Shown piece by piece: positions 1 to 64,000 of a DNA stretch of 64,000 nucleotides (positions are counted from its first letter, which is position 1; every line of letters begins with the position of its first letter). The notes beneath the pieces were generated by a model. It had not been told where the DNA came from and searched no databases. It saw only the letters and a program-made list of their open reading frames with translations. The stretch covers positions 89,672-153,671 of the forward strand of contig CAINDG010000013.1 of the NCBI GenBank assembly GCA_903847315.1, in the 5' to 3' direction. The position numbers and the translations under genes are program-made. This DNA is from an uncultured Planctomycetota bacterium. GTDB taxonomy: Bacteria > Planctomycetota > Phycisphaerae > Sedimentisphaerales > UBA12454.

Positions 1-823
1 AATTATTATTTGCAAATGCCGCAAGCTGCATAGTATCCTTGAACAAGCAAGGCCCGGCTGCGAAACCGGCCTTTGCAAAACCTTTGGTTCGCGGATAATT
101 ATTGGTTACAGCGTCATATATTTTATAGAAATCCAGATTATTCTGGGTTGCAATCTGATAAAACTGGTTAGAGATGGCAAATTGCAGATATCTCCATACA
201 TTTGTGTAGAGTTTTGCCAGCTCGGCCTCGATGGGTTTCAACGGTATAGTTTGGTTTGTAAGAGACAGGAATAATTTGCTTGCCTCACCGATGGACTCAT
301 CATCTAAGGATGCGATTATCTGCGGCAGGCTCCTAAGCTCCTCCATCGCTTTGCCCTCGGCTATTCTTTCGGGGCAGAAAGAGACACGGGTTTTTTTGCC
401 GTTTTGTCTCAGCAATTCCTGAACTTTTTCAGTCGTGCCCGGGTAAACAGTGCTTCTTATAATTATGTGCTGGCTGTCGTTCAGCAGAGAGATTATTTCT
501 TCAAAAATTTTTTTAAAAAGAGTAAACTGCGGATTAAGATGTTCGTCTATCGGTGTTCCTATTGTCAGGATAACAAAATGGCTCTGAGATATTACATTTT
601 TATCAGAGCTGATAAATAAAGTTTTGTTGATTGTTTCCTGGAGTGGCTTTTCCGCTCCGACCTCCAAAAAGGGAGTTATGCCTTTTGACACCATATCAAT
701 TGCATTCTGGTTTATATCGTAAAGTATTACTTTTTTCCCTGTTTTGGCGAATGATATGCCCAGCGGCAAACCGATATGACCAAGGCCTCCGATTACACAT
801 ATATCGTAAGAAAATTTTTCCAT
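1..823 (-). CDS. UDP-N-acetyl-D-mannosamine/UDP-glucose dehydrogenase family protein, truncated by window edge
   Basis: Minus-strand frame from ATG at 823 reads MEKFSYDICVIGGLGHIGLPLGISFAKTGKKVILYDINQNAIDMV...FVILTIGTPIDEHLNPQF; Rossmann GxGxxG-like motif and TIGTPIDE typical of nucleotide-sugar dehydrogenases. Open to the window edge, so absent from the ORF track. Confidence 0.85.
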   Translation of the reverse strand, partial: MEKFSYDICVIGGLGHIGLPLGISFAKTGKKVILYDINQNAIDMVSKGITPFLEVGAEKPLQETINKTLFISSDKNVISQSHFVILTIGTPIDEHLNPQFTLFKKIFEEIISLLNDSQHIIIRSTVYPGTTEKVQELLRQNGKKTRVSFCPERIAEGKAMEELRSLPQIIASLDDESIGEASKLFLSLTNQTIPLKPIEAELAKLYTNVWRYLQFAISNQFYQIATQNNLDFYKIYDAVTNNYPRTKGFAKAGFAAGPCLFKDTMQLAAFANNN

Positions 824-1066
824 AGGATGCGGCTTTCTACAAAGATTATTTTTCCATTTTAGGAATTTGTTATTCCTGAAAAACATAATTAAAAGCTATT
901 CTGGACAAAAAGTAAAGGCTAAATTTCCGGCGTGGAATCTGGAATCGAAAGTTGATATTGTCATAAGTCCTTGCTGTGCAAGTAAATATAAACGAAAACA
1001 ATCGAGTCTTTACATACTTTTGGACAAAAGGCCGTAAGTTTCTTTGCGATGATAAATCGTTGTTGT

Positions 1067-2743
1067 CTATTTTACTGATGTGTTGTTTTTATTGAGCTTG
1101 AACACGATAAAAGTTTGATCTACCTCCAAATATTCACGGCCCGGCAGCCAGCGATATGATTTGATGTGTTCGGACACATCAAATGATTGGGCTATGGAAT
1201 ATTGTTGGGTCAGTAAAAGAGAATCTGTCTGCTGAATTTGGTCAACCTCTTTTGATCTTAGCACCAGCCAATCGGGACGCAATTCCGCGATTATTTTTGC
1301 CCAGTCGTCTGATTGCAATTTTTTCCGGGCGGCGACTACCTCCGGCGCACATAAGCCGGGATAGTCAAGCATTTTTAATTGTGAGAAAAAGCCGATGTAT
1401 CCGAGAGGTTCCAGAAAAACAGTATCTGCGGCAGAAGCCGCGTTTTGCCGCAGCCACAAGCCGATTTTTTTACGATTTCCATCCTCTATCTCCCGCTGCT
1501 GGATACGTAATTGATAAGCCGCACATAGCGTTATCAATAAGGTTATAACCAAAGCGGATGCCACCAATACACGAATAAATCTCATCGAACGCAGGAAGTT
1601 TTTATCTTCCTTGTCTTTCAACAAAGACGTGAGATTCAAGCCCTGCTGTATGGTATTGGCCAGAACAAAAATAGCCAGGATAGTGCAGCCGGGAATATAC
1701 CATGGGGCGACATATGCGGCGATACAGGAAAGGTAAAGATTAACAATCATAAAAGCAAACGAAACGGCACGCGCCTGCGGACGGCCGAAGGGAAGACACC
1801 AATAAAGTGCGCATATATATGACAAATATACGCTGTAAACAGATACTACATAATGCCATCCGCCAAAAGAGAAATATGTCGGCATAAATGTCATGTCTAT
1901 GGACATGCCGCCCATAAGTAAATGAAGCGGAAAGGTAAGAAAAGCTAAAAGTAGGGCACCGGGTCCAACCGAAAGTACGGCAGAGCCATACCCCTTTGCG
2001 ATAATGGTATGAGGAACTGGAGAGCCGTAGTATTGCCACGCCCATAAAAACCAGGGTAAATATAAAACGCCCGCGATGATGCCGGCGTATAATAAGATTT
2101 TGAACAGCTCTGTCCGGGACTCGGCTATTGTCCGATGTCCGTTAAACAGCAAAAAGCCGGTAGATAATGCTGCGATATAGATAAAGCCGTCGGGTCTTGT
2201 CCACATCAGTCCGGCCCATGCCAATCCTAATTTCAGAACCGTCCACCGCGAACGCACCGTAAGAGCGTTAAGTGTAAGGGCAAGGAAAAGCATCATAAGG
2301 GCTATTTCCTGGCCATTGATGCTGAAATCTATAATCTTGGCGTCCATTCCAAACATACCGATTAAAACGGCAGCTGGCAGTAAGGATGAGAAATTTTTCC
2401 GGGCGATTTGAAACAGCAAAACCGCCGCTATGCCGAGCAGCGAGCAGCACAGGATGCGAAAAAGCCATAAAACAAGTTCGTCTGAGGTATTACCTGTAAC
2501 GACGATTAGAGCCGCAGGAATCAATACGTTAAGAGGAGACGTAAAGGCGTGTACTTTTTCTCCTATGGTATATACTAAGCCGTGACCTGTCGCGAGATTT
2601 TTACTGACACGGTAGGTGATGTAATAATCTTCCCATGTGTGATTTGTATATGCGGCGTAAGACAAGGCTATTACAAAAATTCCGGCAAAGATTAACCAGC
2701 TTGGTATTCGCTCAAAGCCGGCTTTGTTTAAACTTAATTCCAT
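1067..2743 (-). CDS. Polytopic membrane glycosyltransferase (GT-C / mannosyltransferase-like)
   Basis: 558 aa, many hydrophobic segments; N-terminal 'TWEDYYITYRVSKNLATGHGLVYTIGEKVHAFTSPLNVL' resembles GT-C family proteins. Confidence 0.65.
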   Translation of the reverse strand: MELSLNKAGFERIPSWLIFAGIFVIALSYAAYTNHTWEDYYITYRVSKNLATGHGLVYTIGEKVHAFTSPLNVLIPAALIVVTGNTSDELVLWLFRILCCSLLGIAAVLLFQIARKNFSSLLPAAVLIGMFGMDAKIIDFSINGQEIALMMLFLALTLNALTVRSRWTVLKLGLAWAGLMWTRPDGFIYIAALSTGFLLFNGHRTIAESRTELFKILLYAGIIAGVLYLPWFLWAWQYYGSPVPHTIIAKGYGSAVLSVGPGALLLAFLTFPLHLLMGGMSIDMTFMPTYFSFGGWHYVVSVYSVYLSYICALYWCLPFGRPQARAVSFAFMIVNLYLSCIAAYVAPWYIPGCTILAIFVLANTIQQGLNLTSLLKDKEDKNFLRSMRFIRVLVASALVITLLITLCAAYQLRIQQREIEDGNRKKIGLWLRQNAASAADTVFLEPLGYIGFFSQLKMLDYPGLCAPEVVAARKKLQSDDWAKIIAELRPDWLVLRSKEVDQIQQTDSLLLTQQYSIAQSFDVSEHIKSYRWLPGREYLEVDQTFIVFKLNKNNTSVK

Positions 2744-2967
2744 AACCTATTTCTCTCATTATAGTTCGGTTAACGCGGCGATTTATACTAAAATCAGGAA
2801 TTGCTTTAGTCAATAAAAAACTGCGAGCCCTTTCACCTCATTTGCTCTCTCTTGAGATGGAAAGACTACGTACTGATTAAGCCCTCTGTCTGAGATACGA
2901 GTTTCAAATAATCCTATGGTAATATTGAGCGTGTCTTTGTAATAAACTTTTCACGTTTTAACAGTGA

Positions 2968-3075
2968 CAAGAGATGTTTGGTACCAGCATCCGGATAAAA
3001 CTCACAAACAGTCTCAAGACATCTCTCTCCACCCCTCATGCCGGTCAGCCGGTCACAAACGAATGCTATTTTCAT
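2968..3075 (-). pseudogene. N-terminal fragment of a GT4 glycosyltransferase, related to the CDS at 4904-6043
   Basis: MKIAFVCDRLTGMRGGERCLETVCEFYPDA matches MKIVFVCDWLTGMRGGERCLEIVCEIYPDA of the intact gene; similarity then stops and the frame soon ends. Confidence 0.75.
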
Positions 3076-3796
3076 TTTTCCCCTTTTCGTGAACAGCCTG
3101 ACCAATCCAAAAGTTCGTTTCCAATTGATGTTGTATTGGGTATTCCAGGAACTGCTGATCATAGTTTTGGACTTTCTCAAGCATCAAGAAAATACTCCAA
3201 GACGCGTTAGGAAAGAGTTTAGCTAATGGTTTAGCAAGAATAGGTGGAAATGGGTAAAAGTTGCTGCCGCCAAATCCACGTAATTGGTAACCACCTGGAA
3301 AACACTCGTTTAGAAAATGCATTACATCGTGTTTGGTAAAACCTCGAATGTGAGCAGAAGCTGTCTTGGTGGAGGACGGTTGACGCCCCAGTAGCAATAA
3401 AAGTCGATTGTACAAAGACGCCAGGTTTGGGACTCCCAAAATCAGTTTCCCGCCTACAGGAAGTACACGCGTAATTTCATGAAATATCCAGAATACTTCT
3501 TTGTTGTGCTCCAGTATTCGATTAGCTATGACCACATCCATAGTTTCATTACGGAATGGGATATCATCGCGCTCGATGTTAGCGACATATACTTCCGTTC
3601 CGAGTGATTTAAGCTTAGTGATGTTTTTATCATCTATCTCTACAGCAAAAAGCTTGGCGGTACCATTGACTTGTCTCGCGATCATCAAGTCATTGCCTCC
3701 TCCTGCACCAATATCAAGGACACATTTATAGGGCATTGACTTTTGTAGATAACGTTTAATAAGATGTCTACCATAGTTCAGAGAACGGTCAATCAT
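3053..3796 (-). CDS. Class I SAM-dependent methyltransferase (3' end runs into the GT fragment)
   Basis: VLDIGAGGGNDLMIARQ motif I; methyltransferase-like 'VLPVGGKLILGVPN'. Confidence 0.8.
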   Translation of the reverse strand: MIDRSLNYGRHLIKRYLQKSMPYKCVLDIGAGGGNDLMIARQVNGTAKLFAVEIDDKNITKLKSLGTEVYVANIERDDIPFRNETMDVVIANRILEHNKEVFWIFHEITRVLPVGGKLILGVPNLASLYNRLLLLLGRQPSSTKTASAHIRGFTKHDVMHFLNECFPGGYQLRGFGGSNFYPFPPILAKPLAKLFPNASWSIFLMLEKVQNYDQQFLEYPIQHQLETNFWIGQAVHEKGKNENSIRL

Positions 3797-3822
3797 AATC
3801 TACTCCAATTTGTAAACAGTTC

Positions 3823-4812
3823 TTAGAATTTAGTATTTTGTCTTTTTTCTTTTGCTTTCATGTAACCTTCTTTAATCGAATATATAAAACCTCTCAACGC
3901 AGCTAATCTAAACTCTTTGAATGCTTTTGCAATCTCCAAAAGTAAATGAAGAAATAAAAATGGAGTTAATGCCCAATGAAAATGTTTATAAAAGAAAAAA
4001 GCGTTATTAAAAAAGTAATCGTTATACCACTCCAGACCTATCTTGTTACGGCTTCCTCCATGGGGAGACACTAAATGGAATACTTCGGCTTCACTCGTAT
4101 AAATGATTTTATATCCACTCCTTATGATTCTTACCGACAAATCGCTTTCTTCTCTGTGAGCGTTGCCTCTGAACTCTTTATCAAATAGACCTACTTGTTC
4201 CAAGACATCTTTTCTAAAAGATGTGTTAGCCCCCGCAAAAACCTCAACATATGCAACACCATCTATATTCTGATTAACTATCATGGCTCCTGTTGGCAAA
4301 AGCTTACCAATAAATTTGTGATTAATTTTATAGTCCTTATATTTGCTGCCTGTTGGGTCCGTAACAATCCCATAAAGAAATCCACAGATGTTTTTTAAAA
4401 TATCCTTGGTTTTGTGTCCCCCTTGTACAGATAGTCTATCTACAATTTTGCCTGCCGTTCCGGCTATGCTGTTATCCTTATACATTTTCACATGGTTGTG
4501 AATGAACATATTAGAAGGAATAAGTACATCATCATCAAGTATTAAAACTATTTCTCCTTTTGCTATGCTTATAGCAGCATTTTTGCTTCGGGTAATGCTA
4601 GGGGTATCCAGTAAAATATGCTTAATCCTGCCCTGTTCTTCCAATCTGTCCAGGAAACTTTTAACTTCCTCAGTATGGTTTGCTGTTTGGTCGCTGATTA
4701 TAATTTCGAAATTAGGATAATCTTGTTTTAGTACTTCCATAACGGTTTTACGCAACACTTGTTCGCGCTGGTAAGTAGGAATTATAACCGATACAAAAGG
4801 AAACTCACTCAT
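3823..4812 (-). CDS. Glycosyltransferase family 2
   Basis: N-terminus PFVSVIIPTYQREQVLRKTVMEVLKQDYPNFEIIISDQT and LILDDDVLIP (DxD) typical of GT2. Confidence 0.9.
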   Translation of the reverse strand: MSEFPFVSVIIPTYQREQVLRKTVMEVLKQDYPNFEIIISDQTANHTEEVKSFLDRLEEQGRIKHILLDTPSITRSKNAAISIAKGEIVLILDDDVLIPSNMFIHNHVKMYKDNSIAGTAGKIVDRLSVQGGHKTKDILKNICGFLYGIVTDPTGSKYKDYKINHKFIGKLLPTGAMIVNQNIDGVAYVEVFAGANTSFRKDVLEQVGLFDKEFRGNAHREESDLSVRIIRSGYKIIYTSEAEVFHLVSPHGGSRNKIGLEWYNDYFFNNAFFFYKHFHWALTPFLFLHLLLEIAKAFKEFRLAALRGFIYSIKEGYMKAKEKRQNTKF

Positions 4813-4903
4813 ACAAATCCTTTTATTTTAACGTCTTGTTAGACAAGCATAATATACTTGGCAAACCGGCTTTCAACAAGTATATTATCCTTTAAGATGA
4901 AAC

Positions 4904-6043
4904 TTGTATGATGGTAAACGAATGAAAATAGTTTTTGTTTGCGACTGGCTTACTGGAATGCGGGGGGGCGAACGTTGCCTGGAAATAGTTTGTGAAATTT
5001 ATCCAGATGCTGATATATTTACCTTGGTTCATCTTCCTGGTTCGGTTTCCAAAACAATCGAATCGCACACAATACACACATCATATATTCAGAAACTTCC
5101 CGGCGATATAAATAAATTCAGACAATACCTGCCGTTATTTTCCCACGCAATTGAGAAATTTGATTTTACCGGCTATGATTGTGTTTTGAGTTTCAGCCAT
5201 TGCGTCGCGAAAAATGTTAAAGTTCCGAAAAATATACCGCATATATGTTATTGCCATACGCCGATGCGATATGCATGGCATATGCGAAATGATTATCTTA
5301 AGAGTTTAAACTTCATAAAGAGAATACCAGCCGCTTTTCTGCTTGACTGGCTCAAAAAATATGACAAAAGTACCGCAGCGAGAGTGACTCATTTCATAGC
5401 AAACAGCAAAAATGTTCAAAATCGGATTAAACAGGCTTATAACGCCGATTCGGTCGTAATTTACCCTCCGGTTGATTGCGAACGTTTTGCCGTCTCTGCT
5501 CAGGATGATGGTTATTTTCTTGTCGTTTCCGCACTGGTTCCTTATAAACGCCTGGACATAGCGATTAAAGCTTTTAACGATACAACTCGAAAATTACTGG
5601 TCGTAGGAAATGGTCCTGAATTACAGAAGCTTAAAAATTTGGCTTCAAATAATATATCTTTTGTAGAAAACGCCGGCGATAGAGAAGTTGTCGGTTATAT
5701 GCAGAGATGTACCGCTTTGATTTTCCCCGGCGAGGAAGATTTCGGCATTGTGCCTCTGGAAGCCCAGGCCTGCGGCAAGCCCGTTATAGCTTTTGGCAAA
5801 GGCGGAGCGCTGGAAACCATAATAGGATTGAAGGATGGTATAACTAAAGTTGAGGATGCTACAGGAATTTTCTTCAACCAGCAAACTCCGGGGGCATTAA
5901 AAGAAGCTGTCTCTTTGTTTGAAAAAGTCAAGGGCAGGTTTGATGCGCAAAAATGTCGTGCTAATGCCCTTAAGTTTGACCGTCCTCTGTATAAAAAAAC
6001 TATCCGGGAATACGTCCAAAACGTGATGGGGGGTTTAACCTAA
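4904..6043 (+). CDS. Glycosyltransferase family 4
   Basis: MKIVFVCDWLTGMRGGERCLE..., C-terminal FGIVPLEAQACGKPVIAFGKGGALETI (GT4 E-x7-E type motif). Initiation may be at MKIVFV (about 4922). Confidence 0.9.
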   Translation: MYDGKRMKIVFVCDWLTGMRGGERCLEIVCEIYPDADIFTLVHLPGSVSKTIESHTIHTSYIQKLPGDINKFRQYLPLFSHAIEKFDFTGYDCVLSFSHCVAKNVKVPKNIPHICYCHTPMRYAWHMRNDYLKSLNFIKRIPAAFLLDWLKKYDKSTAARVTHFIANSKNVQNRIKQAYNADSVVIYPPVDCERFAVSAQDDGYFLVVSALVPYKRLDIAIKAFNDTTRKLLVVGNGPELQKLKNLASNNISFVENAGDREVVGYMQRCTALIFPGEEDFGIVPLEAQACGKPVIAFGKGGALETIIGLKDGITKVEDATGIFFNQQTPGALKEAVSLFEKVKGRFDAQKCRANALKFDRPLYKKTIREYVQNVMGGLT

Positions 6044-6086
6044 AGGCTTTTTCAAAACATTAACATTATATAAGTCTTTGCTAAAT

Positions 6087-6147
6087 AAGAAACTATGAGC
6101 CTTAGAGGAGTCGAACCTCCACATCCTTTCGAACACAAGGTCCTAAG
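6087..6147 (-). pseudogene. Truncated tRNA-Leu 3' half
   Basis: aagaaactatgagccttagaggagtcgaacctccacatcctttcgaacacaaggtcctaag closely matches 18866-18924 of the intact tRNA-Leu, including T-arm, variable region and 3' anticodon stem plus about 8 nt downstream; similarity ends in the anticodon loop. Confidence 0.8.
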
Positions 6148-6309
6148 TTCAGTGTTTTGATGTCATATAGCGATATGAAAGAAAATTAATGCTTGAAAGA
6201 GAAGAATTTAGCTGTAAGCTATCGGCTGAAGGAGCCAAAATAGTCTCTTAGTAAGAGATGTTTTTTGTTCCATTTTCATTAACGACGTATACTCTAAAAT
6301 TAGGACAAA

Positions 6310-7857
6310 ATGGTAAATAAAACCTCTGAAGTTGGAAAGTTTGAAGGGACTGTCGGCGGGGAAACCGGTCGATTAGTTGAAAGACAGGATTTTATCCATA
6401 TAGCAATTTTAGTGACAATTGCTCTTGTGATTGGTGCGTACTTAATTGCCACTACAGTTTTGATTTCAAAAGACGGCACATTGTACATCGAATGTGCAAA
6501 GCAAATCGTGAATAATCCTGTTGAAGCTGTGCGCAGCATGCCAGTATGCCCCGGATACCCGTTTCTTATTTATCTCATGCACAAAATGACGGGATTATTT
6601 AACAATACAGAATCAATACAAGGATGGATTATTTCAGCTCAGGCTGTTTCGCTTTTGAGTAAAGTAATTGCCTCTGTGATGTTATATTTTGTGGGAAGTT
6701 ATTTTGCAGGCCGCAAAGCCGCGTTCTGGGGCGTTCTTATATTGAGCATTCTGCCGGACTCGGCTGAATACGGCAGTGATGCACTGACCGAATGGCCGCA
6801 CATCATGTTTTTGGCAACTGGCTTTTTGCTGTTGTTATTAGGGGCACAATACCGCAAGGGCTGGATGTTCGGTCTGGCGGGAATAGCGGCGGGATTGGGA
6901 TATTTAGTCCGCTCCGAAGGCTGCCAATTGGTTTTATACGGCGGCGTGTGGCTGTTATTTAACCTTATCAGGCCGGAGGGTAAAATGAAAAGAACCAAAG
7001 CGGTGAGAGCTTTGATTTTGCTCGCGGCAGGTTTTGCTGTTGTCGCTGCCCCATATATGAAGCTCAAAGGATGTGTGTTTCCCAAACAGAACCTGTTTCA
7101 ACTTCCTGCGATGTTGAGCGTAAATGATAATACCGATTCTGTCGGCGGCACGAATATGTGCGTAGCAGGAATATACACAAGCAAAACTATGGGGGACAAA
7201 ACTCTGACAAAAAATATCTGCGAGACGTTGATGTATTATTTTGTCCCGGGCTTGCTGATAGGCTGCTGGTATTATTTCCGAAAGCAATCAAAGACGTTGG
7301 AGCAAGCATTTTTTGCTGCAGCATTTATTATCCTTAATATTGTAATGTTATCGTGGCAGGTGTCTTGTCGGCATTTTCTTAGCAGGAGACACACATTGGT
7401 TCTGGTTGCATTTACCATTTTTTACATACCGGTTGGCTTGCATATAATCGCCAGTTGGCTAAGTAGGAGAACTTCCAAGAGTGATTTGACTATAGAAGAA
7501 AATATACGACGCTGGTTTTTTATTTTACTAATAGTTGGAATGGCAATTTGCCTGCCGAAGCTGTTTAGACTTACCGGCACGCAGAAATATAGTTATAGAG
7601 ATGCTTCGATGTGGCTTGCTAAAAATACCGCTCCGACAGATTTGATAGCAGTGCAGGACAAGAGGATAACTTTTTATGCCCAGCGGGAAGGTTTGGAGTA
7701 TAGTGAGAAGATTCCTGAGCAGGCCGATTATATTGTGAAAATTATTAAAAGTGCGGATGAAAAGCCGGAGATTGGCAAAAATACTGAAGAAAAATATTCG
7801 ACATGGGTGGATAAAAAGGAGAACAGTAAATTAGTGATTTACAAGGTTATTCGCTGA
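6310..7857 (+). CDS. Membrane glycosyltransferase (GT39/PMT-like)
   Basis: 515 aa polytopic; 'SKDGTLYIECAKQIVNNPVEAVRSMPVCPGYPFLIYLMHKM' typical of ArnT/PMT-like GT-C proteins. Confidence 0.7.
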   Translation: MVNKTSEVGKFEGTVGGETGRLVERQDFIHIAILVTIALVIGAYLIATTVLISKDGTLYIECAKQIVNNPVEAVRSMPVCPGYPFLIYLMHKMTGLFNNTESIQGWIISAQAVSLLSKVIASVMLYFVGSYFAGRKAAFWGVLILSILPDSAEYGSDALTEWPHIMFLATGFLLLLLGAQYRKGWMFGLAGIAAGLGYLVRSEGCQLVLYGGVWLLFNLIRPEGKMKRTKAVRALILLAAGFAVVAAPYMKLKGCVFPKQNLFQLPAMLSVNDNTDSVGGTNMCVAGIYTSKTMGDKTLTKNICETLMYYFVPGLLIGCWYYFRKQSKTLEQAFFAAAFIILNIVMLSWQVSCRHFLSRRHTLVLVAFTIFYIPVGLHIIASWLSRRTSKSDLTIEENIRRWFFILLIVGMAICLPKLFRLTGTQKYSYRDASMWLAKNTAPTDLIAVQDKRITFYAQREGLEYSEKIPEQADYIVKIIKSADEKPEIGKNTEEKYSTWVDKKENSKLVIYKVIR

Positions 7858-7874
7858 TAGCAGGGCTGCAGCCG

Positions 7875-9128
7875 CTACTGGCCTTTTTTTAGTAGCATGA
7901 CCGGAATTGTCTTTGCGAGGATATAAAGATTTAAAAACAAAGAACGTCTCTGGATGTATAAATAGTCGTATTTGATTTTGTGTTGGGGGTGTAAATCATA
8001 AGCATTTCTTACCTGTGCCAACCCTGTAAGTCCGGGTCTGACAGACAATCTTATTTCCATCAACGCTTTATGGCGTTTTACAAAATATGAGCGTTCAGGC
8101 CTTGGCCCGACCAGACTCATCTGACCAAGCAGGACGTTTATTAATTGCGGAAATTCATCAAGGCGTGTCCCCCTTAAGAACCGACCAATTTTTGTAACTC
8201 GCGGGTCATTTTCTGCGGCCAAAACGGGTCCGAGTTCTTTTTCGGCATCATTTATCATAGTTCTGAATTTGTACAATGTAAAAATCCTGCCGTCTTTACC
8301 AACTCGTTCTTGTTTGTATAGAACAGGTCTGCCGGAAGTAAGTCTAATCAATATGACAACAAGGATAGTTACGGGAAGAGAAAGGGCTAAAATGGCTATA
8401 CTGCCCACAACGTCCAGGATTCTCATCGCAACTTCCTCAGCATCCCGTTTTCTGCTAATAAAAGTAAGTAATGAATGACTTAAATTATTTCCATTAATCC
8501 TTTCAGGCAGCAGTTTCACATAGCAGGCAGGACTGAAAATAATATCTATTTTAAACTTTTGAGCAAGATAGGTTATAAATCCCATACCTCTCTCTTCAGG
8601 GATATCGCAGACAATAATCTCGTCTATATCCGTAATCTCGGCCATGTTTTCAATATCATCCGTCCCAATTCTTTTTATATCCGCTTTTCCTATGGTAATA
8701 TCTTCGATGTCTCCTTCACCAATGACCAAAATTCTCTTTTTTATTCTTCCGCAGAGTCTGAGAACAAGCTGATTAAACTTAAAAATCAGGAAAATATTGA
8801 CAAGAAAGGAAATAATAAAAACGGTTGTCGGAAAAGATCCCCATTTGATTCTGAAGACATAAACGAAAGTTACGCTCAATAATGTTCCAAGGAATAATCC
8901 TGAAAAAATTCTTTTGAACAGTTCCCACGACGACCTGAATCTGCTCTTATAAACTCCGAATAAAGCCAAAGTAGCCATATATATCAGCGTCAAAAACACA
9001 AAGCTGCTTTTATATGGCAGAAAATTGCTTTCAGGAAATGACAAACCGTACCTAATCCCAAAAGATACAAGAGTACCAAAATTGATCAGGATACAGTCTA
9101 AAAATATAAGGAAAATCAATACAAACAA
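7875..9128 (-). CDS. Undecaprenyl-phosphate sugar phosphotransferase (polyprenyl glycosylphosphotransferase)
   Basis: C-terminal KQERVGKDGRIFTLYKFRTMINDAEKELGPVLAAENDPRVTKIGRFLRGTRLDEFPQLINVLLGQMSLVGPRPER: canonical bacterial sugar transferase domain. Confidence 0.93.
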   Translation of the reverse strand: MFVLIFLIFLDCILINFGTLVSFGIRYGLSFPESNFLPYKSSFVFLTLIYMATLALFGVYKSRFRSSWELFKRIFSGLFLGTLLSVTFVYVFRIKWGSFPTTVFIISFLVNIFLIFKFNQLVLRLCGRIKKRILVIGEGDIEDITIGKADIKRIGTDDIENMAEITDIDEIIVCDIPEERGMGFITYLAQKFKIDIIFSPACYVKLLPERINGNNLSHSLLTFISRKRDAEEVAMRILDVVGSIAILALSLPVTILVVILIRLTSGRPVLYKQERVGKDGRIFTLYKFRTMINDAEKELGPVLAAENDPRVTKIGRFLRGTRLDEFPQLINVLLGQMSLVGPRPERSYFVKRHKALMEIRLSVRPGLTGLAQVRNAYDLHPQHKIKYDYLYIQRRSLFLNLYILAKTIPVMLLKKGQ

Positions 9129-9162
9129 TGCTTATCTCTTCTAATTTCAAATGGTAAATATC

Positions 9163-10155
9163 TTATTTAGATACCTGACGCGCTTCTCTGACTTGTTTTT
9201 CTATCCAACCATACGTTTTCTCCAAGCCTTCTCGCAAAGGATGTATTGGCCTCCATGCGATCTTTTCATAGATAAGTCTGTTATCAGAGTTTCTTCCTCT
9301 TACGCCCAATGGGCCTTTAATATGTTTTATTCTAAGTTTCTTGCCTGCGATATCCATAATCATTTTGGCAAGTTGATTTATCGACACCATTTCTTCTGAG
9401 CCTATATTAACAGGCCCCAGAAAATCTGAATCCATTAATCTGCGAACCCCATCCAGGCACTCATCTATATAAAGAAATGAGCGTGTCTGTTTACCATCAC
9501 CCCACATTTGGATTTCTCTCCCATTTTCTGTTTCAGCTACCTTTCTGCAAAATGCGGCAGGAGCTTTTTCTTTCCCATTGTTCCATGATCCCTCGGGACC
9601 AAATATGTTGTGAAGCCTTGCAATACGCACCTGTAGGCCATGATTTCTGTAATAAGAAAGATACATTCGCTCGCTGAAGAGCTTTTCCCAGCCATATTCA
9701 CTGTCCGGCTGGGCCGGATAAGCTGAATCCTCCGAACACTTGGGGTTATCCGGGTCTATTTGGTTATACTCTGGGTAAATACAGGCTGAAGATGAATAAA
9801 ACACCTTCTTGACACCCATTGCTCTGCAGATATCAACCATATTTAGATTTATCATCGCCGAGTTGTGCATCACTTCAGAGTCATGCTCGCCGGTAAAAAT
9901 ATAACCTGCTCCCCCCATATCTGCAGCTAACTGATACACTTCATCAAATGGCCTATCAGTTACATTTCTACACACAATAGGGTCACGCAAATCACCGATA
10001 ACAAACTCATCTGCGACTGTTTTGCTAAATTCCGGGTATTTCAGATCCACCCCGCGAACCGAGAACCCTTCATATTTGAGTCTTTTAACAAGGTGGCTGC
10101 CAATAAAGCCGCCTGCGCCGCATACTAACGCCTGTTTCATTCCGAATTTCTCCAA
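9163..10155 (-). CDS. NAD-dependent epimerase, GDP-mannose 3,5-epimerase-like
   Basis: GAGGFIGSHLVKRL; YQLAADMGGAGYIFTGEHDSEVMHNSAMINLNM; SSSACIYPEYNQ...YGWEKLFSERM (YxxxK) as in GME-type SDRs. Confidence 0.85.
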   Translation of the reverse strand: MEKFGMKQALVCGAGGFIGSHLVKRLKYEGFSVRGVDLKYPEFSKTVADEFVIGDLRDPIVCRNVTDRPFDEVYQLAADMGGAGYIFTGEHDSEVMHNSAMINLNMVDICRAMGVKKVFYSSSACIYPEYNQIDPDNPKCSEDSAYPAQPDSEYGWEKLFSERMYLSYYRNHGLQVRIARLHNIFGPEGSWNNGKEKAPAAFCRKVAETENGREIQMWGDGKQTRSFLYIDECLDGVRRLMDSDFLGPVNIGSEEMVSINQLAKMIMDIAGKKLRIKHIKGPLGVRGRNSDNRLIYEKIAWRPIHPLREGLEKTYGWIEKQVREARQVSK

Positions 10156-10170
10156 AAAATTGCATTTTAT

Positions 10171-11538
10171 CTATACGATTTGCTCAATCAAATCAAAATA
10201 TTTTTTCGAAATTTTGTCAAGATTGTATTTTTCTTGAATGGCCATTAACGCATTTGTGCCCATCTGCTTTAGCTGAGCATCAGCATTGGAAAGCTGCAAG
10301 ATACTATCTGCCAACACTTTTTTTTCACCAGGTTTGACCACAATACCACAACCTTCCTCTTTTATAATTCTGGCAATCTCTGATTTAGGAGACATTACCG
10401 CTACCAGGGGTACTCCGGCAGCCATTAGACCAAATGCCTTTGAGGGAACCGACAAGCCTTCCTGACCTTCCAGTAAAGAAACAATACCAATTTCTGCCAA
10501 GTTCATTAAATAACCCAGGTCTTGCCTGTCAACATAGGTATGAAACTGACAATTTTGTAAATTATGCTTGGCCGCATATTCCACAGTAGCCTGTTTTTTA
10601 TGCCCTTCACCTACAAATAAAAAGCATATGTCCTTATTATCTTTCAAGATTTCAGCAGCACTAATAATCGTTTCCATATCGTGGAAGCGTCCCATATTGC
10701 CAAAATAGCCAACAACAAACTTATCCTCAAGCCCCCATTTTTTTCTTAAGGGATTTTCTCGCTCCCAAGCAGACCTGATGAGTTTGTCATCGCTCCAGAT
10801 ACTAATACAATGCAGTTTTCCATTTGGGGTTAGATTATGATTTTTCATTTTTTTCATTATAACTTCTTCCATACACCGTCCGATGACAACGATAGCAGAT
10901 GCATGCTTGAAGACAAAAGTGTTAAACTGTTCCCAGAGACGGGATAATAGCCCGTTTTCCTTTAGAACACCCAGCCTGACAGCGGTATCCGGATAAACAT
11001 CAAATACTAAATAAATATAGGGTCCGCTGATTTTCAATAACTTCAGTATGCCGCAGATAACGGCGAGAAAAGGCGGATTTGTTAAAACCAGTATCGGTTT
11101 TTTGTGATGATGGAAAAGTAGATAAAAGAATGTTGATATTGCGAAAGTTATTTGATTTATTACTCTTCCTATTAGATGCAGTTTGGGAAATCTTGTCCCC
11201 CAGACACGTCTTATGCGAATCCCTTTATGCTCGATGCATTTTGCTGCTTTTTTATCTCTGTTTATAACTGTCATCGGGCCGCACACTACTTCTACGTCAA
11301 CACCAAGCCCCACCAACTCCTCGCATAATTCAGTTAATGTTTGTCCGGTCGAAACCAACTCAGGATAAAATAACTGGCATAAAACAAGAAGTTCTGTTTT
11401 AACGTCTGTTTGCTTGTTTTCGGACGACAATAGGTGTGATTCCCTATAGAAATTATTCTGTTCCAATATACATTTTGCGATTTTACTCTGGTACATAGCA
11501 AGAATCTCAGGTGTGCCTTCAGTGGAACCGAGAATCAC
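10171..11538 (-). CDS. Glycosyltransferase family 4 (WbuB-like)
   Basis: LLVLCQLFYPELVSTGQTLTELCEEL..., C-terminal GIVSLLEGQEGLSVPSKAFGLMAAGVPLVAVMS. Start may be internal to the listed ORF. Confidence 0.85.
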   Translation of the reverse strand: MILGSTEGTPEILAMYQSKIAKCILEQNNFYRESHLLSSENKQTDVKTELLVLCQLFYPELVSTGQTLTELCEELVGLGVDVEVVCGPMTVINRDKKAAKCIEHKGIRIRRVWGTRFPKLHLIGRVINQITFAISTFFYLLFHHHKKPILVLTNPPFLAVICGILKLLKISGPYIYLVFDVYPDTAVRLGVLKENGLLSRLWEQFNTFVFKHASAIVVIGRCMEEVIMKKMKNHNLTPNGKLHCISIWSDDKLIRSAWERENPLRKKWGLEDKFVVGYFGNMGRFHDMETIISAAEILKDNKDICFLFVGEGHKKQATVEYAAKHNLQNCQFHTYVDRQDLGYLMNLAEIGIVSLLEGQEGLSVPSKAFGLMAAGVPLVAVMSPKSEIARIIKEEGCGIVVKPGEKKVLADSILQLSNADAQLKQMGTNALMAIQEKYNLDKISKKYFDLIEQIV

Positions 11539-12617
11539 ACTTTGGTAAGAGATTCAAGTAACCAGGCATAGTTCTTTTCCCAGTTTCTCCCAGCAAATAA
11601 ATCAAGATAGGTTTGTCTTGCATTTGCTGATAAACTATCGAAATTATTCATCACGGACTTCATCGCGCCGATGAGTTCATCTACGGAAAAACAGTCTCCG
11701 ACCAGCCAACCGTTTGAACCGTGTTTGATAACCTGTGTAAAACCTGGGGAAGACCGAGCAATTACCGGTGTCCCATTCATAAAAGCAACCGGTACCACAC
11801 CGCTCTGGGTTACCATTGGATGAAGGCAAAGAACGGCAAAACTTTGGGCCATCGCCTGTGATATTTCCTCATCTGAAATCTTACTATGATTGGTAATCCG
11901 CACTTTCGCTTTGGCAGTTGGTGTTAGCCGCCTCACGTACTCGTCAATATTCGAGGCGGTGACTACCTGAAACTGGAAGTCTTCTCCTCGCTCTGCTACG
12001 TAATTGGCAACATTGACCAAAACATCCAGCCGCTTAGAAAAATTGAACCGGCCAACCATCGAAAAATACTTCCGTTTCAGCTCTATTTTGTAAGGACGGT
12101 CCGGAATAAGAAGAGGAGTATGATGAATTCGGCCGTGATATGTTGAGAAATATTTCCGGAAAAGCTCCACGGCCACTGGTGACGGTAAAAGGACATCGGT
12201 ACAATTGGCTACAGTCAGTTTCTGGCTTAACTCAACCATTTCGAACAAGAACTTGCCCTTCCATCCGTAAACTGCTTTATCTGGTTTGGCTGGCTCATGA
12301 AGATAAATAGCTCTGATTCCTTCGGGGCAAAAATATTTAGCCAATCTTACTATCGCAAAATTAACAGGATGAGCATTGTAAAAACACAAGAAAGCCGGTA
12401 GCTCCTTCTTAAATAACCGATAAAAGAAAAACCACTGCCATAGAAAAAACTTTGCTGAATCTACCATCATAGTCAGAATGTTCGACGAACTGGTCATGTA
12501 ATAAGCTTCGCCGGAGGCACCCTCGTGCATCCATCTATAGTTTCTCGAGAGTAGGTACTTCACCGTAAACCCATGTTCCTGAAGTTTGTCTCCCAGCAAA
12601 ACAAATTCCTTATGCAA
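11535..12617 (-). CDS. Glycosyltransferase family 4
   Basis: KRKYFSMVGRFNFSKRLDVLVNVANYV and AVLCLHPMVTQSGVVPVAFMNGTPVIARSSPGF. Coding similarity appears to extend upstream of the listed TTG start (in-frame AYVISAKFAAGLHKEF). Confidence 0.8.
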   Translation of the reverse strand: MHKEFVLLGDKLQEHGFTVKYLLSRNYRWMHEGASGEAYYMTSSSNILTMMVDSAKFFLWQWFFFYRLFKKELPAFLCFYNAHPVNFAIVRLAKYFCPEGIRAIYLHEPAKPDKAVYGWKGKFLFEMVELSQKLTVANCTDVLLPSPVAVELFRKYFSTYHGRIHHTPLLIPDRPYKIELKRKYFSMVGRFNFSKRLDVLVNVANYVAERGEDFQFQVVTASNIDEYVRRLTPTAKAKVRITNHSKISDEEISQAMAQSFAVLCLHPMVTQSGVVPVAFMNGTPVIARSSPGFTQVIKHGSNGWLVGDCFSVDELIGAMKSVMNNFDSLSANARQTYLDLFAGRNWEKNYAWLLESLTKV

Positions 12618-12676
12618 TCCAGCCGCAAATTTAGCACTTATTACATAGGCCGTCCTCTTTTTAGAGTGTCTATTTT

Positions 12677-13564
12677 CTATATTGTCACCACCGTTTTAAA
12701 CAAGTTTACAAAATAAGCAAAAGTGCATTTGTAAATTTTAGAAGATTTCGCATAAAGCCATATTTGCCATTTTTTGCATTTACGATACTCTCGGAAGTAG
12801 TATGACATACTATCTACAGTAAGCTTAATTTTGTCAATTTGAACAGATGTATTTGACGTCGATGAACAATGATGATCATGCAATACACTCGCCGACGGCA
12901 GGTAGTAAAAGTATAGTTTTTTGTCAAGCAATCTCTCGGCAAGAATATCTTCTTCACCATACAAAAACGTATTTTCGTCGAAACCGCCAATATCCACGAA
13001 CGGCTTTGCTTTCAGCAATACACAGGCCCCTATAGTTCTATAAACCTTCTTTGGCATTGTAATGCATTTCAAAACTTCTTGCCGAAAAGTTCGTAAAACA
13101 AGCCATAATAACGGACACATATATTGCAGTGTCAGAAGCCAAATTTTTGGCCGACAATAGGGGCCTTGCACAAATCCGTTTGGCAACACAACTTTTGGAC
13201 CTAAGGCACCAAGATTCTCTTGTGTTTCTGCAAAATCTATGAGTTGTTCCACTGTTGTAGGGTCGGTCAGGCATATATCGCTATTGAGAACAAGGAAATA
13301 ATCAACCGGCCCTCTTTCATATCGCCACTTGATCGCAAAATTGTTGCCTTGCGCATATCCCAGGTTTTTCCCTGTATTCAAAACACAAACTCTGTCGCTC
13401 CCTCTGAATGTCCTGTCGATAATCCTATGTGATTCATTTGATGAGCCATTGTCAGCAATCACTACATCAAGATTCCTATAGGTCTGATTAAGAACTGATA
13501 AAACAGCCCGCAACGTGGCTGTATACTCCATATAGTTCAAGACAATAACTGAGACTGATTTCAA
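12677..13564 (-). CDS. Glycosyltransferase family 2
   Basis: VSVIVLNYMEYTATLRAVLSVLNQTYRNLDVVIADNGSSNESHRII; YFLVLNSDI. Confidence 0.9.
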   Translation of the reverse strand: MKSVSVIVLNYMEYTATLRAVLSVLNQTYRNLDVVIADNGSSNESHRIIDRTFRGSDRVCVLNTGKNLGYAQGNNFAIKWRYERGPVDYFLVLNSDICLTDPTTVEQLIDFAETQENLGALGPKVVLPNGFVQGPYCRPKIWLLTLQYMCPLLWLVLRTFRQEVLKCITMPKKVYRTIGACVLLKAKPFVDIGGFDENTFLYGEEDILAERLLDKKLYFYYLPSASVLHDHHCSSTSNTSVQIDKIKLTVDSMSYYFREYRKCKKWQIWLYAKSSKIYKCTFAYFVNLFKTVVTI

Positions 13565-13569
13565 AAGCC

Positions 13570-14874
13570 TTAATACTTTCCTGTATTTCGGGTATCAAGT
13601 AGATTTCGAGACTCAAGAATCCATTTATCATTCAGTTTCATTAACGCGAAAAAGACGAATGCTGCTTTATCCACAAAAAACCAATAATCAACTAGACCTC
13701 CCATTACGAGAACAAGCAACGGACCTATATATGGCGAGCCAGTCTTCATGCCACTCCAAAGACCGCGAACGATAACTATCCATATCACAAAAGCCAAGAA
13801 ACCATATTTGATGAAGCTCTGTAATAGTACGCTATGCGTATGCGAAGGAAAGCCGGCCTCTACCAATCGGCTTTGAACCGCCCAATCACTGCCTACTGGC
13901 TCCCCCCTCAATTCCAAGAGTATACTTGTTCCTACATGCCAAGCGAGTAACCGCTCCAGCAAAGACTGAGGAGGTGACCAAAATGTAATATTAGTTCTCC
14001 ATGCGTGTTCGTATTGCATGAGCACAGACATGTCCGCAATAGGGTCTGTCTGCACAATCTTTTCATTATCCTCGTTATTAAAACGGTTAAACAGTGGTAT
14101 GCCCCGGTACATTCCCTGTGAAACAAGCACGCCAACCACACATATTACTAACATATAAAAAACTAAAGCAAAAATGAGTCGATTTTTTTTACATCTAAGA
14201 ACTATATCAATTAGGATAACTACTCCAGATATGGTACATGCTGCCCGACTACCAGCAATTAAAAGACTTACCATTCCAACACTTCCCATCAGAAATCGCC
14301 ATTTTCCTCTCGCTAAGGATATACCGCCGCACATAAGTACACCAGCCAGATATCCCGTAGATGTCACTTCCAATCCTGGTGCATTCATACGATCATAAAT
14401 GTTACCAAACATATTCTCATTTCTTATTCCACAGGTATATAATATTAAATACGCCACGAATAAAAATGTCAAAGCTCGGAAGAGCATCTTTTCCAAACTG
14501 ATGCGTGATAATGACAGACTAATAAATAAAAAGTACAAAGCACATAGTCTGACAATGAACACGATCTCACATTCCCAGTTTTCTACGTGACCACCCCAAA
14601 CTTGACGCAAACAAACATATGCAATAGAACTTATTGATATTCCTATGTACACGAAGAATGTATAATCGCTTTTATACAACTTGAATCCTCTACGAATCCA
14701 CTGCACACCTGCAATCATTAGCGCACATAACTCCAAAACGCCAAGATATGGAAAAATAGTTCCAAACGTTTTAGCAGTTTCGGGTGGTACAAGTTCAATC
14801 AGACTTACTGTTTTTTGCAATCTAAAAGGCAATAACATGTATAATAAGTAAAACAAATAAAGCAACATAGGCAT
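13570..14874 (-). CDS. O-antigen ligase/polymerase-like membrane protein
   Basis: 434 aa polytopic; GSRAACTISGVVI and 'PSHTHSVLLQSFIKYGFLAFVIWI' resemble the Wzy_C/O-antigen ligase signature. Confidence 0.75.
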   Translation of the reverse strand: MPMLLYLFYLLYMLLPFRLQKTVSLIELVPPETAKTFGTIFPYLGVLELCALMIAGVQWIRRGFKLYKSDYTFFVYIGISISSIAYVCLRQVWGGHVENWECEIVFIVRLCALYFLFISLSLSRISLEKMLFRALTFLFVAYLILYTCGIRNENMFGNIYDRMNAPGLEVTSTGYLAGVLMCGGISLARGKWRFLMGSVGMVSLLIAGSRAACTISGVVILIDIVLRCKKNRLIFALVFYMLVICVVGVLVSQGMYRGIPLFNRFNNEDNEKIVQTDPIADMSVLMQYEHAWRTNITFWSPPQSLLERLLAWHVGTSILLELRGEPVGSDWAVQSRLVEAGFPSHTHSVLLQSFIKYGFLAFVIWIVIVRGLWSGMKTGSPYIGPLLVLVMGGLVDYWFFVDKAAFVFFALMKLNDKWILESRNLLDTRNTGKY

Positions 14875-14891
14875 ATTATGCTACCACCTCG

Positions 14892-15926
14892 TCAGTCATC
14901 TTTTGTTATTTCTGCGATCAATTCATCTCCCAGTAACGGCATCAGTGACAACAGATAACTTTCACATATCTGAAAAACCATTCCACACAACATTGTCATT
15001 CTCCCAACCTTTTTAGGAAAACAGCCAAAACAATGTATATGCGTACTGTCAACCCATGTCCATCTCGCATGCCGTGCGGAAGTGAACAGTCTTAGAATAC
15101 GACCCCCGGAGCATTCAACAACGGCTTTCAAGGAGGAAGGAGAAAACAAATACAAATGACGTGGACAGTCAATGTCACGAAAAGACGCTCGAAATAATCG
15201 ATGACCAATCCCGGAGAGGTTGGGTGTAACAATAACTATCCGCCCGCCTGGACGTAACAGCTTAACACATTGTTTCATGAAATCGATTGGTTTTTCAACA
15301 TGCTCAATTACGTGAATGCCAGTGATTGCATCAAACGTATTACGCTCAAATGTATGGGCATCCCAAGTCCCTTCGAACACATTCAATCCAAGTCTATTTC
15401 GAGCACATTCACACGCTTTTGTGTCCGGCTCAAGCCCTGTTACGTCCCATCCTATGTGCCTCATCAGAGCAAGGAACTGTCCAGAGCCACATCCGATGTC
15501 CAAGAGTTTACCGTTTCCGGAACCAAGCCAGCACGTTCTGCCGCGTATGATTTCATGGGCAATACGTGATTTACCAAGAATGCGAATCATAGCCGGATTT
15601 ACGGAAGAATGCGTAACAGACAGTCCAACATCATTGAAAAAAAGGGCCAACTGAATACGTTGGCCTAAAGGCATATTTTTGTTTGTATTACCCGAAACAA
15701 GCTTAAAAGCCCAGTCCTCAGTATTCAGGCGATGTGTATAATACTCGTTATAGAAATTAGATCGCTGACTACCATCCGATGAGGAAAGTCTCCAAGCAAT
15801 ACCACATTGCCGACATATCGCAATGTCCCATTTTCCCTTAACACCACAAAATACATCTATCAAGTTTCTATATAGTATCTCTCCTTTTTTTCTACAAAAC
15901 ATGCAAGTTAACATATTTGAGTCCAT
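14892..15926 (-). CDS. Class I SAM methyltransferase with N-terminal Zn-binding motif
   Basis: CMFCRKKGEILY...ICRQCGIAW and LLDIGCGSGQFLALMRHIGWDVTGLEPD; IHVIEHVEKP. Confidence 0.9.
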   Translation of the reverse strand: MDSNMLTCMFCRKKGEILYRNLIDVFCGVKGKWDIAICRQCGIAWRLSSSDGSQRSNFYNEYYTHRLNTEDWAFKLVSGNTNKNMPLGQRIQLALFFNDVGLSVTHSSVNPAMIRILGKSRIAHEIIRGRTCWLGSGNGKLLDIGCGSGQFLALMRHIGWDVTGLEPDTKACECARNRLGLNVFEGTWDAHTFERNTFDAITGIHVIEHVEKPIDFMKQCVKLLRPGGRIVIVTPNLSGIGHRLFRASFRDIDCPRHLYLFSPSSLKAVVECSGGRILRLFTSARHARWTWVDSTHIHCFGCFPKKVGRMTMLCGMVFQICESYLLSLMPLLGDELIAEITKDD

Positions 15927-16070
15927 CTTGCCTCTTTAGTTTGAAATCACAATATATCCGAGAGAAATGTTGCAAGACCGTTGTCTCAACGCAGTTCTGA
16001 ATTAAAACAGGTCGGACAAGGCACCTGTCATTACATCAATTGCAAAAACGACAATTGCATCTGCCACTGC

Positions 16071-17396
16071 TTAACCAGACAGACACACCCTTTGCGAAAG
16101 AGTCCTATTCTGCCAGTTCAGATACAGAGTGGAGACTGTTATTGCTGTCAGAACTCCCCAGCAAACTTTCTCTACAGATATACTATGACATATGAGAACT
16201 ATAAACACCACGACAAGTACGTTTACACCCGAAAGAATAACATGAGAGATTGTAGAATACCAAACCATGCCCACTCCCCAAAAAGTATAATAAGCAGGAA
16301 CACCCAGAAGGCTCAAGAAAGTACCTAGCAACATAATCCGAAAAGCCCCCGGCAGAGTCTCCGTAAATTTCCCTCCAAGCCATATTCTAAGAAGTAACGG
16401 TGCAAATATGGCCAATACCCCATAAATCGGAATTCCAAATATTAAAATAAGTTTCATTGCTCGACTGTTTAATTGCGATATTCTATTTTTTGCCTGAATA
16501 GTCATATTAGCGCCGATATTACTGATTTCCGGCATTAAAGCTCGCAGGGCTGTTTCAAATAAGCCTCTGACCTGCATGCTTCCAGTAAAAGCAATCTCAT
16601 AGATTGGAACGGAAGAAACCCCTGTATATCGCGAAAGCATTAATTTGTTGAAAGGACTCAACAGCATACTTATGAGCGAACTGCCGAAAACGGCTCCGCC
16701 AAAATGCAAAAGGCGTTGTCCGCATTGAGCATTCAGATTAGATATATGCAAAATACGAATAGAAATCATTTTTCTAACACAAATTATGCTTACTACCTGA
16801 ATGAATAAGTACGAAACGGCACTCGAAACAATCATGCTTTCAATGCCTCTGCCTGAATACAATAAGACAGTAGCAACTGCAACTGCTATTACTTTACTGG
16901 CGGTTTGGATGTAGTTCGCCAAATCCATTCGGCCAAGACCGGAAAGCATGGCATTAAATACATTGACTATGAAAATATAAATACTCAAGATTCCAATATA
17001 TGGCAATAACCATGCTGCCAGTTTTGCATTTTCAGAACTCAACTTAAACAGGGCTATAATTTGCAGTTTGAATATCAGTACTGTTGCCAGCACAATAATA
17101 CCGCTTAAACATAGCATTGCTAGTGCCGTTGTAATATAACACTGAATCCCCTCCACGTTTTTTCGGCCATATTCCTCTGCTACCAACTTCGTTATCGCAG
17201 GATTTATGCCAAGATCACCTAATTGAGCAAAGGTTAAGACAACCGCCAGAATAAGCCAGACACCATATTTTTCGTAGCCGAGAAAATGCAGATAAATCGG
17301 GTAACCTGCCGCCATAACGGCAATATTTACCACGGTTGTTACCATTCCCGAAGCCATATTAATGCGAAGCTGTGAGGATAATAATTTTTTAATCAT
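16071..17396 (-). CDS. Polysaccharide flippase (Wzx/MATE-like)
   Basis: 441 aa polytopic; MASGMVTTVVNIAVMAAGYPIYLHFLGYEKYGVWLIL typical of polysaccharide biosynthesis C/Wzx proteins. Confidence 0.85.
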   Translation of the reverse strand: MIKKLLSSQLRINMASGMVTTVVNIAVMAAGYPIYLHFLGYEKYGVWLILAVVLTFAQLGDLGINPAITKLVAEEYGRKNVEGIQCYITTALAMLCLSGIIVLATVLIFKLQIIALFKLSSENAKLAAWLLPYIGILSIYIFIVNVFNAMLSGLGRMDLANYIQTASKVIAVAVATVLLYSGRGIESMIVSSAVSYLFIQVVSIICVRKMISIRILHISNLNAQCGQRLLHFGGAVFGSSLISMLLSPFNKLMLSRYTGVSSVPIYEIAFTGSMQVRGLFETALRALMPEISNIGANMTIQAKNRISQLNSRAMKLILIFGIPIYGVLAIFAPLLLRIWLGGKFTETLPGAFRIMLLGTFLSLLGVPAYYTFWGVGMVWYSTISHVILSGVNVLVVVFIVLICHSISVEKVCWGVLTAITVSTLYLNWQNRTLSQRVCLSG

Positions 17397-17515
17397 AAAT
17401 CAGTCAATTGCTGTCTATACTCCGTCCCCGTCGGTTGCAATTCATCGGCTATTCTCTCTGTATCTTCGCTTATGAGCCAGGGATCTCCTTTTTACGAAAT
17501 CCGTGTACTGTTTTT

Positions 17516-18736
17516 TTAAAAATCTTCCCGTAAGAAGGCTGCAAATATTGATATCACTAATGCCGCCGCAAACACAGTGCCGCTTTTCTTTATCGTTCCC
17601 TTGGCGACAGGGTAAATTTTTGGATTTTCTGTAACAGGTTTACTGGCCGATATTCTGTTCTCTATTTTCTTAATGTAGGAACTCAAATAGTCTTTCAGTT
17701 GCGGTTTTTCATAGCTGGCAGTCAAACCTGTCAAAAACGATTTAAATTGTTCGGTAGAATAATTGCCAGACAGCTTATTGTTCAGTTCAGCGAGAATTCT
17801 ATTATTCAAATCCAGCAACTCTTTATAATATTCGTATTTTTCTTCATTTGTTTTAATGCGTTCTTCCAGTTCAATTCTTTTAAATTCCGCGGCCTGTATC
17901 TGATAACTCAGAGGCAAATATTGACTTTGTTCCCCAACATTAAACTGAAGTATAATATTGTCCTGTTTGTTATCTGAAATTCCGGCATTTACTTTTTTTA
18001 GTTCTGCTAATATTTCATTATTATTTTTCAAAGCAAGTTCCAAACTGAACTTATTGCGTTCAATGTCAGCTAATTTGCCATTATATTCTCTTATGTAAGA
18101 CGATAACTGCTCCTTAGCCATATATAGCAGCATCCCATTTTCAATATTGTCTTGTATCACTGAGGATATCTTGTACATATCTTCTTTCATTTTGCCGGTA
18201 ATTGTTACATTCAGCAACGATGCCTCTATATTTTTGATTCTGTCGATTTGGTCTATGTTTGTAATATTCAGCCTGGAAATATCAAAAAAAGGAGGGACTA
18301 TTTCAAATCCTACAAGTTTCTTTAATTCATCATGGCTGCTGTTCAACTGCTCGGCATATTTTTTAAGCTCGTTTTTCTGAAACTTATCCTTCAGCTTACT
18401 TAAATTCTCTTCGCTATAAAATCTACTAAGTAGTACTTGGTAATTTTTTTCGTTAAGATTCCACTCGCTTATCTTATTTTGTACATCATTTGGGACATCT
18501 ATATCATCTCTGACATCATAAACATAAGTCACTTTATAAGTTCTGGGCCAAAGAAGAAGGATAGTCACGACAAATAATACCGGCAGAACGGTTGCAGAAA
18601 GGATAAAGTATTTCTGTTTCCATAAAACCCTGAAGTAATCTATCAGATTCACTTCATCTTCATAGAGGTTCGTTTCTTCGCAAGTATTTTTATCAGGAGT
18701 TTGTTTGTTTGACTTATCATTTTCCGACCTTACCAT
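17516..18736 (-). CDS. Chain-length determinant/Wzz-like protein
   Basis: NLIDYFRVLWKQKYFILSATVLPVLFVVTILLLWP, long coiled-coil centre, C-terminal TM segment. Confidence 0.8.
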   Translation of the reverse strand: MVRSENDKSNKQTPDKNTCEETNLYEDEVNLIDYFRVLWKQKYFILSATVLPVLFVVTILLLWPRTYKVTYVYDVRDDIDVPNDVQNKISEWNLNEKNYQVLLSRFYSEENLSKLKDKFQKNELKKYAEQLNSSHDELKKLVGFEIVPPFFDISRLNITNIDQIDRIKNIEASLLNVTITGKMKEDMYKISSVIQDNIENGMLLYMAKEQLSSYIREYNGKLADIERNKFSLELALKNNNEILAELKKVNAGISDNKQDNIILQFNVGEQSQYLPLSYQIQAAEFKRIELEERIKTNEEKYEYYKELLDLNNRILAELNNKLSGNYSTEQFKSFLTGLTASYEKPQLKDYLSSYIKKIENRISASKPVTENPKIYPVAKGTIKKSGTVFAAALVISIFAAFLREDF

Positions 18737-18872
18737 AATTATTGACCTCCTGCCGCTTTAGGCTAAAAACACGCTTATACCTATTTACTGCTCGGGAATC
18801 AACTATTTTCTGCAGACGTGGAGAGGATTTTGAAACGGTGAAATATTCATAACTCTTTGTCCTGCAAGAAAC

Positions 18873-18956
18873 TGCGAGCGAGAGGAGTCGAACCTCCACG
18901 TCCTTTCAGACACAAGGTCCTAAGCCTTGCGCGTATGCCAGTTCCGCCACGCTCGC
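18873..18956 (-). tRNA. tRNA-Leu (anticodon TAG)
   Basis: Minus strand GCGAGCG...CAAGG-CTTAGGA-CCTTG...GGAGGTTCGACTCCTCTCGCTCGCA; acceptor, anticodon and T arms pair. Confidence 0.93.
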
Positions 18957-18966
18957 ATAATTCTTT

Positions 18967-19203
18967 TTATTTTTCCTTTTCTTTGGATATTTCTTCGATT
19001 TTCTTTTCTGCTTTTTGCAGGATGTCCCGGCAATGCTTTATAAGTTCCATTCCCTGTTCGTATTGATTTAAACTCTGTTCGAGCGAAATCTGACCATCTT
19101 CAATTTTGCTTACGATATCAGTAAGTCTTTTTATCGCCTGCTCGAATGATAATTTGCTTATATCGTTATTATTGATTTTATCACTCATTAGTTTTCCCAT
19201 CAT
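18967..19203 (-). CDS. xseB: Exodeoxyribonuclease VII small subunit
   Basis: LSFEQAIKRLTDIVSKIEDGQISLEQSLNQYEQGMELIKHCRDILQKAEKKIEEI. Confidence 0.93.
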   Translation of the reverse strand: MMGKLMSDKINNNDISKLSFEQAIKRLTDIVSKIEDGQISLEQSLNQYEQGMELIKHCRDILQKAEKKIEEISKEKEK

Positions 19204-20609
19204 TTCTTGATTTCGGTTTTCGTCTCGGCAGGATTACTGACAAGTTTGCCGTTAAGTTTCACATTTTCCAAAACGAGGTTCTTGACGTTGCTGATAACTG
19301 AAATGTTGGGGTCGCTGATATTGTCGAACGTACAATTTTTCAGGCGAACATCAGTAATTGGTGCGTTTTCAAGGCCTCGCAGGTATAATGCGTACTTACT
19401 TTTCTTGCTCGTAACGTTTTCCATGTTGATATTCCGGGCAATCGGTTTGTAATTGCCTTTTTCGATATCCTGATAAAAGAAATCAACCAGAAGCACGGCC
19501 CCTTTTACCTGGCCGACTGTTACATTTCTTACATAGACGTTTTCCATAAAACCGCCGCGGACAGAGTTAGTTTTAAGTCTTATTGCATGGTCCAGGTTCG
19601 GGTCGTCCATTATGCATTTTTCTACAAAAACATTTCTGGTGCCGCTTGTTATCTCGCTGCCGATAGCAACGCCGGCGTGCCCGGCTTTCATTTCACTGTT
19701 TCGGACAATGATATTTTCACTTGGCACATTTACTCGTCTTGCGTCGTTATTTCTGCCCGACTTTATTGCGATACAATCGTCTCCCGTGTTGAAATAGCAG
19801 CCTTCGATAATAACATCCTTGCACGATTCAGGGTCGCAACCGTCATTATTGGGACCGCTGCCGTTAACTCTTACATTTCTAACGGTGATATTCTGTGAAA
19901 GTACCGGATGAATATGCCAGAACGGACCGTTTATTATCTTTATTCCTTCTATCAAAATATTTTTGCATTTGCAAGGTTCAATCATATTAGGACTTAACGA
20001 CTTGCCGCCGTATTGTCTTTCTTTGACCGGTGTTCCGTCTCGTCCCTGATCGAACAACTTTGTTCGGTCTTCACGCCGCTTGGGAGTTCTTTTCCAGCTC
20101 CACCAGTTCGCGCCCTGACCGTCGAGAGTTCCTTTGCCGGTTATTGCGATATTTTGCTCTTTGAAGGCGTAAATTAACGGCGAATAATTCATACACTCAA
20201 TACCTTCCCATCGTGTATACACAGCCGGAAGATATGCGTTAGGGTCGTTTGAAAATTTTACAACGGCACCTTCTGATATATAGAGGTTGACATTGCTTTT
20301 CAGATAAATCGCGCCGGTCAAAAATGTGCCCGCCGGAACAACGACTCTGCCGCCGCCGGCTTTATTGGCGGCTGATATCGCTTTATTGATAGCGTTGCTG
20401 CAGATTGTTGTGCCGTTGCCGACCGCGCCGTAATCGGTAATATTGAAATCCTTATTTGGGAAAGTTGGGGCTTTAATCCTGCTCAAAATTTTATCAGCCT
20501 GTTCCCAGCCCATCTTTGCTTGGCTGACAGGTCCAACCAGCAGAATAATACAAATCAACGCCGGCAAAATCATTTTTAAAGTAACTGCAGCAGTTGCTTT
20601 TTTTCTCAA
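19200..20609 (-). CDS. Glycoside hydrolase family 28 (polygalacturonase-like), secreted
   Basis: FNITDYGAVGNGTTICSNAINKAI...GGGRVVVPAGTF; NNDGCDPESCKDVIIEGCYFNTGDDCIAIKSGRN; HAGVAIGSE. ORF track starts at 20696; a TTG at 20609 preceded by GAAAGGAA fits better and avoids overlap with xseA. Confidence 0.9.
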   Translation of the reverse strand: MRKKATAAVTLKMILPALICIILLVGPVSQAKMGWEQADKILSRIKAPTFPNKDFNITDYGAVGNGTTICSNAINKAISAANKAGGGRVVVPAGTFLTGAIYLKSNVNLYISEGAVVKFSNDPNAYLPAVYTRWEGIECMNYSPLIYAFKEQNIAITGKGTLDGQGANWWSWKRTPKRREDRTKLFDQGRDGTPVKERQYGGKSLSPNMIEPCKCKNILIEGIKIINGPFWHIHPVLSQNITVRNVRVNGSGPNNDGCDPESCKDVIIEGCYFNTGDDCIAIKSGRNNDARRVNVPSENIIVRNSEMKAGHAGVAIGSEITSGTRNVFVEKCIMDDPNLDHAIRLKTNSVRGGFMENVYVRNVTVGQVKGAVLLVDFFYQDIEKGNYKPIARNINMENVTSKKSKYALYLRGLENAPITDVRLKNCTFDNISDPNISVISNVKNLVLENVKLNGKLVSNPAETKTEIKK

Positions 20610-20652
20610 TTTGTTATTCCTTTCATTAAAGTTGATTATAATAGCCGTTATT

Positions 20653-22098
20653 CTACTTTTTTGTGACCTTACTTTCAATTGTATTTTCATTCGCAAGTTC
20701 GGTAGTTATTAAATCGCCTATACTTACATCTGCCGGGCTTATTACGACCTTTCCGGTAATCGCGTTTTTGGCGATGCTGTAGCCGCGGTTAAGAATGCTT
20801 TTTGGACTGCAAGCCGATAGTTTTCCAGCCTGTGTTTCAATCTGGAGTTTGACAGAAGCTAAAAGTCCGCTTGTTTTTTGAGTTAATCTGTTTTGAAGAT
20901 TATTTAATGAAATTTTCTTATCAGCCATAAGGCGGTGAGGCTCGATTTTCAGAATTTTCTCAAAATATATCTGCAGCAGTTTGCGGATATTAAGCACAAA
21001 AGATTTAGCCGATTCAGCCAGATTATTTTCAAACTCATCGAGTATTTGTCCTCTGTTTTGAATTATGATAAGCGGATTACGGAATACCGCCGCTGCGAGA
21101 ATTGTCTTTAGTCTTTGCGCGGATAATTTTATCGCCGATTCAGCATTTGCCTTTATCCTGTTATTAGCGGAATCTATCTGCTGTAAAACTTCTTTAATAT
21201 CCGGCACCGCTATCATACCCGCCTTTGTTGGCGTCGATGCGCGGGCATCAGCGACAAAATCAGCTATGGTAAAATCGACTTCGTGGCCGACTGCGCTTAT
21301 GATAGGAATTTTAGAATTGAATATTGCTCTTGCGACGGCTTCTTCGTTGAACGCCCACAGGTCTTCCATTGACCCGCCGCCTCGCCCGACAATAATCACG
21401 TCAAGTTTCAGCGAGGTATTTCTTTTGTTAACGTCTTTTATCGCCGCCGCGATTTTTTCAGCTGCTCCTTCGCCCTGAACCGGCACATCGTAAAAGAAAA
21501 GTTTCGCTACCGGCCAGCGATTTCTGATACTGTCGACAATATCATGCAATGCCGCGCCTGATTCGCTGGTCAGGATGCCTATTCGAAATGGGAATTTCGG
21601 CAGGGGCTTTTTGTGTTCTTCTTTGAAGAGGCCTTCTGCTTCGAGACGGTTTCGCATTTGTTCAAATGCAAGTTGAAGTGCCCCGACTCCCGCCGGCGTC
21701 ATCGACTCAGCGTAAAACTGGTATTTGCCCGCAGGCGCGTAAACGTCTATATGGCCTTTAGCAAGGATTGCCAGTCCGTTCTCAGGCTTGAATTTCAGTT
21801 TGGCAAAATCGCTTCCCCACATCACGCAGGGGATAATGGCATTTTCATCTTTGAGGTCGAAATAGCAGTGTCCGCTTGAATGTCTCTTAAATCCGCTTAT
21901 TTGGCCTGTGATTGTAAGCTGTCCCGGCAGGGCATCTTCAAGGCTTACCTTTATAAGAGATGTGATTTGGCTTACAGTATAGATTCTCGCCTGCTCGCCT
22001 CGCTTGGCCCAGCCTCGGCTCGATGCCGAGTCGAGACGGGCGGTCGAAGCGGGTGGCGGATTTGTCTCTTTCGGCTCTTCAAATAAACTGTCTTTCAT
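20653..22098 (-). CDS. xseA: Exodeoxyribonuclease VII large subunit
   Basis: OB domain GQLTITGQISGFKRHSSGHCYFDLKDENAIIPCVMW; VIIVGRGGGSMEDLWAFNEEAVARAI; SAVGHEVDFTIADFVADARASTPTKA. Confidence 0.96.
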   Translation of the reverse strand: MKDSLFEEPKETNPPPASTARLDSASSRGWAKRGEQARIYTVSQITSLIKVSLEDALPGQLTITGQISGFKRHSSGHCYFDLKDENAIIPCVMWGSDFAKLKFKPENGLAILAKGHIDVYAPAGKYQFYAESMTPAGVGALQLAFEQMRNRLEAEGLFKEEHKKPLPKFPFRIGILTSESGAALHDIVDSIRNRWPVAKLFFYDVPVQGEGAAEKIAAAIKDVNKRNTSLKLDVIIVGRGGGSMEDLWAFNEEAVARAIFNSKIPIISAVGHEVDFTIADFVADARASTPTKAGMIAVPDIKEVLQQIDSANNRIKANAESAIKLSAQRLKTILAAAVFRNPLIIIQNRGQILDEFENNLAESAKSFVLNIRKLLQIYFEKILKIEPHRLMADKKISLNNLQNRLTQKTSGLLASVKLQIETQAGKLSACSPKSILNRGYSIAKNAITGKVVISPADVSIGDLITTELANENTIESKVTKK

Positions 22099-22136
22099 AA
22101 ACGGTGATTATAAGTTTAGTTTAGGAGTTGTTCCAT

Positions 22137-22172
22137 AAAAAAAGCCGCAGGCTTTATCAGCTAACGGCTTTG
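22137..22172 (-). terminator. Rho-independent terminator downstream of the PEP-CTERM gene
   Basis: Minus strand AAAGCCGTTAGCTGATAAAGCCTGCGGCTTTTTTT. Confidence 0.65.
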
Positions 22173-22194
22173 AAAAACATCATAAATAACAGTT

Positions 22195-22698
22195 TTATTT
22201 CCTGCGTCTAAGCATTAAGCCACCAAGACAAAGCAGGGCGATTGTTGCTGGCTCTGGAATCAAAATCTCGGCAACCAAAGTAGCCGCTATCATGCTATCA
22301 TCCAGCGTGTACAGGCAAGGCGAGGTGGTTGCACCGGGTAAAAGTACATAACCATTTGCATAAAGACCACCCGATGCAACGTAGGTTACGTTTGTAGCCC
22401 TGAATTCACCATAAGTGCCAACACCGTAAGGAAACAGACCGGTATCACCGGCATCGCCTTCATTAGCGCTCGACAAAGTAAGAATCGACGCATTAGCACC
22501 CAGGGACAGAATACCACTATCAGGTTCTACGCCGGTAATTACGAAGTAAACTCCTGTCCAATCGTGTGCGCCTGACATACCGAGGGGTACCTCAATGCCA
22601 AATGTATTGTTGCTATTCCAGACAAGATTCATTATTGGTACAGCATTTACCAACGAGGCAAGTGTCAAAACTAACATTAAAACTAACAACTTCTTCAT
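22195..22698 (-). CDS. PEP-CTERM sorting domain protein
   Basis: Signal peptide MKKLLVLMLVLTLASLVNA; C-terminus IPEPATIALLCLGGLMLRRRK. Start set at MKKLL, preceded by AGGAGATGCGAG. Confidence 0.9.
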   Translation of the reverse strand: MKKLLVLMLVLTLASLVNAVPIMNLVWNSNNTFGIEVPLGMSGAHDWTGVYFVITGVEPDSGILSLGANASILTLSSANEGDAGDTGLFPYGVGTYGEFRATNVTYVASGGLYANGYVLLPGATTSPCLYTLDDSMIAATLVAEILIPEPATIALLCLGGLMLRRRK

Positions 22699-22850
22699 CT
22701 CGCATCTCCTAATATAAATAATCTCCATTGACAATTATACTAATTGTCTTTGTAAATGCAAGTAAAAACTATCCATTGTTTTTTTTGTAAGTAGCTTGTT
22801 TATGAGATGTTACAAGCGAACCTTGCCGTTGTGCAGTTTGGCTCTTCAAT

Positions 22851-22886
22851 AAAAAAGCCGTGAGCGATGATATGCCCACGGCTTTT
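22851..22886 (-). terminator. Rho-independent terminator
   Basis: Inverted repeat gccgtgagcgatgatatgcccacggc with T-run on minus strand. Confidence 0.75.
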
Positions 22887-22906
22887 GAAATTGCCTTTGA
22901 GTTATT

Positions 22907-23929
22907 CTAATTTGTCCAGAAATTAACAGCACTGCTTGGGCAGACGGATACAAATGTTGCATTCTTGCCATAGTAACTTATAAGAGTGTTCAAATCATTA
23001 GCCTGAACTCGCTGAGCGCCGACCTTTGCGTGATCGAAGTCTGCGCAAAGATATTGCGGATTCTGAGTTATCCAGGTCAGATTTTTACCATAAGCAGTTA
23101 TAAGCGCGTTCAAGTCATTTGCCCCTACAAATTGTACACCTGCCTTGGCACCGTCAAAATCGCCGCGGCAATATCTCTGGAAGCACCAGCAAGATGGTCT
23201 GCCAAGGTTAACCCAGTCAGAATAACTAGGACCTGAACTCTTGTAGCATTCTTCAACTCTGAAGTTCCAGATGTTGCCGGTCGTAGTGCCGCCCGCGTTC
23301 TTTTCGTCTATACGCCAATAGTAGAGCCTGCCCTGAACCATTGTGCCGGTAGGACAGCTTGCAGCTGTATAGGTACCTTTAATTGTTACTGGCGGATTTG
23401 CTGTTCCGAAGTATACATCGTGTGATAAAGCGCCGGAGCCGGCAGTCCAGCTCAGAGTAACGCCGGCATGATTGACATCTGTAGCGCCATCTGCCGGGCT
23501 GGGATTACTTGCTTGCTCATCCAGTAAATCGCCGAGGGTAAGCTCCGCCCGAATAGGTGCACAATTACATTCATAGTCAATCGTACCGTTGCCGTTATCC
23601 GTTTCGGTTAATTGACACTGATAATTCGGGTCTGGGCAAGTGCCCGTGGCATAAACATCAAATTGTGGGTTAATATTAATATGACAGTCGGTCTGCACAT
23701 TCATACACTCGCATTCGAGAACAGTATATGTTGGCGATTGTCCGTTATAATTAACACGAATTTTTGTTGGTATGCATTGCTGATTTGAATCCGGACAAAC
23801 GGTTTGGTTGCAGCTTTGGCCGTCAGGTGCAGGTTGACAAATTTCTGATTGTAAATCTGCGGCATTTACCAAGGCAGCGAAAAAAAACGAAACGATTACA
23901 AAGGTATACTTTTTTAATTCTGTCCTCAT
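22907..23929 (-). CDS. Secreted protein with Cys-rich segments, Ig-like domain and C-terminal dockerin-like repeat pair
   Basis: ASNPSPADGATDVNHAGVTLSWTAGSGALSHDVYFGTA; CRGDFDGAKAGVQFVGANDLNALITAYGKN...CADFDHAKVGAQRVQANDLNTLISYYGKN. Confidence 0.75.
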   Translation of the reverse strand: MRTELKKYTFVIVSFFFAALVNAADLQSEICQPAPDGQSCNQTVCPDSNQQCIPTKIRVNYNGQSPTYTVLECECMNVQTDCHININPQFDVYATGTCPDPNYQCQLTETDNGNGTIDYECNCAPIRAELTLGDLLDEQASNPSPADGATDVNHAGVTLSWTAGSGALSHDVYFGTANPPVTIKGTYTAASCPTGTMVQGRLYYWRIDEKNAGGTTTGNIWNFRVEECYKSSGPSYSDWVNLGRPSCWCFQRYCRGDFDGAKAGVQFVGANDLNALITAYGKNLTWITQNPQYLCADFDHAKVGAQRVQANDLNTLISYYGKNATFVSVCPSSAVNFWTN

Positions 23930-24040
23930 TTTTTGGTCTCCTTAATCACATTACTATCCTAAGTAATATATCAGATATGATACCTCTTTTATATGAAAAA
24001 GTCGAGCCTAAAAGACGATTTTATAATCGTTTGAGACCAT

Positions 24041-24078
24041 AAAAAAAGCCGTGGACGGAAAACCGCCCACGGCTTAAA
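24041..24078 (-). terminator. Rho-independent terminator
   Basis: Inverted repeat gccgtggacggaaaaccgcccacggc followed by T7 on minus strand. Confidence 0.85.
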
Positions 24079-24102
24079 AAACGAACATTTATCTTGCCAA
24101 CT

Positions 24103-25935
24103 TTAATTTGTCCAGAACGAGTACTTATCAGCAGGAACCAGAATGCCGTTGTTGTCTAAATCGCAGCATGTCACTATTGTTTGATTCTTGCCATAGTAAC
24201 TTATAAGAATGTTCAAATCATTAGCCTGAACTCGCTGAACGCCGACCCTTCCGTGGTCAAAGTCTGCGCAAATGTAACTTGGATTTTGAGTTAACCAGGT
24301 CAGATTTTTACCATAAGCAGCTATAAGCGCGTTCAAGTCATTTGCTTGTACCCATTGTACACCTACCTTGGCGCCGTCAAAATCGCCGCGGCACTGTCTC
24401 TTGTAGCACCAGCACTTTGGCTTGCCCCAGAGCACCCAAGCGGCATAATCAATAGCCCATGGCTTGATACATTCTTTTTTGTTTGTAATTGAGAATGCCA
24501 TATCAACATTTTTGTCGTACAGCGGATGCTGATCCGGATATCTTATCGGCTTCCAATGACCGTCCTGTGGATCGAGGTAAACAGCGGCATCGTTAAAGTG
24601 CCCTGTTGAGGTCTTCCAGCCGAACTGTGCGTTTGGTGTGGTTGACTTTAGCTGTACGTATACATCAAGCCAGTAAATAACCGGTTTGTTCGGCTCGCCC
24701 TGCTGGATAAAGGCCTCACTTGGCGGAATCACAATGTCGTACTGCCATATCTGTCTGTCGCCGTTGGGTATGTATGCACCTTCGTAACCCAGTGACGCGT
24801 CCCACCAGCCTTCATAGTAAGTCATCGTTTTATATAATGTTTCTTTAAAGTCTCCGACTTGAATATCTCGCTGCCACAGAACAGGTCCCGGTATACTCCA
24901 ATCTCCTCCGTATGGATACTGCCAGGAGGGGATATCACTGTGGATGCTCAGGTGAATTGAATTAACATCACCTTTCATTGCAGGTTCTCCCTTCCAGGAG
25001 CCCCAAAGATGAACATCTGTAATCGGGCCGGTCTCAAAGCAGACGAAATCATCAGCCAGTGTCCTTTGTACCTGGTCCTTGCGGTCGCAGTGGATATCGA
25101 TGCCATTCGGGCCTTCATCCGGCGGTTGTTTAAATTTGGTATTTGGGTCCGTCGGCATATTTGGTTCCGCACCGGTAGTAATCGCAAACGCCATATCAGG
25201 TGAATTTTGGTCCGGAGGCAAGTAGCGATATTGATGTCCCGGCGGATAAGGTATTTTCTTCCAGGCTCGAGGCGTCAGAAAATAGCCGGTATCCCAGACA
25301 GCCTTGTCGTTCCAGTGTTCTTGTGAAGTTTTCCAGCCGAATCTGTAATTATCGCTATCAGGCAGCCATGCCTGAAGCTCCAGCCAGTAAACCTTAGGGT
25401 TGCTTGGTGTGCCTTGCTGGCGGAATGCCATTCTCGGGTCGATATTAATATCGTATTTCCATACCTGATGGTCGCCCATTGAGTTCGCATCATGGAAATA
25501 CGGGTCCCACCACCATTCGTATGTCGGCGTCAGGTCCTGATACAGAGTCTCTGTAAATTCGCCCGTCATATATCTATGTTGCCATAGTAACTGGCCTGGC
25601 TTGGAGTAAGGCTGGTTCGCGTCGTCGCTGTAGAACGAAACGAGGATAGCGGTTATCGGGCATTTCAGGTCACATTTCCACGAACCCCAGAAATGCACAT
25701 CGGTAATCGGTCCGCTTTGTGTGCACTGGAAATCGTCCGCGACATACCGTGTCACGCCGTCAGCGTCGTCAAGACGGATGTCGACTCCACTGGAAGTTAA
25801 ATCAGGAAGCTGTTGCCACTTGGTTACCTCTGCCGACACATACGAAACGGCAATCAGCATAGCGCAAACAATTAAAACAATTACGAAAACAAATTTTTTA
25901 AATTCTGCCATCATTTTCCATTCTCCTACAAACAT
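24103..25935 (-). CDS. Secreted protein with tandemly duplicated approx. 230-aa domain and dockerin-like C-terminal module
   Basis: Repeat 1 'GVDIRLDDADGVTRYVADDFQCTQSGPITDVHFWGSWK' vs repeat 2 'GIDIHCDRKDQVQRTLADDFVCFETGPITDVHLWGSWK'; C-terminal RGDFDGAKVGVQWVQANDLNALIAAYGKN...ADFDHGRVGVQRVQANDLNILISYYGKN. Confidence 0.8.
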   Translation of the reverse strand: MFVGEWKMMAEFKKFVFVIVLIVCAMLIAVSYVSAEVTKWQQLPDLTSSGVDIRLDDADGVTRYVADDFQCTQSGPITDVHFWGSWKCDLKCPITAILVSFYSDDANQPYSKPGQLLWQHRYMTGEFTETLYQDLTPTYEWWWDPYFHDANSMGDHQVWKYDINIDPRMAFRQQGTPSNPKVYWLELQAWLPDSDNYRFGWKTSQEHWNDKAVWDTGYFLTPRAWKKIPYPPGHQYRYLPPDQNSPDMAFAITTGAEPNMPTDPNTKFKQPPDEGPNGIDIHCDRKDQVQRTLADDFVCFETGPITDVHLWGSWKGEPAMKGDVNSIHLSIHSDIPSWQYPYGGDWSIPGPVLWQRDIQVGDFKETLYKTMTYYEGWWDASLGYEGAYIPNGDRQIWQYDIVIPPSEAFIQQGEPNKPVIYWLDVYVQLKSTTPNAQFGWKTSTGHFNDAAVYLDPQDGHWKPIRYPDQHPLYDKNVDMAFSITNKKECIKPWAIDYAAWVLWGKPKCWCYKRQCRGDFDGAKVGVQWVQANDLNALIAAYGKNLTWLTQNPSYICADFDHGRVGVQRVQANDLNILISYYGKNQTIVTCCDLDNNGILVPADKYSFWTN

Positions 25936-26309
25936 TTTTTAATTTTTAAAATAAAGATATATTTTTTTAACTGCTCGCTGTTGCCGGCTGCATTGGCAAA
26001 GCGGGAAAGCAGTAAATAAGGAAATCAAATTGATTGATGCAGGGGGATGTCCGCCAGCGGATGTCGAGGCAATTCTTCTCTATCCTCATTGCCAACCTCT
26101 TACTACTTTTCTCTCTATATTTTTTTATTTCTTACTCAATTCCTACGGGTTGCAGGATAAGCTGGCTATTAGAATATGGTATAACGATTAATGCAGAAAA
26201 TCAAGACCTAATGTCAAAATTATAACGATTTAACGGTTATTATAAGACCTTGAATATGCGACACTTATAATGGTTTATCGGATTTGTTTTATTTCGCTGT
26301 TGTAATCCG

Positions 26310-26828
26310 CTATTTTTTGCGTCTAAGCAGCAAACCGCCCAGACCCAGAAAAACCAATGTTATCGGTTCAGGAATTTCGTGGATTGTCATATTATAAGTA
26401 TTTGACTGAACCCAACCAAGACCATCATATCTGTACAAGTTTAGTGTTACGTCTCCGGGACTTCCACTCTGGAAATCTATTTTTGCCAGTGGATTTGCGA
26501 CCCCCATGCCCAGGTTCGTACCGCTATCGGCGGCGGAAGAAATTTCCCAATAATTCGTTTCAATCAGTCCAACGGAATCGTTTCCAGAGTTTCTGCCGAC
26601 CGCCGTGATAATCGGATCGTCAAGTGTGCCGAGCCCCACAGCCTCAATTTTAAGGTCGAACGAAGGAGTTCTGCCGTAGTACCAAATTGACAATTCGATA
26701 GGATCTGATGTCATTGAGGATATCTCATTATGACCTGAAGAATCAGTTATGTAAAAAGTATTGGGTACGATTGCGATGGCGATGTTTGAAATTATCAGTA
26801 CAGCGCAAATAATTACTAACTTCTTCAT
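26310..26828 (-). CDS. PEP-CTERM protein (paralogue of the next gene)
   Basis: Signal peptide and C-terminal IPEPITLVFLGLGGLLLRRKK; strongly similar to the 26909-27421 product. Confidence 0.88.
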   Translation of the reverse strand: MKKLVIICAVLIISNIAIAIVPNTFYITDSSGHNEISSMTSDPIELSIWYYGRTPSFDLKIEAVGLGTLDDPIITAVGRNSGNDSVGLIETNYWEISSAADSGTNLGMGVANPLAKIDFQSGSPGDVTLNLYRYDGLGWVQSNTYNMTIHEIPEPITLVFLGLGGLLLRRKK

Positions 26829-26908
26829 AAGTTTCCTCCGGCCTTCCAAAAAATCTTCTTCTTGTTCGATAAATTAACTCTGGTACTCAAAATTTCTTTT
26901 GTAATCTG

Positions 26909-27421
26909 CTATTTCCTGCGTCTAAGCATCAAACCGCCCAGGCCCAGAAAAACCATGGTCATAGGTTCTGGAATCTGATGGATTGTTATACCAATACAAT
27001 TAGACCCAATCCAATTTGAACCATCAAAACTATACAAGTTTAGCGTTATATCTCCGGGAACATCGCTGTGGAAATCTACTGTTGCCAAAGGACTTGCGAT
27101 GCCTGTTTCGAGGTAACCACTATCGGCGCTAGATGAAAACTCCCAATTCGTTTCGATTAGCCCGACGTGATCGTTTTCCGGAGTTCTGCCGGTAGCGGTA
27201 ATAGTCGGCTGATCAAGTATACATGAACCCTGAGGTTCAATTTTGAGGTCAAACGATGTAGGGTTATAGTTGGACCAAACCAGCAATTCGATAGTATCTG
27301 AGGAAGTTAAAGTAATTTCTCTGTTTCCTGAGGAATCCGTTAAGAGGAAAGCGTTGGCAGGTCTTGCGATGGCGATGTTTGAAAATGCAAGCAAAGCCAG
27401 AATACATAGAATCTTCCTCAT
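26909..27421 (-). CDS. PEP-CTERM protein
   Basis: MRKILCILALLAFSNIAIARP...IPEPMTMVFLGLGGLMLRRRK. Confidence 0.88.
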   Translation of the reverse strand: MRKILCILALLAFSNIAIARPANAFLLTDSSGNREITLTSSDTIELLVWSNYNPTSFDLKIEPQGSCILDQPTITATGRTPENDHVGLIETNWEFSSSADSGYLETGIASPLATVDFHSDVPGDITLNLYSFDGSNWIGSNCIGITIHQIPEPMTMVFLGLGGLMLRRRK

Positions 27422-27543
27422 TCATTTCCTCCAGTCCCAAAAAACTCAAAAATCTTCTTCTTATTCGATAACTTAACTCTGGATTGAATTATACCAGACA
27501 ACAATGAAGAGTCAAATTAAAAATTGCCTTTTTTGCACGTTTT

Positions 27544-28401
27544 TTACTCAAAATCGCTGTTGTAATCCGGCTTGCCGTCGTCGCTGTCGTAGCTGATTGA
27601 GTCGGATTTTTCATCCTTGAACTCGAATCGGCTGATTTTCTCAGCCTTTTTTGTATTGCTGTCGATGGTTACAATAATGCCGTTAAGTCTTAAATCCTCC
27701 GTTGCTATTTCAAACGGGCAGGGCATTCTTGTTCGGAAGTTTTTCAAAACGGATTCGATTTTTCTGCCCAGTACCGAATGATGAGCGCCGGTCATTCCAA
27801 TATCTGTTATATATCCGGTGCCCTTGGGCAGAATTTTTTCATCAGCCGTAACGACGTGTGTATGCGTTCCGAATACGCAGCTTACTCTTCCGTCGAGATA
27901 ATAGCCCATTGAAACTTTTTCGCTTGTCGCTTCCGCGTGCATCTCCACGATGACAATATCGGCCTGCTGTTCGAGTTTCGGCAAAAGTGCGTCGATGCAG
28001 TCGTAAGGGCTGTCGGCCGGTTTCATAAATACTCTGCCGATGAGCGGCACAACGGCAATGACAGGGCCTTTCTCGCATTTGTATATTGCGAAGCATTTGC
28101 CGGCGGCGTGTGCCGAAAAATTGGCCGGCCGGGCGATGTTATCGTTTTTCTCCAGAACCGCGATTATATCTTTCTTTTTGAATACATGGTCGCCCAGCGT
28201 AATCATATTAACGCCGTATTTCAGGAGCTTGTCGTAAATCTGGTATGTAAGGCCTGAGCCGCCTGCCGAATTTTCAGCATTGGCTATGACGCAGTCGATA
28301 TTATGCTGCTCTATGATTGCGCCGAGGTTGTCAGCCACGATTCTTTTCCCCGGCCTTCCGACTATATCGCCGATACATAGTATATTTAGTTTCATTTGCA
28401 A
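27544..28401 (-). CDS. YmdB-family metallophosphoesterase
   Basis: LNILCIGDIVGRPGKRIVADNL...VIANAENSAGGSGLT...ITLGDHVF...VEMHAEATSEKVSMGYYLDGRVSCVFGTHTHVVTADEKILPKGTGYITDIGMTG. Confidence 0.94.
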   Translation of the reverse strand: MQMKLNILCIGDIVGRPGKRIVADNLGAIIEQHNIDCVIANAENSAGGSGLTYQIYDKLLKYGVNMITLGDHVFKKKDIIAVLEKNDNIARPANFSAHAAGKCFAIYKCEKGPVIAVVPLIGRVFMKPADSPYDCIDALLPKLEQQADIVIVEMHAEATSEKVSMGYYLDGRVSCVFGTHTHVVTADEKILPKGTGYITDIGMTGAHHSVLGRKIESVLKNFRTRMPCPFEIATEDLRLNGIIVTIDSNTKKAEKISRFEFKDEKSDSISYDSDDGKPDYNSDFE

Positions 28402-28475
28402 AACTTCCGTTTTTTATTTCGTCATTCGTGAATCGCAATACGAGATACGCTTCACGAGATACGCTTCACTTCCGT

Positions 28476-30056
28476 TTACCTCGCGTATTCAATGCAGCGA
28501 ACTTCCCGCAGCAGCGTAACCTTTATTTCGCCCGGATAAGTCAATTCTTCTTCGATTTTCTTGGCGATATCGCGGGCCATTTTCGTCGCACAGCCGTCAT
28601 CGACGTTCTGTGCGTTGACAATTATGCGTATTTCCCTACCGGCCTGAATTGCGTAGCAATTTTCGACGCCGGGGAACTGATTTGCGATTTCTTCGAGTTT
28701 TTCGAGTCTCTTGATATATCTTTCGAGAGTTTCACGTCTGGCGCCCGGCCTTGAAGCGCTGATAGCATCCGCGGCGGCGACAAGCGGCGTGTAAGGATTA
28801 TCTGCTGGGATATCGCCGTGATGGGCCGCGACTGCGTTAAGCACTATCGGCGACTCGTTGAATCTCTTGAGATAATTTGCGCCGATTGCCGGATGCCCGC
28901 CTTCTACTTCATGGTCCATCGCCTTGCCGATATCGTGCAGGAATCCCGCTCTTCGCGCGATTGAACCGTCAAGCCCGAGTTCGTCCGCCATTACCTGCGC
29001 CAAGAATGCCACTTCAACGCTGTGTCTCAGAACGTTTTGTCCGTAGCTCGTCCTGTAGTTCAGCGTTCCTATTTCCATAAGGATTTTATTGTTAAGTCCT
29101 CTTACGTCCACTTCGACCGAGGCCTCTTTGCCGACCTGCATAACTTTTTCCAGGACATCTTTTTTGGTCTGCGCCACAAGCTCTTCGATTCTGCTCGGAT
29201 GTATCCTGCCGTCCTGTATAAGTTTTTCCATCGCTTGTCTGGCGACTTCTCTTCTTATCGGATTAAATCCGCTGATAACGATAACGCCCGGCGTGTCATC
29301 GACGATGACATCTACTCCGGTCGCTTTTTCGAATGAGCGGATGTTTCTGCCTTCTCTGCCGATGATTCTGCCTTTCATATCGTCGCTTGGTATATCGATT
29401 GTCGAGACCGTTACTTCGCAGGTCTGGTCGGCGGCGAATCTCTGGATGGCTGAACTTATAATTTCCCTGCCTTTGTCTTCAGCAGCCTCCTGCATCTCTT
29501 CCATTTTGCGCTGGATGATGGAACTCATTTCCTGTTCGCATTCATCTTCGAGTTTTTTAAGAAGGAGCTGTTTGGCTTCTTCGGCGTTCATCGCGGAAAT
29601 TTTCAAAAGCTGATTTTTCTGCTGGGCGACTATGCCGGAGATTTCCTTTTCTTTCTCATCGAGCTGATGAGTGCGGTTTTTGAGGTTGTTTTCCATCTGC
29701 TGCAATGCCTTTTCCCGCTGGCCGAGCAGTTCATTCTGTCTGTCGATTGCGTCTTCGTGCTTGGCTAATCGTTTTTCAGCCTCGCGGACTTCCGCCTTGG
29801 CCTGGTTGATTTCTGCGGTGAACTCCTCTTTTTTCCTTAAGGTTTCCGCAGTCGCTTCGAGACGGGCTATCCTGATAATATCGTCAGATTCTTTTTTAGC
29901 GTTTTCTATCTGCTTTTGCAGATTTTGTTTCAGGTTGGTTGTTTTTATTGTGGAAACGATTTTACTGATGACGATTGTCAATACTGCTCCGATTATCGCC
30001 GCTGAGATTGCGATTATCGGTGCGCTGCCGATTTCCGCCAGAGTTAGAGTAAACAT
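28476..30056 (-). CDS. rny: Ribonuclease Y
   Basis: N-terminal TM and coiled coil; KH domain [47 protein letters not shown] domain [47 protein letters not shown]. Confidence 0.97.
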
Positions 30057-30859
30057 CTTTAGTGCCTTTCAAGTACGGTTTTATTTACAGTTTTTTGGCG
30101 GGTAACGCGGGCACAACCTCTAAGTGTTGCAGAAGAAATGTTAAGAATCGAAATCCTTTTCTGAGTTTTTAGGCAAAACGAAAAATCTCAATTAAAAGGT
30201 TTGATAAAAACCTTTTGTTTTTGACCTTTCTTTTCTTTCCTGGTTTCTAAAGTAATAACCATGCCTGTCAAACAATTCATTTTTTTTAAGTAAAGATTTC
30301 TTTTCTTTTTATTCACCGTCTTTCCGCTGATGACGACTTGAGACTTTTTCTTCTCTATCGCCGTCTTCTCCGGCTTTACGGTGCTTGTGTAACATTTACT
30401 TCATTATTTGAGCTTTCGCTCAGCCTTTTTCGTTATCCGCCGCAAACCACACAGTTTGCATTGCTTCTAACAATATGTATGATACGTATTTGCCGCCGGC
30501 AAATCAAGTCCGATTATTACGGCAGGAAGGCCTCTGACTTTCTTAATGTCTTTACACGCAAGTCGTTACGGCAATATTTTTTTTATTTTTTAACCCCCAG
30601 ACCCCGGCATTTTTTTGACCCACGGGAAGAATAATTACCCTAACTTATTGCAGGATATAATTTTAAGAAATATGCGGCCGGATATAATATTTTATTTTAA
30701 AAAGATATTTGTTGTCAATAGCTCAAAATAATCGTAATATAGCCCAAAATATGTATTAAAATTTGGAATTGTTGCATAGCGGGCGTTGAAAGAGCAAAAT
30801 TGCCTGACGTTAATAGGAGTTTCAATACCTACCATTAACGGCAATTTCTTATAGTACAG

Positions 30860-31984
30860 ATGTTTGTTAATTTAATTAAGGTATTTATGCGATTCAACAA
30901 CATACCTGCTTTGAAAATCGGGAACTTAACTATTAGTCCGCCGATTATTCAAGGCGGAATGGGCATTCGGGTATCGGGGGCAAGTCTCGCTTCTGCTGTT
31001 GCCAATACTGGCTGCGCAGGAGTTATTGCCAGTACCGGAATAGGCTATTTCGAAAATTATAAGGGCGGGGATTTAGTAAAGTTTAACAGCGAAGCATTAA
31101 TAACCGAAATCAGAAAAGCTCGAAGTCTTACCAAGGGCATAATCGGCGTCAACATAATGGTTGCTCTTTCTGATTATGAGCATCTCGTGGAAACCGCGGT
31201 AGAAGAAAATGTTGATATGATAATTGCCGGCGCAGGCCTGCCGCTTGATTTGCCAAGGTTCCTTAACGGAAAAGATGTTAAACTGATTCCAATTGTCTCT
31301 TCAGCCAGGGCATTGCAAATCATTTGCAAAAGATGGCAGGGACATTTCAATAAACTTCCCGATGCTGTAGTTGTGGAAGGCGTTCACGCAGGCGGCCATT
31401 TGGGCTATTCCTATGAAAGCGTCACGGAGAATACGGCTCTTTCAGTTGAGAAAATAGTTGAAGAAGTAATTATCGTTGCCAATTCTTTCAAACCTGCAAT
31501 ACCTGTAATTGCGGCAGGCGGAATTTGGGACGGTGCCGATATCGCTCGTTTTCTCAAAATGGGCGCTTCAGGCGTTCAGATGGCGACGCGTTTTGTATGC
31601 ACCGATGAATGTGATGTCCATCCCAACTTTAAGCAGGCCTATTTAAATGCCAAACCCGGGGACATAACAATTATCAAAAGTCCCGTCGGTTTGCCGGGCA
31701 GGGTTATAAACAACAAATTTGTTGAAAAAATCAAGAAGGGCCTGACTATGCCTTTCAAATGCAGTTATAAATGCCTTAGGACCTGTGATCCTGAAAAAGC
31801 TCCGTATTGCATAGCAAAGGTTCTGGCAAACTCTGCGAATGGACTGTTGGAAGAATCTTTCGCCTTCGCCGGCTCAAACGCCGTCAGATGCGATGAAATC
31901 ATATCTGTAAAAGCACTTGTTGAAAAGCTGACTGAGGAATTAAGTGCAGCTCTCGCCGGTGAAAAAGTAAAATCCCGCACCTAA
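30860..31984 (+). CDS. Nitronate monooxygenase/2-nitropropane dioxygenase-like flavoprotein
   Basis: LTISPPIIQGGMGIRVSGASLASAVANTGCAGVIAS; VVVEGVHAGGHLGY; IPVIAAGGIWDGADIARFLKMGASGVQMATRFVCTDE. Confidence 0.9.
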   Translation: MFVNLIKVFMRFNNIPALKIGNLTISPPIIQGGMGIRVSGASLASAVANTGCAGVIASTGIGYFENYKGGDLVKFNSEALITEIRKARSLTKGIIGVNIMVALSDYEHLVETAVEENVDMIIAGAGLPLDLPRFLNGKDVKLIPIVSSARALQIICKRWQGHFNKLPDAVVVEGVHAGGHLGYSYESVTENTALSVEKIVEEVIIVANSFKPAIPVIAAGGIWDGADIARFLKMGASGVQMATRFVCTDECDVHPNFKQAYLNAKPGDITIIKSPVGLPGRVINNKFVEKIKKGLTMPFKCSYKCLRTCDPEKAPYCIAKVLANSANGLLEESFAFAGSNAVRCDEIISVKALVEKLTEELSAALAGEKVKSRT

Positions 31985-32010
31985 AATTATTTAAATGCGG
32001 GATTTTGTTT
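31969..32010 (+). terminator. Rho-independent terminator overlapping the stop codon of the NPD gene
   Basis: aaaatcccgcacctaaaattatttaaatgcgggattttgttt. Confidence 0.75.
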
Positions 32011-32031
32011 GCCTCTGCAATTCTTTTACTT

Positions 32032-32904
32032 TTACTTCGGACTTTCAATCTCAAGCACTACACGGAATCCGATATGCGACTGATTAGCTTTTGGTCCGCG
32101 ATCATTTCTATCCGCTGACCGGCATTTATATGCGTATTCGTTCCACGCTCCGCCTCTGATTACACGGTCTCCGCCGTCTGTTTGCGGCCCCTTGGGGTCA
32201 ATGGACGGTGTTACTTTATAATAATCTTCGTTGTAAATATCATTGCACCATTCCCACACATTGCCGTGCATATCATACAATCCGAATGCGTTAGGCGGAT
32301 AAGAACCGACAACACAAGTCCTGTCTAAATATTTGCCGATAATGCCGTCCGCGTAAGGTTTTTCCGCGTCGTAGTTGGCGACATCCGAATCGAGCGTCGT
32401 TCCCGTATTAAACGCCGTTGTTGTCCCTGCTCTGCATGCGTATTCCCATTCCGCTTCTGTCGGCAGTCTGAATTTCATTCCTGTTTTATCCGACAGCTTT
32501 TTCAAAAATCTCATCGCCTCATACCAGCTGACATTTTCGACCGGCAGTTTATCCCCGCCGAACTTGCTCGGATTTTCGCTCATAATGGTTCTGTATTGTA
32601 TCTGGGTCACTTCAAACTTGCCGATGTAAAACGCTTTCGTCAGTTTGATATGATGCTGAGCCTCATCGGAATCCCTTTTGAGTTCTTCCATAGGTGAGCC
32701 CATCTCGAATTCGCCTGCCGGAATAAATACTACTACCATATTTACCTCATTGCCGAGGTCGATAGTTTTCGTCAGTGGCAAATTAGCGGCATCGGCGGCC
32801 TTTTTCTGCTGAATTGTTGCCGGCGACGCTTCCTTGATTTTTTCCACCGCCACGACGACAGCCGCGATTGACAAAATCAAAATTAGAGCCATTATTTTTT
32901 TCAT
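32032..32904 (-). CDS. SUMF1/formylglycine-generating-enzyme-like protein, secreted
   Basis: VVFIPAGEFEMGSPMEE; PVENVSWYEAMRFLKKLSDKTGMKFRLPTEAEWEYACRAGT; FGLYDMHGNVWEWCNDIY; VIRGGAWNEYAYKCRSADRND. Confidence 0.92.
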   Translation of the reverse strand: MKKIMALILILSIAAVVVAVEKIKEASPATIQQKKAADAANLPLTKTIDLGNEVNMVVVFIPAGEFEMGSPMEELKRDSDEAQHHIKLTKAFYIGKFEVTQIQYRTIMSENPSKFGGDKLPVENVSWYEAMRFLKKLSDKTGMKFRLPTEAEWEYACRAGTTTAFNTGTTLDSDVANYDAEKPYADGIIGKYLDRTCVVGSYPPNAFGLYDMHGNVWEWCNDIYNEDYYKVTPSIDPKGPQTDGGDRVIRGGAWNEYAYKCRSADRNDRGPKANQSHIGFRVVLEIESPK

Positions 32905-33027
32905 TTTTACTCTCCTTAAAAATCATCCCATTTTTTTATCAGCCGTAAAGGTATGATGGCTGCGCCAAATAGTATCAATGACACAGCCATCAGTTCAATC
33001 TTAAATTTTAAATCTTAAATTTTAAAT

Positions 33028-34137
33028 TTATTTCGCCGGTGCCGCTGGCGCAGCTGGTGCCGCTGGCGCAACAGGTGCCGCTGGTGCAGTAGGTGCAGCA
33101 ACGGGTGCTGCCGGTTTCGCAGGCGCGACTGGTATTACCGCTGGCGCTCCAGTGCGGTTAAACTGCATCGCAATACTGTTACCGCTGCCGCCTTTGTAAG
33201 TCAATTTATAATAGTAGCCCGCTCCTGCCCAGTTCACAGCCACTTCAGCGCCTTCCGCTGCGGGCTTACCGTTGACCGTATCGAAAGTATTGCTTACCGG
33301 TCCGCCTTGATTATCGACAAGAAGGATATCTGTCTTTGGCGGTGCGCCGATAGCGCTAACTGCCAGCTTAGTTGTGGAGCCTGCACCGACCATATCGAGA
33401 AAAACGCCTTCTGCGGCACGAATCGGGCTTACGCCGTTGGCATCGATTTTAAATTCGAGCGTTCCGGTTCCCTCGCTTTTTTTACCATCGCTTCCGACGT
33501 ACAGTTTTTTAAAGCTTATATTGGCGCCTTTGCCTGATACTGTGAATGTTCCTTCGCAGGGCCCGAATTTGCCGGTTCCACCTACATACAGATTGCCTTT
33601 TGGATTTGTGGCAGAGTATGTTATAGTTCCGCCGCTGATGGTGTAATAGCCTGTTCCGTTATTTGGATTATTATCACTAGTGCCGGCTCGTCCCAACATA
33701 AGGTTGTCGCCCAGGTTTACGATTCCTCCGGTTTGAACTACGCTGCCCGCTGCGCCTGTCAATGCACCGCCGCCGGACCCGACGCGAAACTCGCCTATGC
33801 CGAGGTATGCGCCTTTTACTATTTCAAGTTTTGGTGCGCTGGCGGCATCGGTTCCGCCGGCTAAACTTAGTTTGCATATATAATTGCCGGCGTTGCTATC
33901 TATTGTGCACACCAATTTAGGCTTGGCGATTTTTATTTCCTGCTCAGCCAAACCCGGCCCTGGCGGCAGTTTGGTTGGCGGCTTATTCCAATATGCGTCA
34001 CTCCATTTTCCTGTCCCTGCCGGATGATTAGCGTCTCCTGCTGCTGCGCCTTGCCAGTTGCCCAGAGTCACTGAAAATCCATTGCTGGCAACAAGAACTA
34101 TTACTAATACTATTGCACTTAACAACTTAGCTTTCAT
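33028..34137 (-). CDS. Secreted beta-solenoid/autotransporter-like protein with Pro/Ala-rich C-terminus
   Basis: Signal peptide; glycine-rich repeats (GGALTGAAGSVVQTGGIVNLGDNLMLGRAG); C-terminal PVAPAKPAAPVAAPTAPAAPVAPAAPAAPAAPAK. Confidence 0.7.
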   Translation of the reverse strand: MKAKLLSAIVLVIVLVASNGFSVTLGNWQGAAAGDANHPAGTGKWSDAYWNKPPTKLPPGPGLAEQEIKIAKPKLVCTIDSNAGNYICKLSLAGGTDAASAPKLEIVKGAYLGIGEFRVGSGGGALTGAAGSVVQTGGIVNLGDNLMLGRAGTSDNNPNNGTGYYTISGGTITYSATNPKGNLYVGGTGKFGPCEGTFTVSGKGANISFKKLYVGSDGKKSEGTGTLEFKIDANGVSPIRAAEGVFLDMVGAGSTTKLAVSAIGAPPKTDILLVDNQGGPVSNTFDTVNGKPAAEGAEVAVNWAGAGYYYKLTYKGGSGNSIAMQFNRTGAPAVIPVAPAKPAAPVAAPTAPAAPVAPAAPAAPAAPAK

Positions 34138-34463
34138 CTTTTTACTCCTAAAAATTAAAATTAATGTTTTTTTACAAGGCGATTATTCTCCCAAATGTAG
34201 GTCTAAAAAACAAGATAATTATTGTATTATCAATTTTGTTTAGCCCCCAGTTTTACTGGGGGTTCAGAGCCCCGAATGTTAATGAGGGGTAATCCCGTAA
34301 CCGTTTAACGTAAATCGTAACGAGCATCGCAACCGTTACCGTTTTACGTTATTTTTCACCTGCCTGTCCTGAGTTTATCGAAGGGGTGCAGGGTTAGCCC
34401 CGCCTCTCCCGACAAGGCCAGGGATAAATCCGGCATTTATCGGGAAAGGCAGGTGCCGCATTA

Positions 34464-37400
34464 TTATTGTCGCTTTAGCAGAATAATATAATCAGCAATC
34501 GTTTTCCTGATTTGCGTAAACACCTCATAGTCATTGGAATCATGGGGGACAGAAATGTCCTTCAGTATCGACTTGTAATAACCAAGTTCATCAGCGCTTC
34601 CTACATAATGACTATAGTGGTTCGGGTCTATCGCTGATTTGAGTTGAGCGAGATAATTGTTAGCGTCAGTTACGTTCGAGTCATTCCAATCGGCGGTGGC
34701 AAGAATATTTTTCAAGGTAGCGATATACTTCGCGTCCTTTATGCCCTCACGAATCCCTTCTATACCGCCGATTGTCGGCAGTAATTTCCCGCTCCATGTC
34801 GGATATGCATACATAAAATCTGGAGACACAGAGGGCAAGTCAGCCATTGGGTCTGAATCAAAATCATTGTAAGTATCATTTGTCCCAAAACCAAATTTAT
34901 AATCAAAAACGATTTTTGCATCAGTTGCAAAGGCAAATAACCCATGTAAAAATCTGTTATACACTGGATTACGTATTTGTGAATAATGGGTGGTGTAATA
35001 GCCGAGATGACCATGATAATTCGGGTCTTGATGTCTTTTATAGCCTATGCCTTGATGATCGCCTGAGAGCGTCCATATCTTATAATCAACCAAGTTGGTC
35101 AGCGGCGGTATATTACCATCAGGTGTATTAATGTCGTAAATACCATGCGGACAGTTCTCATCACAATTAGTATAATATGTTACTGCAGTCTCTGGTACAT
35201 AATTTGGTTCATTGATATCAGGATGCACATAATTTGAATCTTTAATTATGTTGGCCAAACGGTCGGCAATAATTCTCCAACATGCATTACTACTTGGTTC
35301 ATCGACGAGGAAGAAAATAAATTTAACATTATATTTGCGGCCCATTTTAATATATTCTTCAACCAATTTCCCAAATGGAGTTGCAAAATCAGGGTCGCTA
35401 AGATGATCATATAAGTTTACATCGAATATACTAAGCGTTGAGTGCGTAACTATCTGGTATATTGGATAAACAGCATACCACTCATCCAGCCAAAGCATAA
35501 CTGTGTTTTTTACAAATCCTTTTGCTATTGCTCTGATGAAACTCTTTTCAAAATCGTTAGTATCAAAGACAACATTGTGTGAATTATTCGGATATTCACT
35601 GATACCAATGCGGCTGATTAAACCCTCACAGCTAATAAACGGATCAAAACCTGTTTCGGCGACGGCGCCATACATTACCTCTTTGTTGCTTGACAGGTAC
35701 TCGTTTATAACTACTGGATAGGAACATTTGGGCGAATCAAGTGTGAAATTATAAATATTAACATCGATTGGAACGTGTACATCAGGCTCTCCGTTTCTTT
35801 TGATAGTAACTTGGCCTTTATACAAACCGGCTGCCAGGTTAGGATCTTTATGTGGTATATGAATTTTCAGCCAGATACTTTCCGAAGTATTAGGTTCGAC
35901 TGATAAGCTATTAAATTCTTCGATACGGTCTGGAAGCAAAGCATAGCTGTATATAGACAAAAAGTCGACGAGTCGTTTCTCGTCATAAATCACATGGTAA
36001 GCCGTTATATTGGAATTCGTAATAACTGAATTGCCATTAGTAAGATTGGATGTGGTAATACTTAAATTAGATATTCCATTTTTTGAATAAATGGAAAAAC
36101 TCACAGGTTCGACTTCACCCCAGGCGCTAAAGGTACTTATTTTGTTTGGCTCATTAATATCTGGTTTTGTGTGTTGATAGACAGGCTTCATAATATCACG
36201 AACAAAAACCACCAGGTTTGAATCCGTATAACTGGGATTGCTCGGATTGTTCGCCGGCATTTCAATTTCGTAAAAACCTCTCATTTCTTTTTGTTTTCTT
36301 GTTAATGCCTCGTAGTCTGCCTGTGAAATTGCCCTTAAGCTGATATAGTTGATTGAAATTCCACCTGAACCTCCTGGCGAATATATCTTTATGGTAAACT
36401 TACCATCAATTGCCCGCAGAAGCTGAAAATCACTTTTTTGGAAGGCATATTGGATGTATTTCCATTTGCCGTCTTTGCAGTCGCCGAGATGAGCGATAAA
36501 ATAATCCCGGTCATTGGGATCTGTAATTCCATAGTTAGGGTCTGGGTTTATATGTCCTATCTTCGATCTTATGGAAAAACCTGATCCAATATTAGCACCG
36601 TCGTTCGCGAACGTATCTTTATACATTATTTCTAAAAGCATAGGTGTCAACGGCAGGCCATTTGCGTCATTGGGAGCAACATTGAAAGCCGGAAATTCTA
36701 TGACCATAGTTCTGTCTCCGATAGTTGTCCGGTAGGAAATGTTTTCATCATTGGAATCAGTCTGTGGCGTTCCCATTGCTCCATTAATATCATTCCAGTG
36801 ATAACCTGTGCTGGCATAAAAACCGGAGTAACCGTTTATCCAATCAGTATTTATTTCTGTGCCTCCGAAATTCACTGTCTCTGCCACGTTAGGTTTATTT
36901 TCAATACCATATGGCGGCAGATAATCTATTTCTTCAACCAAACTAAAATCGTCCCACCATGCCGTACCTGAACATACAGCGGGGCTATAAAATGTGACGT
37001 TAAGATTCTTTGTATTCTTATTTCTTATTGCTCTAAGGCCGCCATAAGGTGTCCACGGTACTAATCCCGGCGACTGAATTTCCCAGCCGTAGTTTGATAA
37101 AACAGTACCATTCGCATCCAACTCAAACCAGTAAACATCGCTCCTGTTTATACGAGATTGACATTTTGTCCAGCAGTTGAGTTTATAACTATGGCCAAAC
37201 GTAACGGGAATCGGCTCTGTAAACCCCAAATTCCAGTTGTTAACATTACCAATAAATTTCCATGAATGACTTCCGCTGTGTGTTTCACTGGTATCTATCG
37301 AGGCTGAATACACTTGTGCTTTTAGCCAGTGCAACGGCGTGCCTTGGGCATCGGTTCCATCCTCAAAATCGGGATTCTTTATAAGATTGATATTGTGTAG

Positions 37401-40181
37401 ATTGAATTCGTCTGCCCCAATATCCACACGGCAGTTTACATATTTTTCATTGGCAACTCTGTTTTCATCATCAATATCCGTTTGATTGGAATATGTACCA
37501 TTAGCATCGCCTCTGTTGATACATGGCGAATTCCAGGTAAGATGAAAATCGTTGGCATTAAAATTATAAAAATATGGATAACTACTGATATTTCCAGTGT
37601 CGCTGTCGCCATCCTGGATACTGCTATATGTTGCATTACAATCAGCCAAATCATCGCTATTATCCCAAATGATACAGTTTTTAATTGTCGGAGCCAAACC
37701 GCCGGAAATAACTTGTATGCCGTAATTGGTGTTTTTAACAATGGTATTGTTTGTAATTGCTGCCGAGGATGAGCTTCCATTTCCGCAGGTTATTCCAGCG
37801 TTATTGGAATATATCAAGTTATTCTTAATGTCAGGGGTGGAACTGTTTATATAGTTAATACCGGAATTGGTATTGCTGAAAATTTTATTATTTTTCAAAA
37901 CAGCCCCGCTTGAAGAGGCATAAACGCCGGTGCTGTTGTTTTTAATAATGCATCTTTCAATTGTTGGGGTAGCACTGTTGCAGTATATACCGTATGTATT
38001 GCTGCCTTTGATTGTAAAGCCTCTTAATACTGCGTTGGCATCTACTGTAACCGCGATACCTGAGCTATTGGCATCGATGATTGTGGTTTCTACAATAGCC
38101 CAATTATTAGGGTCAGTGCTTCTTAAGGTAATTGCTTTGCCTTTAAAGTTTATATTTTCATAATAAGTGCCGGGATAAACGACTAACTCATTGTTGCTCG
38201 CAGCTTCATCGATTGCGGCCTGAACTGCCATATACCATTTATTCTGTGTAACGTTATGAACACTATAAATAATTTCGTCGGCTCCCATATCAAATCTGCC
38301 GCCTTGATAACGTGCGGTATTGTCAATATCCATCTCACCCAAACCTGTCGTGTTTGGATCGCCTGCATTTATACAAGGTGAATTTGAACTAAGATGGAAA
38401 TCATTTATACCTGCGTTCACAAAACACGGGTCGGAACTGATGTTGCCGGTTCCGCTGTCGCCGTCCTGAATACAGCTATATGTTGCAGTACAATTAAGCA
38501 AATCATCATTGTTATTCCAGACAATACAGTTGCTTATCGAATACGAACCGCCCGTGCCGCTCAATTTCTTTATGCCATTGACGGTGTTATTTACTATCGT
38601 ATTGTTTCTAATTACTATTGCGCCTGAACTATTAAAATAAATTCCATATTTCTGATTATATATTAAATTATTTTTTATCGATGGAATAGCGGTAATACTG
38701 CATATTCCATAATTATTATTATCGCTTATTATATTATTGGTAATAGTCGGATGACATAAGCTGCCGCCGCAATATATTCCTCTATCAGAATGATTTTTAA
38801 TAATACATCTTTTAATTGTCGGGCTAGTGTTGACATAACAATATATGCCATAGCTGCCTCGTTGGATTGTAAAGCCTTTTAATACAGTGTTGGCATTTTC
38901 ACTGTTACTAAACAGAACTGGATAACTAATGCTGTTGTTGCCGTCTATGATTGTGTTTTCGACTACATTCCAATTATTAGGGTCGGTACTGGTTAAGGTG
39001 ATTGCCTTGCCGTTAAAATTAACTCCTTCATGATAAGTACCGGGATAAACGATTATCTCGTTGTTGCTCGCAGCTTCATCGATTGCGGCCTGAACTGCCA
39101 TATACCATTTATTCTGTGTAACGTTATGCACATTATAAATCTTTTCATCGGCTCCCATATCAAATCTGCCGCCTTGATAACGTGCGGTATTGTCAATATC
39201 CATCTCGCCCAAACCTGTCGTGTTTGGATCGCCTGCATTTATACAAGGTGAATTTGAACTAAGATGGAAATCATTTATACCTGCGTTCACAAAACACGGG
39301 TCAGAACTAATATTGCCTGTACCGGTATAACCGCCCTGAACACAGCAATATGTTACAGTAGGACTTGAAGAATATTTTGAAATTTCTCCACCTGTATTCG
39401 ACCATAAAATACAATTTGTTATCTTTGGATTTGAGCTACTAATATATATACCGCCGCCGACACTGGTCGAATTATTTGCTATTGTACAATTAATTATATT
39501 TGCGTCTGCGCCACTGCAATAAATACCGCCGCCATTATAATATCCACTTGAATTTCGCGTAATGATGCAATTTGTTATTTGAGGTTTACTATTCGCTATC
39601 ATTATGCCGCTGCCATCACAATAAGTTATATTATGAGTAATAATACAATTGTGTATCTTTGGAGCCCCACCAAAGCATGCAATTCCTCCGCCGCCATCAC
39701 AATCTGCATCGTTATCTTTAATTACGCAGTTACGGATTTCAGGGTTGCTTCCAGAGCAGAAAATTCCGCCGCCCGCATAATAGTCTTCTCCACCTCCATA
39801 TCCATGTTGTATGGTAAAACCTGAGATTACAGAAGTTTGACCTTCTGAATTGCCAAACTTTACAACACTTGTGGAATTACTGCCGTCGATAATTGTTTCT
39901 TCTACAATAGTCCAATTATTTGGGTCAGTGCTTCTTAAGGTAATTGCTTTACCGTTAAAGTCGATGTTTTCATAATATGTACCCTCGTTAACTTCAATAG
40001 TATCTCCATTGGCTGACGTATCGATGCCTTTGTTAATAGTCTTAAAAGCGGTTGCCCAACTTGTGCCGGAATTTGAGTCATTGCCGTCAGGGTCAATATA
40101 ATAAGTTGTAGCAAAAGCTGCAGAAGAGATTGAGATAAGAATTGAAAAAATAATCCCAACAATCCATTTGTGTGTTTTCAT
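34464..40181 (-). CDS. Large secreted protein: parallel beta-helix repeats, carbohydrate-binding-like region and DUF4091-like C-terminus
   Basis: 1905 aa; signal peptide; YYIDPDGNDSNSGTSWATAFKTINKGIDTSANGDTIEVNEGTYYENIDFNGKAITL; many IxNCIIxxN beta-helix turns; C-terminal 'GGIEGIREGIKDAKYIATLKNIL'. Confidence 0.8.
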   Translation of the reverse strand: MKTHKWIVGIIFSILISISSAAFATTYYIDPDGNDSNSGTSWATAFKTINKGIDTSANGDTIEVNEGTYYENIDFNGKAITLRSTDPNNWTIVEETIIDGSNSTSVVKFGNSEGQTSVISGFTIQHGYGGGEDYYAGGGIFCSGSNPEIRNCVIKDNDADCDGGGGIACFGGAPKIHNCIITHNITYCDGSGIMIANSKPQITNCIITRNSSGYYNGGGIYCSGADANIINCTIANNSTSVGGGIYISSSNPKITNCILWSNTGGEISKYSSSPTVTYCCVQGGYTGTGNISSDPCFVNAGINDFHLSSNSPCINAGDPNTTGLGEMDIDNTARYQGGRFDMGADEKIYNVHNVTQNKWYMAVQAAIDEAASNNEIIVYPGTYHEGVNFNGKAITLTSTDPNNWNVVENTIIDGNNSISYPVLFSNSENANTVLKGFTIQRGSYGIYCYVNTSPTIKRCIIKNHSDRGIYCGGSLCHPTITNNIISDNNNYGICSITAIPSIKNNLIYNQKYGIYFNSSGAIVIRNNTIVNNTVNGIKKLSGTGGSYSISNCIVWNNNDDLLNCTATYSCIQDGDSGTGNISSDPCFVNAGINDFHLSSNSPCINAGDPNTTGLGEMDIDNTARYQGGRFDMGADEIIYSVHNVTQNKWYMAVQAAIDEAASNNELVVYPGTYYENINFKGKAITLRSTDPNNWAIVETTIIDANSSGIAVTVDANAVLRGFTIKGSNTYGIYCNSATPTIERCIIKNNSTGVYASSSGAVLKNNKIFSNTNSGINYINSSTPDIKNNLIYSNNAGITCGNGSSSSAAITNNTIVKNTNYGIQVISGGLAPTIKNCIIWDNSDDLADCNATYSSIQDGDSDTGNISSYPYFYNFNANDFHLTWNSPCINRGDANGTYSNQTDIDDENRVANEKYVNCRVDIGADEFNLHNINLIKNPDFEDGTDAQGTPLHWLKAQVYSASIDTSETHSGSHSWKFIGNVNNWNLGFTEPIPVTFGHSYKLNCWTKCQSRINRSDVYWFELDANGTVLSNYGWEIQSPGLVPWTPYGGLRAIRNKNTKNLNVTFYSPAVCSGTAWWDDFSLVEEIDYLPPYGIENKPNVAETVNFGGTEINTDWINGYSGFYASTGYHWNDINGAMGTPQTDSNDENISYRTTIGDRTMVIEFPAFNVAPNDANGLPLTPMLLEIMYKDTFANDGANIGSGFSIRSKIGHINPDPNYGITDPNDRDYFIAHLGDCKDGKWKYIQYAFQKSDFQLLRAIDGKFTIKIYSPGGSGGISINYISLRAISQADYEALTRKQKEMRGFYEIEMPANNPSNPSYTDSNLVVFVRDIMKPVYQHTKPDINEPNKISTFSAWGEVEPVSFSIYSKNGISNLSITTSNLTNGNSVITNSNITAYHVIYDEKRLVDFLSIYSYALLPDRIEEFNSLSVEPNTSESIWLKIHIPHKDPNLAAGLYKGQVTIKRNGEPDVHVPIDVNIYNFTLDSPKCSYPVVINEYLSSNKEVMYGAVAETGFDPFISCEGLISRIGISEYPNNSHNVVFDTNDFEKSFIRAIAKGFVKNTVMLWLDEWYAVYPIYQIVTHSTLSIFDVNLYDHLSDPDFATPFGKLVEEYIKMGRKYNVKFIFFLVDEPSSNACWRIIADRLANIIKDSNYVHPDINEPNYVPETAVTYYTNCDENCPHGIYDINTPDGNIPPLTNLVDYKIWTLSGDHQGIGYKRHQDPNYHGHLGYYTTHYSQIRNPVYNRFLHGLFAFATDAKIVFDYKFGFGTNDTYNDFDSDPMADLPSVSPDFMYAYPTWSGKLLPTIGGIEGIREGIKDAKYIATLKNILATADWNDSNVTDANNYLAQLKSAIDPNHYSHYVGSADELGYYKSILKDISVPHDSNDYEVFTQIRKTIADYIILLKRQ
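38160..38450. repeat. Internal near-identical direct repeat copy (pairs with 39030-39320)
   Basis: Long shared stretches such as gctcgcagcttcatcgattgcggcctgaactgccatataccatttattctgtgtaacgttatg and tcgcctgcatttatacaaggtgaatttgaactaagatggaaatcatttatacctgcgttcacaaaacacgggtc. Confidence 0.9.
39030..39320. repeat. Internal near-identical direct repeat copy (pairs with 38160-38450)
   Basis: Direct comparison with 38160-38450. Confidence 0.9.
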
Positions 40182-40540
40182 TTTTGATTCCTTTCAAAAA
40201 GTGTTGACATAATCTCTCTATGTTAATTCCGTTTCACGGAGATAAAAAATCTGTAACCCTCGCTCTCTTCAATATGCCCTCTAAAACTTAAAACTCTCCA
40301 AAACTCAATACCGTTTTTTTACTTATTCCTTTTCCTTATTGATTATATCTTTCTTCTTCCCAAACTCAATGTTTTTATATGCTTAAAAATATCGGCGTAA
40401 TCTGTGTTTTTGTTTGCTTTAAGGCAGTTGGCGCAGCCGGCAAAAATTTAAAGCGCAAACCCGGCTGAAGTTTACTTCAAGCAAGGGTTCAGCTTTGAAT
40501 TTTTAGAGTCCCGATTTTCGGGACACCTTAAAGCAATCCT

Positions 40541-40720
40541 TCGTGATTCCTTCGTGTCGCTTCGTGATTCCTTCGTGTCGCTTCGTGTTCTTCGTGGTGA
40601 AAAACCGTGTCCGTCCGTGTTAATCCGTGTCTAAAATTCCTCTGTGAAATCTGCGAAATCTGCGTCAAAATTTTCGTCTTAGCGTCCGTCCGTGTTTTCG
40701 TCTGTGTCTGTCTGTGTCTA
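40541..40720. repeat. Degenerate simple-repeat region ('cttcgtgattccttcgtgtcg', 'gtccgtccgtgttaatccgtgtc')
   Basis: Repeated ttcgtg/ccgtgt words, noncoding, between divergent genes. Confidence 0.8.
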
Positions 40721-41052
40721 ATTGTACTGCGCGCAAAACCCTAAAAACGCCCAAAACCACCTAAAAAAATCCGATTTTTTCCGATTTGTGAGCAAAATAT
40801 TCGAAATCCGTGGCAAAAAATATCCTCTTTTTTGCCCAACTTGCGCGTTTGGCAAAAGAAATTGCGCTTTTGGCTGAAAAAAATCGCCATAACTATTTAT
40901 TTCTCAAAATAAAATAAGGAGTTATGGTAAATATTTCAACGTAAACACACAACTTACATCATTTTTCACACCCGTACAGACGCACAGCCGTGCGTCTCTA
41001 TCTTTTCACTTTTCACTTTTCACTGCCGCTTTGCGCCTTATTATCGCAAAAT

Positions 41053-41070
41053 TTGTGAATAAAATCACGT
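41053..41070. promoter_or_regulatory. Candidate Rex operator
   Basis: TTGTGAATAAAATCACGT resembles the Rex-box consensus TTGTGAAnnnnTTCACAA, just upstream of the rex promoter. Confidence 0.5.
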
Positions 41071-41078
41071 TTTCAAGC

Positions 41079-41107
41079 TTGACAATTACCACAGTTTGAT
41101 ATATCAT
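41079..41107 (+). promoter_or_regulatory. Candidate sigma-70 type promoter for rex
   Basis: TTGACA-17 bp-TATCAT. Confidence 0.6.
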
Positions 41108-41216
41108 TTCTTTAACTTGCATATTTTGGTACACATACAGGGCGATTAATCTCAAAAAGCAGGGATTATCCGAAAAATCAGAGATAATCCGAAAAAACTT
41201 TACTGAAAGGTTATAT

Positions 41217-41846
41217 ATGTCGAGCAGGAGCAGGATATTACGATTATCGCGGTACAAGAATGCCGCGTTACGTTTGAAATCTTTGAATTTCTTGAAGGTT
41301 TTTTCGGATAATCTTGCTGATGCCACAGGAGTGACCGCCAGTCAAGTCAGGAAAGATTTTTCGCTTTTCGGCATTTCCGGCAACCGCCGAGGCGGGTATC
41401 AAATTGATGAGTTGTTAACCCAGTTGAATAAAGTGCTTGGGAAAGATAAACTTCAGAAATTCATCGTCGTTGGCGTAGGGAATATGGGGCGGGGAATGAT
41501 TAACTACCCCGGTTTTATCAAAAGTGAAATTAAAATCGTTGCCGGCTTCGATATTGACCCTTCAAAATACAATCGCAAAGCTGATGCGCCGGTATTCCCA
41601 ATGGATGAACTTACCGCGTTTGTAAAAACAAACGAAGTAGAGTTCGGAATTATCGCGGTGCCGGACTTCGCGGCCCAGGAAGTCTTCGAAAGACTGATAC
41701 AGGCAGGCATAAAAGGTGTACTTAACTTCGCGCCGATAAGATTAAAAAGCGATAACACCGATATCGTGGTACATAACCTTAACCTCGAAACCGAAATCGA
41801 AAACCTTATCTATTTCGTAAATACAAAAGTCAACCCGGCAGAATGA
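41217..41846 (+). CDS. rex: Redox-sensing transcriptional repressor Rex
   Basis: DATGVTASQVRKDFSLFGISGNRRGGYQIDEL; VVGVGNMGRGMINYPGF; KGVLNFAPIRLK. Confidence 0.95.
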   Translation: MSSRSRILRLSRYKNAALRLKSLNFLKVFSDNLADATGVTASQVRKDFSLFGISGNRRGGYQIDELLTQLNKVLGKDKLQKFIVVGVGNMGRGMINYPGFIKSEIKIVAGFDIDPSKYNRKADAPVFPMDELTAFVKTNEVEFGIIAVPDFAAQEVFERLIQAGIKGVLNFAPIRLKSDNTDIVVHNLNLETEIENLIYFVNTKVNPAE

Positions 41847-41953
41847 GAGCAGGTGACCCCAGTTAGATAGCTAAAGCATCTTCAAGAAGCTAACTAACGC
41901 ATCTAACGGGGCAAGCAGGTGAGCAGGTGAGCAGTCTGCGGACGAGCAGGTGA
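41847..41953. repeat. Palindrome with flanking gagcaggtga repeats
   Basis: ccccagttagatag...catctaacgggg hairpin (41857-41911) flanked by four copies of (g)agcaggtga. Confidence 0.7.
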
Positions 41954-42023
41954 GCGGTTAATAAAAAGATATTGTCAGGCGAACAAATCATAGGTATTAT
42001 CATACACTTATAAATTTCAAGGA

Positions 42024-42638
42024 GTGCAAATAGTGGCAAGAAGCTTTGTAAGAAAACAGCGAATCCTTTTGAGCAGATTCTTTGCTGTTGCGATTATCGT
42101 CTTAATAATAATTTCCAAAAGCCGATGGGAAAATGGCCTGGTGGGGCCGTTTCTGTTCATGATGGGAGCTATTTTAATAGGTGTCGCGACGGTCGGCAGG
42201 CTTTGGTGCTCGCTTTATATCTCAGGATATAAAAGCGGAACTCTTATAACGACTGGGCCTTATTCGCTGTGCAGGAACCCGCTGTATTTTTTCAGCTTCT
42301 TAGGGGCGATAGGCATCGGCCTGGCCACTGAAACGCTCACGATAACCGCCTGTATCGTTCTTGCCTTTGCTTTTTATTATCCAATGGTGATAAAATCAGA
42401 GCAGAAGAAACTGGCTGATATTCACAAAGAGACATTCAGCGATTATTGCAAAACAATACCTGCTTTTTTCCCGTCCCTGAAATTGTTTACCGAGCCGGAA
42501 GATTATACCGTAAAGCCGAAGATTTTCAGAAAGACTTTGTTCGAGGTATTGTGGTTTGTCTGGATGCTCGGCATTATTGAACTTAAAGAGGCGTTTGAAC
42601 AGGCAGGAATGCTACCGACATACTTTAAAATGTTTTAA
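42024..42638 (+). CDS. Isoprenylcysteine/phospholipid methyltransferase-like membrane protein
   Basis: LWCSLYISGYKSGTLITTGPYSLCRNPLYFFSFLGAIGIGLATET typical of ICMT/PEMT; GTG start at 42024 or 42033. Confidence 0.8.
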   Translation: MQIVARSFVRKQRILLSRFFAVAIIVLIIISKSRWENGLVGPFLFMMGAILIGVATVGRLWCSLYISGYKSGTLITTGPYSLCRNPLYFFSFLGAIGIGLATETLTITACIVLAFAFYYPMVIKSEQKKLADIHKETFSDYCKTIPAFFPSLKLFTEPEDYTVKPKIFRKTLFEVLWFVWMLGIIELKEAFEQAGMLPTYFKMF

Positions 42639-42745
42639 GTTTGAGAAGAAAAAGAGATAGAGGTTAGGGTATAGGAGATAAAGGCGGCAGTAAAAATCAT
42701 AGACGATAGAGGGATTGAGAGTTTGAGAATAATGGAGATTGACTG

Positions 42746-43576
42746 ATGGAAACGACAAAAATAGCGGTTTTTAAAGGCAAAGAGATAAAAAAAACGATTC
42801 ATAAGGATGAATGGTGGTTTGTTATCGTTGATGTGGTTGCTGCTTTGACAGATTCAAAGCAGCCGGACGGCTATATTAAAGATATGCGAAGGCGGGATAG
42901 TGAACTGGCCAAAGGGTGGGGGCAAATTGCCACCCCCCTTGTTATCGAGACGGAAGGCGGACCTCAGAAAGTGAATTGTGCCAATACTGAAGGCATTTTT
43001 CGCATAATCCAGTCAATTCCATCTTCTAAAGCAGAGCCTTTTAAGCGATGGCTGGCAAAGGTGGGATACGAACGCATCCAGGAAATCGAAGACCCGGAAT
43101 TGGCAACGAAAAGGACACGGGCGATATACAAGGCCAAGGGATATTCCGATAACTGGATAGAAAAACGAATGCGAGGCATCGCCGTTCGAGAAGAACTGAC
43201 CGACGAATGGAAGAATCGTGACGTTAAAGAAGAATCGGAATACGCCATCCTCACCGCCGAAATATCAAAGGCGGCCTTTGGTTTAACGCCGAGCGAATAC
43301 AAGAAGCTCAAAGGGCTTGACCGGGAAAATTTGCGCGACCATATGACGGACCTCGAATTGATTTTTTCTATGTTAGGCGAGGCGGCCACAACAGAAATAA
43401 CCAGAAAACGCGATGCTCTGGGATTTGTTGAAAATAAACAGGCGGCTGCAGAAGGAGGAGGCATTGCGGGAGATGCTCGCAAAGCCCTTGAAACCAAGAC
43501 GCGAAAAAGAATAGTTTCGAGACAAAACTATCTTAATCAGCCCCAGGACAAAAAGCTATTAAAAGGCGGTAAATAA
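42746..43576 (+). CDS. BRO-N/antirepressor domain (DinD-like) protein
   Basis: IAVFKGKEIKKTIHKDEWWFVIVDVVAALTDSKQPDGYIKDMRRRDSELAKGW; 'TKRTRAIYKAKGYSDNWIEKRMRGIAVREELTDEW'. Confidence 0.85.
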   Translation: METTKIAVFKGKEIKKTIHKDEWWFVIVDVVAALTDSKQPDGYIKDMRRRDSELAKGWGQIATPLVIETEGGPQKVNCANTEGIFRIIQSIPSSKAEPFKRWLAKVGYERIQEIEDPELATKRTRAIYKAKGYSDNWIEKRMRGIAVREELTDEWKNRDVKEESEYAILTAEISKAAFGLTPSEYKKLKGLDRENLRDHMTDLELIFSMLGEAATTEITRKRDALGFVENKQAAAEGGGIAGDARKALETKTRKRIVSRQNYLNQPQDKKLLKGGK

Positions 43577-43745
43577 GGCAGGCTTGCTCCCAACGTTTTT
43601 TAAAATGTTTTAATAAACCAAAAGCAACCGCGGATTGCGCGGATGACGCGGATTAAATTTCACCACAGAGGCGCAGAGGATGCAGAGAATTTAAAATATA
43701 AAAAAGGTGACTGTCCCTAATTTCTAATTTCTATTATTGCCAGCA

Positions 43746-43937
43746 TTAACTTTTATATTTCTTAGGATTTAGTATTTGACTTAATCTACCTTCTGAAATA
43801 CCTAATGCCTTAGCTATATCTTTTTGCTCTACTCCCATTTTATTTACCAACAAAATCATTAACATTTTCAAATATGTAATGTCTTGTTCCCAATCCTTTT
43901 TTCCATCACTCTTGATAGAACTTCCTTTTTTTGCCAT
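43746..43937 (-). CDS. Small helix-turn-helix protein
   Basis: DITYLKMLMILLVNKMGVEQKDIAKALGISEGRLSQILNPKKYK: HTH pattern. Confidence 0.7.
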   Translation of the reverse strand: MAKKGSSIKSDGKKDWEQDITYLKMLMILLVNKMGVEQKDIAKALGISEGRLSQILNPKKYKS

Positions 43938-43938
43938 C

Positions 43939-44136
43939 TTACTGATCCTTATATTTTTTTATTTTTCTAATAGGTAACATACGGCTAACGTTTGCCGGAT
44001 CCATTTGCAATGCAAGAGATAACTCCGATAAGGATACACCTGTTTTAATTAAAAATACCATTAAAAGCCTTTTGATGGTATTTAAATCTCCTTCAATTGT
44101 TGGTTGGATTGTGTTTTTAGTATTCTTTTTTGCCAT
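43939..44136 (-). CDS. Small helix-turn-helix protein
   Basis: DLNTIKRLLMVFLIKTGVSLSELSLALQMDPANVSRMLPIRKIKKY: same pattern as neighbours. Confidence 0.7.
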   Translation of the reverse strand: MAKKNTKNTIQPTIEGDLNTIKRLLMVFLIKTGVSLSELSLALQMDPANVSRMLPIRKIKKYKDQ

Positions 44137-44161
44137 AATTTATTCCTTTCTATTTTTTAAT

Positions 44162-45052
44162 TTAGCTTAATTTAAAATATTTTCTATACGCTTGAACTAA
44201 TCTGTTCAAATCATCACCATCTATAACACAGTAATAAATGGTAACGCCGCTAATAGCCTTTGCAATAGCAAATGCCGCTAATTGTTCTGTGATGCTTTCG
44301 TCAACCTTTCCATGATACACAACAAAAAACATTTGTGCGGAAGCTCCAAACAAACGAGAGATTTGGTCACCATTTTTCCCCATCATTTTAGGGGTAAGTG
44401 TACCCTTCGTGGCCTTACCCTTTAACGCAAATGCCGCAAACATGCGTTTTCCCTTGAACTTTATTTTGTTTGTATATAGGTCATTTTTTTCTCCACCCCA
44501 ATCCTTGAAATCGTGAGTTTCGCCCAATATTTTTTTTAATCCAGTTTTTATTTTGTTCTCTGGTACTTTATTAAGACGAATTGAATTATCAACGTTTTTA
44601 ATTTTTCTTGTTTTACTAAATGAATCAATATCATCTACCGTGATTGATTTAAATTTCGGTTTCTTTTCAGGTAAAACATTTACATATGTATTAGTTGAAA
44701 CGCGTGGAGACTGCTTAGTTGGATATTTTGCTGCTTTTTTGGGGCTGTCGAGTATGGCTAACACCCTTTTTTTATGGTGAATGTATACTACTTCTTTTTC
44801 GTATGCAGTTTGCGAACCTTTTTTTGTCTGTTTTATGATTTGATTACCTTGAAGTTTGCCTGCTTCCTGCAGTACCCTGATTTTTTTAAGTCTAGTTTTT
44901 TTTGCAATCTCATCAGCAGTTTTAATTTTCTTTTTGCCGTTATAAATTGCTTCAAATACTTTTCTTCTATCCTTAGACTTTCCAATTACAGTTACCGCAT
45001 GGAGAATATTCTCATTTAAATTTGCTCGGACATCAGTGACATTGGTAGGCAT
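44162..45052 (-). CDS. Predicted wHTH + restriction-endonuclease-like domain protein (function unknown)
   Basis: N-terminal wHTH-like (KVFEAIYNGKKKIKTADEIAKKTRLKKIRVLQEAGKLQGNQIIKQ); C-terminal DFKDWGGEKNDLYTNKIKFKGKRMFAAFALKGKATKGTLTPKMMGKNGDQISRLF, Mrr-like pattern only. Confidence 0.55.
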   Translation of the reverse strand: MPTNVTDVRANLNENILHAVTVIGKSKDRRKVFEAIYNGKKKIKTADEIAKKTRLKKIRVLQEAGKLQGNQIIKQTKKGSQTAYEKEVVYIHHKKRVLAILDSPKKAAKYPTKQSPRVSTNTYVNVLPEKKPKFKSITVDDIDSFSKTRKIKNVDNSIRLNKVPENKIKTGLKKILGETHDFKDWGGEKNDLYTNKIKFKGKRMFAAFALKGKATKGTLTPKMMGKNGDQISRLFGASAQMFFVVYHGKVDESITEQLAAFAIAKAISGVTIYYCVIDGDDLNRLVQAYRKYFKLS

Positions 45053-45056
45053 AATT

Positions 45057-45239
45057 TTATTCTTTATCAGACTTTGTAAGTATTTTTCTGTTTACCCCCT
45101 TCAGAATCTTATTAACAGAACCTGCTGCCATGCCAAGTCGCTTTCCAATCTCCGCTTGTGAAAGTCCTCCGCGCCAGAATTCGATTATGAGCAAATTTTC
45201 TAATAACTGAACAATAGCTTTCAAATCATCATTTGGCAT
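45057..45239 (-). CDS. Small helix-turn-helix protein
   Basis: DLKAIVQLLENLLIIEFWRGGLSQAEIGKRLGMAAGSVNKILKGVNRKIL. Confidence 0.75.
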   Translation of the reverse strand: MPNDDLKAIVQLLENLLIIEFWRGGLSQAEIGKRLGMAAGSVNKILKGVNRKILTKSDKE

Positions 45240-45278
45240 ATAATTATCCCTTTCTATTTTTACACATCTATATTGATA

Positions 45279-45557
45279 TTAACCACACCATTTCCAACCA
45301 TTTGGTTCATACATAGTCTTGTACATTTTTAAATGTTCTTCTTTGTCTATTCTCTGAGGTTCCAACTTTATGAAGCATCGATCTTCCTCAAAATTAATTA
45401 CAATTTCTTCAACCTTGCGGGCTTCTCCCTCAAAAGTCCTATCAATTACTTTTATTCCTAATGATGGCGATATATTAGAGTCGACCTCTTTTTGGAATAT
45501 GCCTATATTTCCTTCATACTCTACACAATAAATTTCAACGTCTAAAATAATTAGCAT
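45279..45557 (-). CDS. Hypothetical protein, first gene of the small-HTH cluster
   Basis: 92 aa ORF in the same orientation as the following four genes; no recognised domain. Confidence 0.55.
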   Translation of the reverse strand: MLIILDVEIYCVEYEGNIGIFQKEVDSNISPSLGIKVIDRTFEGEARKVEEIVINFEEDRCFIKLEPQRIDKEEHLKMYKTMYEPNGWKWCG

Positions 45558-45936
45558 TTTTCTTTTTCCTATGCGAGTTTATAAGCGGTTTATTCGTCGA
45601 GGATGTCTTTTATGGTAAGCACTGTTTCGAGTTTTCTCATCATATTACGACAAATTATAGCCTTAAAGAGGTAAAAAGCAATAATTTTTCAGCCAAACGC
45701 GCAATTAATTTCCTGCGCTTTTGGCTGAAATGAAAAAAATTGCATCCTTTATTGACAAGGGGTTATGAAAAAAACGCAAAAATTTTTGACGAATTTTCGC
45801 AAAAAGCGCGCAAGTTTCCAGTAAGGGTGGAGGCGCTATGTTGGCCATAAGCCAACAAAGTGAAGCGTATCTTGTGAAGCGTATCTCGTAGTTGCGCTTC
45901 ACGCTTCACGTTTCACTCTTCACGAAACGAATCATT

Positions 45937-46515
45937 ATGCAAAAAGCTTATTTACCATTCTACTATCCAACGTTTATCGAAAGCATCGTTGTTTATTTTC
46001 TGCTTCGCTATCGCAAAAAACATTTCGGCTTTGCCTTTCGAAAAATCAAACTTATAGGCGGAGGCTATACAATAGTTGACCCGGACGATTATCAGAAATT
46101 GGCTGGTTATGACTGGCTGTGTTGCGAAAAAGACAAGAGAAATGATTATGCTGTCCGGTTCGAAGGCAAACATCTTATACGTATGCACCGAGTTATTATG
46201 AACGCTCCGTCCGGAACTATCGTTGACCATAAGGATTGTGATGGCCTTAATAATACCAAATCTAATTTGCGTTTCGCTACCAGTGCGGAAAATAACAGGA
46301 ATTGCAGAAAACGAAATAACACTTCCTCAAAATACAAAGGTGTTCGCAGATATAAAAAACGTAATAAATGGGAGGCAACTATAACTTGCAATTACCGGCG
46401 TATGTATTTGGGATACTTCGATAATGAGGAAGATGCGGCAAGGGCTTATGACAAAGCCGCCAAGGTGCATCATGGTAATTTTGCGGTGTTGAACTTTCCT
46501 GAGGATTCGCAAAAG
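45937..46515 (+). CDS. HNH endonuclease with AP2 DNA-binding domain (homing-endonuclease-like); 3' limit uncertain, frame stays open into the ABC ATPase
   Basis: LIRMHRVIMNAPSGTIVDHKDCDGLNNTKSNLRFATSAENNRN (HNH) and SSKYKGVRRYKKRNKWEATITCNYRRMYLGYFDNEEDAARAYDKAAKVHHGNFAVLNFPED (AP2). Confidence 0.85.
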
Positions 46516-46800
46516 GAAGTTTACCCCGCCTGCCCTGTGAAGTGTCGCAACTACTTCATCGGGGTGAGATGTTTACCCCGTGGGATGTTGCAACTATCCC
46601 ATCGGGGCCGCTTCGGCTATCTCATCGGGGCCGTTTTAAATTTCCCGCAGGTCTCGGCGAAGCCTTTGGCGAAGACGGATCCTGACGAGAAAATTCAGGC
46701 CAAAAAGAACCAAATAACGAAATTTCGCGTACTTGACGATATAATTCTGGTTTATATAATCATTTATCTGTATATTTTTATAAGAATTAGCGGAGTTAAT

Positions 46801-47520
46801 ATGATAAAGATAAAAGAGTTACGCAAATCGTTCGGGCCGATAGTCGCGGTTGACGGCGTGTCGTTTGAGGTCGAAAAAGGGCAGGTGCTCGGCTTCCTCG
46901 GGCCAAACGGGGCGGGCAAGAGCACCGTTATGCGAATGCTGGCCTGTTTTCTTCGGCCTGACAGCGGAACGGCCTCAATCTGCGGATACGATATTATCAA
47001 AAATCCAATCCAGGTTCGCCAGAATGTCGGATACCTTGCCGAGAATGTGCCTGCGTACAGCGAGATGACGGTTGGCGCGTTCCTGAATTTTGTCTGCGAC
47101 GCGAGGGGTCTCGACGGCAAAAAACGCAAAGAATCGCTCGATAAAGCCGTTGCGATTTGTCATATCGAATCGGTTTATCACCAGACGATTGAAACTTTGT
47201 CGAAAGGTTACAAGAGAAGGGCCGGCCTTGCTCAGGCGATTATTCATAATCCGCCGGTCTTAATTCTCGATGAGCCGACGGACGGGCTGGACCCCAATCA
47301 AAAGCAGGAAGTCCGACTTCTTATCGATAAAATGGCGAAAGAAAAGTGCATTGTTATATCGACACACATACTCGAAGAGGTCGAAGCGATATGCGACAGG
47401 GCGATAATAATCGCTCGCGGCAAAATTTTAGCCGATTCGACGCCGAAGAAACTGAAAGAAGAATATAACTGCTCGCTCGATGAAGTGTTCAGGAAAATAA
47501 CGACCAGTAAAGTAGCGTAA
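46801..47520 (+). CDS. ABC transporter ATP-binding protein (Gld/Nos-type)
   Basis: MIKIKELRKSFGPIVAVDGVSFEVEKGQVLGFLGPNGAGKSTVMRML; LSKGYKRRAGLAQAIIHNPPVLILDEPTDGLDP. Confidence 0.95.
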   Translation: MIKIKELRKSFGPIVAVDGVSFEVEKGQVLGFLGPNGAGKSTVMRMLACFLRPDSGTASICGYDIIKNPIQVRQNVGYLAENVPAYSEMTVGAFLNFVCDARGLDGKKRKESLDKAVAICHIESVYHQTIETLSKGYKRRAGLAQAIIHNPPVLILDEPTDGLDPNQKQEVRLLIDKMAKEKCIVISTHILEEVEAICDRAIIIARGKILADSTPKKLKEEYNCSLDEVFRKITTSKVA

Positions 47521-47532
47521 AGGAAAAATAAA

Positions 47533-48264
47533 ATGCAAGGTTTTTGGGCTGTTTTTAAAAGGGAGTTTAAATCGTATTTTACGACTCCGCTTGCGTATGT
47601 ATTTTTGGTGGTGTTCCTGTTTTTCTCCGGGTACCTGACCTTTAAAGATGGTTTCTTCGAGGCTCGGCAGGCGGATATGGCGATGTTTTTCGCGAATATA
47701 CCGCTGCTGTTTGTCTTTCTTGTACCTGCGGCGGCGATGAGACTCTGGGCCGAGGAGAAAAAGACAGGCTCAATTGAATTGCTCTTTACGCTGCCGATTA
47801 CGGTAAGGCAGGCGGTGCTTGGCAAGTTTTTTGCTGCCTGGCTGTTCCTTGTAGTTGCGATAGCGTTGACTTTTCCGATGGTGGTAACTGTACGATATCT
47901 CGGCAAGCCGGATATGGGACTTATGGCGGCAGGGTACCTGGCGACGATTCTGATGGCAGGCGGGTTCCTTGCGGTCGGATGCTTTTTCTCAGCTATATCA
48001 AATAACCAGGTGATTAGCTTTGTGTTGTCGGTGGTGGCATGTGCAGTGCTTGTATTCGCGGGAATGCCATCGACTATGAATTATCTTTCGAGTTTTCTGC
48101 CGGCGGGGGCGGTTAATACGGTTAGTATGATGAGCTTTCAGGAACATTTCGATTCCATTCAGAGGGGAGTGCTGGCGTTCAGAGATATCTCCTATTTCGT
48201 CATTCTAATCGCCGGCTGGACAGCGGCCTGCGGGATGGTTCTTGACGAAAGGAGGGCCGGCTGA
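47533..48264 (+). CDS. ABC transporter permease (GldF-like)
   Basis: FWAVFKREFKSYFTTPLAYVFLVVFLFFSGYLTF; AAAMRLWAEEKKTGSIELLFTLPIT. Confidence 0.88.
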   Translation: MQGFWAVFKREFKSYFTTPLAYVFLVVFLFFSGYLTFKDGFFEARQADMAMFFANIPLLFVFLVPAAAMRLWAEEKKTGSIELLFTLPITVRQAVLGKFFAAWLFLVVAIALTFPMVVTVRYLGKPDMGLMAAGYLATILMAGGFLAVGCFFSAISNNQVISFVLSVVACAVLVFAGMPSTMNYLSSFLPAGAVNTVSMMSFQEHFDSIQRGVLAFRDISYFVILIAGWTAACGMVLDERRAG

Positions 48265-50240
48265 TGAATAAAACAATGCGAGCAATCGCTGCGGCAGTGT
48301 TTGTTCTGGCAATAATGTTCAGCTTAATCAGTATCTGTCAGAATATCGGCAAAAGCTGGAAACTCGATATTACAGGGCAAAAGATTTATACCCTCTCGAA
48401 CGGGACGAAGGCAATCCTGGGCAAACTAAACCAGCCGATAGTTATGAAACTTTATTACGCCCAGACCGCTGCGATTAAAGGCCCAGACCAGATTCGGTAC
48501 TTCAATAATTATTACGAGTTTGTCAAATCGCTGCTGGAAGAATATGTCGCGGCGTCCAATGGGATGGTTAAACTGGAAGTGATTGACCCCAGACCATATT
48601 CGGACGATGAAGTAGCGGCGATAAGATACGGCCTGAAAAAATTTCCAATAACACAGGAAGAAAATTTCTTCTTCGGACTTGTCGTTCAAACGCAGTTCGG
48701 CGTTGAGAAAACGATTTCGTTCTTTTCGCCGACCCGCCAGAATTTTGTCGAATACGATATCAGTTACCTGATTGATACCGCTATAACGCGTCAGAAAAAA
48801 CGTATCGGAATTTTAAGTTCGCTAAACATAATGGGCGACGACGTCAGTCCTTATATGGCGAAGATGATGCAGCTTCAGGGTCAGCAGCCGAACCGGCCAT
48901 GGTCTATCGCTGAGCAGCTCGGCCAGCAGTATGAGGTGAAAAATGTTCCCGCGGATGTCAATAAAATCGAAGGCGTCGATATTCTGCTGGTTGTTCATCC
49001 GAAAGACTTTTCGCAGCAAAAGCTTTTCGCAATCGACCAGTTTATAATCGGCGGCGGCAGGACGATTGTCTGCGTTGACCCTTATTGCGTTGTCGATATG
49101 CCGCAGCAGTCGCCGATGCAGATGCGGACGGAACATAATCCCGCTTCAGAACTGAATAAGCTGATGGTCAACTGGGGACTGGAGATGCCGAAGAATACTT
49201 TCGCGGGCGACAGGATGCTCGCTTTGGAGGGTGTTCTCAAGGCAGGGGAACGGCCGCAGAAAATTATAGGCTTTCTTGAAACGACGCCGGAATGCTTTAA
49301 TAAGGATTCCGTTATTACGGCACAGCTTAACCAGGTGCGGTTTCTTTTCAGCGGCGTTCTGAAAGAACTGCCGATAACCGATGAAGACAAAAAACAAACG
49401 AATATCGAAAGAACGCCTTTAGTTATGACGACCACCGGCGGAAACAGCTGGACAGTCGGGAACCAGTTAGACGTTATGACGACAGATATGGAAAGCCTGA
49501 TGAGAAAATTCATCGACGGCACAGAGCCGGTTAAAATGGCATATCTGGTCAGGGGAAAATTTAAAAGTGCGTTTCCAAAAGGTATAGATATTGAAGTCGA
49601 TGCTCCGAAAGATGCCAACGACCCCAACGCGGCTAAAAAGGTCAAAAAACATATCGACTCGCTAGCTGCGGCGAAGGAAAATTGCGCGGTGGTCGTTTTC
49701 GCGGATGTGGATTTCCTCGGCGATATGGTTGCTTACAGGGATACGATTTTCGGGACAATGGTTATCGGCGACAACAGCGCTCTTCTGCTCAACGCCATCG
49801 ACGACTTGTGCGGCTCGGACGAGCTGATTTCCATCAGGTCCCGCGGAAACTTCAAGAGACCTTTCGAGGCTGTCGATAAAATCGAGGCACAGGCTGAGTC
49901 GCAGACCGCACAGGAAGAAGCGAAAATCAACGCTGAAATAACAGGCTTTGAAAACGAACTGCAGACGATTTTGAACTCGGCAAAAGAAGGTCAGGAAGAA
50001 GTTGTCGGCAGCTCAATCCTGCAGAAGAAAAAGGAACTGGAATTAAAAATTCTCGAAGCGCGAAAACAACTTCAGCAGATAAAAAAGACGAGATTGCAGC
50101 GTATCGAGAACCTCGGCAACCAGCTTAGAAACTTCAATATGCTGGCGGCGCCGGCGGTCATTCTTGCCATTGCCATAATTCTAGGCGCCCGCAGAGGCGT
50201 AAAGAAAAGACGTTATATCAGTCATGCGAGTGATGCATAA
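48264..50240 (+). CDS. GldG-like ABC transport auxiliary protein
   Basis: SWKLDITGQKIYTLSNGTKAILGKLNQPIVMKLYYAQ; follows the permease with an overlapping start. Confidence 0.88.
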   Translation: MNKTMRAIAAAVFVLAIMFSLISICQNIGKSWKLDITGQKIYTLSNGTKAILGKLNQPIVMKLYYAQTAAIKGPDQIRYFNNYYEFVKSLLEEYVAASNGMVKLEVIDPRPYSDDEVAAIRYGLKKFPITQEENFFFGLVVQTQFGVEKTISFFSPTRQNFVEYDISYLIDTAITRQKKRIGILSSLNIMGDDVSPYMAKMMQLQGQQPNRPWSIAEQLGQQYEVKNVPADVNKIEGVDILLVVHPKDFSQQKLFAIDQFIIGGGRTIVCVDPYCVVDMPQQSPMQMRTEHNPASELNKLMVNWGLEMPKNTFAGDRMLALEGVLKAGERPQKIIGFLETTPECFNKDSVITAQLNQVRFLFSGVLKELPITDEDKKQTNIERTPLVMTTTGGNSWTVGNQLDVMTTDMESLMRKFIDGTEPVKMAYLVRGKFKSAFPKGIDIEVDAPKDANDPNAAKKVKKHIDSLAAAKENCAVVVFADVDFLGDMVAYRDTIFGTMVIGDNSALLLNAIDDLCGSDELISIRSRGNFKRPFEAVDKIEAQAESQTAQEEAKINAEITGFENELQTILNSAKEGQEEVVGSSILQKKKELELKILEARKQLQQIKKTRLQRIENLGNQLRNFNMLAAPAVILAIAIILGARRGVKKRRYISHASDA

Positions 50241-50260
50241 AAATTAGCCGGAGTTTTGAA

Positions 50261-51355
50261 ATGAGCGATAAAAAACTTTCGTTTTTGGGTATTCTTGCGA
50301 TAGCATCGGTAATCCTTGCTGTTTATGTTTCGCAGAATGCAAATAAAGTCAAGTCGGTCTCGGCTGGGACAAGTTATCTTATCCAGGGACTCGACCCTGC
50401 GACGATAGCGAAAATAGTTATCGGCAAAGGCAGCGACGCGTTTACGCTCAGCAGGCAGGGAAGCGGTTTTGTTGTTGAAAACAAGAGTAATTACCCGGCC
50501 AGCAGCAGAACTATAAACAGCCTTTTGACTTCCTGTATGGATATCCGTACTGTGGAGTTTTACACTGAAAATAAATCCAATTACAAAGACCTCGGCGTAA
50601 CCGAGGAAGACGCTCAGGGAGTAGTGAAATTCCTGGACGCAGGCGGCAAACTTGTCACCGGCTTAATCATCGGCAAAGAAAGTCCGACCGGTGGGATGTA
50701 TTACGGCAGATTAGTCAATAGCGATAAAGTCTATGTTCTCGATAAGGTGCCGTGGCCGGGCGTTTCGCCGCTCGAATATGTCAGCAAAGTCCTTATAGTA
50801 CTGAACAAAGCCGATATAGTCTCGGTAACGGTTAAAACACCAGACGATTCTTATACGCTTATCTCCGAGGCCAACGGTACGCAGCCGATACTCAAAGACC
50901 TGCCCGCCGGCAAACAGCAGAAATGGAACGAGTGCGACCAGGTTTTCAGCGCACTTATGAATTTAAGTTTTGAAGATGTCAACGCCGCGGCGGAAAAACC
51001 AGATTTGAAATTCGACCGCGAGTACGGCTGCCTGCTGAAAGACTCAACTTTGTTCCTTATCGAAATCGCACAGAAAGACTCGAAAACCTATATAAAATGC
51101 AACGCAGATTTTACGGATAAAACACAGGTGAAAAAAGAAGAAGGCGTCGAATCGCAGGAAGAACTCAAAAAGAAAGAGACGAAACTGCTTGCTAAAGAAA
51201 AAGTCAAAAAGTTTCAGGATACAACCACCGGCTGGATTTACCAGATTCCCTCGAACAGGGCTGACTATATGACAAAGAAACTGTCGGAGCTTGTCGAGAA
51301 TATTCCGGCGGCGAAGTCAGCGGATGCAAATATACCAAAGGAAATAAAGAAGTGA
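50261..51355 (+). CDS. DUF4340-like protein
   Basis: Position after GldG; SDAFTLSRQGSGFVVENKSNYPASSRTINSLLTSCMDIRTVE and TGLIIGKESPTGGMYYGRLVNSDKVYVLD. Confidence 0.8.
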   Translation: MSDKKLSFLGILAIASVILAVYVSQNANKVKSVSAGTSYLIQGLDPATIAKIVIGKGSDAFTLSRQGSGFVVENKSNYPASSRTINSLLTSCMDIRTVEFYTENKSNYKDLGVTEEDAQGVVKFLDAGGKLVTGLIIGKESPTGGMYYGRLVNSDKVYVLDKVPWPGVSPLEYVSKVLIVLNKADIVSVTVKTPDDSYTLISEANGTQPILKDLPAGKQQKWNECDQVFSALMNLSFEDVNAAAEKPDLKFDREYGCLLKDSTLFLIEIAQKDSKTYIKCNADFTDKTQVKKEEGVESQEELKKKETKLLAKEKVKKFQDTTTGWIYQIPSNRADYMTKKLSELVENIPAAKSADANIPKEIKK

Positions 51356-51457
51356 AGAATCAATGAGATAAGGAAGTAAGGAATTCCCAACATCAAACGT
51401 CCGACACGCCAGTACGAGATTAAATATTGCATAAGAAATGTGTTGAATTTTTTTAAA

Positions 51458-51967
51458 TTAGCATTTTTCCCATTTCATAGCTAATTGTTCAAAGTGATTG
51501 CCAATATCATTGTTCTTTGTTTCTTTTCGCCGAATATAAAGATACGATTTAAATTTAGAATAGCTGGAAACAATGTATGCTCCCAATGAATCCTTTATTA
51601 AAAGTGTATTAACATACCCATATAGAACCATCATTGCTGTATGATCCATAAATCCAATGAAATTATGTAATGCAACTCGAATATGGTTTCTTTCTAGAGC
51701 GGCTTTCATTTGATTTTCGTCAATAATCGATCCATCCTGTAAAAGAAAATCAAATTCCTTATTAAGCACCTTCTTGATTTCATTTAATTCCAGACTAGAT
51801 TGTTGAAGTAGTTCAAAAGATGCTTTCATCTTCTGCCATTCATTTTGAGATTCCATTTGTTTTGCCATTAAAGAGACTTGCTTTTTAAGTGAACAAAGTT
51901 GAAATAAGGCGACACAAAGCCCCAAAAAAGCTGTAAGAGACATTACAATATTAAAATAAAAATCCAT
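51458..51967 (-). CDS. Membrane-anchored small protein (DUF4760-like), third gene of the radical SAM locus
   Basis: N-terminal TM FNIVMSLTAFLGLCVALFQLC; 'RNHIRVALHNFIGFMDHTAMMVLYGYVNTLLIKD...HFEQLAMKWEKC'; start overlaps the rSAM stop (TAATG). Confidence 0.6.
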   Translation of the reverse strand: MDFYFNIVMSLTAFLGLCVALFQLCSLKKQVSLMAKQMESQNEWQKMKASFELLQQSSLELNEIKKVLNKEFDFLLQDGSIIDENQMKAALERNHIRVALHNFIGFMDHTAMMVLYGYVNTLLIKDSLGAYIVSSYSKFKSYLYIRRKETKNNDIGNHFEQLAMKWEKC

Positions 51968-53001
51968 TATACACCACCTTTCACAGAAGAAGGATTAGAA
52001 TACTTCCAAAGTAAAGGGCATCCTCCTAAACATTGAAAATTTGAACTACAATCAACACAAAAAGAATTAGGATATTTTCTTATCTGAGTCCTAATTTTTT
52101 CCATAGAATTATTCCAAAAATCAAGAAAAACATTTTTATTTTCTAATGCGAATACATTCTGAAGTGAAAATGCGGAAAGATGCGTACAAGGGCAAATTTC
52201 TCCCTTAACATTTATTACTATGCCTGTGCCTGAGAACATATGACATCTATTTGTTCTTATTTTTCCTTCTTTTATTATTTTTTTAATCTTTTCTGAAAAG
52301 AAACATATTGGTATAGGTATAGTTATATGTAGACGTAGATCTGAAGAAATTATTGCAGGAACATAGGAATCAAGTATATGAGCGAACTCAGAAGGTAATA
52401 GTAAATCTTCTTGAACTTCATTGTTTTCTATTTTTTTGCAAAAGGAAGGTAACCCCAAACCTATGCCGATTGAAGGTAACTTCTTTGAGTTTGCCCATTT
52501 TATAAGCATTGGGACAGTTTGGACGTTCTTTTTTGTAACAGTGGTGTTTGTAGCCACATAAAAACCTCTGTCTATACAGTTTTCTATCCCTGCAATTGTT
52601 TCTACATAACTACCTAAGCTACAAGTTTCTTTTTCGTGAATATTTTTTCGGTGTCCATGCAAAGATACTGTGAACGATAAACTTTTTTTAGAACAGCCTA
52701 CCTTATCTAGAAAAGAATTAGTAAGAAGACGACCATTGGTTACTATTGTGACTTCGTTTTCTTCTGAAACAGCCAAATGGATAGCTTCGAGAATATCAGG
52801 GTAAAGAGTAGGTTCACCCCCTATAAATACTATTTTTTTACAATCTATTGCAGAAAGAAATTTTAAAATTAGCTGCAGTTTGGGGAAGGATAAAATTTCA
52901 CCTTGAACATCAGAGCATTTTGAATAACACCAATTGCAATTATTATTACAAAATGTTGTTAATTCTATCCATGCGATATTAGGTTTTATTTCTGACCTCA
53001 T
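51967..53001 (-). CDS. Radical SAM/SPASM protein (putative peptide maturase)
   Basis: ELTTFCNNNCNWCYSKCSD (CxxxCxxC) and C-terminal Cys-rich SPASM region EICPCTHL...FCVDCSSNFQCLGGCPLLW. Confidence 0.9.
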   Translation of the reverse strand: MRSEIKPNIAWIELTTFCNNNCNWCYSKCSDVQGEILSFPKLQLILKFLSAIDCKKIVFIGGEPTLYPDILEAIHLAVSEENEVTIVTNGRLLTNSFLDKVGCSKKSLSFTVSLHGHRKNIHEKETCSLGSYVETIAGIENCIDRGFYVATNTTVTKKNVQTVPMLIKWANSKKLPSIGIGLGLPSFCKKIENNEVQEDLLLPSEFAHILDSYVPAIISSDLRLHITIPIPICFFSEKIKKIIKEGKIRTNRCHMFSGTGIVINVKGEICPCTHLSAFSLQNVFALENKNVFLDFWNNSMEKIRTQIRKYPNSFCVDCSSNFQCLGGCPLLWKYSNPSSVKGGV

Positions 53002-53177
53002 TTTTTACTTACTACATTGCAACAGTCACCAGCACCGTTTTCACAATCAGAAACCCCGTGTATTTTTTGGCTCCTTATGGTATTATTATCAGGAATACTA
53101 AAAGAAGCATCAGAAATTTTTCTTGAAGAAATAAACCGCAAAAATGCCGCCATATCTTTATTATTTTTATTTTCCAT
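52998..53177 (-). CDS. Candidate RiPP precursor peptide (59 aa), absent from the ORF track
   Basis: Hand translation: MENKNNKDMAAFLRFISSRKISDASFSIPDNNTIRSQKIHGVSDCENGAGDCCNVVSKK*; preceded by AAGGAT; TGA overlaps the rSAM ATG (ATGA). Confidence 0.75.
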   Translation of the reverse strand: MENKNNKDMAAFLRFISSRKISDASFSIPDNNTIRSQKIHGVSDCENGAGDCCNVVSKK

Positions 53178-53410
53178 ATGTTTATCCTTAAAAGTTTAAA
53201 TTTTTGAAATCCAAAGAATATTCTGATTTTTCCGGCTCCATAATACTTAGAAGATAATTAATATCAATCAAGAAGTTTAAATTTTAGTAAAAAATATCCA
53301 TTATTCTTGAGGCATCGAAAGCCGGAAGAAGTCAGAAAATATGTTTTGCGTTGTCTTGTATAATACTTAGCATAACATAACGTTTTGATAGATAAGATTA
53401 TACACCTTTT

Positions 53411-54055
53411 TTATAGAGCGGAAAAACTTTTAATTATGAAGTAAACGCCGAAGAACATAATCGCCACGGCGCAAAGGAACAGAACCGCTTTCTGGTTTTT
53501 TTCGCTTAAAAATTTTGTACCTTTATAACTTGTGAAAGACAGAATTTCCAGCCAGCCCATATCGCAAAGCGAATGCACTAACGCAAAAAGTATAACGGCG
53601 ATGTAGCCGAACCCGGCGGCGTCTTTTGCGAGATTCAATCCAACGGTTGCCCACCATAATAAAAAATATGGATTTGTCGCTGAAAGAATTATGCCGGTTG
53701 TAATCGGTTTTGTCGCCGCACTGGCGACAAAACTCCCTGCGCTGACGCTTGGGCTCTGTTGAATTGTGAAAGTTTTTGCCTCTTTGAACATACCGAAACC
53801 CATCCAGAGGAGAAAAGCTCCGCCGGCAAGGCCGATTATGAGTTTCGCGGCAGGGTGCTCAAAAACAAAACCCAGCCCAAGCATAATCGCCGCTATAAGC
53901 GGCAACTCAATGGACGAATGACCGATTGATATAAAGATTCCGGCGTGTTTCGATTTTGCGCCTGCCGAGATTGTCGCGGCAGTTACAGGCCCGGGCGCCA
54001 AAACGCCGGAAAGAGAAATTACAAAGACCTGAATCAAAAATAAAAACAAATTCAT
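53411..54055 (-). CDS. LysE/RhtB family translocator
   Basis: FVISLSGVLAPGPVTAATISAGAKSKHAGIFISIGHSSIELPLIAAIMLGLG. Confidence 0.85.
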   Translation of the reverse strand: MNLFLFLIQVFVISLSGVLAPGPVTAATISAGAKSKHAGIFISIGHSSIELPLIAAIMLGLGFVFEHPAAKLIIGLAGGAFLLWMGFGMFKEAKTFTIQQSPSVSAGSFVASAATKPITTGIILSATNPYFLLWWATVGLNLAKDAAGFGYIAVILFALVHSLCDMGWLEILSFTSYKGTKFLSEKNQKAVLFLCAVAIMFFGVYFIIKSFSAL

Positions 54056-54115
54056 AAATTTTCAAGCCACAGAGAAATCTATAAAATATTTTTTAAGCCA
54101 CAGAGCTCACAGAGT

Positions 54116-54727
54116 TCACAGAGATTCAATTAAATTTAACATTTCAGGATTACTCAAAGCTGTTGGCAAATCGATATAACGATAAGGTAAATCATATTTT
54201 TCGCAAATTACCTTGAATTTTTTTGATGCCTGTTCGCTGAGTTTGCTTTGCAAATCGGCATCAGCCTTGCAGAAAAAGATGCGACAACCGGCAAATCGAA
54301 AATTTCTTACGGTGCATTTACCCCCACACCAATTTGCACTTTGATGAGGTGTTTTGAAAGCCAACCCAATTGGTTTTAAATGTTCTTTTAGGTTTGTCCG
54401 CTGCAATGTAAATTGGTGTGGGGGTGTATCGTCTTTAAGATAAGGACAAACATTTTTTTTAGATCCTTCGACTTCGCTCAGGACGGCTTCGCCGGATTTC
54501 TCGACTGCCCCCCTTGGGGGTTCGCTCGAAATGACATTGCCAGAAGTAACATTTTGCATGAAATAAAGCAATTCTGGAGTCGTTACGAAAAGTTTATGGC
54601 CGAACGAATCGAAGTGACAGCATTTTCCGCAAGAGGCGCATTGAAAATTGAACTCCTTAATATTCGAGTCGAGCCAATCGTATATTTGTTTGACCTCATT
54701 ACTGATTTTTGATTTTTTCGATTTCAT
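54116..54727 (-). CDS. YkgJ-family cysteine-cluster protein carrying two in-frame insertions
   Basis: FQCASCGKCCHFDSFGHKLFVTTPELLYF...CPYLKD...GKCTVRNFRFAGCRIFFC. Confidence 0.85.
   Translation of the reverse strand: MKSKKSKISNEVKQIYDWLDSNIKEFNFQCASCGKCCHFDSFGHKLFVTTPELLYFMQNVTSGNVISSEPPRGAVEKSGEAVLSEVEGSKKNVCPYLKDDTPPHQFTLQRTNLKEHLKPIGLAFKTPHQSANWCGGKCTVRNFRFAGCRIFFCKADADLQSKLSEQASKKFKVICEKYDLPYRYIDLPTALSNPEMLNLIESL
54318..54426. repeat. Approx. 105-bp element with 15-16 bp perfect terminal inverted repeats, inside the YkgJ-like CDS
   Basis: cccccacaccaattt (54321-54335) / aaattggtgtggggg (54410-54424). Confidence 0.85.
54464..54536. repeat. Dispersed-repeat insertion ('ccttcgacttcgctcaggac...') inside the YkgJ-like CDS
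   Basis: tccttcgacttcgctcaggacggcttcgccggatttctcgactgccccccttgggggttcgctcgaaatgaca; a familiar environmental-genome repeat style, translated in frame as SSEPPRGAVEKSGEAVLSEVEGS. Confidence 0.75.
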
Positions 54728-55133
54728 CGAATGTGTAAAGCCTGCCTTTATTTATGCCGGGACATTTTTTCGCGGCTGTGTTCCAGTCGTCCGGGCTATC
54801 GAGATTAATCGACCAAAACGGCCAAGTCCGGCATTGGGTCGGCCTGACGTCATAAATCGCGCAACCCCTTGAACCGTCTATGGTTACAAGAAAGACACAG
54901 TCTTTGGAGCAGGGGTTTTCTTTTATCGAATGGCGGAAACCAATCCTTTTAAGGTGGTTTTTTCGTACATCATGCGGAGTTTGGCCGAGATGTTTAGCCA
55001 GCGATTTAATTTCCGCCCTTGTTATCCAGATAACGCCTTCGTCCGGCCCGGAGCAGCATCGGCCGCACTGCTGACAAGCAAAATGTAAACCTGTGATGTA
55101 CCAGGGCGTATTTGTTTTTTTTACAATTTCCAT
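54699..55133 (-). CDS. YkgJ-family cysteine-cluster protein
   Basis: [33 protein letters not shown]...CSKDCVFL...[17 protein letters not shown]. Confidence 0.92.
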
Positions 55134-56794
55134 TTCAATATCGCGCCGGTATCTGCGCTCTGCGCCATCGAGGCGTATTTAGCGAGGCTGCCTTTGGTAA
55201 CTCTCGGAGCGGGTTTTTTCCATTGTGCTTTTCTTTCGGCAATTTCAGTATCCGAAAGTTTAACGCCCAGTTTTTTTGCGGGGATATCGATTTCGATTAT
55301 GTCGCCGTTCTTTAACAAGCCAATCGGTCCGCCAACCGCCGCTTCCGGACTTACGTGTCCGATGCAGGCTCCGCGAGTTCCGCCGCTGAATCTGCCATCG
55401 GTAACAAGGGCGACTGATTCGCCGAGGTCTGCGCCGATAATGTAACTTGTGGGCATAAGCATTTCCTGCATCCCGGGGCCGCCTCTTGGTCCTTCGTTCC
55501 TGATGACGATGACATCGCCTGCCTTTACTTTGCCGGCGAGGATGCCGTCGCAGGCATCTTCCTGACTTTCGAATATCACGGCAGGGCCGCTGTGGCGAAG
55601 CATCTTTTCGGCGACGCCCGCGGTCTTAACTACAGAGCCTTTCGGGGCGAGATTGCCTTTAAGGATAGAAAGACCGCCGGTTTTGGAATATGCGTTTTCA
55701 ATCGTATGTATGCAATCGGTGTTCTTAATTGTCGCATTTGCGATATTTTCGCCGAGAGTTTTTCCCGTAACGGTCATACAGTTGAGATTAAGCAATTTTT
55801 TCATTTTGCTTATCTCTTTTAAGATTGCGCTAACGCCGCCGGCCGCGTCAACGTCCTGAACGTGCCATTTGCTCGAAGGCGAAACCTTGCAGATATTCGG
55901 GCATTTTTCGCTGATTTTATTTATTCTTTCGAGGTTGTATTTTATCTGTGCCTCATTTGCGAGTGCCAATGCGTGCAGAACGGTATTTGTCGAGCCGCCC
56001 ATCGCCATATCGAGCATAAAGGCGTTGTCAATCGATTCAGCGGTTATGATATCGAGCGGCTTAATATCCTTTTCGATAAGACTGATTATCTGTTTGCCTG
56101 CCGCTTCGTATAATTTGTCTCTTTCAGGACTGATTGCCAGAATAGTGCCGTTGCCCGGCAGCGCCATTCCGATTGCCTCGCACAGGCAGTTCATACTGTT
56201 GGCTGTGTACATTCCAGAGCAGCTTCCCTGCGAAGGACAGGCGGTGCATTCAACTTCGTACAGTCTTGCCTCGTCGATTTTGCCGGCTTTAAAAGACGCG
56301 ACAGCCTCGAAAACAGAACTGAGGTCAACGTCCTTACCTTTCGAATCTTTGCCGACCGCCATTGGTCCGCCTGATACGAAAATTGTCGGGACGTTAACCC
56401 GCACCGAAGCCATCAGCATACCGGGTATGATTTTGTCGCAATTCGGGATACAGATAAGCCCATCGAAGCAGTGAGCGCGAACCATCGACTCGACCGAGTC
56501 GGCGATTATCTCCCGCGAGGCCAGCGAATACTTCATTCCGCTGTGTCCCATCGCGATGCCGTCGCAAATAGCGATGGTATTGAATTCAAAGGGTATTCCG
56601 CCGGCGGCTCGCACGGCTTTTTTCACCTTTTCAGCGACCTTATTGAGGTGCATATGGCCAGGCACGACTTCGCAAAAGCTGTTTGCGATGCCGATAAACG
56701 GCTTGTTAATGTCCGAATCCTTCAGTCCGCAGGCTCTCAAAAGCGCCCGGTGGGGCGTCCGCTGGAAGCCTTTCTTAATGGCGTCACTTTTCAT
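55121..56794 (-). CDS. ilvD: Dihydroxy-acid dehydratase
   Basis: [81 protein letters not shown]. Confidence 0.97.
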
Positions 56795-56996
56795 AGGTAT
56801 TTTCTCCTGAATAAGTTACAAAAATCTGGAAATAGCCTAAACGGGTATTATAAACTCCGGCGGGCGATAAATAAATGCCCAATGTTGAAAATTTTATTTG
56901 CCCGAAAAAAATTGCTACCAAAATTATAACTGGTATAATTCCGGTTTGTCTTTTAATGGATTAACTATTTAGTCTGATTGATTTTAGGAGTAAATC

Positions 56997-58046
56997 ATGA
57001 GTATTCGAAAAGTAGTAGTAGTTGTGTCTTTGGCAGCGATTTTGTTTGTTTTAGCCGGATTGACGCCGGCTGCTGAAATGAAACTTAATCTTGCGCCGAA
57101 AAGCGAGACTGTATATAAAGTTGTTACCGGCTCGGGCAAGGATTATCAATTTGTTCAGCCTTCCATAAACAAAACCAAAGCGCAGCATACGATTGGCAAA
57201 ATGGAAATGGTTTTTGCGCAGAAAATCGAATCTGTTGATTCGCAGGGCAATGCTGTGGCGAACATTACCATAAAACAATTAAAATATTTCTCGGAAACTC
57301 CGCAGGGCAAAAAAGCGGATTTCGACAGTACAAAGGACCCGAACAAATCCGACCCGCTGTCGCAGCTTATCGGCGCCAGCTACAAAATCAAAATTGCGCC
57401 TGCCGGCGGTATTGAGGTTATCGATACCTCCGCTGCAAGGTCGATTATAAAAAGCGGTTCAGTTGCTGGGGCTATAGCCGATAAATTGTTTAGCGATGAG
57501 GAAATGGCAAGGCGTCATCAGGTTATGGCGATGTTTGATGCCGGTAAGTGTCTTTGCGAAAAAGACAGACGGAAGGAAGCGAAAACGGCTTCTTCTAATA
57601 AAAAAGCCAACCCCAAAGATTCCAAGAAAGTTAGTAATAAATCCTGTAAAAAAGGCGACCAATGGAGTTCGATAGAGGCTTCGCCCAGCGGAATGCTCAG
57701 CCCCAAAACCTTTGAAAAAATTTATACATTGACAGATTTGAAAAAACAAAACGGCCAGACAATAGCCGTTGTGGACATGAACGCTGCTCCAAGCTCGAAA
57801 CGCGCGGAAGATTTGTCGGCCAAGGAACCCGCTGCCGGGTTCTTTGCGAAAATGTTCGATGAAAAGGATAAGTTCACCGGCAAAATGGTTATTAACCTTA
57901 CCACCGGCGAGATTGACAGTTATCAGGAAACTTTGAAGGCCGAATGGTTTGCTGCGGAAACTTCTGAGGACCAGAAGAGCGATAAAGGACCTGACCAGCT
58001 GACGATGAGCTTTTCGTATATTTACAGTATCGAAAAAGTTAAATAA
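56997..58046 (+). CDS. Secreted protein of unknown function, related to the downstream gene
   Basis: Signal peptide; 'DPLSQLIGASYKIKIAPAGGIEVID' parallels 'DSLVGRSFILKITPAGKIADYS' in the next ORF. Confidence 0.7.
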   Translation: MSIRKVVVVVSLAAILFVLAGLTPAAEMKLNLAPKSETVYKVVTGSGKDYQFVQPSINKTKAQHTIGKMEMVFAQKIESVDSQGNAVANITIKQLKYFSETPQGKKADFDSTKDPNKSDPLSQLIGASYKIKIAPAGGIEVIDTSAARSIIKSGSVAGAIADKLFSDEEMARRHQVMAMFDAGKCLCEKDRRKEAKTASSNKKANPKDSKKVSNKSCKKGDQWSSIEASPSGMLSPKTFEKIYTLTDLKKQNGQTIAVVDMNAAPSSKRAEDLSAKEPAAGFFAKMFDEKDKFTGKMVINLTTGEIDSYQETLKAEWFAAETSEDQKSDKGPDQLTMSFSYIYSIEKVK

Positions 58047-58080
58047 ATATAATCAAAGGATTGATTTAGCAGGATAAATT

Positions 58081-59112
58081 ATGAAAAAATGGATTTTTGC
58101 GGGGTTGTTTTTAACTATAGCAGTTACGGTTTGTTTTGCCGGCGGTAAGGAAAAGAGTAAAAAACCGGACAAAGCAGGTAATTCCAAAAACTCCAAAGGT
58201 CCGCTGCTTTTGACCGTTGATTTCAATTCAGCCGTACCGCTGAAATATAATTTCGTCAGCTCCAGACGGATTACCATTAATCTTGACCCGTCAGGCAAAT
58301 ATTCCAGGGGAGAAAAAATCAGCGGCAAAGAGCAGGAGATGACTGAAAAACTCGAAATGGAAATTACCTATAAGCCGCTGCAGGTTGACCCTCTCGGCTA
58401 TTCGATAATAGAGGCAACGTGCAATTCAGTAAAGGTTACAAGAACTATGATGGGCAGCAAAGGTCAAAAGACAGATGCGGTTGATTCGCTTGTCGGCAGG
58501 AGCTTTATTCTGAAGATTACGCCGGCAGGGAAAATAGCCGATTACTCAAACCTTAATTCGCTTATTCAGGAGCTTGGCCAAAAAGCATTTAATGGAGATC
58601 CCAAAAGGGGCAGAATAAAAGATCCCGATATGATTATGGATTTTGTTACGACCCAGTGGAGTGTATGGGACTCTGTGGCGAGCGTAAAAAAACCTATGAA
58701 AGGCATCAAAGACAAACAAGTATGGAAATCGCAGCTTTTTGTCCCGATGCCTTTTGTCTCAAAAACCGGCAGAGATGTGGAATACAAACTTGCGGGAATT
58801 GTCGAATCCAACAATGTCTCTTATGCTGAAATAACGAGCACTTATAGTTTGAGTAAATTGCCGTCGAATATACCTCTGCCTTACAGCGGCTCGTTTCAGA
58901 TGAGAGGTATGTTCGGATTTTTACAGGGATACCAGGTGCTTTCCATCGAAGGTACGGGCAAGCAGCTTTACGATATCGAAAAAGGTCAGATTAAAAGCGA
59001 TACCCAGCAGTATAAAGCTAAGGTTAAAGCCTCGATTTTCGGCCTCGGCAGCGATACACTTGAGCCGAATATGGAAGTCGACCAGACTATAACGATGACT
59101 TTGGTTGAATAA
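58081..59112 (+). CDS. Secreted protein of unknown function, paralogue-like
   Basis: Signal peptide MKKWIFAGLFLTIAVTVCFA; similar domain layout to the preceding ORF. Confidence 0.7.
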   Translation: MKKWIFAGLFLTIAVTVCFAGGKEKSKKPDKAGNSKNSKGPLLLTVDFNSAVPLKYNFVSSRRITINLDPSGKYSRGEKISGKEQEMTEKLEMEITYKPLQVDPLGYSIIEATCNSVKVTRTMMGSKGQKTDAVDSLVGRSFILKITPAGKIADYSNLNSLIQELGQKAFNGDPKRGRIKDPDMIMDFVTTQWSVWDSVASVKKPMKGIKDKQVWKSQLFVPMPFVSKTGRDVEYKLAGIVESNNVSYAEITSTYSLSKLPSNIPLPYSGSFQMRGMFGFLQGYQVLSIEGTGKQLYDIEKGQIKSDTQQYKAKVKASIFGLGSDTLEPNMEVDQTITMTLVE

Positions 59113-59130
59113 GATTGAAAGGACGCCCGA

Positions 59131-59640
59131 TTGAAAAGAAACAATCTCTGGGCTCCGTGGAGGATTGGATACATTCAGGGTCTGAGCGAAAAACACGATT
59201 GTTTTATCTGCCATAACGTAAAAAATCCGCAGCAGAACGAAGAAAATTTTGTTCTGTGGCAGACGAAAAGCTGCCTTGCAATGCTCAATAAATTTCCCTA
59301 CAACAACGGCCATCTGCTGCTGGCCCCCATAAGGCATATCGCAGGTCTTGAAGAATTAAACGATGGCGAACTGCTCGAGATTACAAAACTTATCGTCGCT
59401 TCACAGAAGGTTTTGACGGCGGCGATAAAACCGCACGGCTTTAATATCGGGATGAACTTCGGCAGATGCGCAGGAGCGGGTCTTCCGGGTCATCTGCATA
59501 TTCATATCGTTCCGCGATGGGACGGCGACACCAATTTTATGGAGACTTGTGCCGGTACGGATGTCATAAGCCAGAGTATGAAAGATTTGTATAAACAGCT
59601 AAAGAAGGCAAGTACTGAAAATAATCTGCCCGGATTTTAA
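59131..59640 (+). CDS. HIT domain protein (Ap4A phosphorylase/FHIT-like)
   Basis: LWAPWRIGYIQGLSEKHDCFICHNVKN...NKFPYNNGHLLLAPIRHIAGLEEL...GAGLPGHLHIHIVPRWDGDTNFM; TTG start. Confidence 0.95.
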   Translation: MKRNNLWAPWRIGYIQGLSEKHDCFICHNVKNPQQNEENFVLWQTKSCLAMLNKFPYNNGHLLLAPIRHIAGLEELNDGELLEITKLIVASQKVLTAAIKPHGFNIGMNFGRCAGAGLPGHLHIHIVPRWDGDTNFMETCAGTDVISQSMKDLYKQLKKASTENNLPGF

Positions 59641-59642
59641 TT

Positions 59643-60734
59643 ATGTCTGATTTTTTGCAACCTTACGCGGTGACGGAAACAAACAGCAAGGGCAGAAAAT
59701 ATACCGAGCCGGGACATGCTTACCGGATGCCTTTCGAACGCGACAGGGACAGAATAATCCACACATCGGCGTTTCGGAGACTCGAAGGCAAAACTCAGGT
59801 CTTTATGCCGCAGACAAACGACCAGTACCGCACCCGCCTTACACACAGTATCGAAGTTGCGCAAATCGGCAGAACAATCGCAAAATCGCTCGGCATAAAC
59901 GAAGCCCTCACAGAGGCGATATGCCTTGCCCACGATTTGGGACACAGCCCGTTCGGCCACAGCGGCGAGGCGGGGCTTAATGAGATTATGAAAAATTTCG
60001 GCGGCTTCGAGCATAACGCCCAGACGTTGCGAATTGTTGATTTGCTCGAAAGGCCTTATCCCGATTTTAAAGGCCTCAACCTGATGTACGAGACAAGGCT
60101 CGGCCTGGCAAAGCACAGGACTTTTTACGACAGCCCGCAGAAAAGCGATTTTACCGAGAAGAATTGCTCGCTCGAGGGCCAGATTGCCGATATGTCCGAC
60201 AGAATCGCCTATAACTGCCACGATTTGGAAGACGGCCTGCGGGCAAATCTACTCAACTATAAAATGATTGTGGATATTCAGCTTTGCAGTCAGGCGGCAG
60301 AAAGGTGCGAAGCAGAGAAAATCAGCGATAGCGTCATCAGGAACACTCGCATCGCCAAGACAATTATAGATATGCTCGTCGGCGACTGCATCGAAACGAG
60401 CAGGGGAGCGATTGTTTCTACGCATCTGGAAAATTTGCAGCAGGTCTTAAACATCGGCAGCAATTTCATATCTCTAAGCAGCGATGCCCAGACCGCTCTT
60501 ATCGAACTGGAAAAATTTCTGCATATTAATATGTATGAAAACCCGGCCGTAAAGGCCGTTTCCGGTCAGGCGGCGGACTGGCTGGCGAAGATTTTTAATA
60601 AATTCAAAACCGACCCTAAACTGCTGCCCAGGTTCTATCAGAATCTTGTCGGCGAGTTCGGCCTTGAAAGAACTATCTGTGATTACGTCGCAGGTATGAC
60701 TGACTGGTACTGTCTTGAAATGATAAAAGAATAG
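59643..60734 (+). CDS. Deoxyguanosinetriphosphate triphosphohydrolase-like protein
   Basis: PFERDRDRIIHTSAFRRLEGKTQVF...RTRLTHSIEVAQIGRTIAKSLG...AICLAHDLGHSPFGHSGEAGLNE (HD motif). Confidence 0.95.
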   Translation: MSDFLQPYAVTETNSKGRKYTEPGHAYRMPFERDRDRIIHTSAFRRLEGKTQVFMPQTNDQYRTRLTHSIEVAQIGRTIAKSLGINEALTEAICLAHDLGHSPFGHSGEAGLNEIMKNFGGFEHNAQTLRIVDLLERPYPDFKGLNLMYETRLGLAKHRTFYDSPQKSDFTEKNCSLEGQIADMSDRIAYNCHDLEDGLRANLLNYKMIVDIQLCSQAAERCEAEKISDSVIRNTRIAKTIIDMLVGDCIETSRGAIVSTHLENLQQVLNIGSNFISLSSDAQTALIELEKFLHINMYENPAVKAVSGQAADWLAKIFNKFKTDPKLLPRFYQNLVGEFGLERTICDYVAGMTDWYCLEMIKE

Positions 60735-60755
60735 TCGCAAACCGGCCCCAAGCTG

Positions 60756-62081
60756 CTATTTTCTGACTCTTGCCCACATCCCCCAAAGTACAGCGCCTCC
60801 CCACGGTCCTTCGTTATCTGCGCCGACAAAACGCAGCGCACGAGGTTTAAAGGGCAGAGATAAACCAGAGATGTCGTAGCCGACTGATAGACAATTATTA
60901 TTAGTCTTTTGATAACTGGCGGCAGAGACAATCTGAACTTCCTGCCCGGCACCATCGGTGATAAATACGCGGGGCGGTTTGCCAGCCAACCTTCCGTTAA
61001 AGCGAATATCAATCCCCGGACCATCTACAATTTCACCGGCAAATCCCAATTCCAGCCAGTGATCCTTGGGAAGAATGACAACTAAATTAGAATTTGATCC
61101 CGAACGGGGGCCGACGAGCAGATTTTCGGGCGAGACTGATACGATTGGCTGCTTTGCATTAAGATAATTTCCACCCTTCCATCCGGAGCCATCAGGGTCA
61201 TCGGACCGGATAAGAGAAATGGGCTGCTCAAAAGCTTCGGTACTTACTACGTTACTGATATTGGAACCAGTACGAAGAACTCCGGCGTCATTTTTGAATA
61301 CTTTAACCGTCGTAGCTGTTGACATCACAATAGCTGCGGCAGTGACAGCAACAATACATGATTTGGAAGTGGCGGTACCGATGATGGCGGTTGCGATACT
61401 GACTTTTGCCGCAGCCGAGCTGACGACAATGGCGGCCGATACAGGTTTAGTGGAAGACGCGGTTATAGCGCCGAACAATCCCAGCGCGGGCAGCAAATGT
61501 TCTTTCTTAAAACCGTTTTGGGCCAACTGCTTTTTAAGCGACTGCTTTGCCCTGAAGAATAGTAACATTGCCTGCATTTCACTTCCGCCCGTAATCTCGG
61601 TAATCTGAGCGTAGGTCATCTGGTCGAAACACCGCAGCGTCAGAATGTTTCGATACGCAAATTTCATCTGGCCCATTGCTTTAAGCACTACCTGTGAAAG
61701 CTCCTTTTGTAAAAGTGCGTTCAACCCGCTTCGGCAGTCCTGGGGGACAAGACTCAATAGTTCCTGCCCCTCGGCAATTGTCTTTTGTTCAATTTTTTTA
61801 TTGCCCTGATTCCTGAAGTGATGCTGAATTTTTCCCAGGGCGGTACGATACAGCCATGCCCAGAATGAATTTGCATTGTTTACTTTTAATCTCTTTAAAG
61901 ATTGAATCATTTCCAGCACCGCCTCCTGCGAAAGGTCCTGTGACAGATGATAGTCGAGTGTAATGCGGTATATATAGACAAACACCTTGTCCCTGGCCTC
62001 TTGTGCCAGACGGGATACACTATCCTGGCCGCCAAGCTGGGCCTGCTTAATTAGCTTGAGATATTCGGTATTTTCGCCCAT
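60756..62081 (-). CDS. ECF-type sigma factor with TM segment and C-terminal extracellular-type domain
   Basis: Sigma2/4 regions (DYHLSQDLSQEAVLEMIQSLKRLKVNNANSFWAWLYRTALGKIQHHFR; RNILTLRCFDQMTYAQITEITGGSEMQAMLLFFRAKQSLKKQL), hydrophobic centre, then a C-terminal beta-rich-looking domain. Confidence 0.85.
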   Translation of the reverse strand: MGENTEYLKLIKQAQLGGQDSVSRLAQEARDKVFVYIYRITLDYHLSQDLSQEAVLEMIQSLKRLKVNNANSFWAWLYRTALGKIQHHFRNQGNKKIEQKTIAEGQELLSLVPQDCRSGLNALLQKELSQVVLKAMGQMKFAYRNILTLRCFDQMTYAQITEITGGSEMQAMLLFFRAKQSLKKQLAQNGFKKEHLLPALGLFGAITASSTKPVSAAIVVSSAAAKVSIATAIIGTATSKSCIVAVTAAAIVMSTATTVKVFKNDAGVLRTGSNISNVVSTEAFEQPISLIRSDDPDGSGWKGGNYLNAKQPIVSVSPENLLVGPRSGSNSNLVVILPKDHWLELGFAGEIVDGPGIDIRFNGRLAGKPPRVFITDGAGQEVQIVSAASYQKTNNNCLSVGYDISGLSLPFKPRALRFVGADNEGPWGGAVLWGMWARVRK

Positions 62082-62441
62082 TTACGCTTTTCTGAACTCT
62101 ACAATCTATAATCCCGAAACTTATGAGTACCTTTCAATTTTTTTTCGATAAATATTTATATATTTTAACAAAAAAAATGAAAGGTCATAACTGATTTTGG
62201 GATTTGAACAATGGCTGTTCAGGAAGGCAGGAGGCAGCAAAACCTGTTTCGGAGCGGTTTATTTGTAGCGGCAGGATTAAATCCAGCGTTATTGAGAATA
62301 TGAATATTGGAGGAATAAGAATTATGAAAGTTCATTTTCAAGCAATCTTTTCGGTTATTAACCCAAATGAGATATTAAAGAGGTAATTTTTGTATAATTA
62401 ATAAATGTTTTAATTCTTTTAGATAATGATGGAGTGTAATT

Positions 62442-64000
62442 ATGTGTAAGAAATTTGTAAAAGGGTGTGTTTGTTCGGTTATTTTGTTCATCGCGATGGG
62501 ATTCGTAGGAAGTCAAAATGCAACAGCCGACAGTATGGTCGTAACTAACTTTTCTCCTGCTATTAACGCAACTGAGGTATGCGCAGATACGAAACTGCGG
62601 ATAACCTTCAACACGACGCCGATAATAGCAACCGCTGGTACGCTGCAAATATGCAAGGTATCGGACGATTCGGTAGTCTGGCAGCTCGACCTGCAGACAA
62701 TGCCCACAGATGCTTACGGACCGATATCAACGGGATGGCCGAGCGTATACAGAATCAATCTGAGCGGACTATCATTGAACTACCTGCCCTATACAATAGT
62801 CGGCAAGACATTAGAGATATATCCAGCAACGCGTCTGTCTTACAACACGGCGTATTATGTAAAAATGACAGCCGGTTTCTGTACAGATGCCGGCGGTAAT
62901 ATTTCGCCGGCAATAACCGACAATACGTCGTGGCGGTTTACGACAAAGGCATCCGCGCCTCCGGCAGACCATGAATATATAGTAGCTTCCGATGGCAGTG
63001 GAGATTTCTGCACAATGCAGGGCGCCTGCGATGCTGTAACCGATAACGACTCAACACGGACAATCGTAAAAATAAAGAAAGGCACATACAGAGGCGTAGT
63101 TTACATTCCGCCCGCCAAGAAAAATATAACGTGGCTTGGCGAGGACAAAGACACAACCATCATATCCGCCTTTAATCGTGAATCGTTCAACACTGGCTGG
63201 ACCAACCGAATGGTAGTTGGAGCTAAGGCCGACGGGTTCAGGATGTACAATTTGACGCTTCAAAATACAACGCCTGACGGAGGCACTCAGGGTGAAACAA
63301 TAACGCATGAAGGGCAAACTTGTATCGCAGATAACTGCAATTTCAGAAGTTATCAGAATACAGTGCTTAGTCAGGGCCAGGAGTACTTCAAAAATTGTTA
63401 TATCGAAGGCGACACAGACTATATCTGCGGATACGGAAACGCTTATTTTGATAAATGCGAGTTACGGTTTCTAACCAACAGCTCGCCATATCTAACCGCG
63501 GCAGGAACGCTAAACGGCACCAACGGCTTCTTCTTTGTGGACTGCAATCTGACCGGAGCGCCGGGAGTCTCAAATTGCTGGTATGGACGATTTTTCGTCG
63601 GGTTAGGATATGAGTATTCACAGAACGTATATATAAACTGCATAATGCCAAAAACGCTGATTACTTCATTAGGATGGAATAGTAATGGTCTGTCAGATAT
63701 GACTCACCTGCGACTGTGGGAGTACAAGTCAGTAGAGCCAAACGGTACCCCTATTAACGTAAGCGGCAGGCTCAATCCCGGCTCAAAACAACTGACCGAT
63801 GCCGAGGCGGTAACGTGGAGGGATGTAAACAATGTTTACAGCACCGCATGGAATCCGAAAATTGTCAACGCTCCAACAGCCGCCTGGCTGCCTGTACCGG
63901 CAGATACGGCGACAGGAGTCGCTACGGCCGGTGTAACACTGACATGGGTGGCAGGCGCGGAAGCTACATCACATGATGTATATTTCGGTACCGCGGCTTC
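62442..64000 (+). CDS. Pectinesterase (CE8) with N-terminal Ig-like domain, truncated by window edge
   Basis: Frame from ATG 62442: MCKKFVKGCVCSVILFIAMGFVGSQNATADS...EYIVASDGSGDFCTMQGACDAV...TLQNTTPDGGTQGETITHEGQTCIADNCNFRSYQNTVLSQGQEYFKNCYIEGDTDYICGYGNAYFDKCEL. Confidence 0.9.
   Translation, partial: MCKKFVKGCVCSVILFIAMGFVGSQNATADSMVVTNFSPAINATEVCADTKLRITFNTTPIIATAGTLQICKVSDDSVVWQLDLQTMPTDAYGPISTGWPSVYRINLSGLSLNYLPYTIVGKTLEIYPATRLSYNTAYYVKMTAGFCTDAGGNISPAITDNTSWRFTTKASAPPADHEYIVASDGSGDFCTMQGACDAVTDNDSTRTIVKIKKGTYRGVVYIPPAKKNITWLGEDKDTTIISAFNRESFNTGWTNRMVVGAKADGFRMYNLTLQNTTPDGGTQGETITHEGQTCIADNCNFRSYQNTVLSQGQEYFKNCYIEGDTDYICGYGNAYFDKCELRFLTNSSPYLTAAGTLNGTNGFFFVDCNLTGAPGVSNCWYGRFFVGLGYEYSQNVYINCIMPKTLITSLGWNSNGLSDMTHLRLWEYKSVEPNGTPINVSGRLNPGSKQLTDAEAVTWRDVNNVYSTAWNPKIVNAPTAAWLPVPADTATGVATAGVTLTWVAGAEATSHDVYFGTAA

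Follow-up and report, generated by a model that had tools for sequence, protein, structure and literature searches.

The modular defence systems known so far detect invaders by way of nucleotide cyclases, STAND ATPases or Argonautes, or with single large sensors. The locus described here shares with CBASS/Pycsar, Avs/NACHT and short pAgo systems the combination of a conserved recognition part with exchangeable TIR, SIR2, protease and nuclease effectors, and with CBASS/Pycsar also the CAP12/Pycsar TIR (PF10137) effector class; it differs from all of them in that the array genes examined encode no nucleotide cyclase, STAND ATPase or Argonaute. In BREX and related BrxA/DUF4007 tripartite modules, a published proposal has several HTH and winged-HTH units together making up an extended DNA-binding surface that recognises invaders, these units being joined in larger proteins with ATPase, methyltransferase and PglZ partners (PMC12839542). 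By contrast, the HTH units of our locus are encoded by separate genes, and ATPase, methyltransferase and PglZ are absent from its cassette in the window, by which we mean the whole 64,000-nucleotide stretch of planctomycete DNA that was analysed. Judged by sequence comparison, the genes for 60-, 296-, 65- and 63-aa proteins in this window would represent, with a probability of roughly 0.7, a single copy of a modular anti-invader (conflict) cassette that has spread horizontally. The features of the region are as follows.

42746-46790 (right edge approximate): accessory patch holding the BRO gene, the HTH-array operon and the HNH-AP2 gene
42746-43576, plus strand: BRO-N gene (PADLOC PDC-S13, E 9e-113; phrog_15286, 4e-83)
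43746-43937, minus strand: 63-aa small HTH protein, final gene of the array
43939-44136, minus strand: 65-aa small HTH protein of the 'IKRLLMVFLIKTG...VSRMLPxRKIKK' class
44162-45052, minus strand: 296-aa core protein, a winged helix plus a PD-(D/E)xK-like domain
44165-44656, minus strand: C-terminal nuclease-like domain of the core, residues 133-296
44675-45043, minus strand: winged-helix domain (adaptor) at the N-terminus of the core, approximately residues 4-126
45057-45239, minus strand: 60-aa small HTH protein, first gene of the array, of the class 'LxxLLxIEFWRGGLSQAEIGKRLGMxxGSVNKILKGVxRK'
45279-45557, minus strand: 92-aa ORF (phrog_17183, 2.5e-9)
45687-45730: 17-nt inverted repeat, 94% complementary with a 10-nt spacer, lying upstream of the operon between divergent genes; possibly an operator or a terminator
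about 45937-46560, plus strand: HNH-AP2 homing-like gene of the accessory patch

All five minus-strand ORFs listed by the sequence-only reading are present at the positions it gave. The 60-, 296-, 65- and 63-aa genes follow one another at gaps of 4, 25 and 1 bp, which is operon-like. The 92-aa ORF, which that reading had counted with them, lies 39 bp from the 60-aa gene and is without a homologue in the other array loci, and was thus rejected as part of a conserved module. The operon's two other neighbours were correctly recognized: the BRO-like gene is borne out by its PDC-S13 match, which belongs to a neighbour of the cassette and not to a member, and the HNH-AP2 gene does lie in the same accessory patch. 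No DNA methyltransferase is encoded among the ORFs at 42.7-46.8 kb, as a type II RM system would require, and no nucleotide cyclase in the patch, as CBASS or Pycsar would; reading the ORFs of the sibling arrays also revealed no cyclase. Near the region, a 1905-aa repeat-rich protein (34464-40181, minus strand), probably secreted, was read by eye as having beta-helix-like repeats.

The pattern proposed to be common to the three small proteins is a real one, as HMMs built from any one of them recover the other two. Iterative HMMs seeded with each protein converged on one common set of 87-88 proteins. In the 64-kb window only the three small proteins matched, and none of 1,508 shuffled ORFs did, so chance does not explain the resemblance. 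The family consists mostly of proteins of 55-110 aa, many with basic tails, and includes the types '...IKRLLVLxLLKxG...VSRMxPxxKxKK' and '...IELWRGGLSQxEIxxRLGVxxxTVNxMLKGVSRE' and a longer, sigma-region-4-like type, '...LGTTxNTVxVxLSxxRKKK'. Up to seven such genes occur per locus. Of 87 proteins, 82 find their best match outside their own locus, often in another phylum, indicating that subunit types are kept distinct rather than duplicated locally; recent local duplication was ruled out as the origin of the arrays on the same count. The 60-aa protein shares 66% identity with an HTH protein encoded directly before the core gene of locus L010, and has no second copy in the window's own genome. 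When 24 core-bearing genomes were searched whole with the class-2 (sigma-4-like) profile, 30 of 30 among the matches listed fell in the core locus. By these profile matches the family is near-exclusive to array loci, matches weaker than 1e-7 in the class search having been left out as resembling sigma-factor or generic HTH regions in longer frames; in the phylum search, matches in G315, G411 and G480 (2.7e-8 to 7.3e-8) lie outside the inspected arrays. Pfam, NCBIfam, PADLOC and PHROGs returned generic HTH matches only, for the small proteins and the core alike. The best match of the HTH proteins in PADLOC-DB 2.0 was not significant (E 7e-3). A weak resemblance of the 63-aa protein to mad1 of the MADS system (PADLOC, E 0.029) is likewise not significant, and no other MADS gene was matched in the window operon.

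The 296-aa core protein is composed of two separate domains. Its N-terminus, which had been described as wHTH-like, is indeed an ArsR/MarR/TubR-like winged helix, with Foldseek matches to TubR, CzrA, NolR and MarR-type proteins. The full-length core was modelled by AF2 with a mean pLDDT of 93.6 and a pTM of 0.64, so the arrangement of its domains is less certain, and the C-terminal domain alone with a pLDDT of 95.6 and a pTM of 0.90. Across 55 aligned C-terminal domains, E165, D184-W-G-G-E188, D191, K211-G212, G225 and D229-Q230 are invariant. The predicted topology (helix 165-176, strands 192-199 and 202-211, helix 226-234, strand 241-246) follows the alpha-beta-beta(-beta)-alpha-beta core of PD-(D/E)xK enzymes, where E165 opens the first helix, D191 precedes the next strand, K211 ends the following strand and Q230 lies in the next helix. 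Thus the suggested likeness to Mrr/PD-(D/E)xK nucleases stands for the order of elements, for the placement of E165, D191, K211 and Q230, and for the acidic residue that starts one strand and the lysine that ends the next (D191 and K211, in 55 of 55). It does not stand for the acidic residue two positions before the lysine, which is missing and replaced mostly by A, L, V or G, and by Q in L007 and L058; the invariant E188 or D229 may substitute for it.

Searching the PDB with this domain gave a best E value of 0.08, which is below significance. Restriction-endonuclease-like folds recur in the list, none of them significant, with weak matches to SgrAI, Mus81-Eme1, XPF-ERCC1, EcoT38I and the RNA polymerase subunit Rpb5, whose N-terminal domain has a restriction-endonuclease-like fold. 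A nuclease fold is hence supported by the predicted topology and the conserved residues, although not by a significant structural match. Pfam, NCBIfam and PADLOC hold no family for the C-terminal domain, and Pfam covers it in none of the 55 members. No known non-defence family matches the protein either. Taken with the models, the domain probably works like a PD-(D/E)xK nuclease; we do not file it formally in that superfamily, because the residue at K211-2 is not acidic and the PDB matches are not significant. Some copies need not be active nucleases, as the diverged core of L217 lacks the WGGE motif. Elsewhere in the window's genome, a DEAD/ResIII-type helicase (L002:1492-3411) has an N-terminus remotely like the nuclease-like domain (26%).

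A scan of 85,462 genomes for the C-terminal domain gave 55 loci, and a viral scan gave 3. The full-length architecture of the window was found in 24 scan loci, at 33-63% identity, in at least ten phyla, archaea included. These core loci belong to Planctomycetota, Acidobacteriota, Pseudomonadota, Actinomycetota, Armatimonadota, Bacteroidota, Nitrospirota, Chloroflexota, Verrucomicrobiota, KSB1, a Patescibacteria lineage and Thaumarchaeota; in one of them (L023) the core reading frame is interrupted near its end. Small-HTH genes accompany the core in all 24 (one to five each) and are absent from all 34 loci in which the domain lies outside the window's architecture or is readable only as a fragment (Fisher p = 7.8e-17, at the same threshold in both groups). 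The neighbourhood conservation that the sequence-only reading had proposed as a check on its HTH trio is therefore found throughout, a class-level relative (L003) included. The HTH genes mostly lie directly upstream of the core on the same strand, the nearest one at most 40 bp from the core start or overlapping it in 22 of 24 loci; they are divergent in L015 and 1.2 kb away in L022. The HTH-array effector module proposed here would be marked by at least one small HTH gene beside an effector, and the window has three. The surroundings of most window-type cores are ordinary host genes and not defence islands.

The HTH profiles alone, with no effector as reference, led to 23 new arrays, which were inspected with neighbouring genes called by a simple ORF rule. 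As a raw count, an effector-like gene adjoins the array in 22 of them; in the exception (G534) the contig ends after five HTH genes and one winged-helix gene. Window-type nucleases accompany the arrays of G959, G998 (with a split reading frame), G1104 and G1143. CAP12/Pycsar TIR proteins are found in G228 and G031 (Pfam PF10137, E 2.5e-25 and 7.7e-27) and, by phmmer relatedness, in G249 and G1101; CHAT proteins in G109 (E 6.7e-10) and G802 (E 7e-14); and SIR2 proteins in G533 (SIR2_2, E 6.7e-9) and G1065 (phmmer, 7.9e-68). Further arrays hold other nuclease-like proteins, namely G008 and G1202, which carry an ECKNY-type motif and are mutually related at 1.6e-41, and G905, with an HLIELKML motif and a weak NucS_C match (E 0.005), or HEPN-like proteins with an Rx4H motif (G990, G967, G1189 and G1161); the HEPN and these three nuclease assignments are based on motif or similarity, with no significant Pfam match. 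The Rx4H motif is the signature of HEPN RNases (PMC3710099). In G1055, G1056 and G989 the arrays hold a helical family in which the Rx4H motif is not at its expected place. HEPN-like and helical proteins also occur within arrays that hold a window-type core (L017, L019, L023, L029 and L217), giving two effector-like genes in one array. In other words, the predicted effectors are exchanged beside conserved HTH arrays, and the association of the arrays with effectors is strong on the sequence comparisons made here.

Several proteins were noticed by eye around these arrays. A DUF4062-like protein occurs in an HTH array (G1055; L207:4750-5259); DUF4062 was recently reported as a TIR-like NADase acting in phage defence, Swarozyc (PMC13174449). 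In an archaeal genome (G990, locus L206) a Cas1-like gene is found close to an HTH array that holds a HEPN-like protein.

Effectors can also be exchanged on a single adaptor. The array of L185 (genome G802, taken from the class to which Afipia belongs) has five HTH genes followed by a 346-aa protein. Residues 6-134 of this protein match the winged helix of the window (E 2e-23, by an HMM built without L185), and its C-terminus is CHAT; the nuclease-domain HMM gives no match to it. The same winged helix is thus joined to a nuclease-like domain in the window and to CHAT in L185. Moreover, a stand-alone winged-helix gene, weakly similar to the winged helix of the window, stands before the effector in L133, L137, L149, L186 and L218. 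What appears by eye to be a second adaptor type, unlike that winged helix, is N-terminal, helical and about 70 residues long ('LxxLxxKTGKxxxxVRxxIxxL...VAxIYAxExG'); it was seen in the effectors L134:4567-5430, L136:5282-6145, L207:5625-6326, L209:4849-5583, L211:5664-6362, L212:5695-6414, L206:4154-4999 and L210:5590-6387.

Outside the window's architecture, the nuclease-like domain lies beside an N6/N4 methyltransferase and a UvrD helicase (L036), beside a UvrD helicase (L040, where only the UvrD was examined by search), beside a methyltransferase and a ResIII helicase (L045), beside SIR2 in a locus from the phage collection (L005) and beside DUF4268 (L059). Such neighbours are as expected of a restriction-type or defence nuclease, and from gene content the L036, L040 and L045 operons are possibly undescribed restriction-type systems using this domain. 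Such company, together with the RM genes that adjoin the arrays of L018, L134 and L150, would suit a restriction-like reading of the cassette itself, in which the HTH proteins would supply specificity as exchangeable subunits, with the core cutting DNA that lacks a host mark. We consider this improbable, since the window operon has no methyltransferase and since DNA cleavage is not expected of TIR, SIR2, CHAT or HEPN effectors, so that specificity-guided cleavage could not be the general mechanism.

The modular anti-invader cassette favoured here would consist of a constant part, the array of free-standing small HTH proteins, often with a winged-helix adaptor, and of a variable part, the effector. 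The latter would be, in the window, a PD-(D/E)xK-like nuclease domain joined to the winged helix in one protein, and elsewhere a CAP12-type TIR, SIR2, CHAT protease, HEPN-like RNase or another nuclease. We infer that the HTH proteins and the winged helix assemble on nucleic acid into a sensor or specificity complex, which keeps the effector inactive and, on meeting foreign or infection-altered DNA, frees or directs it. The outcome would be DNA cleavage with the effector of the window, and abortive infection with TIR, SIR2, CHAT or HEPN effectors. TIR, SIR2, CHAT, HEPN and PD-(D/E)xK domains recur in phage-defence systems (PMC10952713), which suggests that the module acts against invaders. The earlier proposal of an anti-phage or mobile-element module finds its strongest support in the company that HTH arrays keep elsewhere with the immune domains TIR, SIR2 and CHAT; both its defence function and its trigger are putative.

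It could be argued that the effector itself detects infection, and that the HTH proteins are only transcriptional regulators silencing the operon until it is needed. All small proteins being HTH proteins, many of them basic-tailed, and the inverted repeat upstream of the window operon would fit this, yet as many as seven HTH proteins in one locus is far above the needs of autoregulation, and the subunit types are kept across phyla while effectors of unrelated folds are exchanged. We find this explanation somewhat unlikely. A toxin-antitoxin or addiction function, where the effector is a toxin neutralised by the HTH proteins and the cassette chiefly secures its own maintenance or the stability of mobile DNA, appears unlikely. 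The small HTH genes do adjoin toxic-type enzymes, and their distribution is patchy, chromosomal and mobile, an integrase-like gene having been seen by eye near L205. Nonetheless, one to seven HTH genes per locus do not make a 1:1 pair, the five arrays with two effector-like genes do not fit one either, and a search of 72,556 plasmids gave no match to the full-length core or to two HTH queries. It is the number and diversity of the HTH subunits that argue against both the regulatory and the toxin-antitoxin explanations.

Regarding mobility, no full-length core was found among 50,697 phage and 72,556 plasmid records, and a phage or plasmid origin was ruled out on these counts. The C-terminal domain only was found on one unannotated contig labelled phage, on two actinobacterial plasmids and, in architectures other than the window's, on three IMG/VR contigs. 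In the core tree, the core of the window clusters with those of Planctomycetota, Acidobacteriota, Actinomycetota and Betaproteobacteria with 100/100 support, apart from other planctomycete copies. In a congeneric genome (G128) the methyltransferase-like gene (42024-42638 in the window) adjoins ABC transporter genes; in the window the patch of BRO gene, HTH array and HNH-AP2 gene sits between them, a difference that may reflect gain or loss, in either direction. HNH-AP2 homologues lie directly upstream of the same ABC transporter genes in relatives, suggesting an insertion hotspot. A patch that varies among relatives and an HNH-AP2 gene that recurs at one site might suggest mere housekeeping of a mobile element, with a regulator and nuclease island controlling or aiding the movement of the patch. 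This seems highly improbable, as elsewhere the HTH-core cassette recurs beside unrelated host genes without the BRO/HNH-AP2 patch.

The sequence-only reading did not recognise the operon as a named system, and PADLOC has no significant model for the core or the HTH proteins; the core matches PDC-M05A (E 3e-4) and Csa3 (E 2e-3) in PADLOC-DB 2.0 through its generic winged helix, neither being significant. The HTH arrays have no Pfam or PADLOC (2023) model and no description in open-access full texts, subscription papers and newer defence catalogues aside, nor did term look-ups in PMC13174449, PMC3710099, PMC8195603, PMC10952713 and PMC12839542 reveal one. From these comparisons the HTH-array cassette looks like an undescribed modular anti-invader system. 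There is perhaps an even chance that it represents an undescribed class of prokaryotic immunity, shared by bacteria and archaea, in which small-HTH arrays serve as a combinatorial nucleic-acid sensor licensing interchangeable effectors.

The loci are small, with four genes in the window, and easily cloned; cultured hosts that carry them include Chryseolinea serpens (L017), Afipia (L020) and Chelativorans (L028). The arrays offer a search handle, the HTH profiles alone having led to an effector-like gene in nearly all of the new loci inspected, and the nuclease-like domain, which has no Pfam family and occurs also in methyltransferase-helicase operons, offers a second one. The constant component of the cassette would seem to be tiny HTH proteins, often several to a locus, whose types stay distinct in different phyla and which are coupled to killing enzymes of unrelated kinds. 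Should the sensor interpretation hold, combinations of minimal HTH proteins that recognise DNA would be a separate trigger of immunity.
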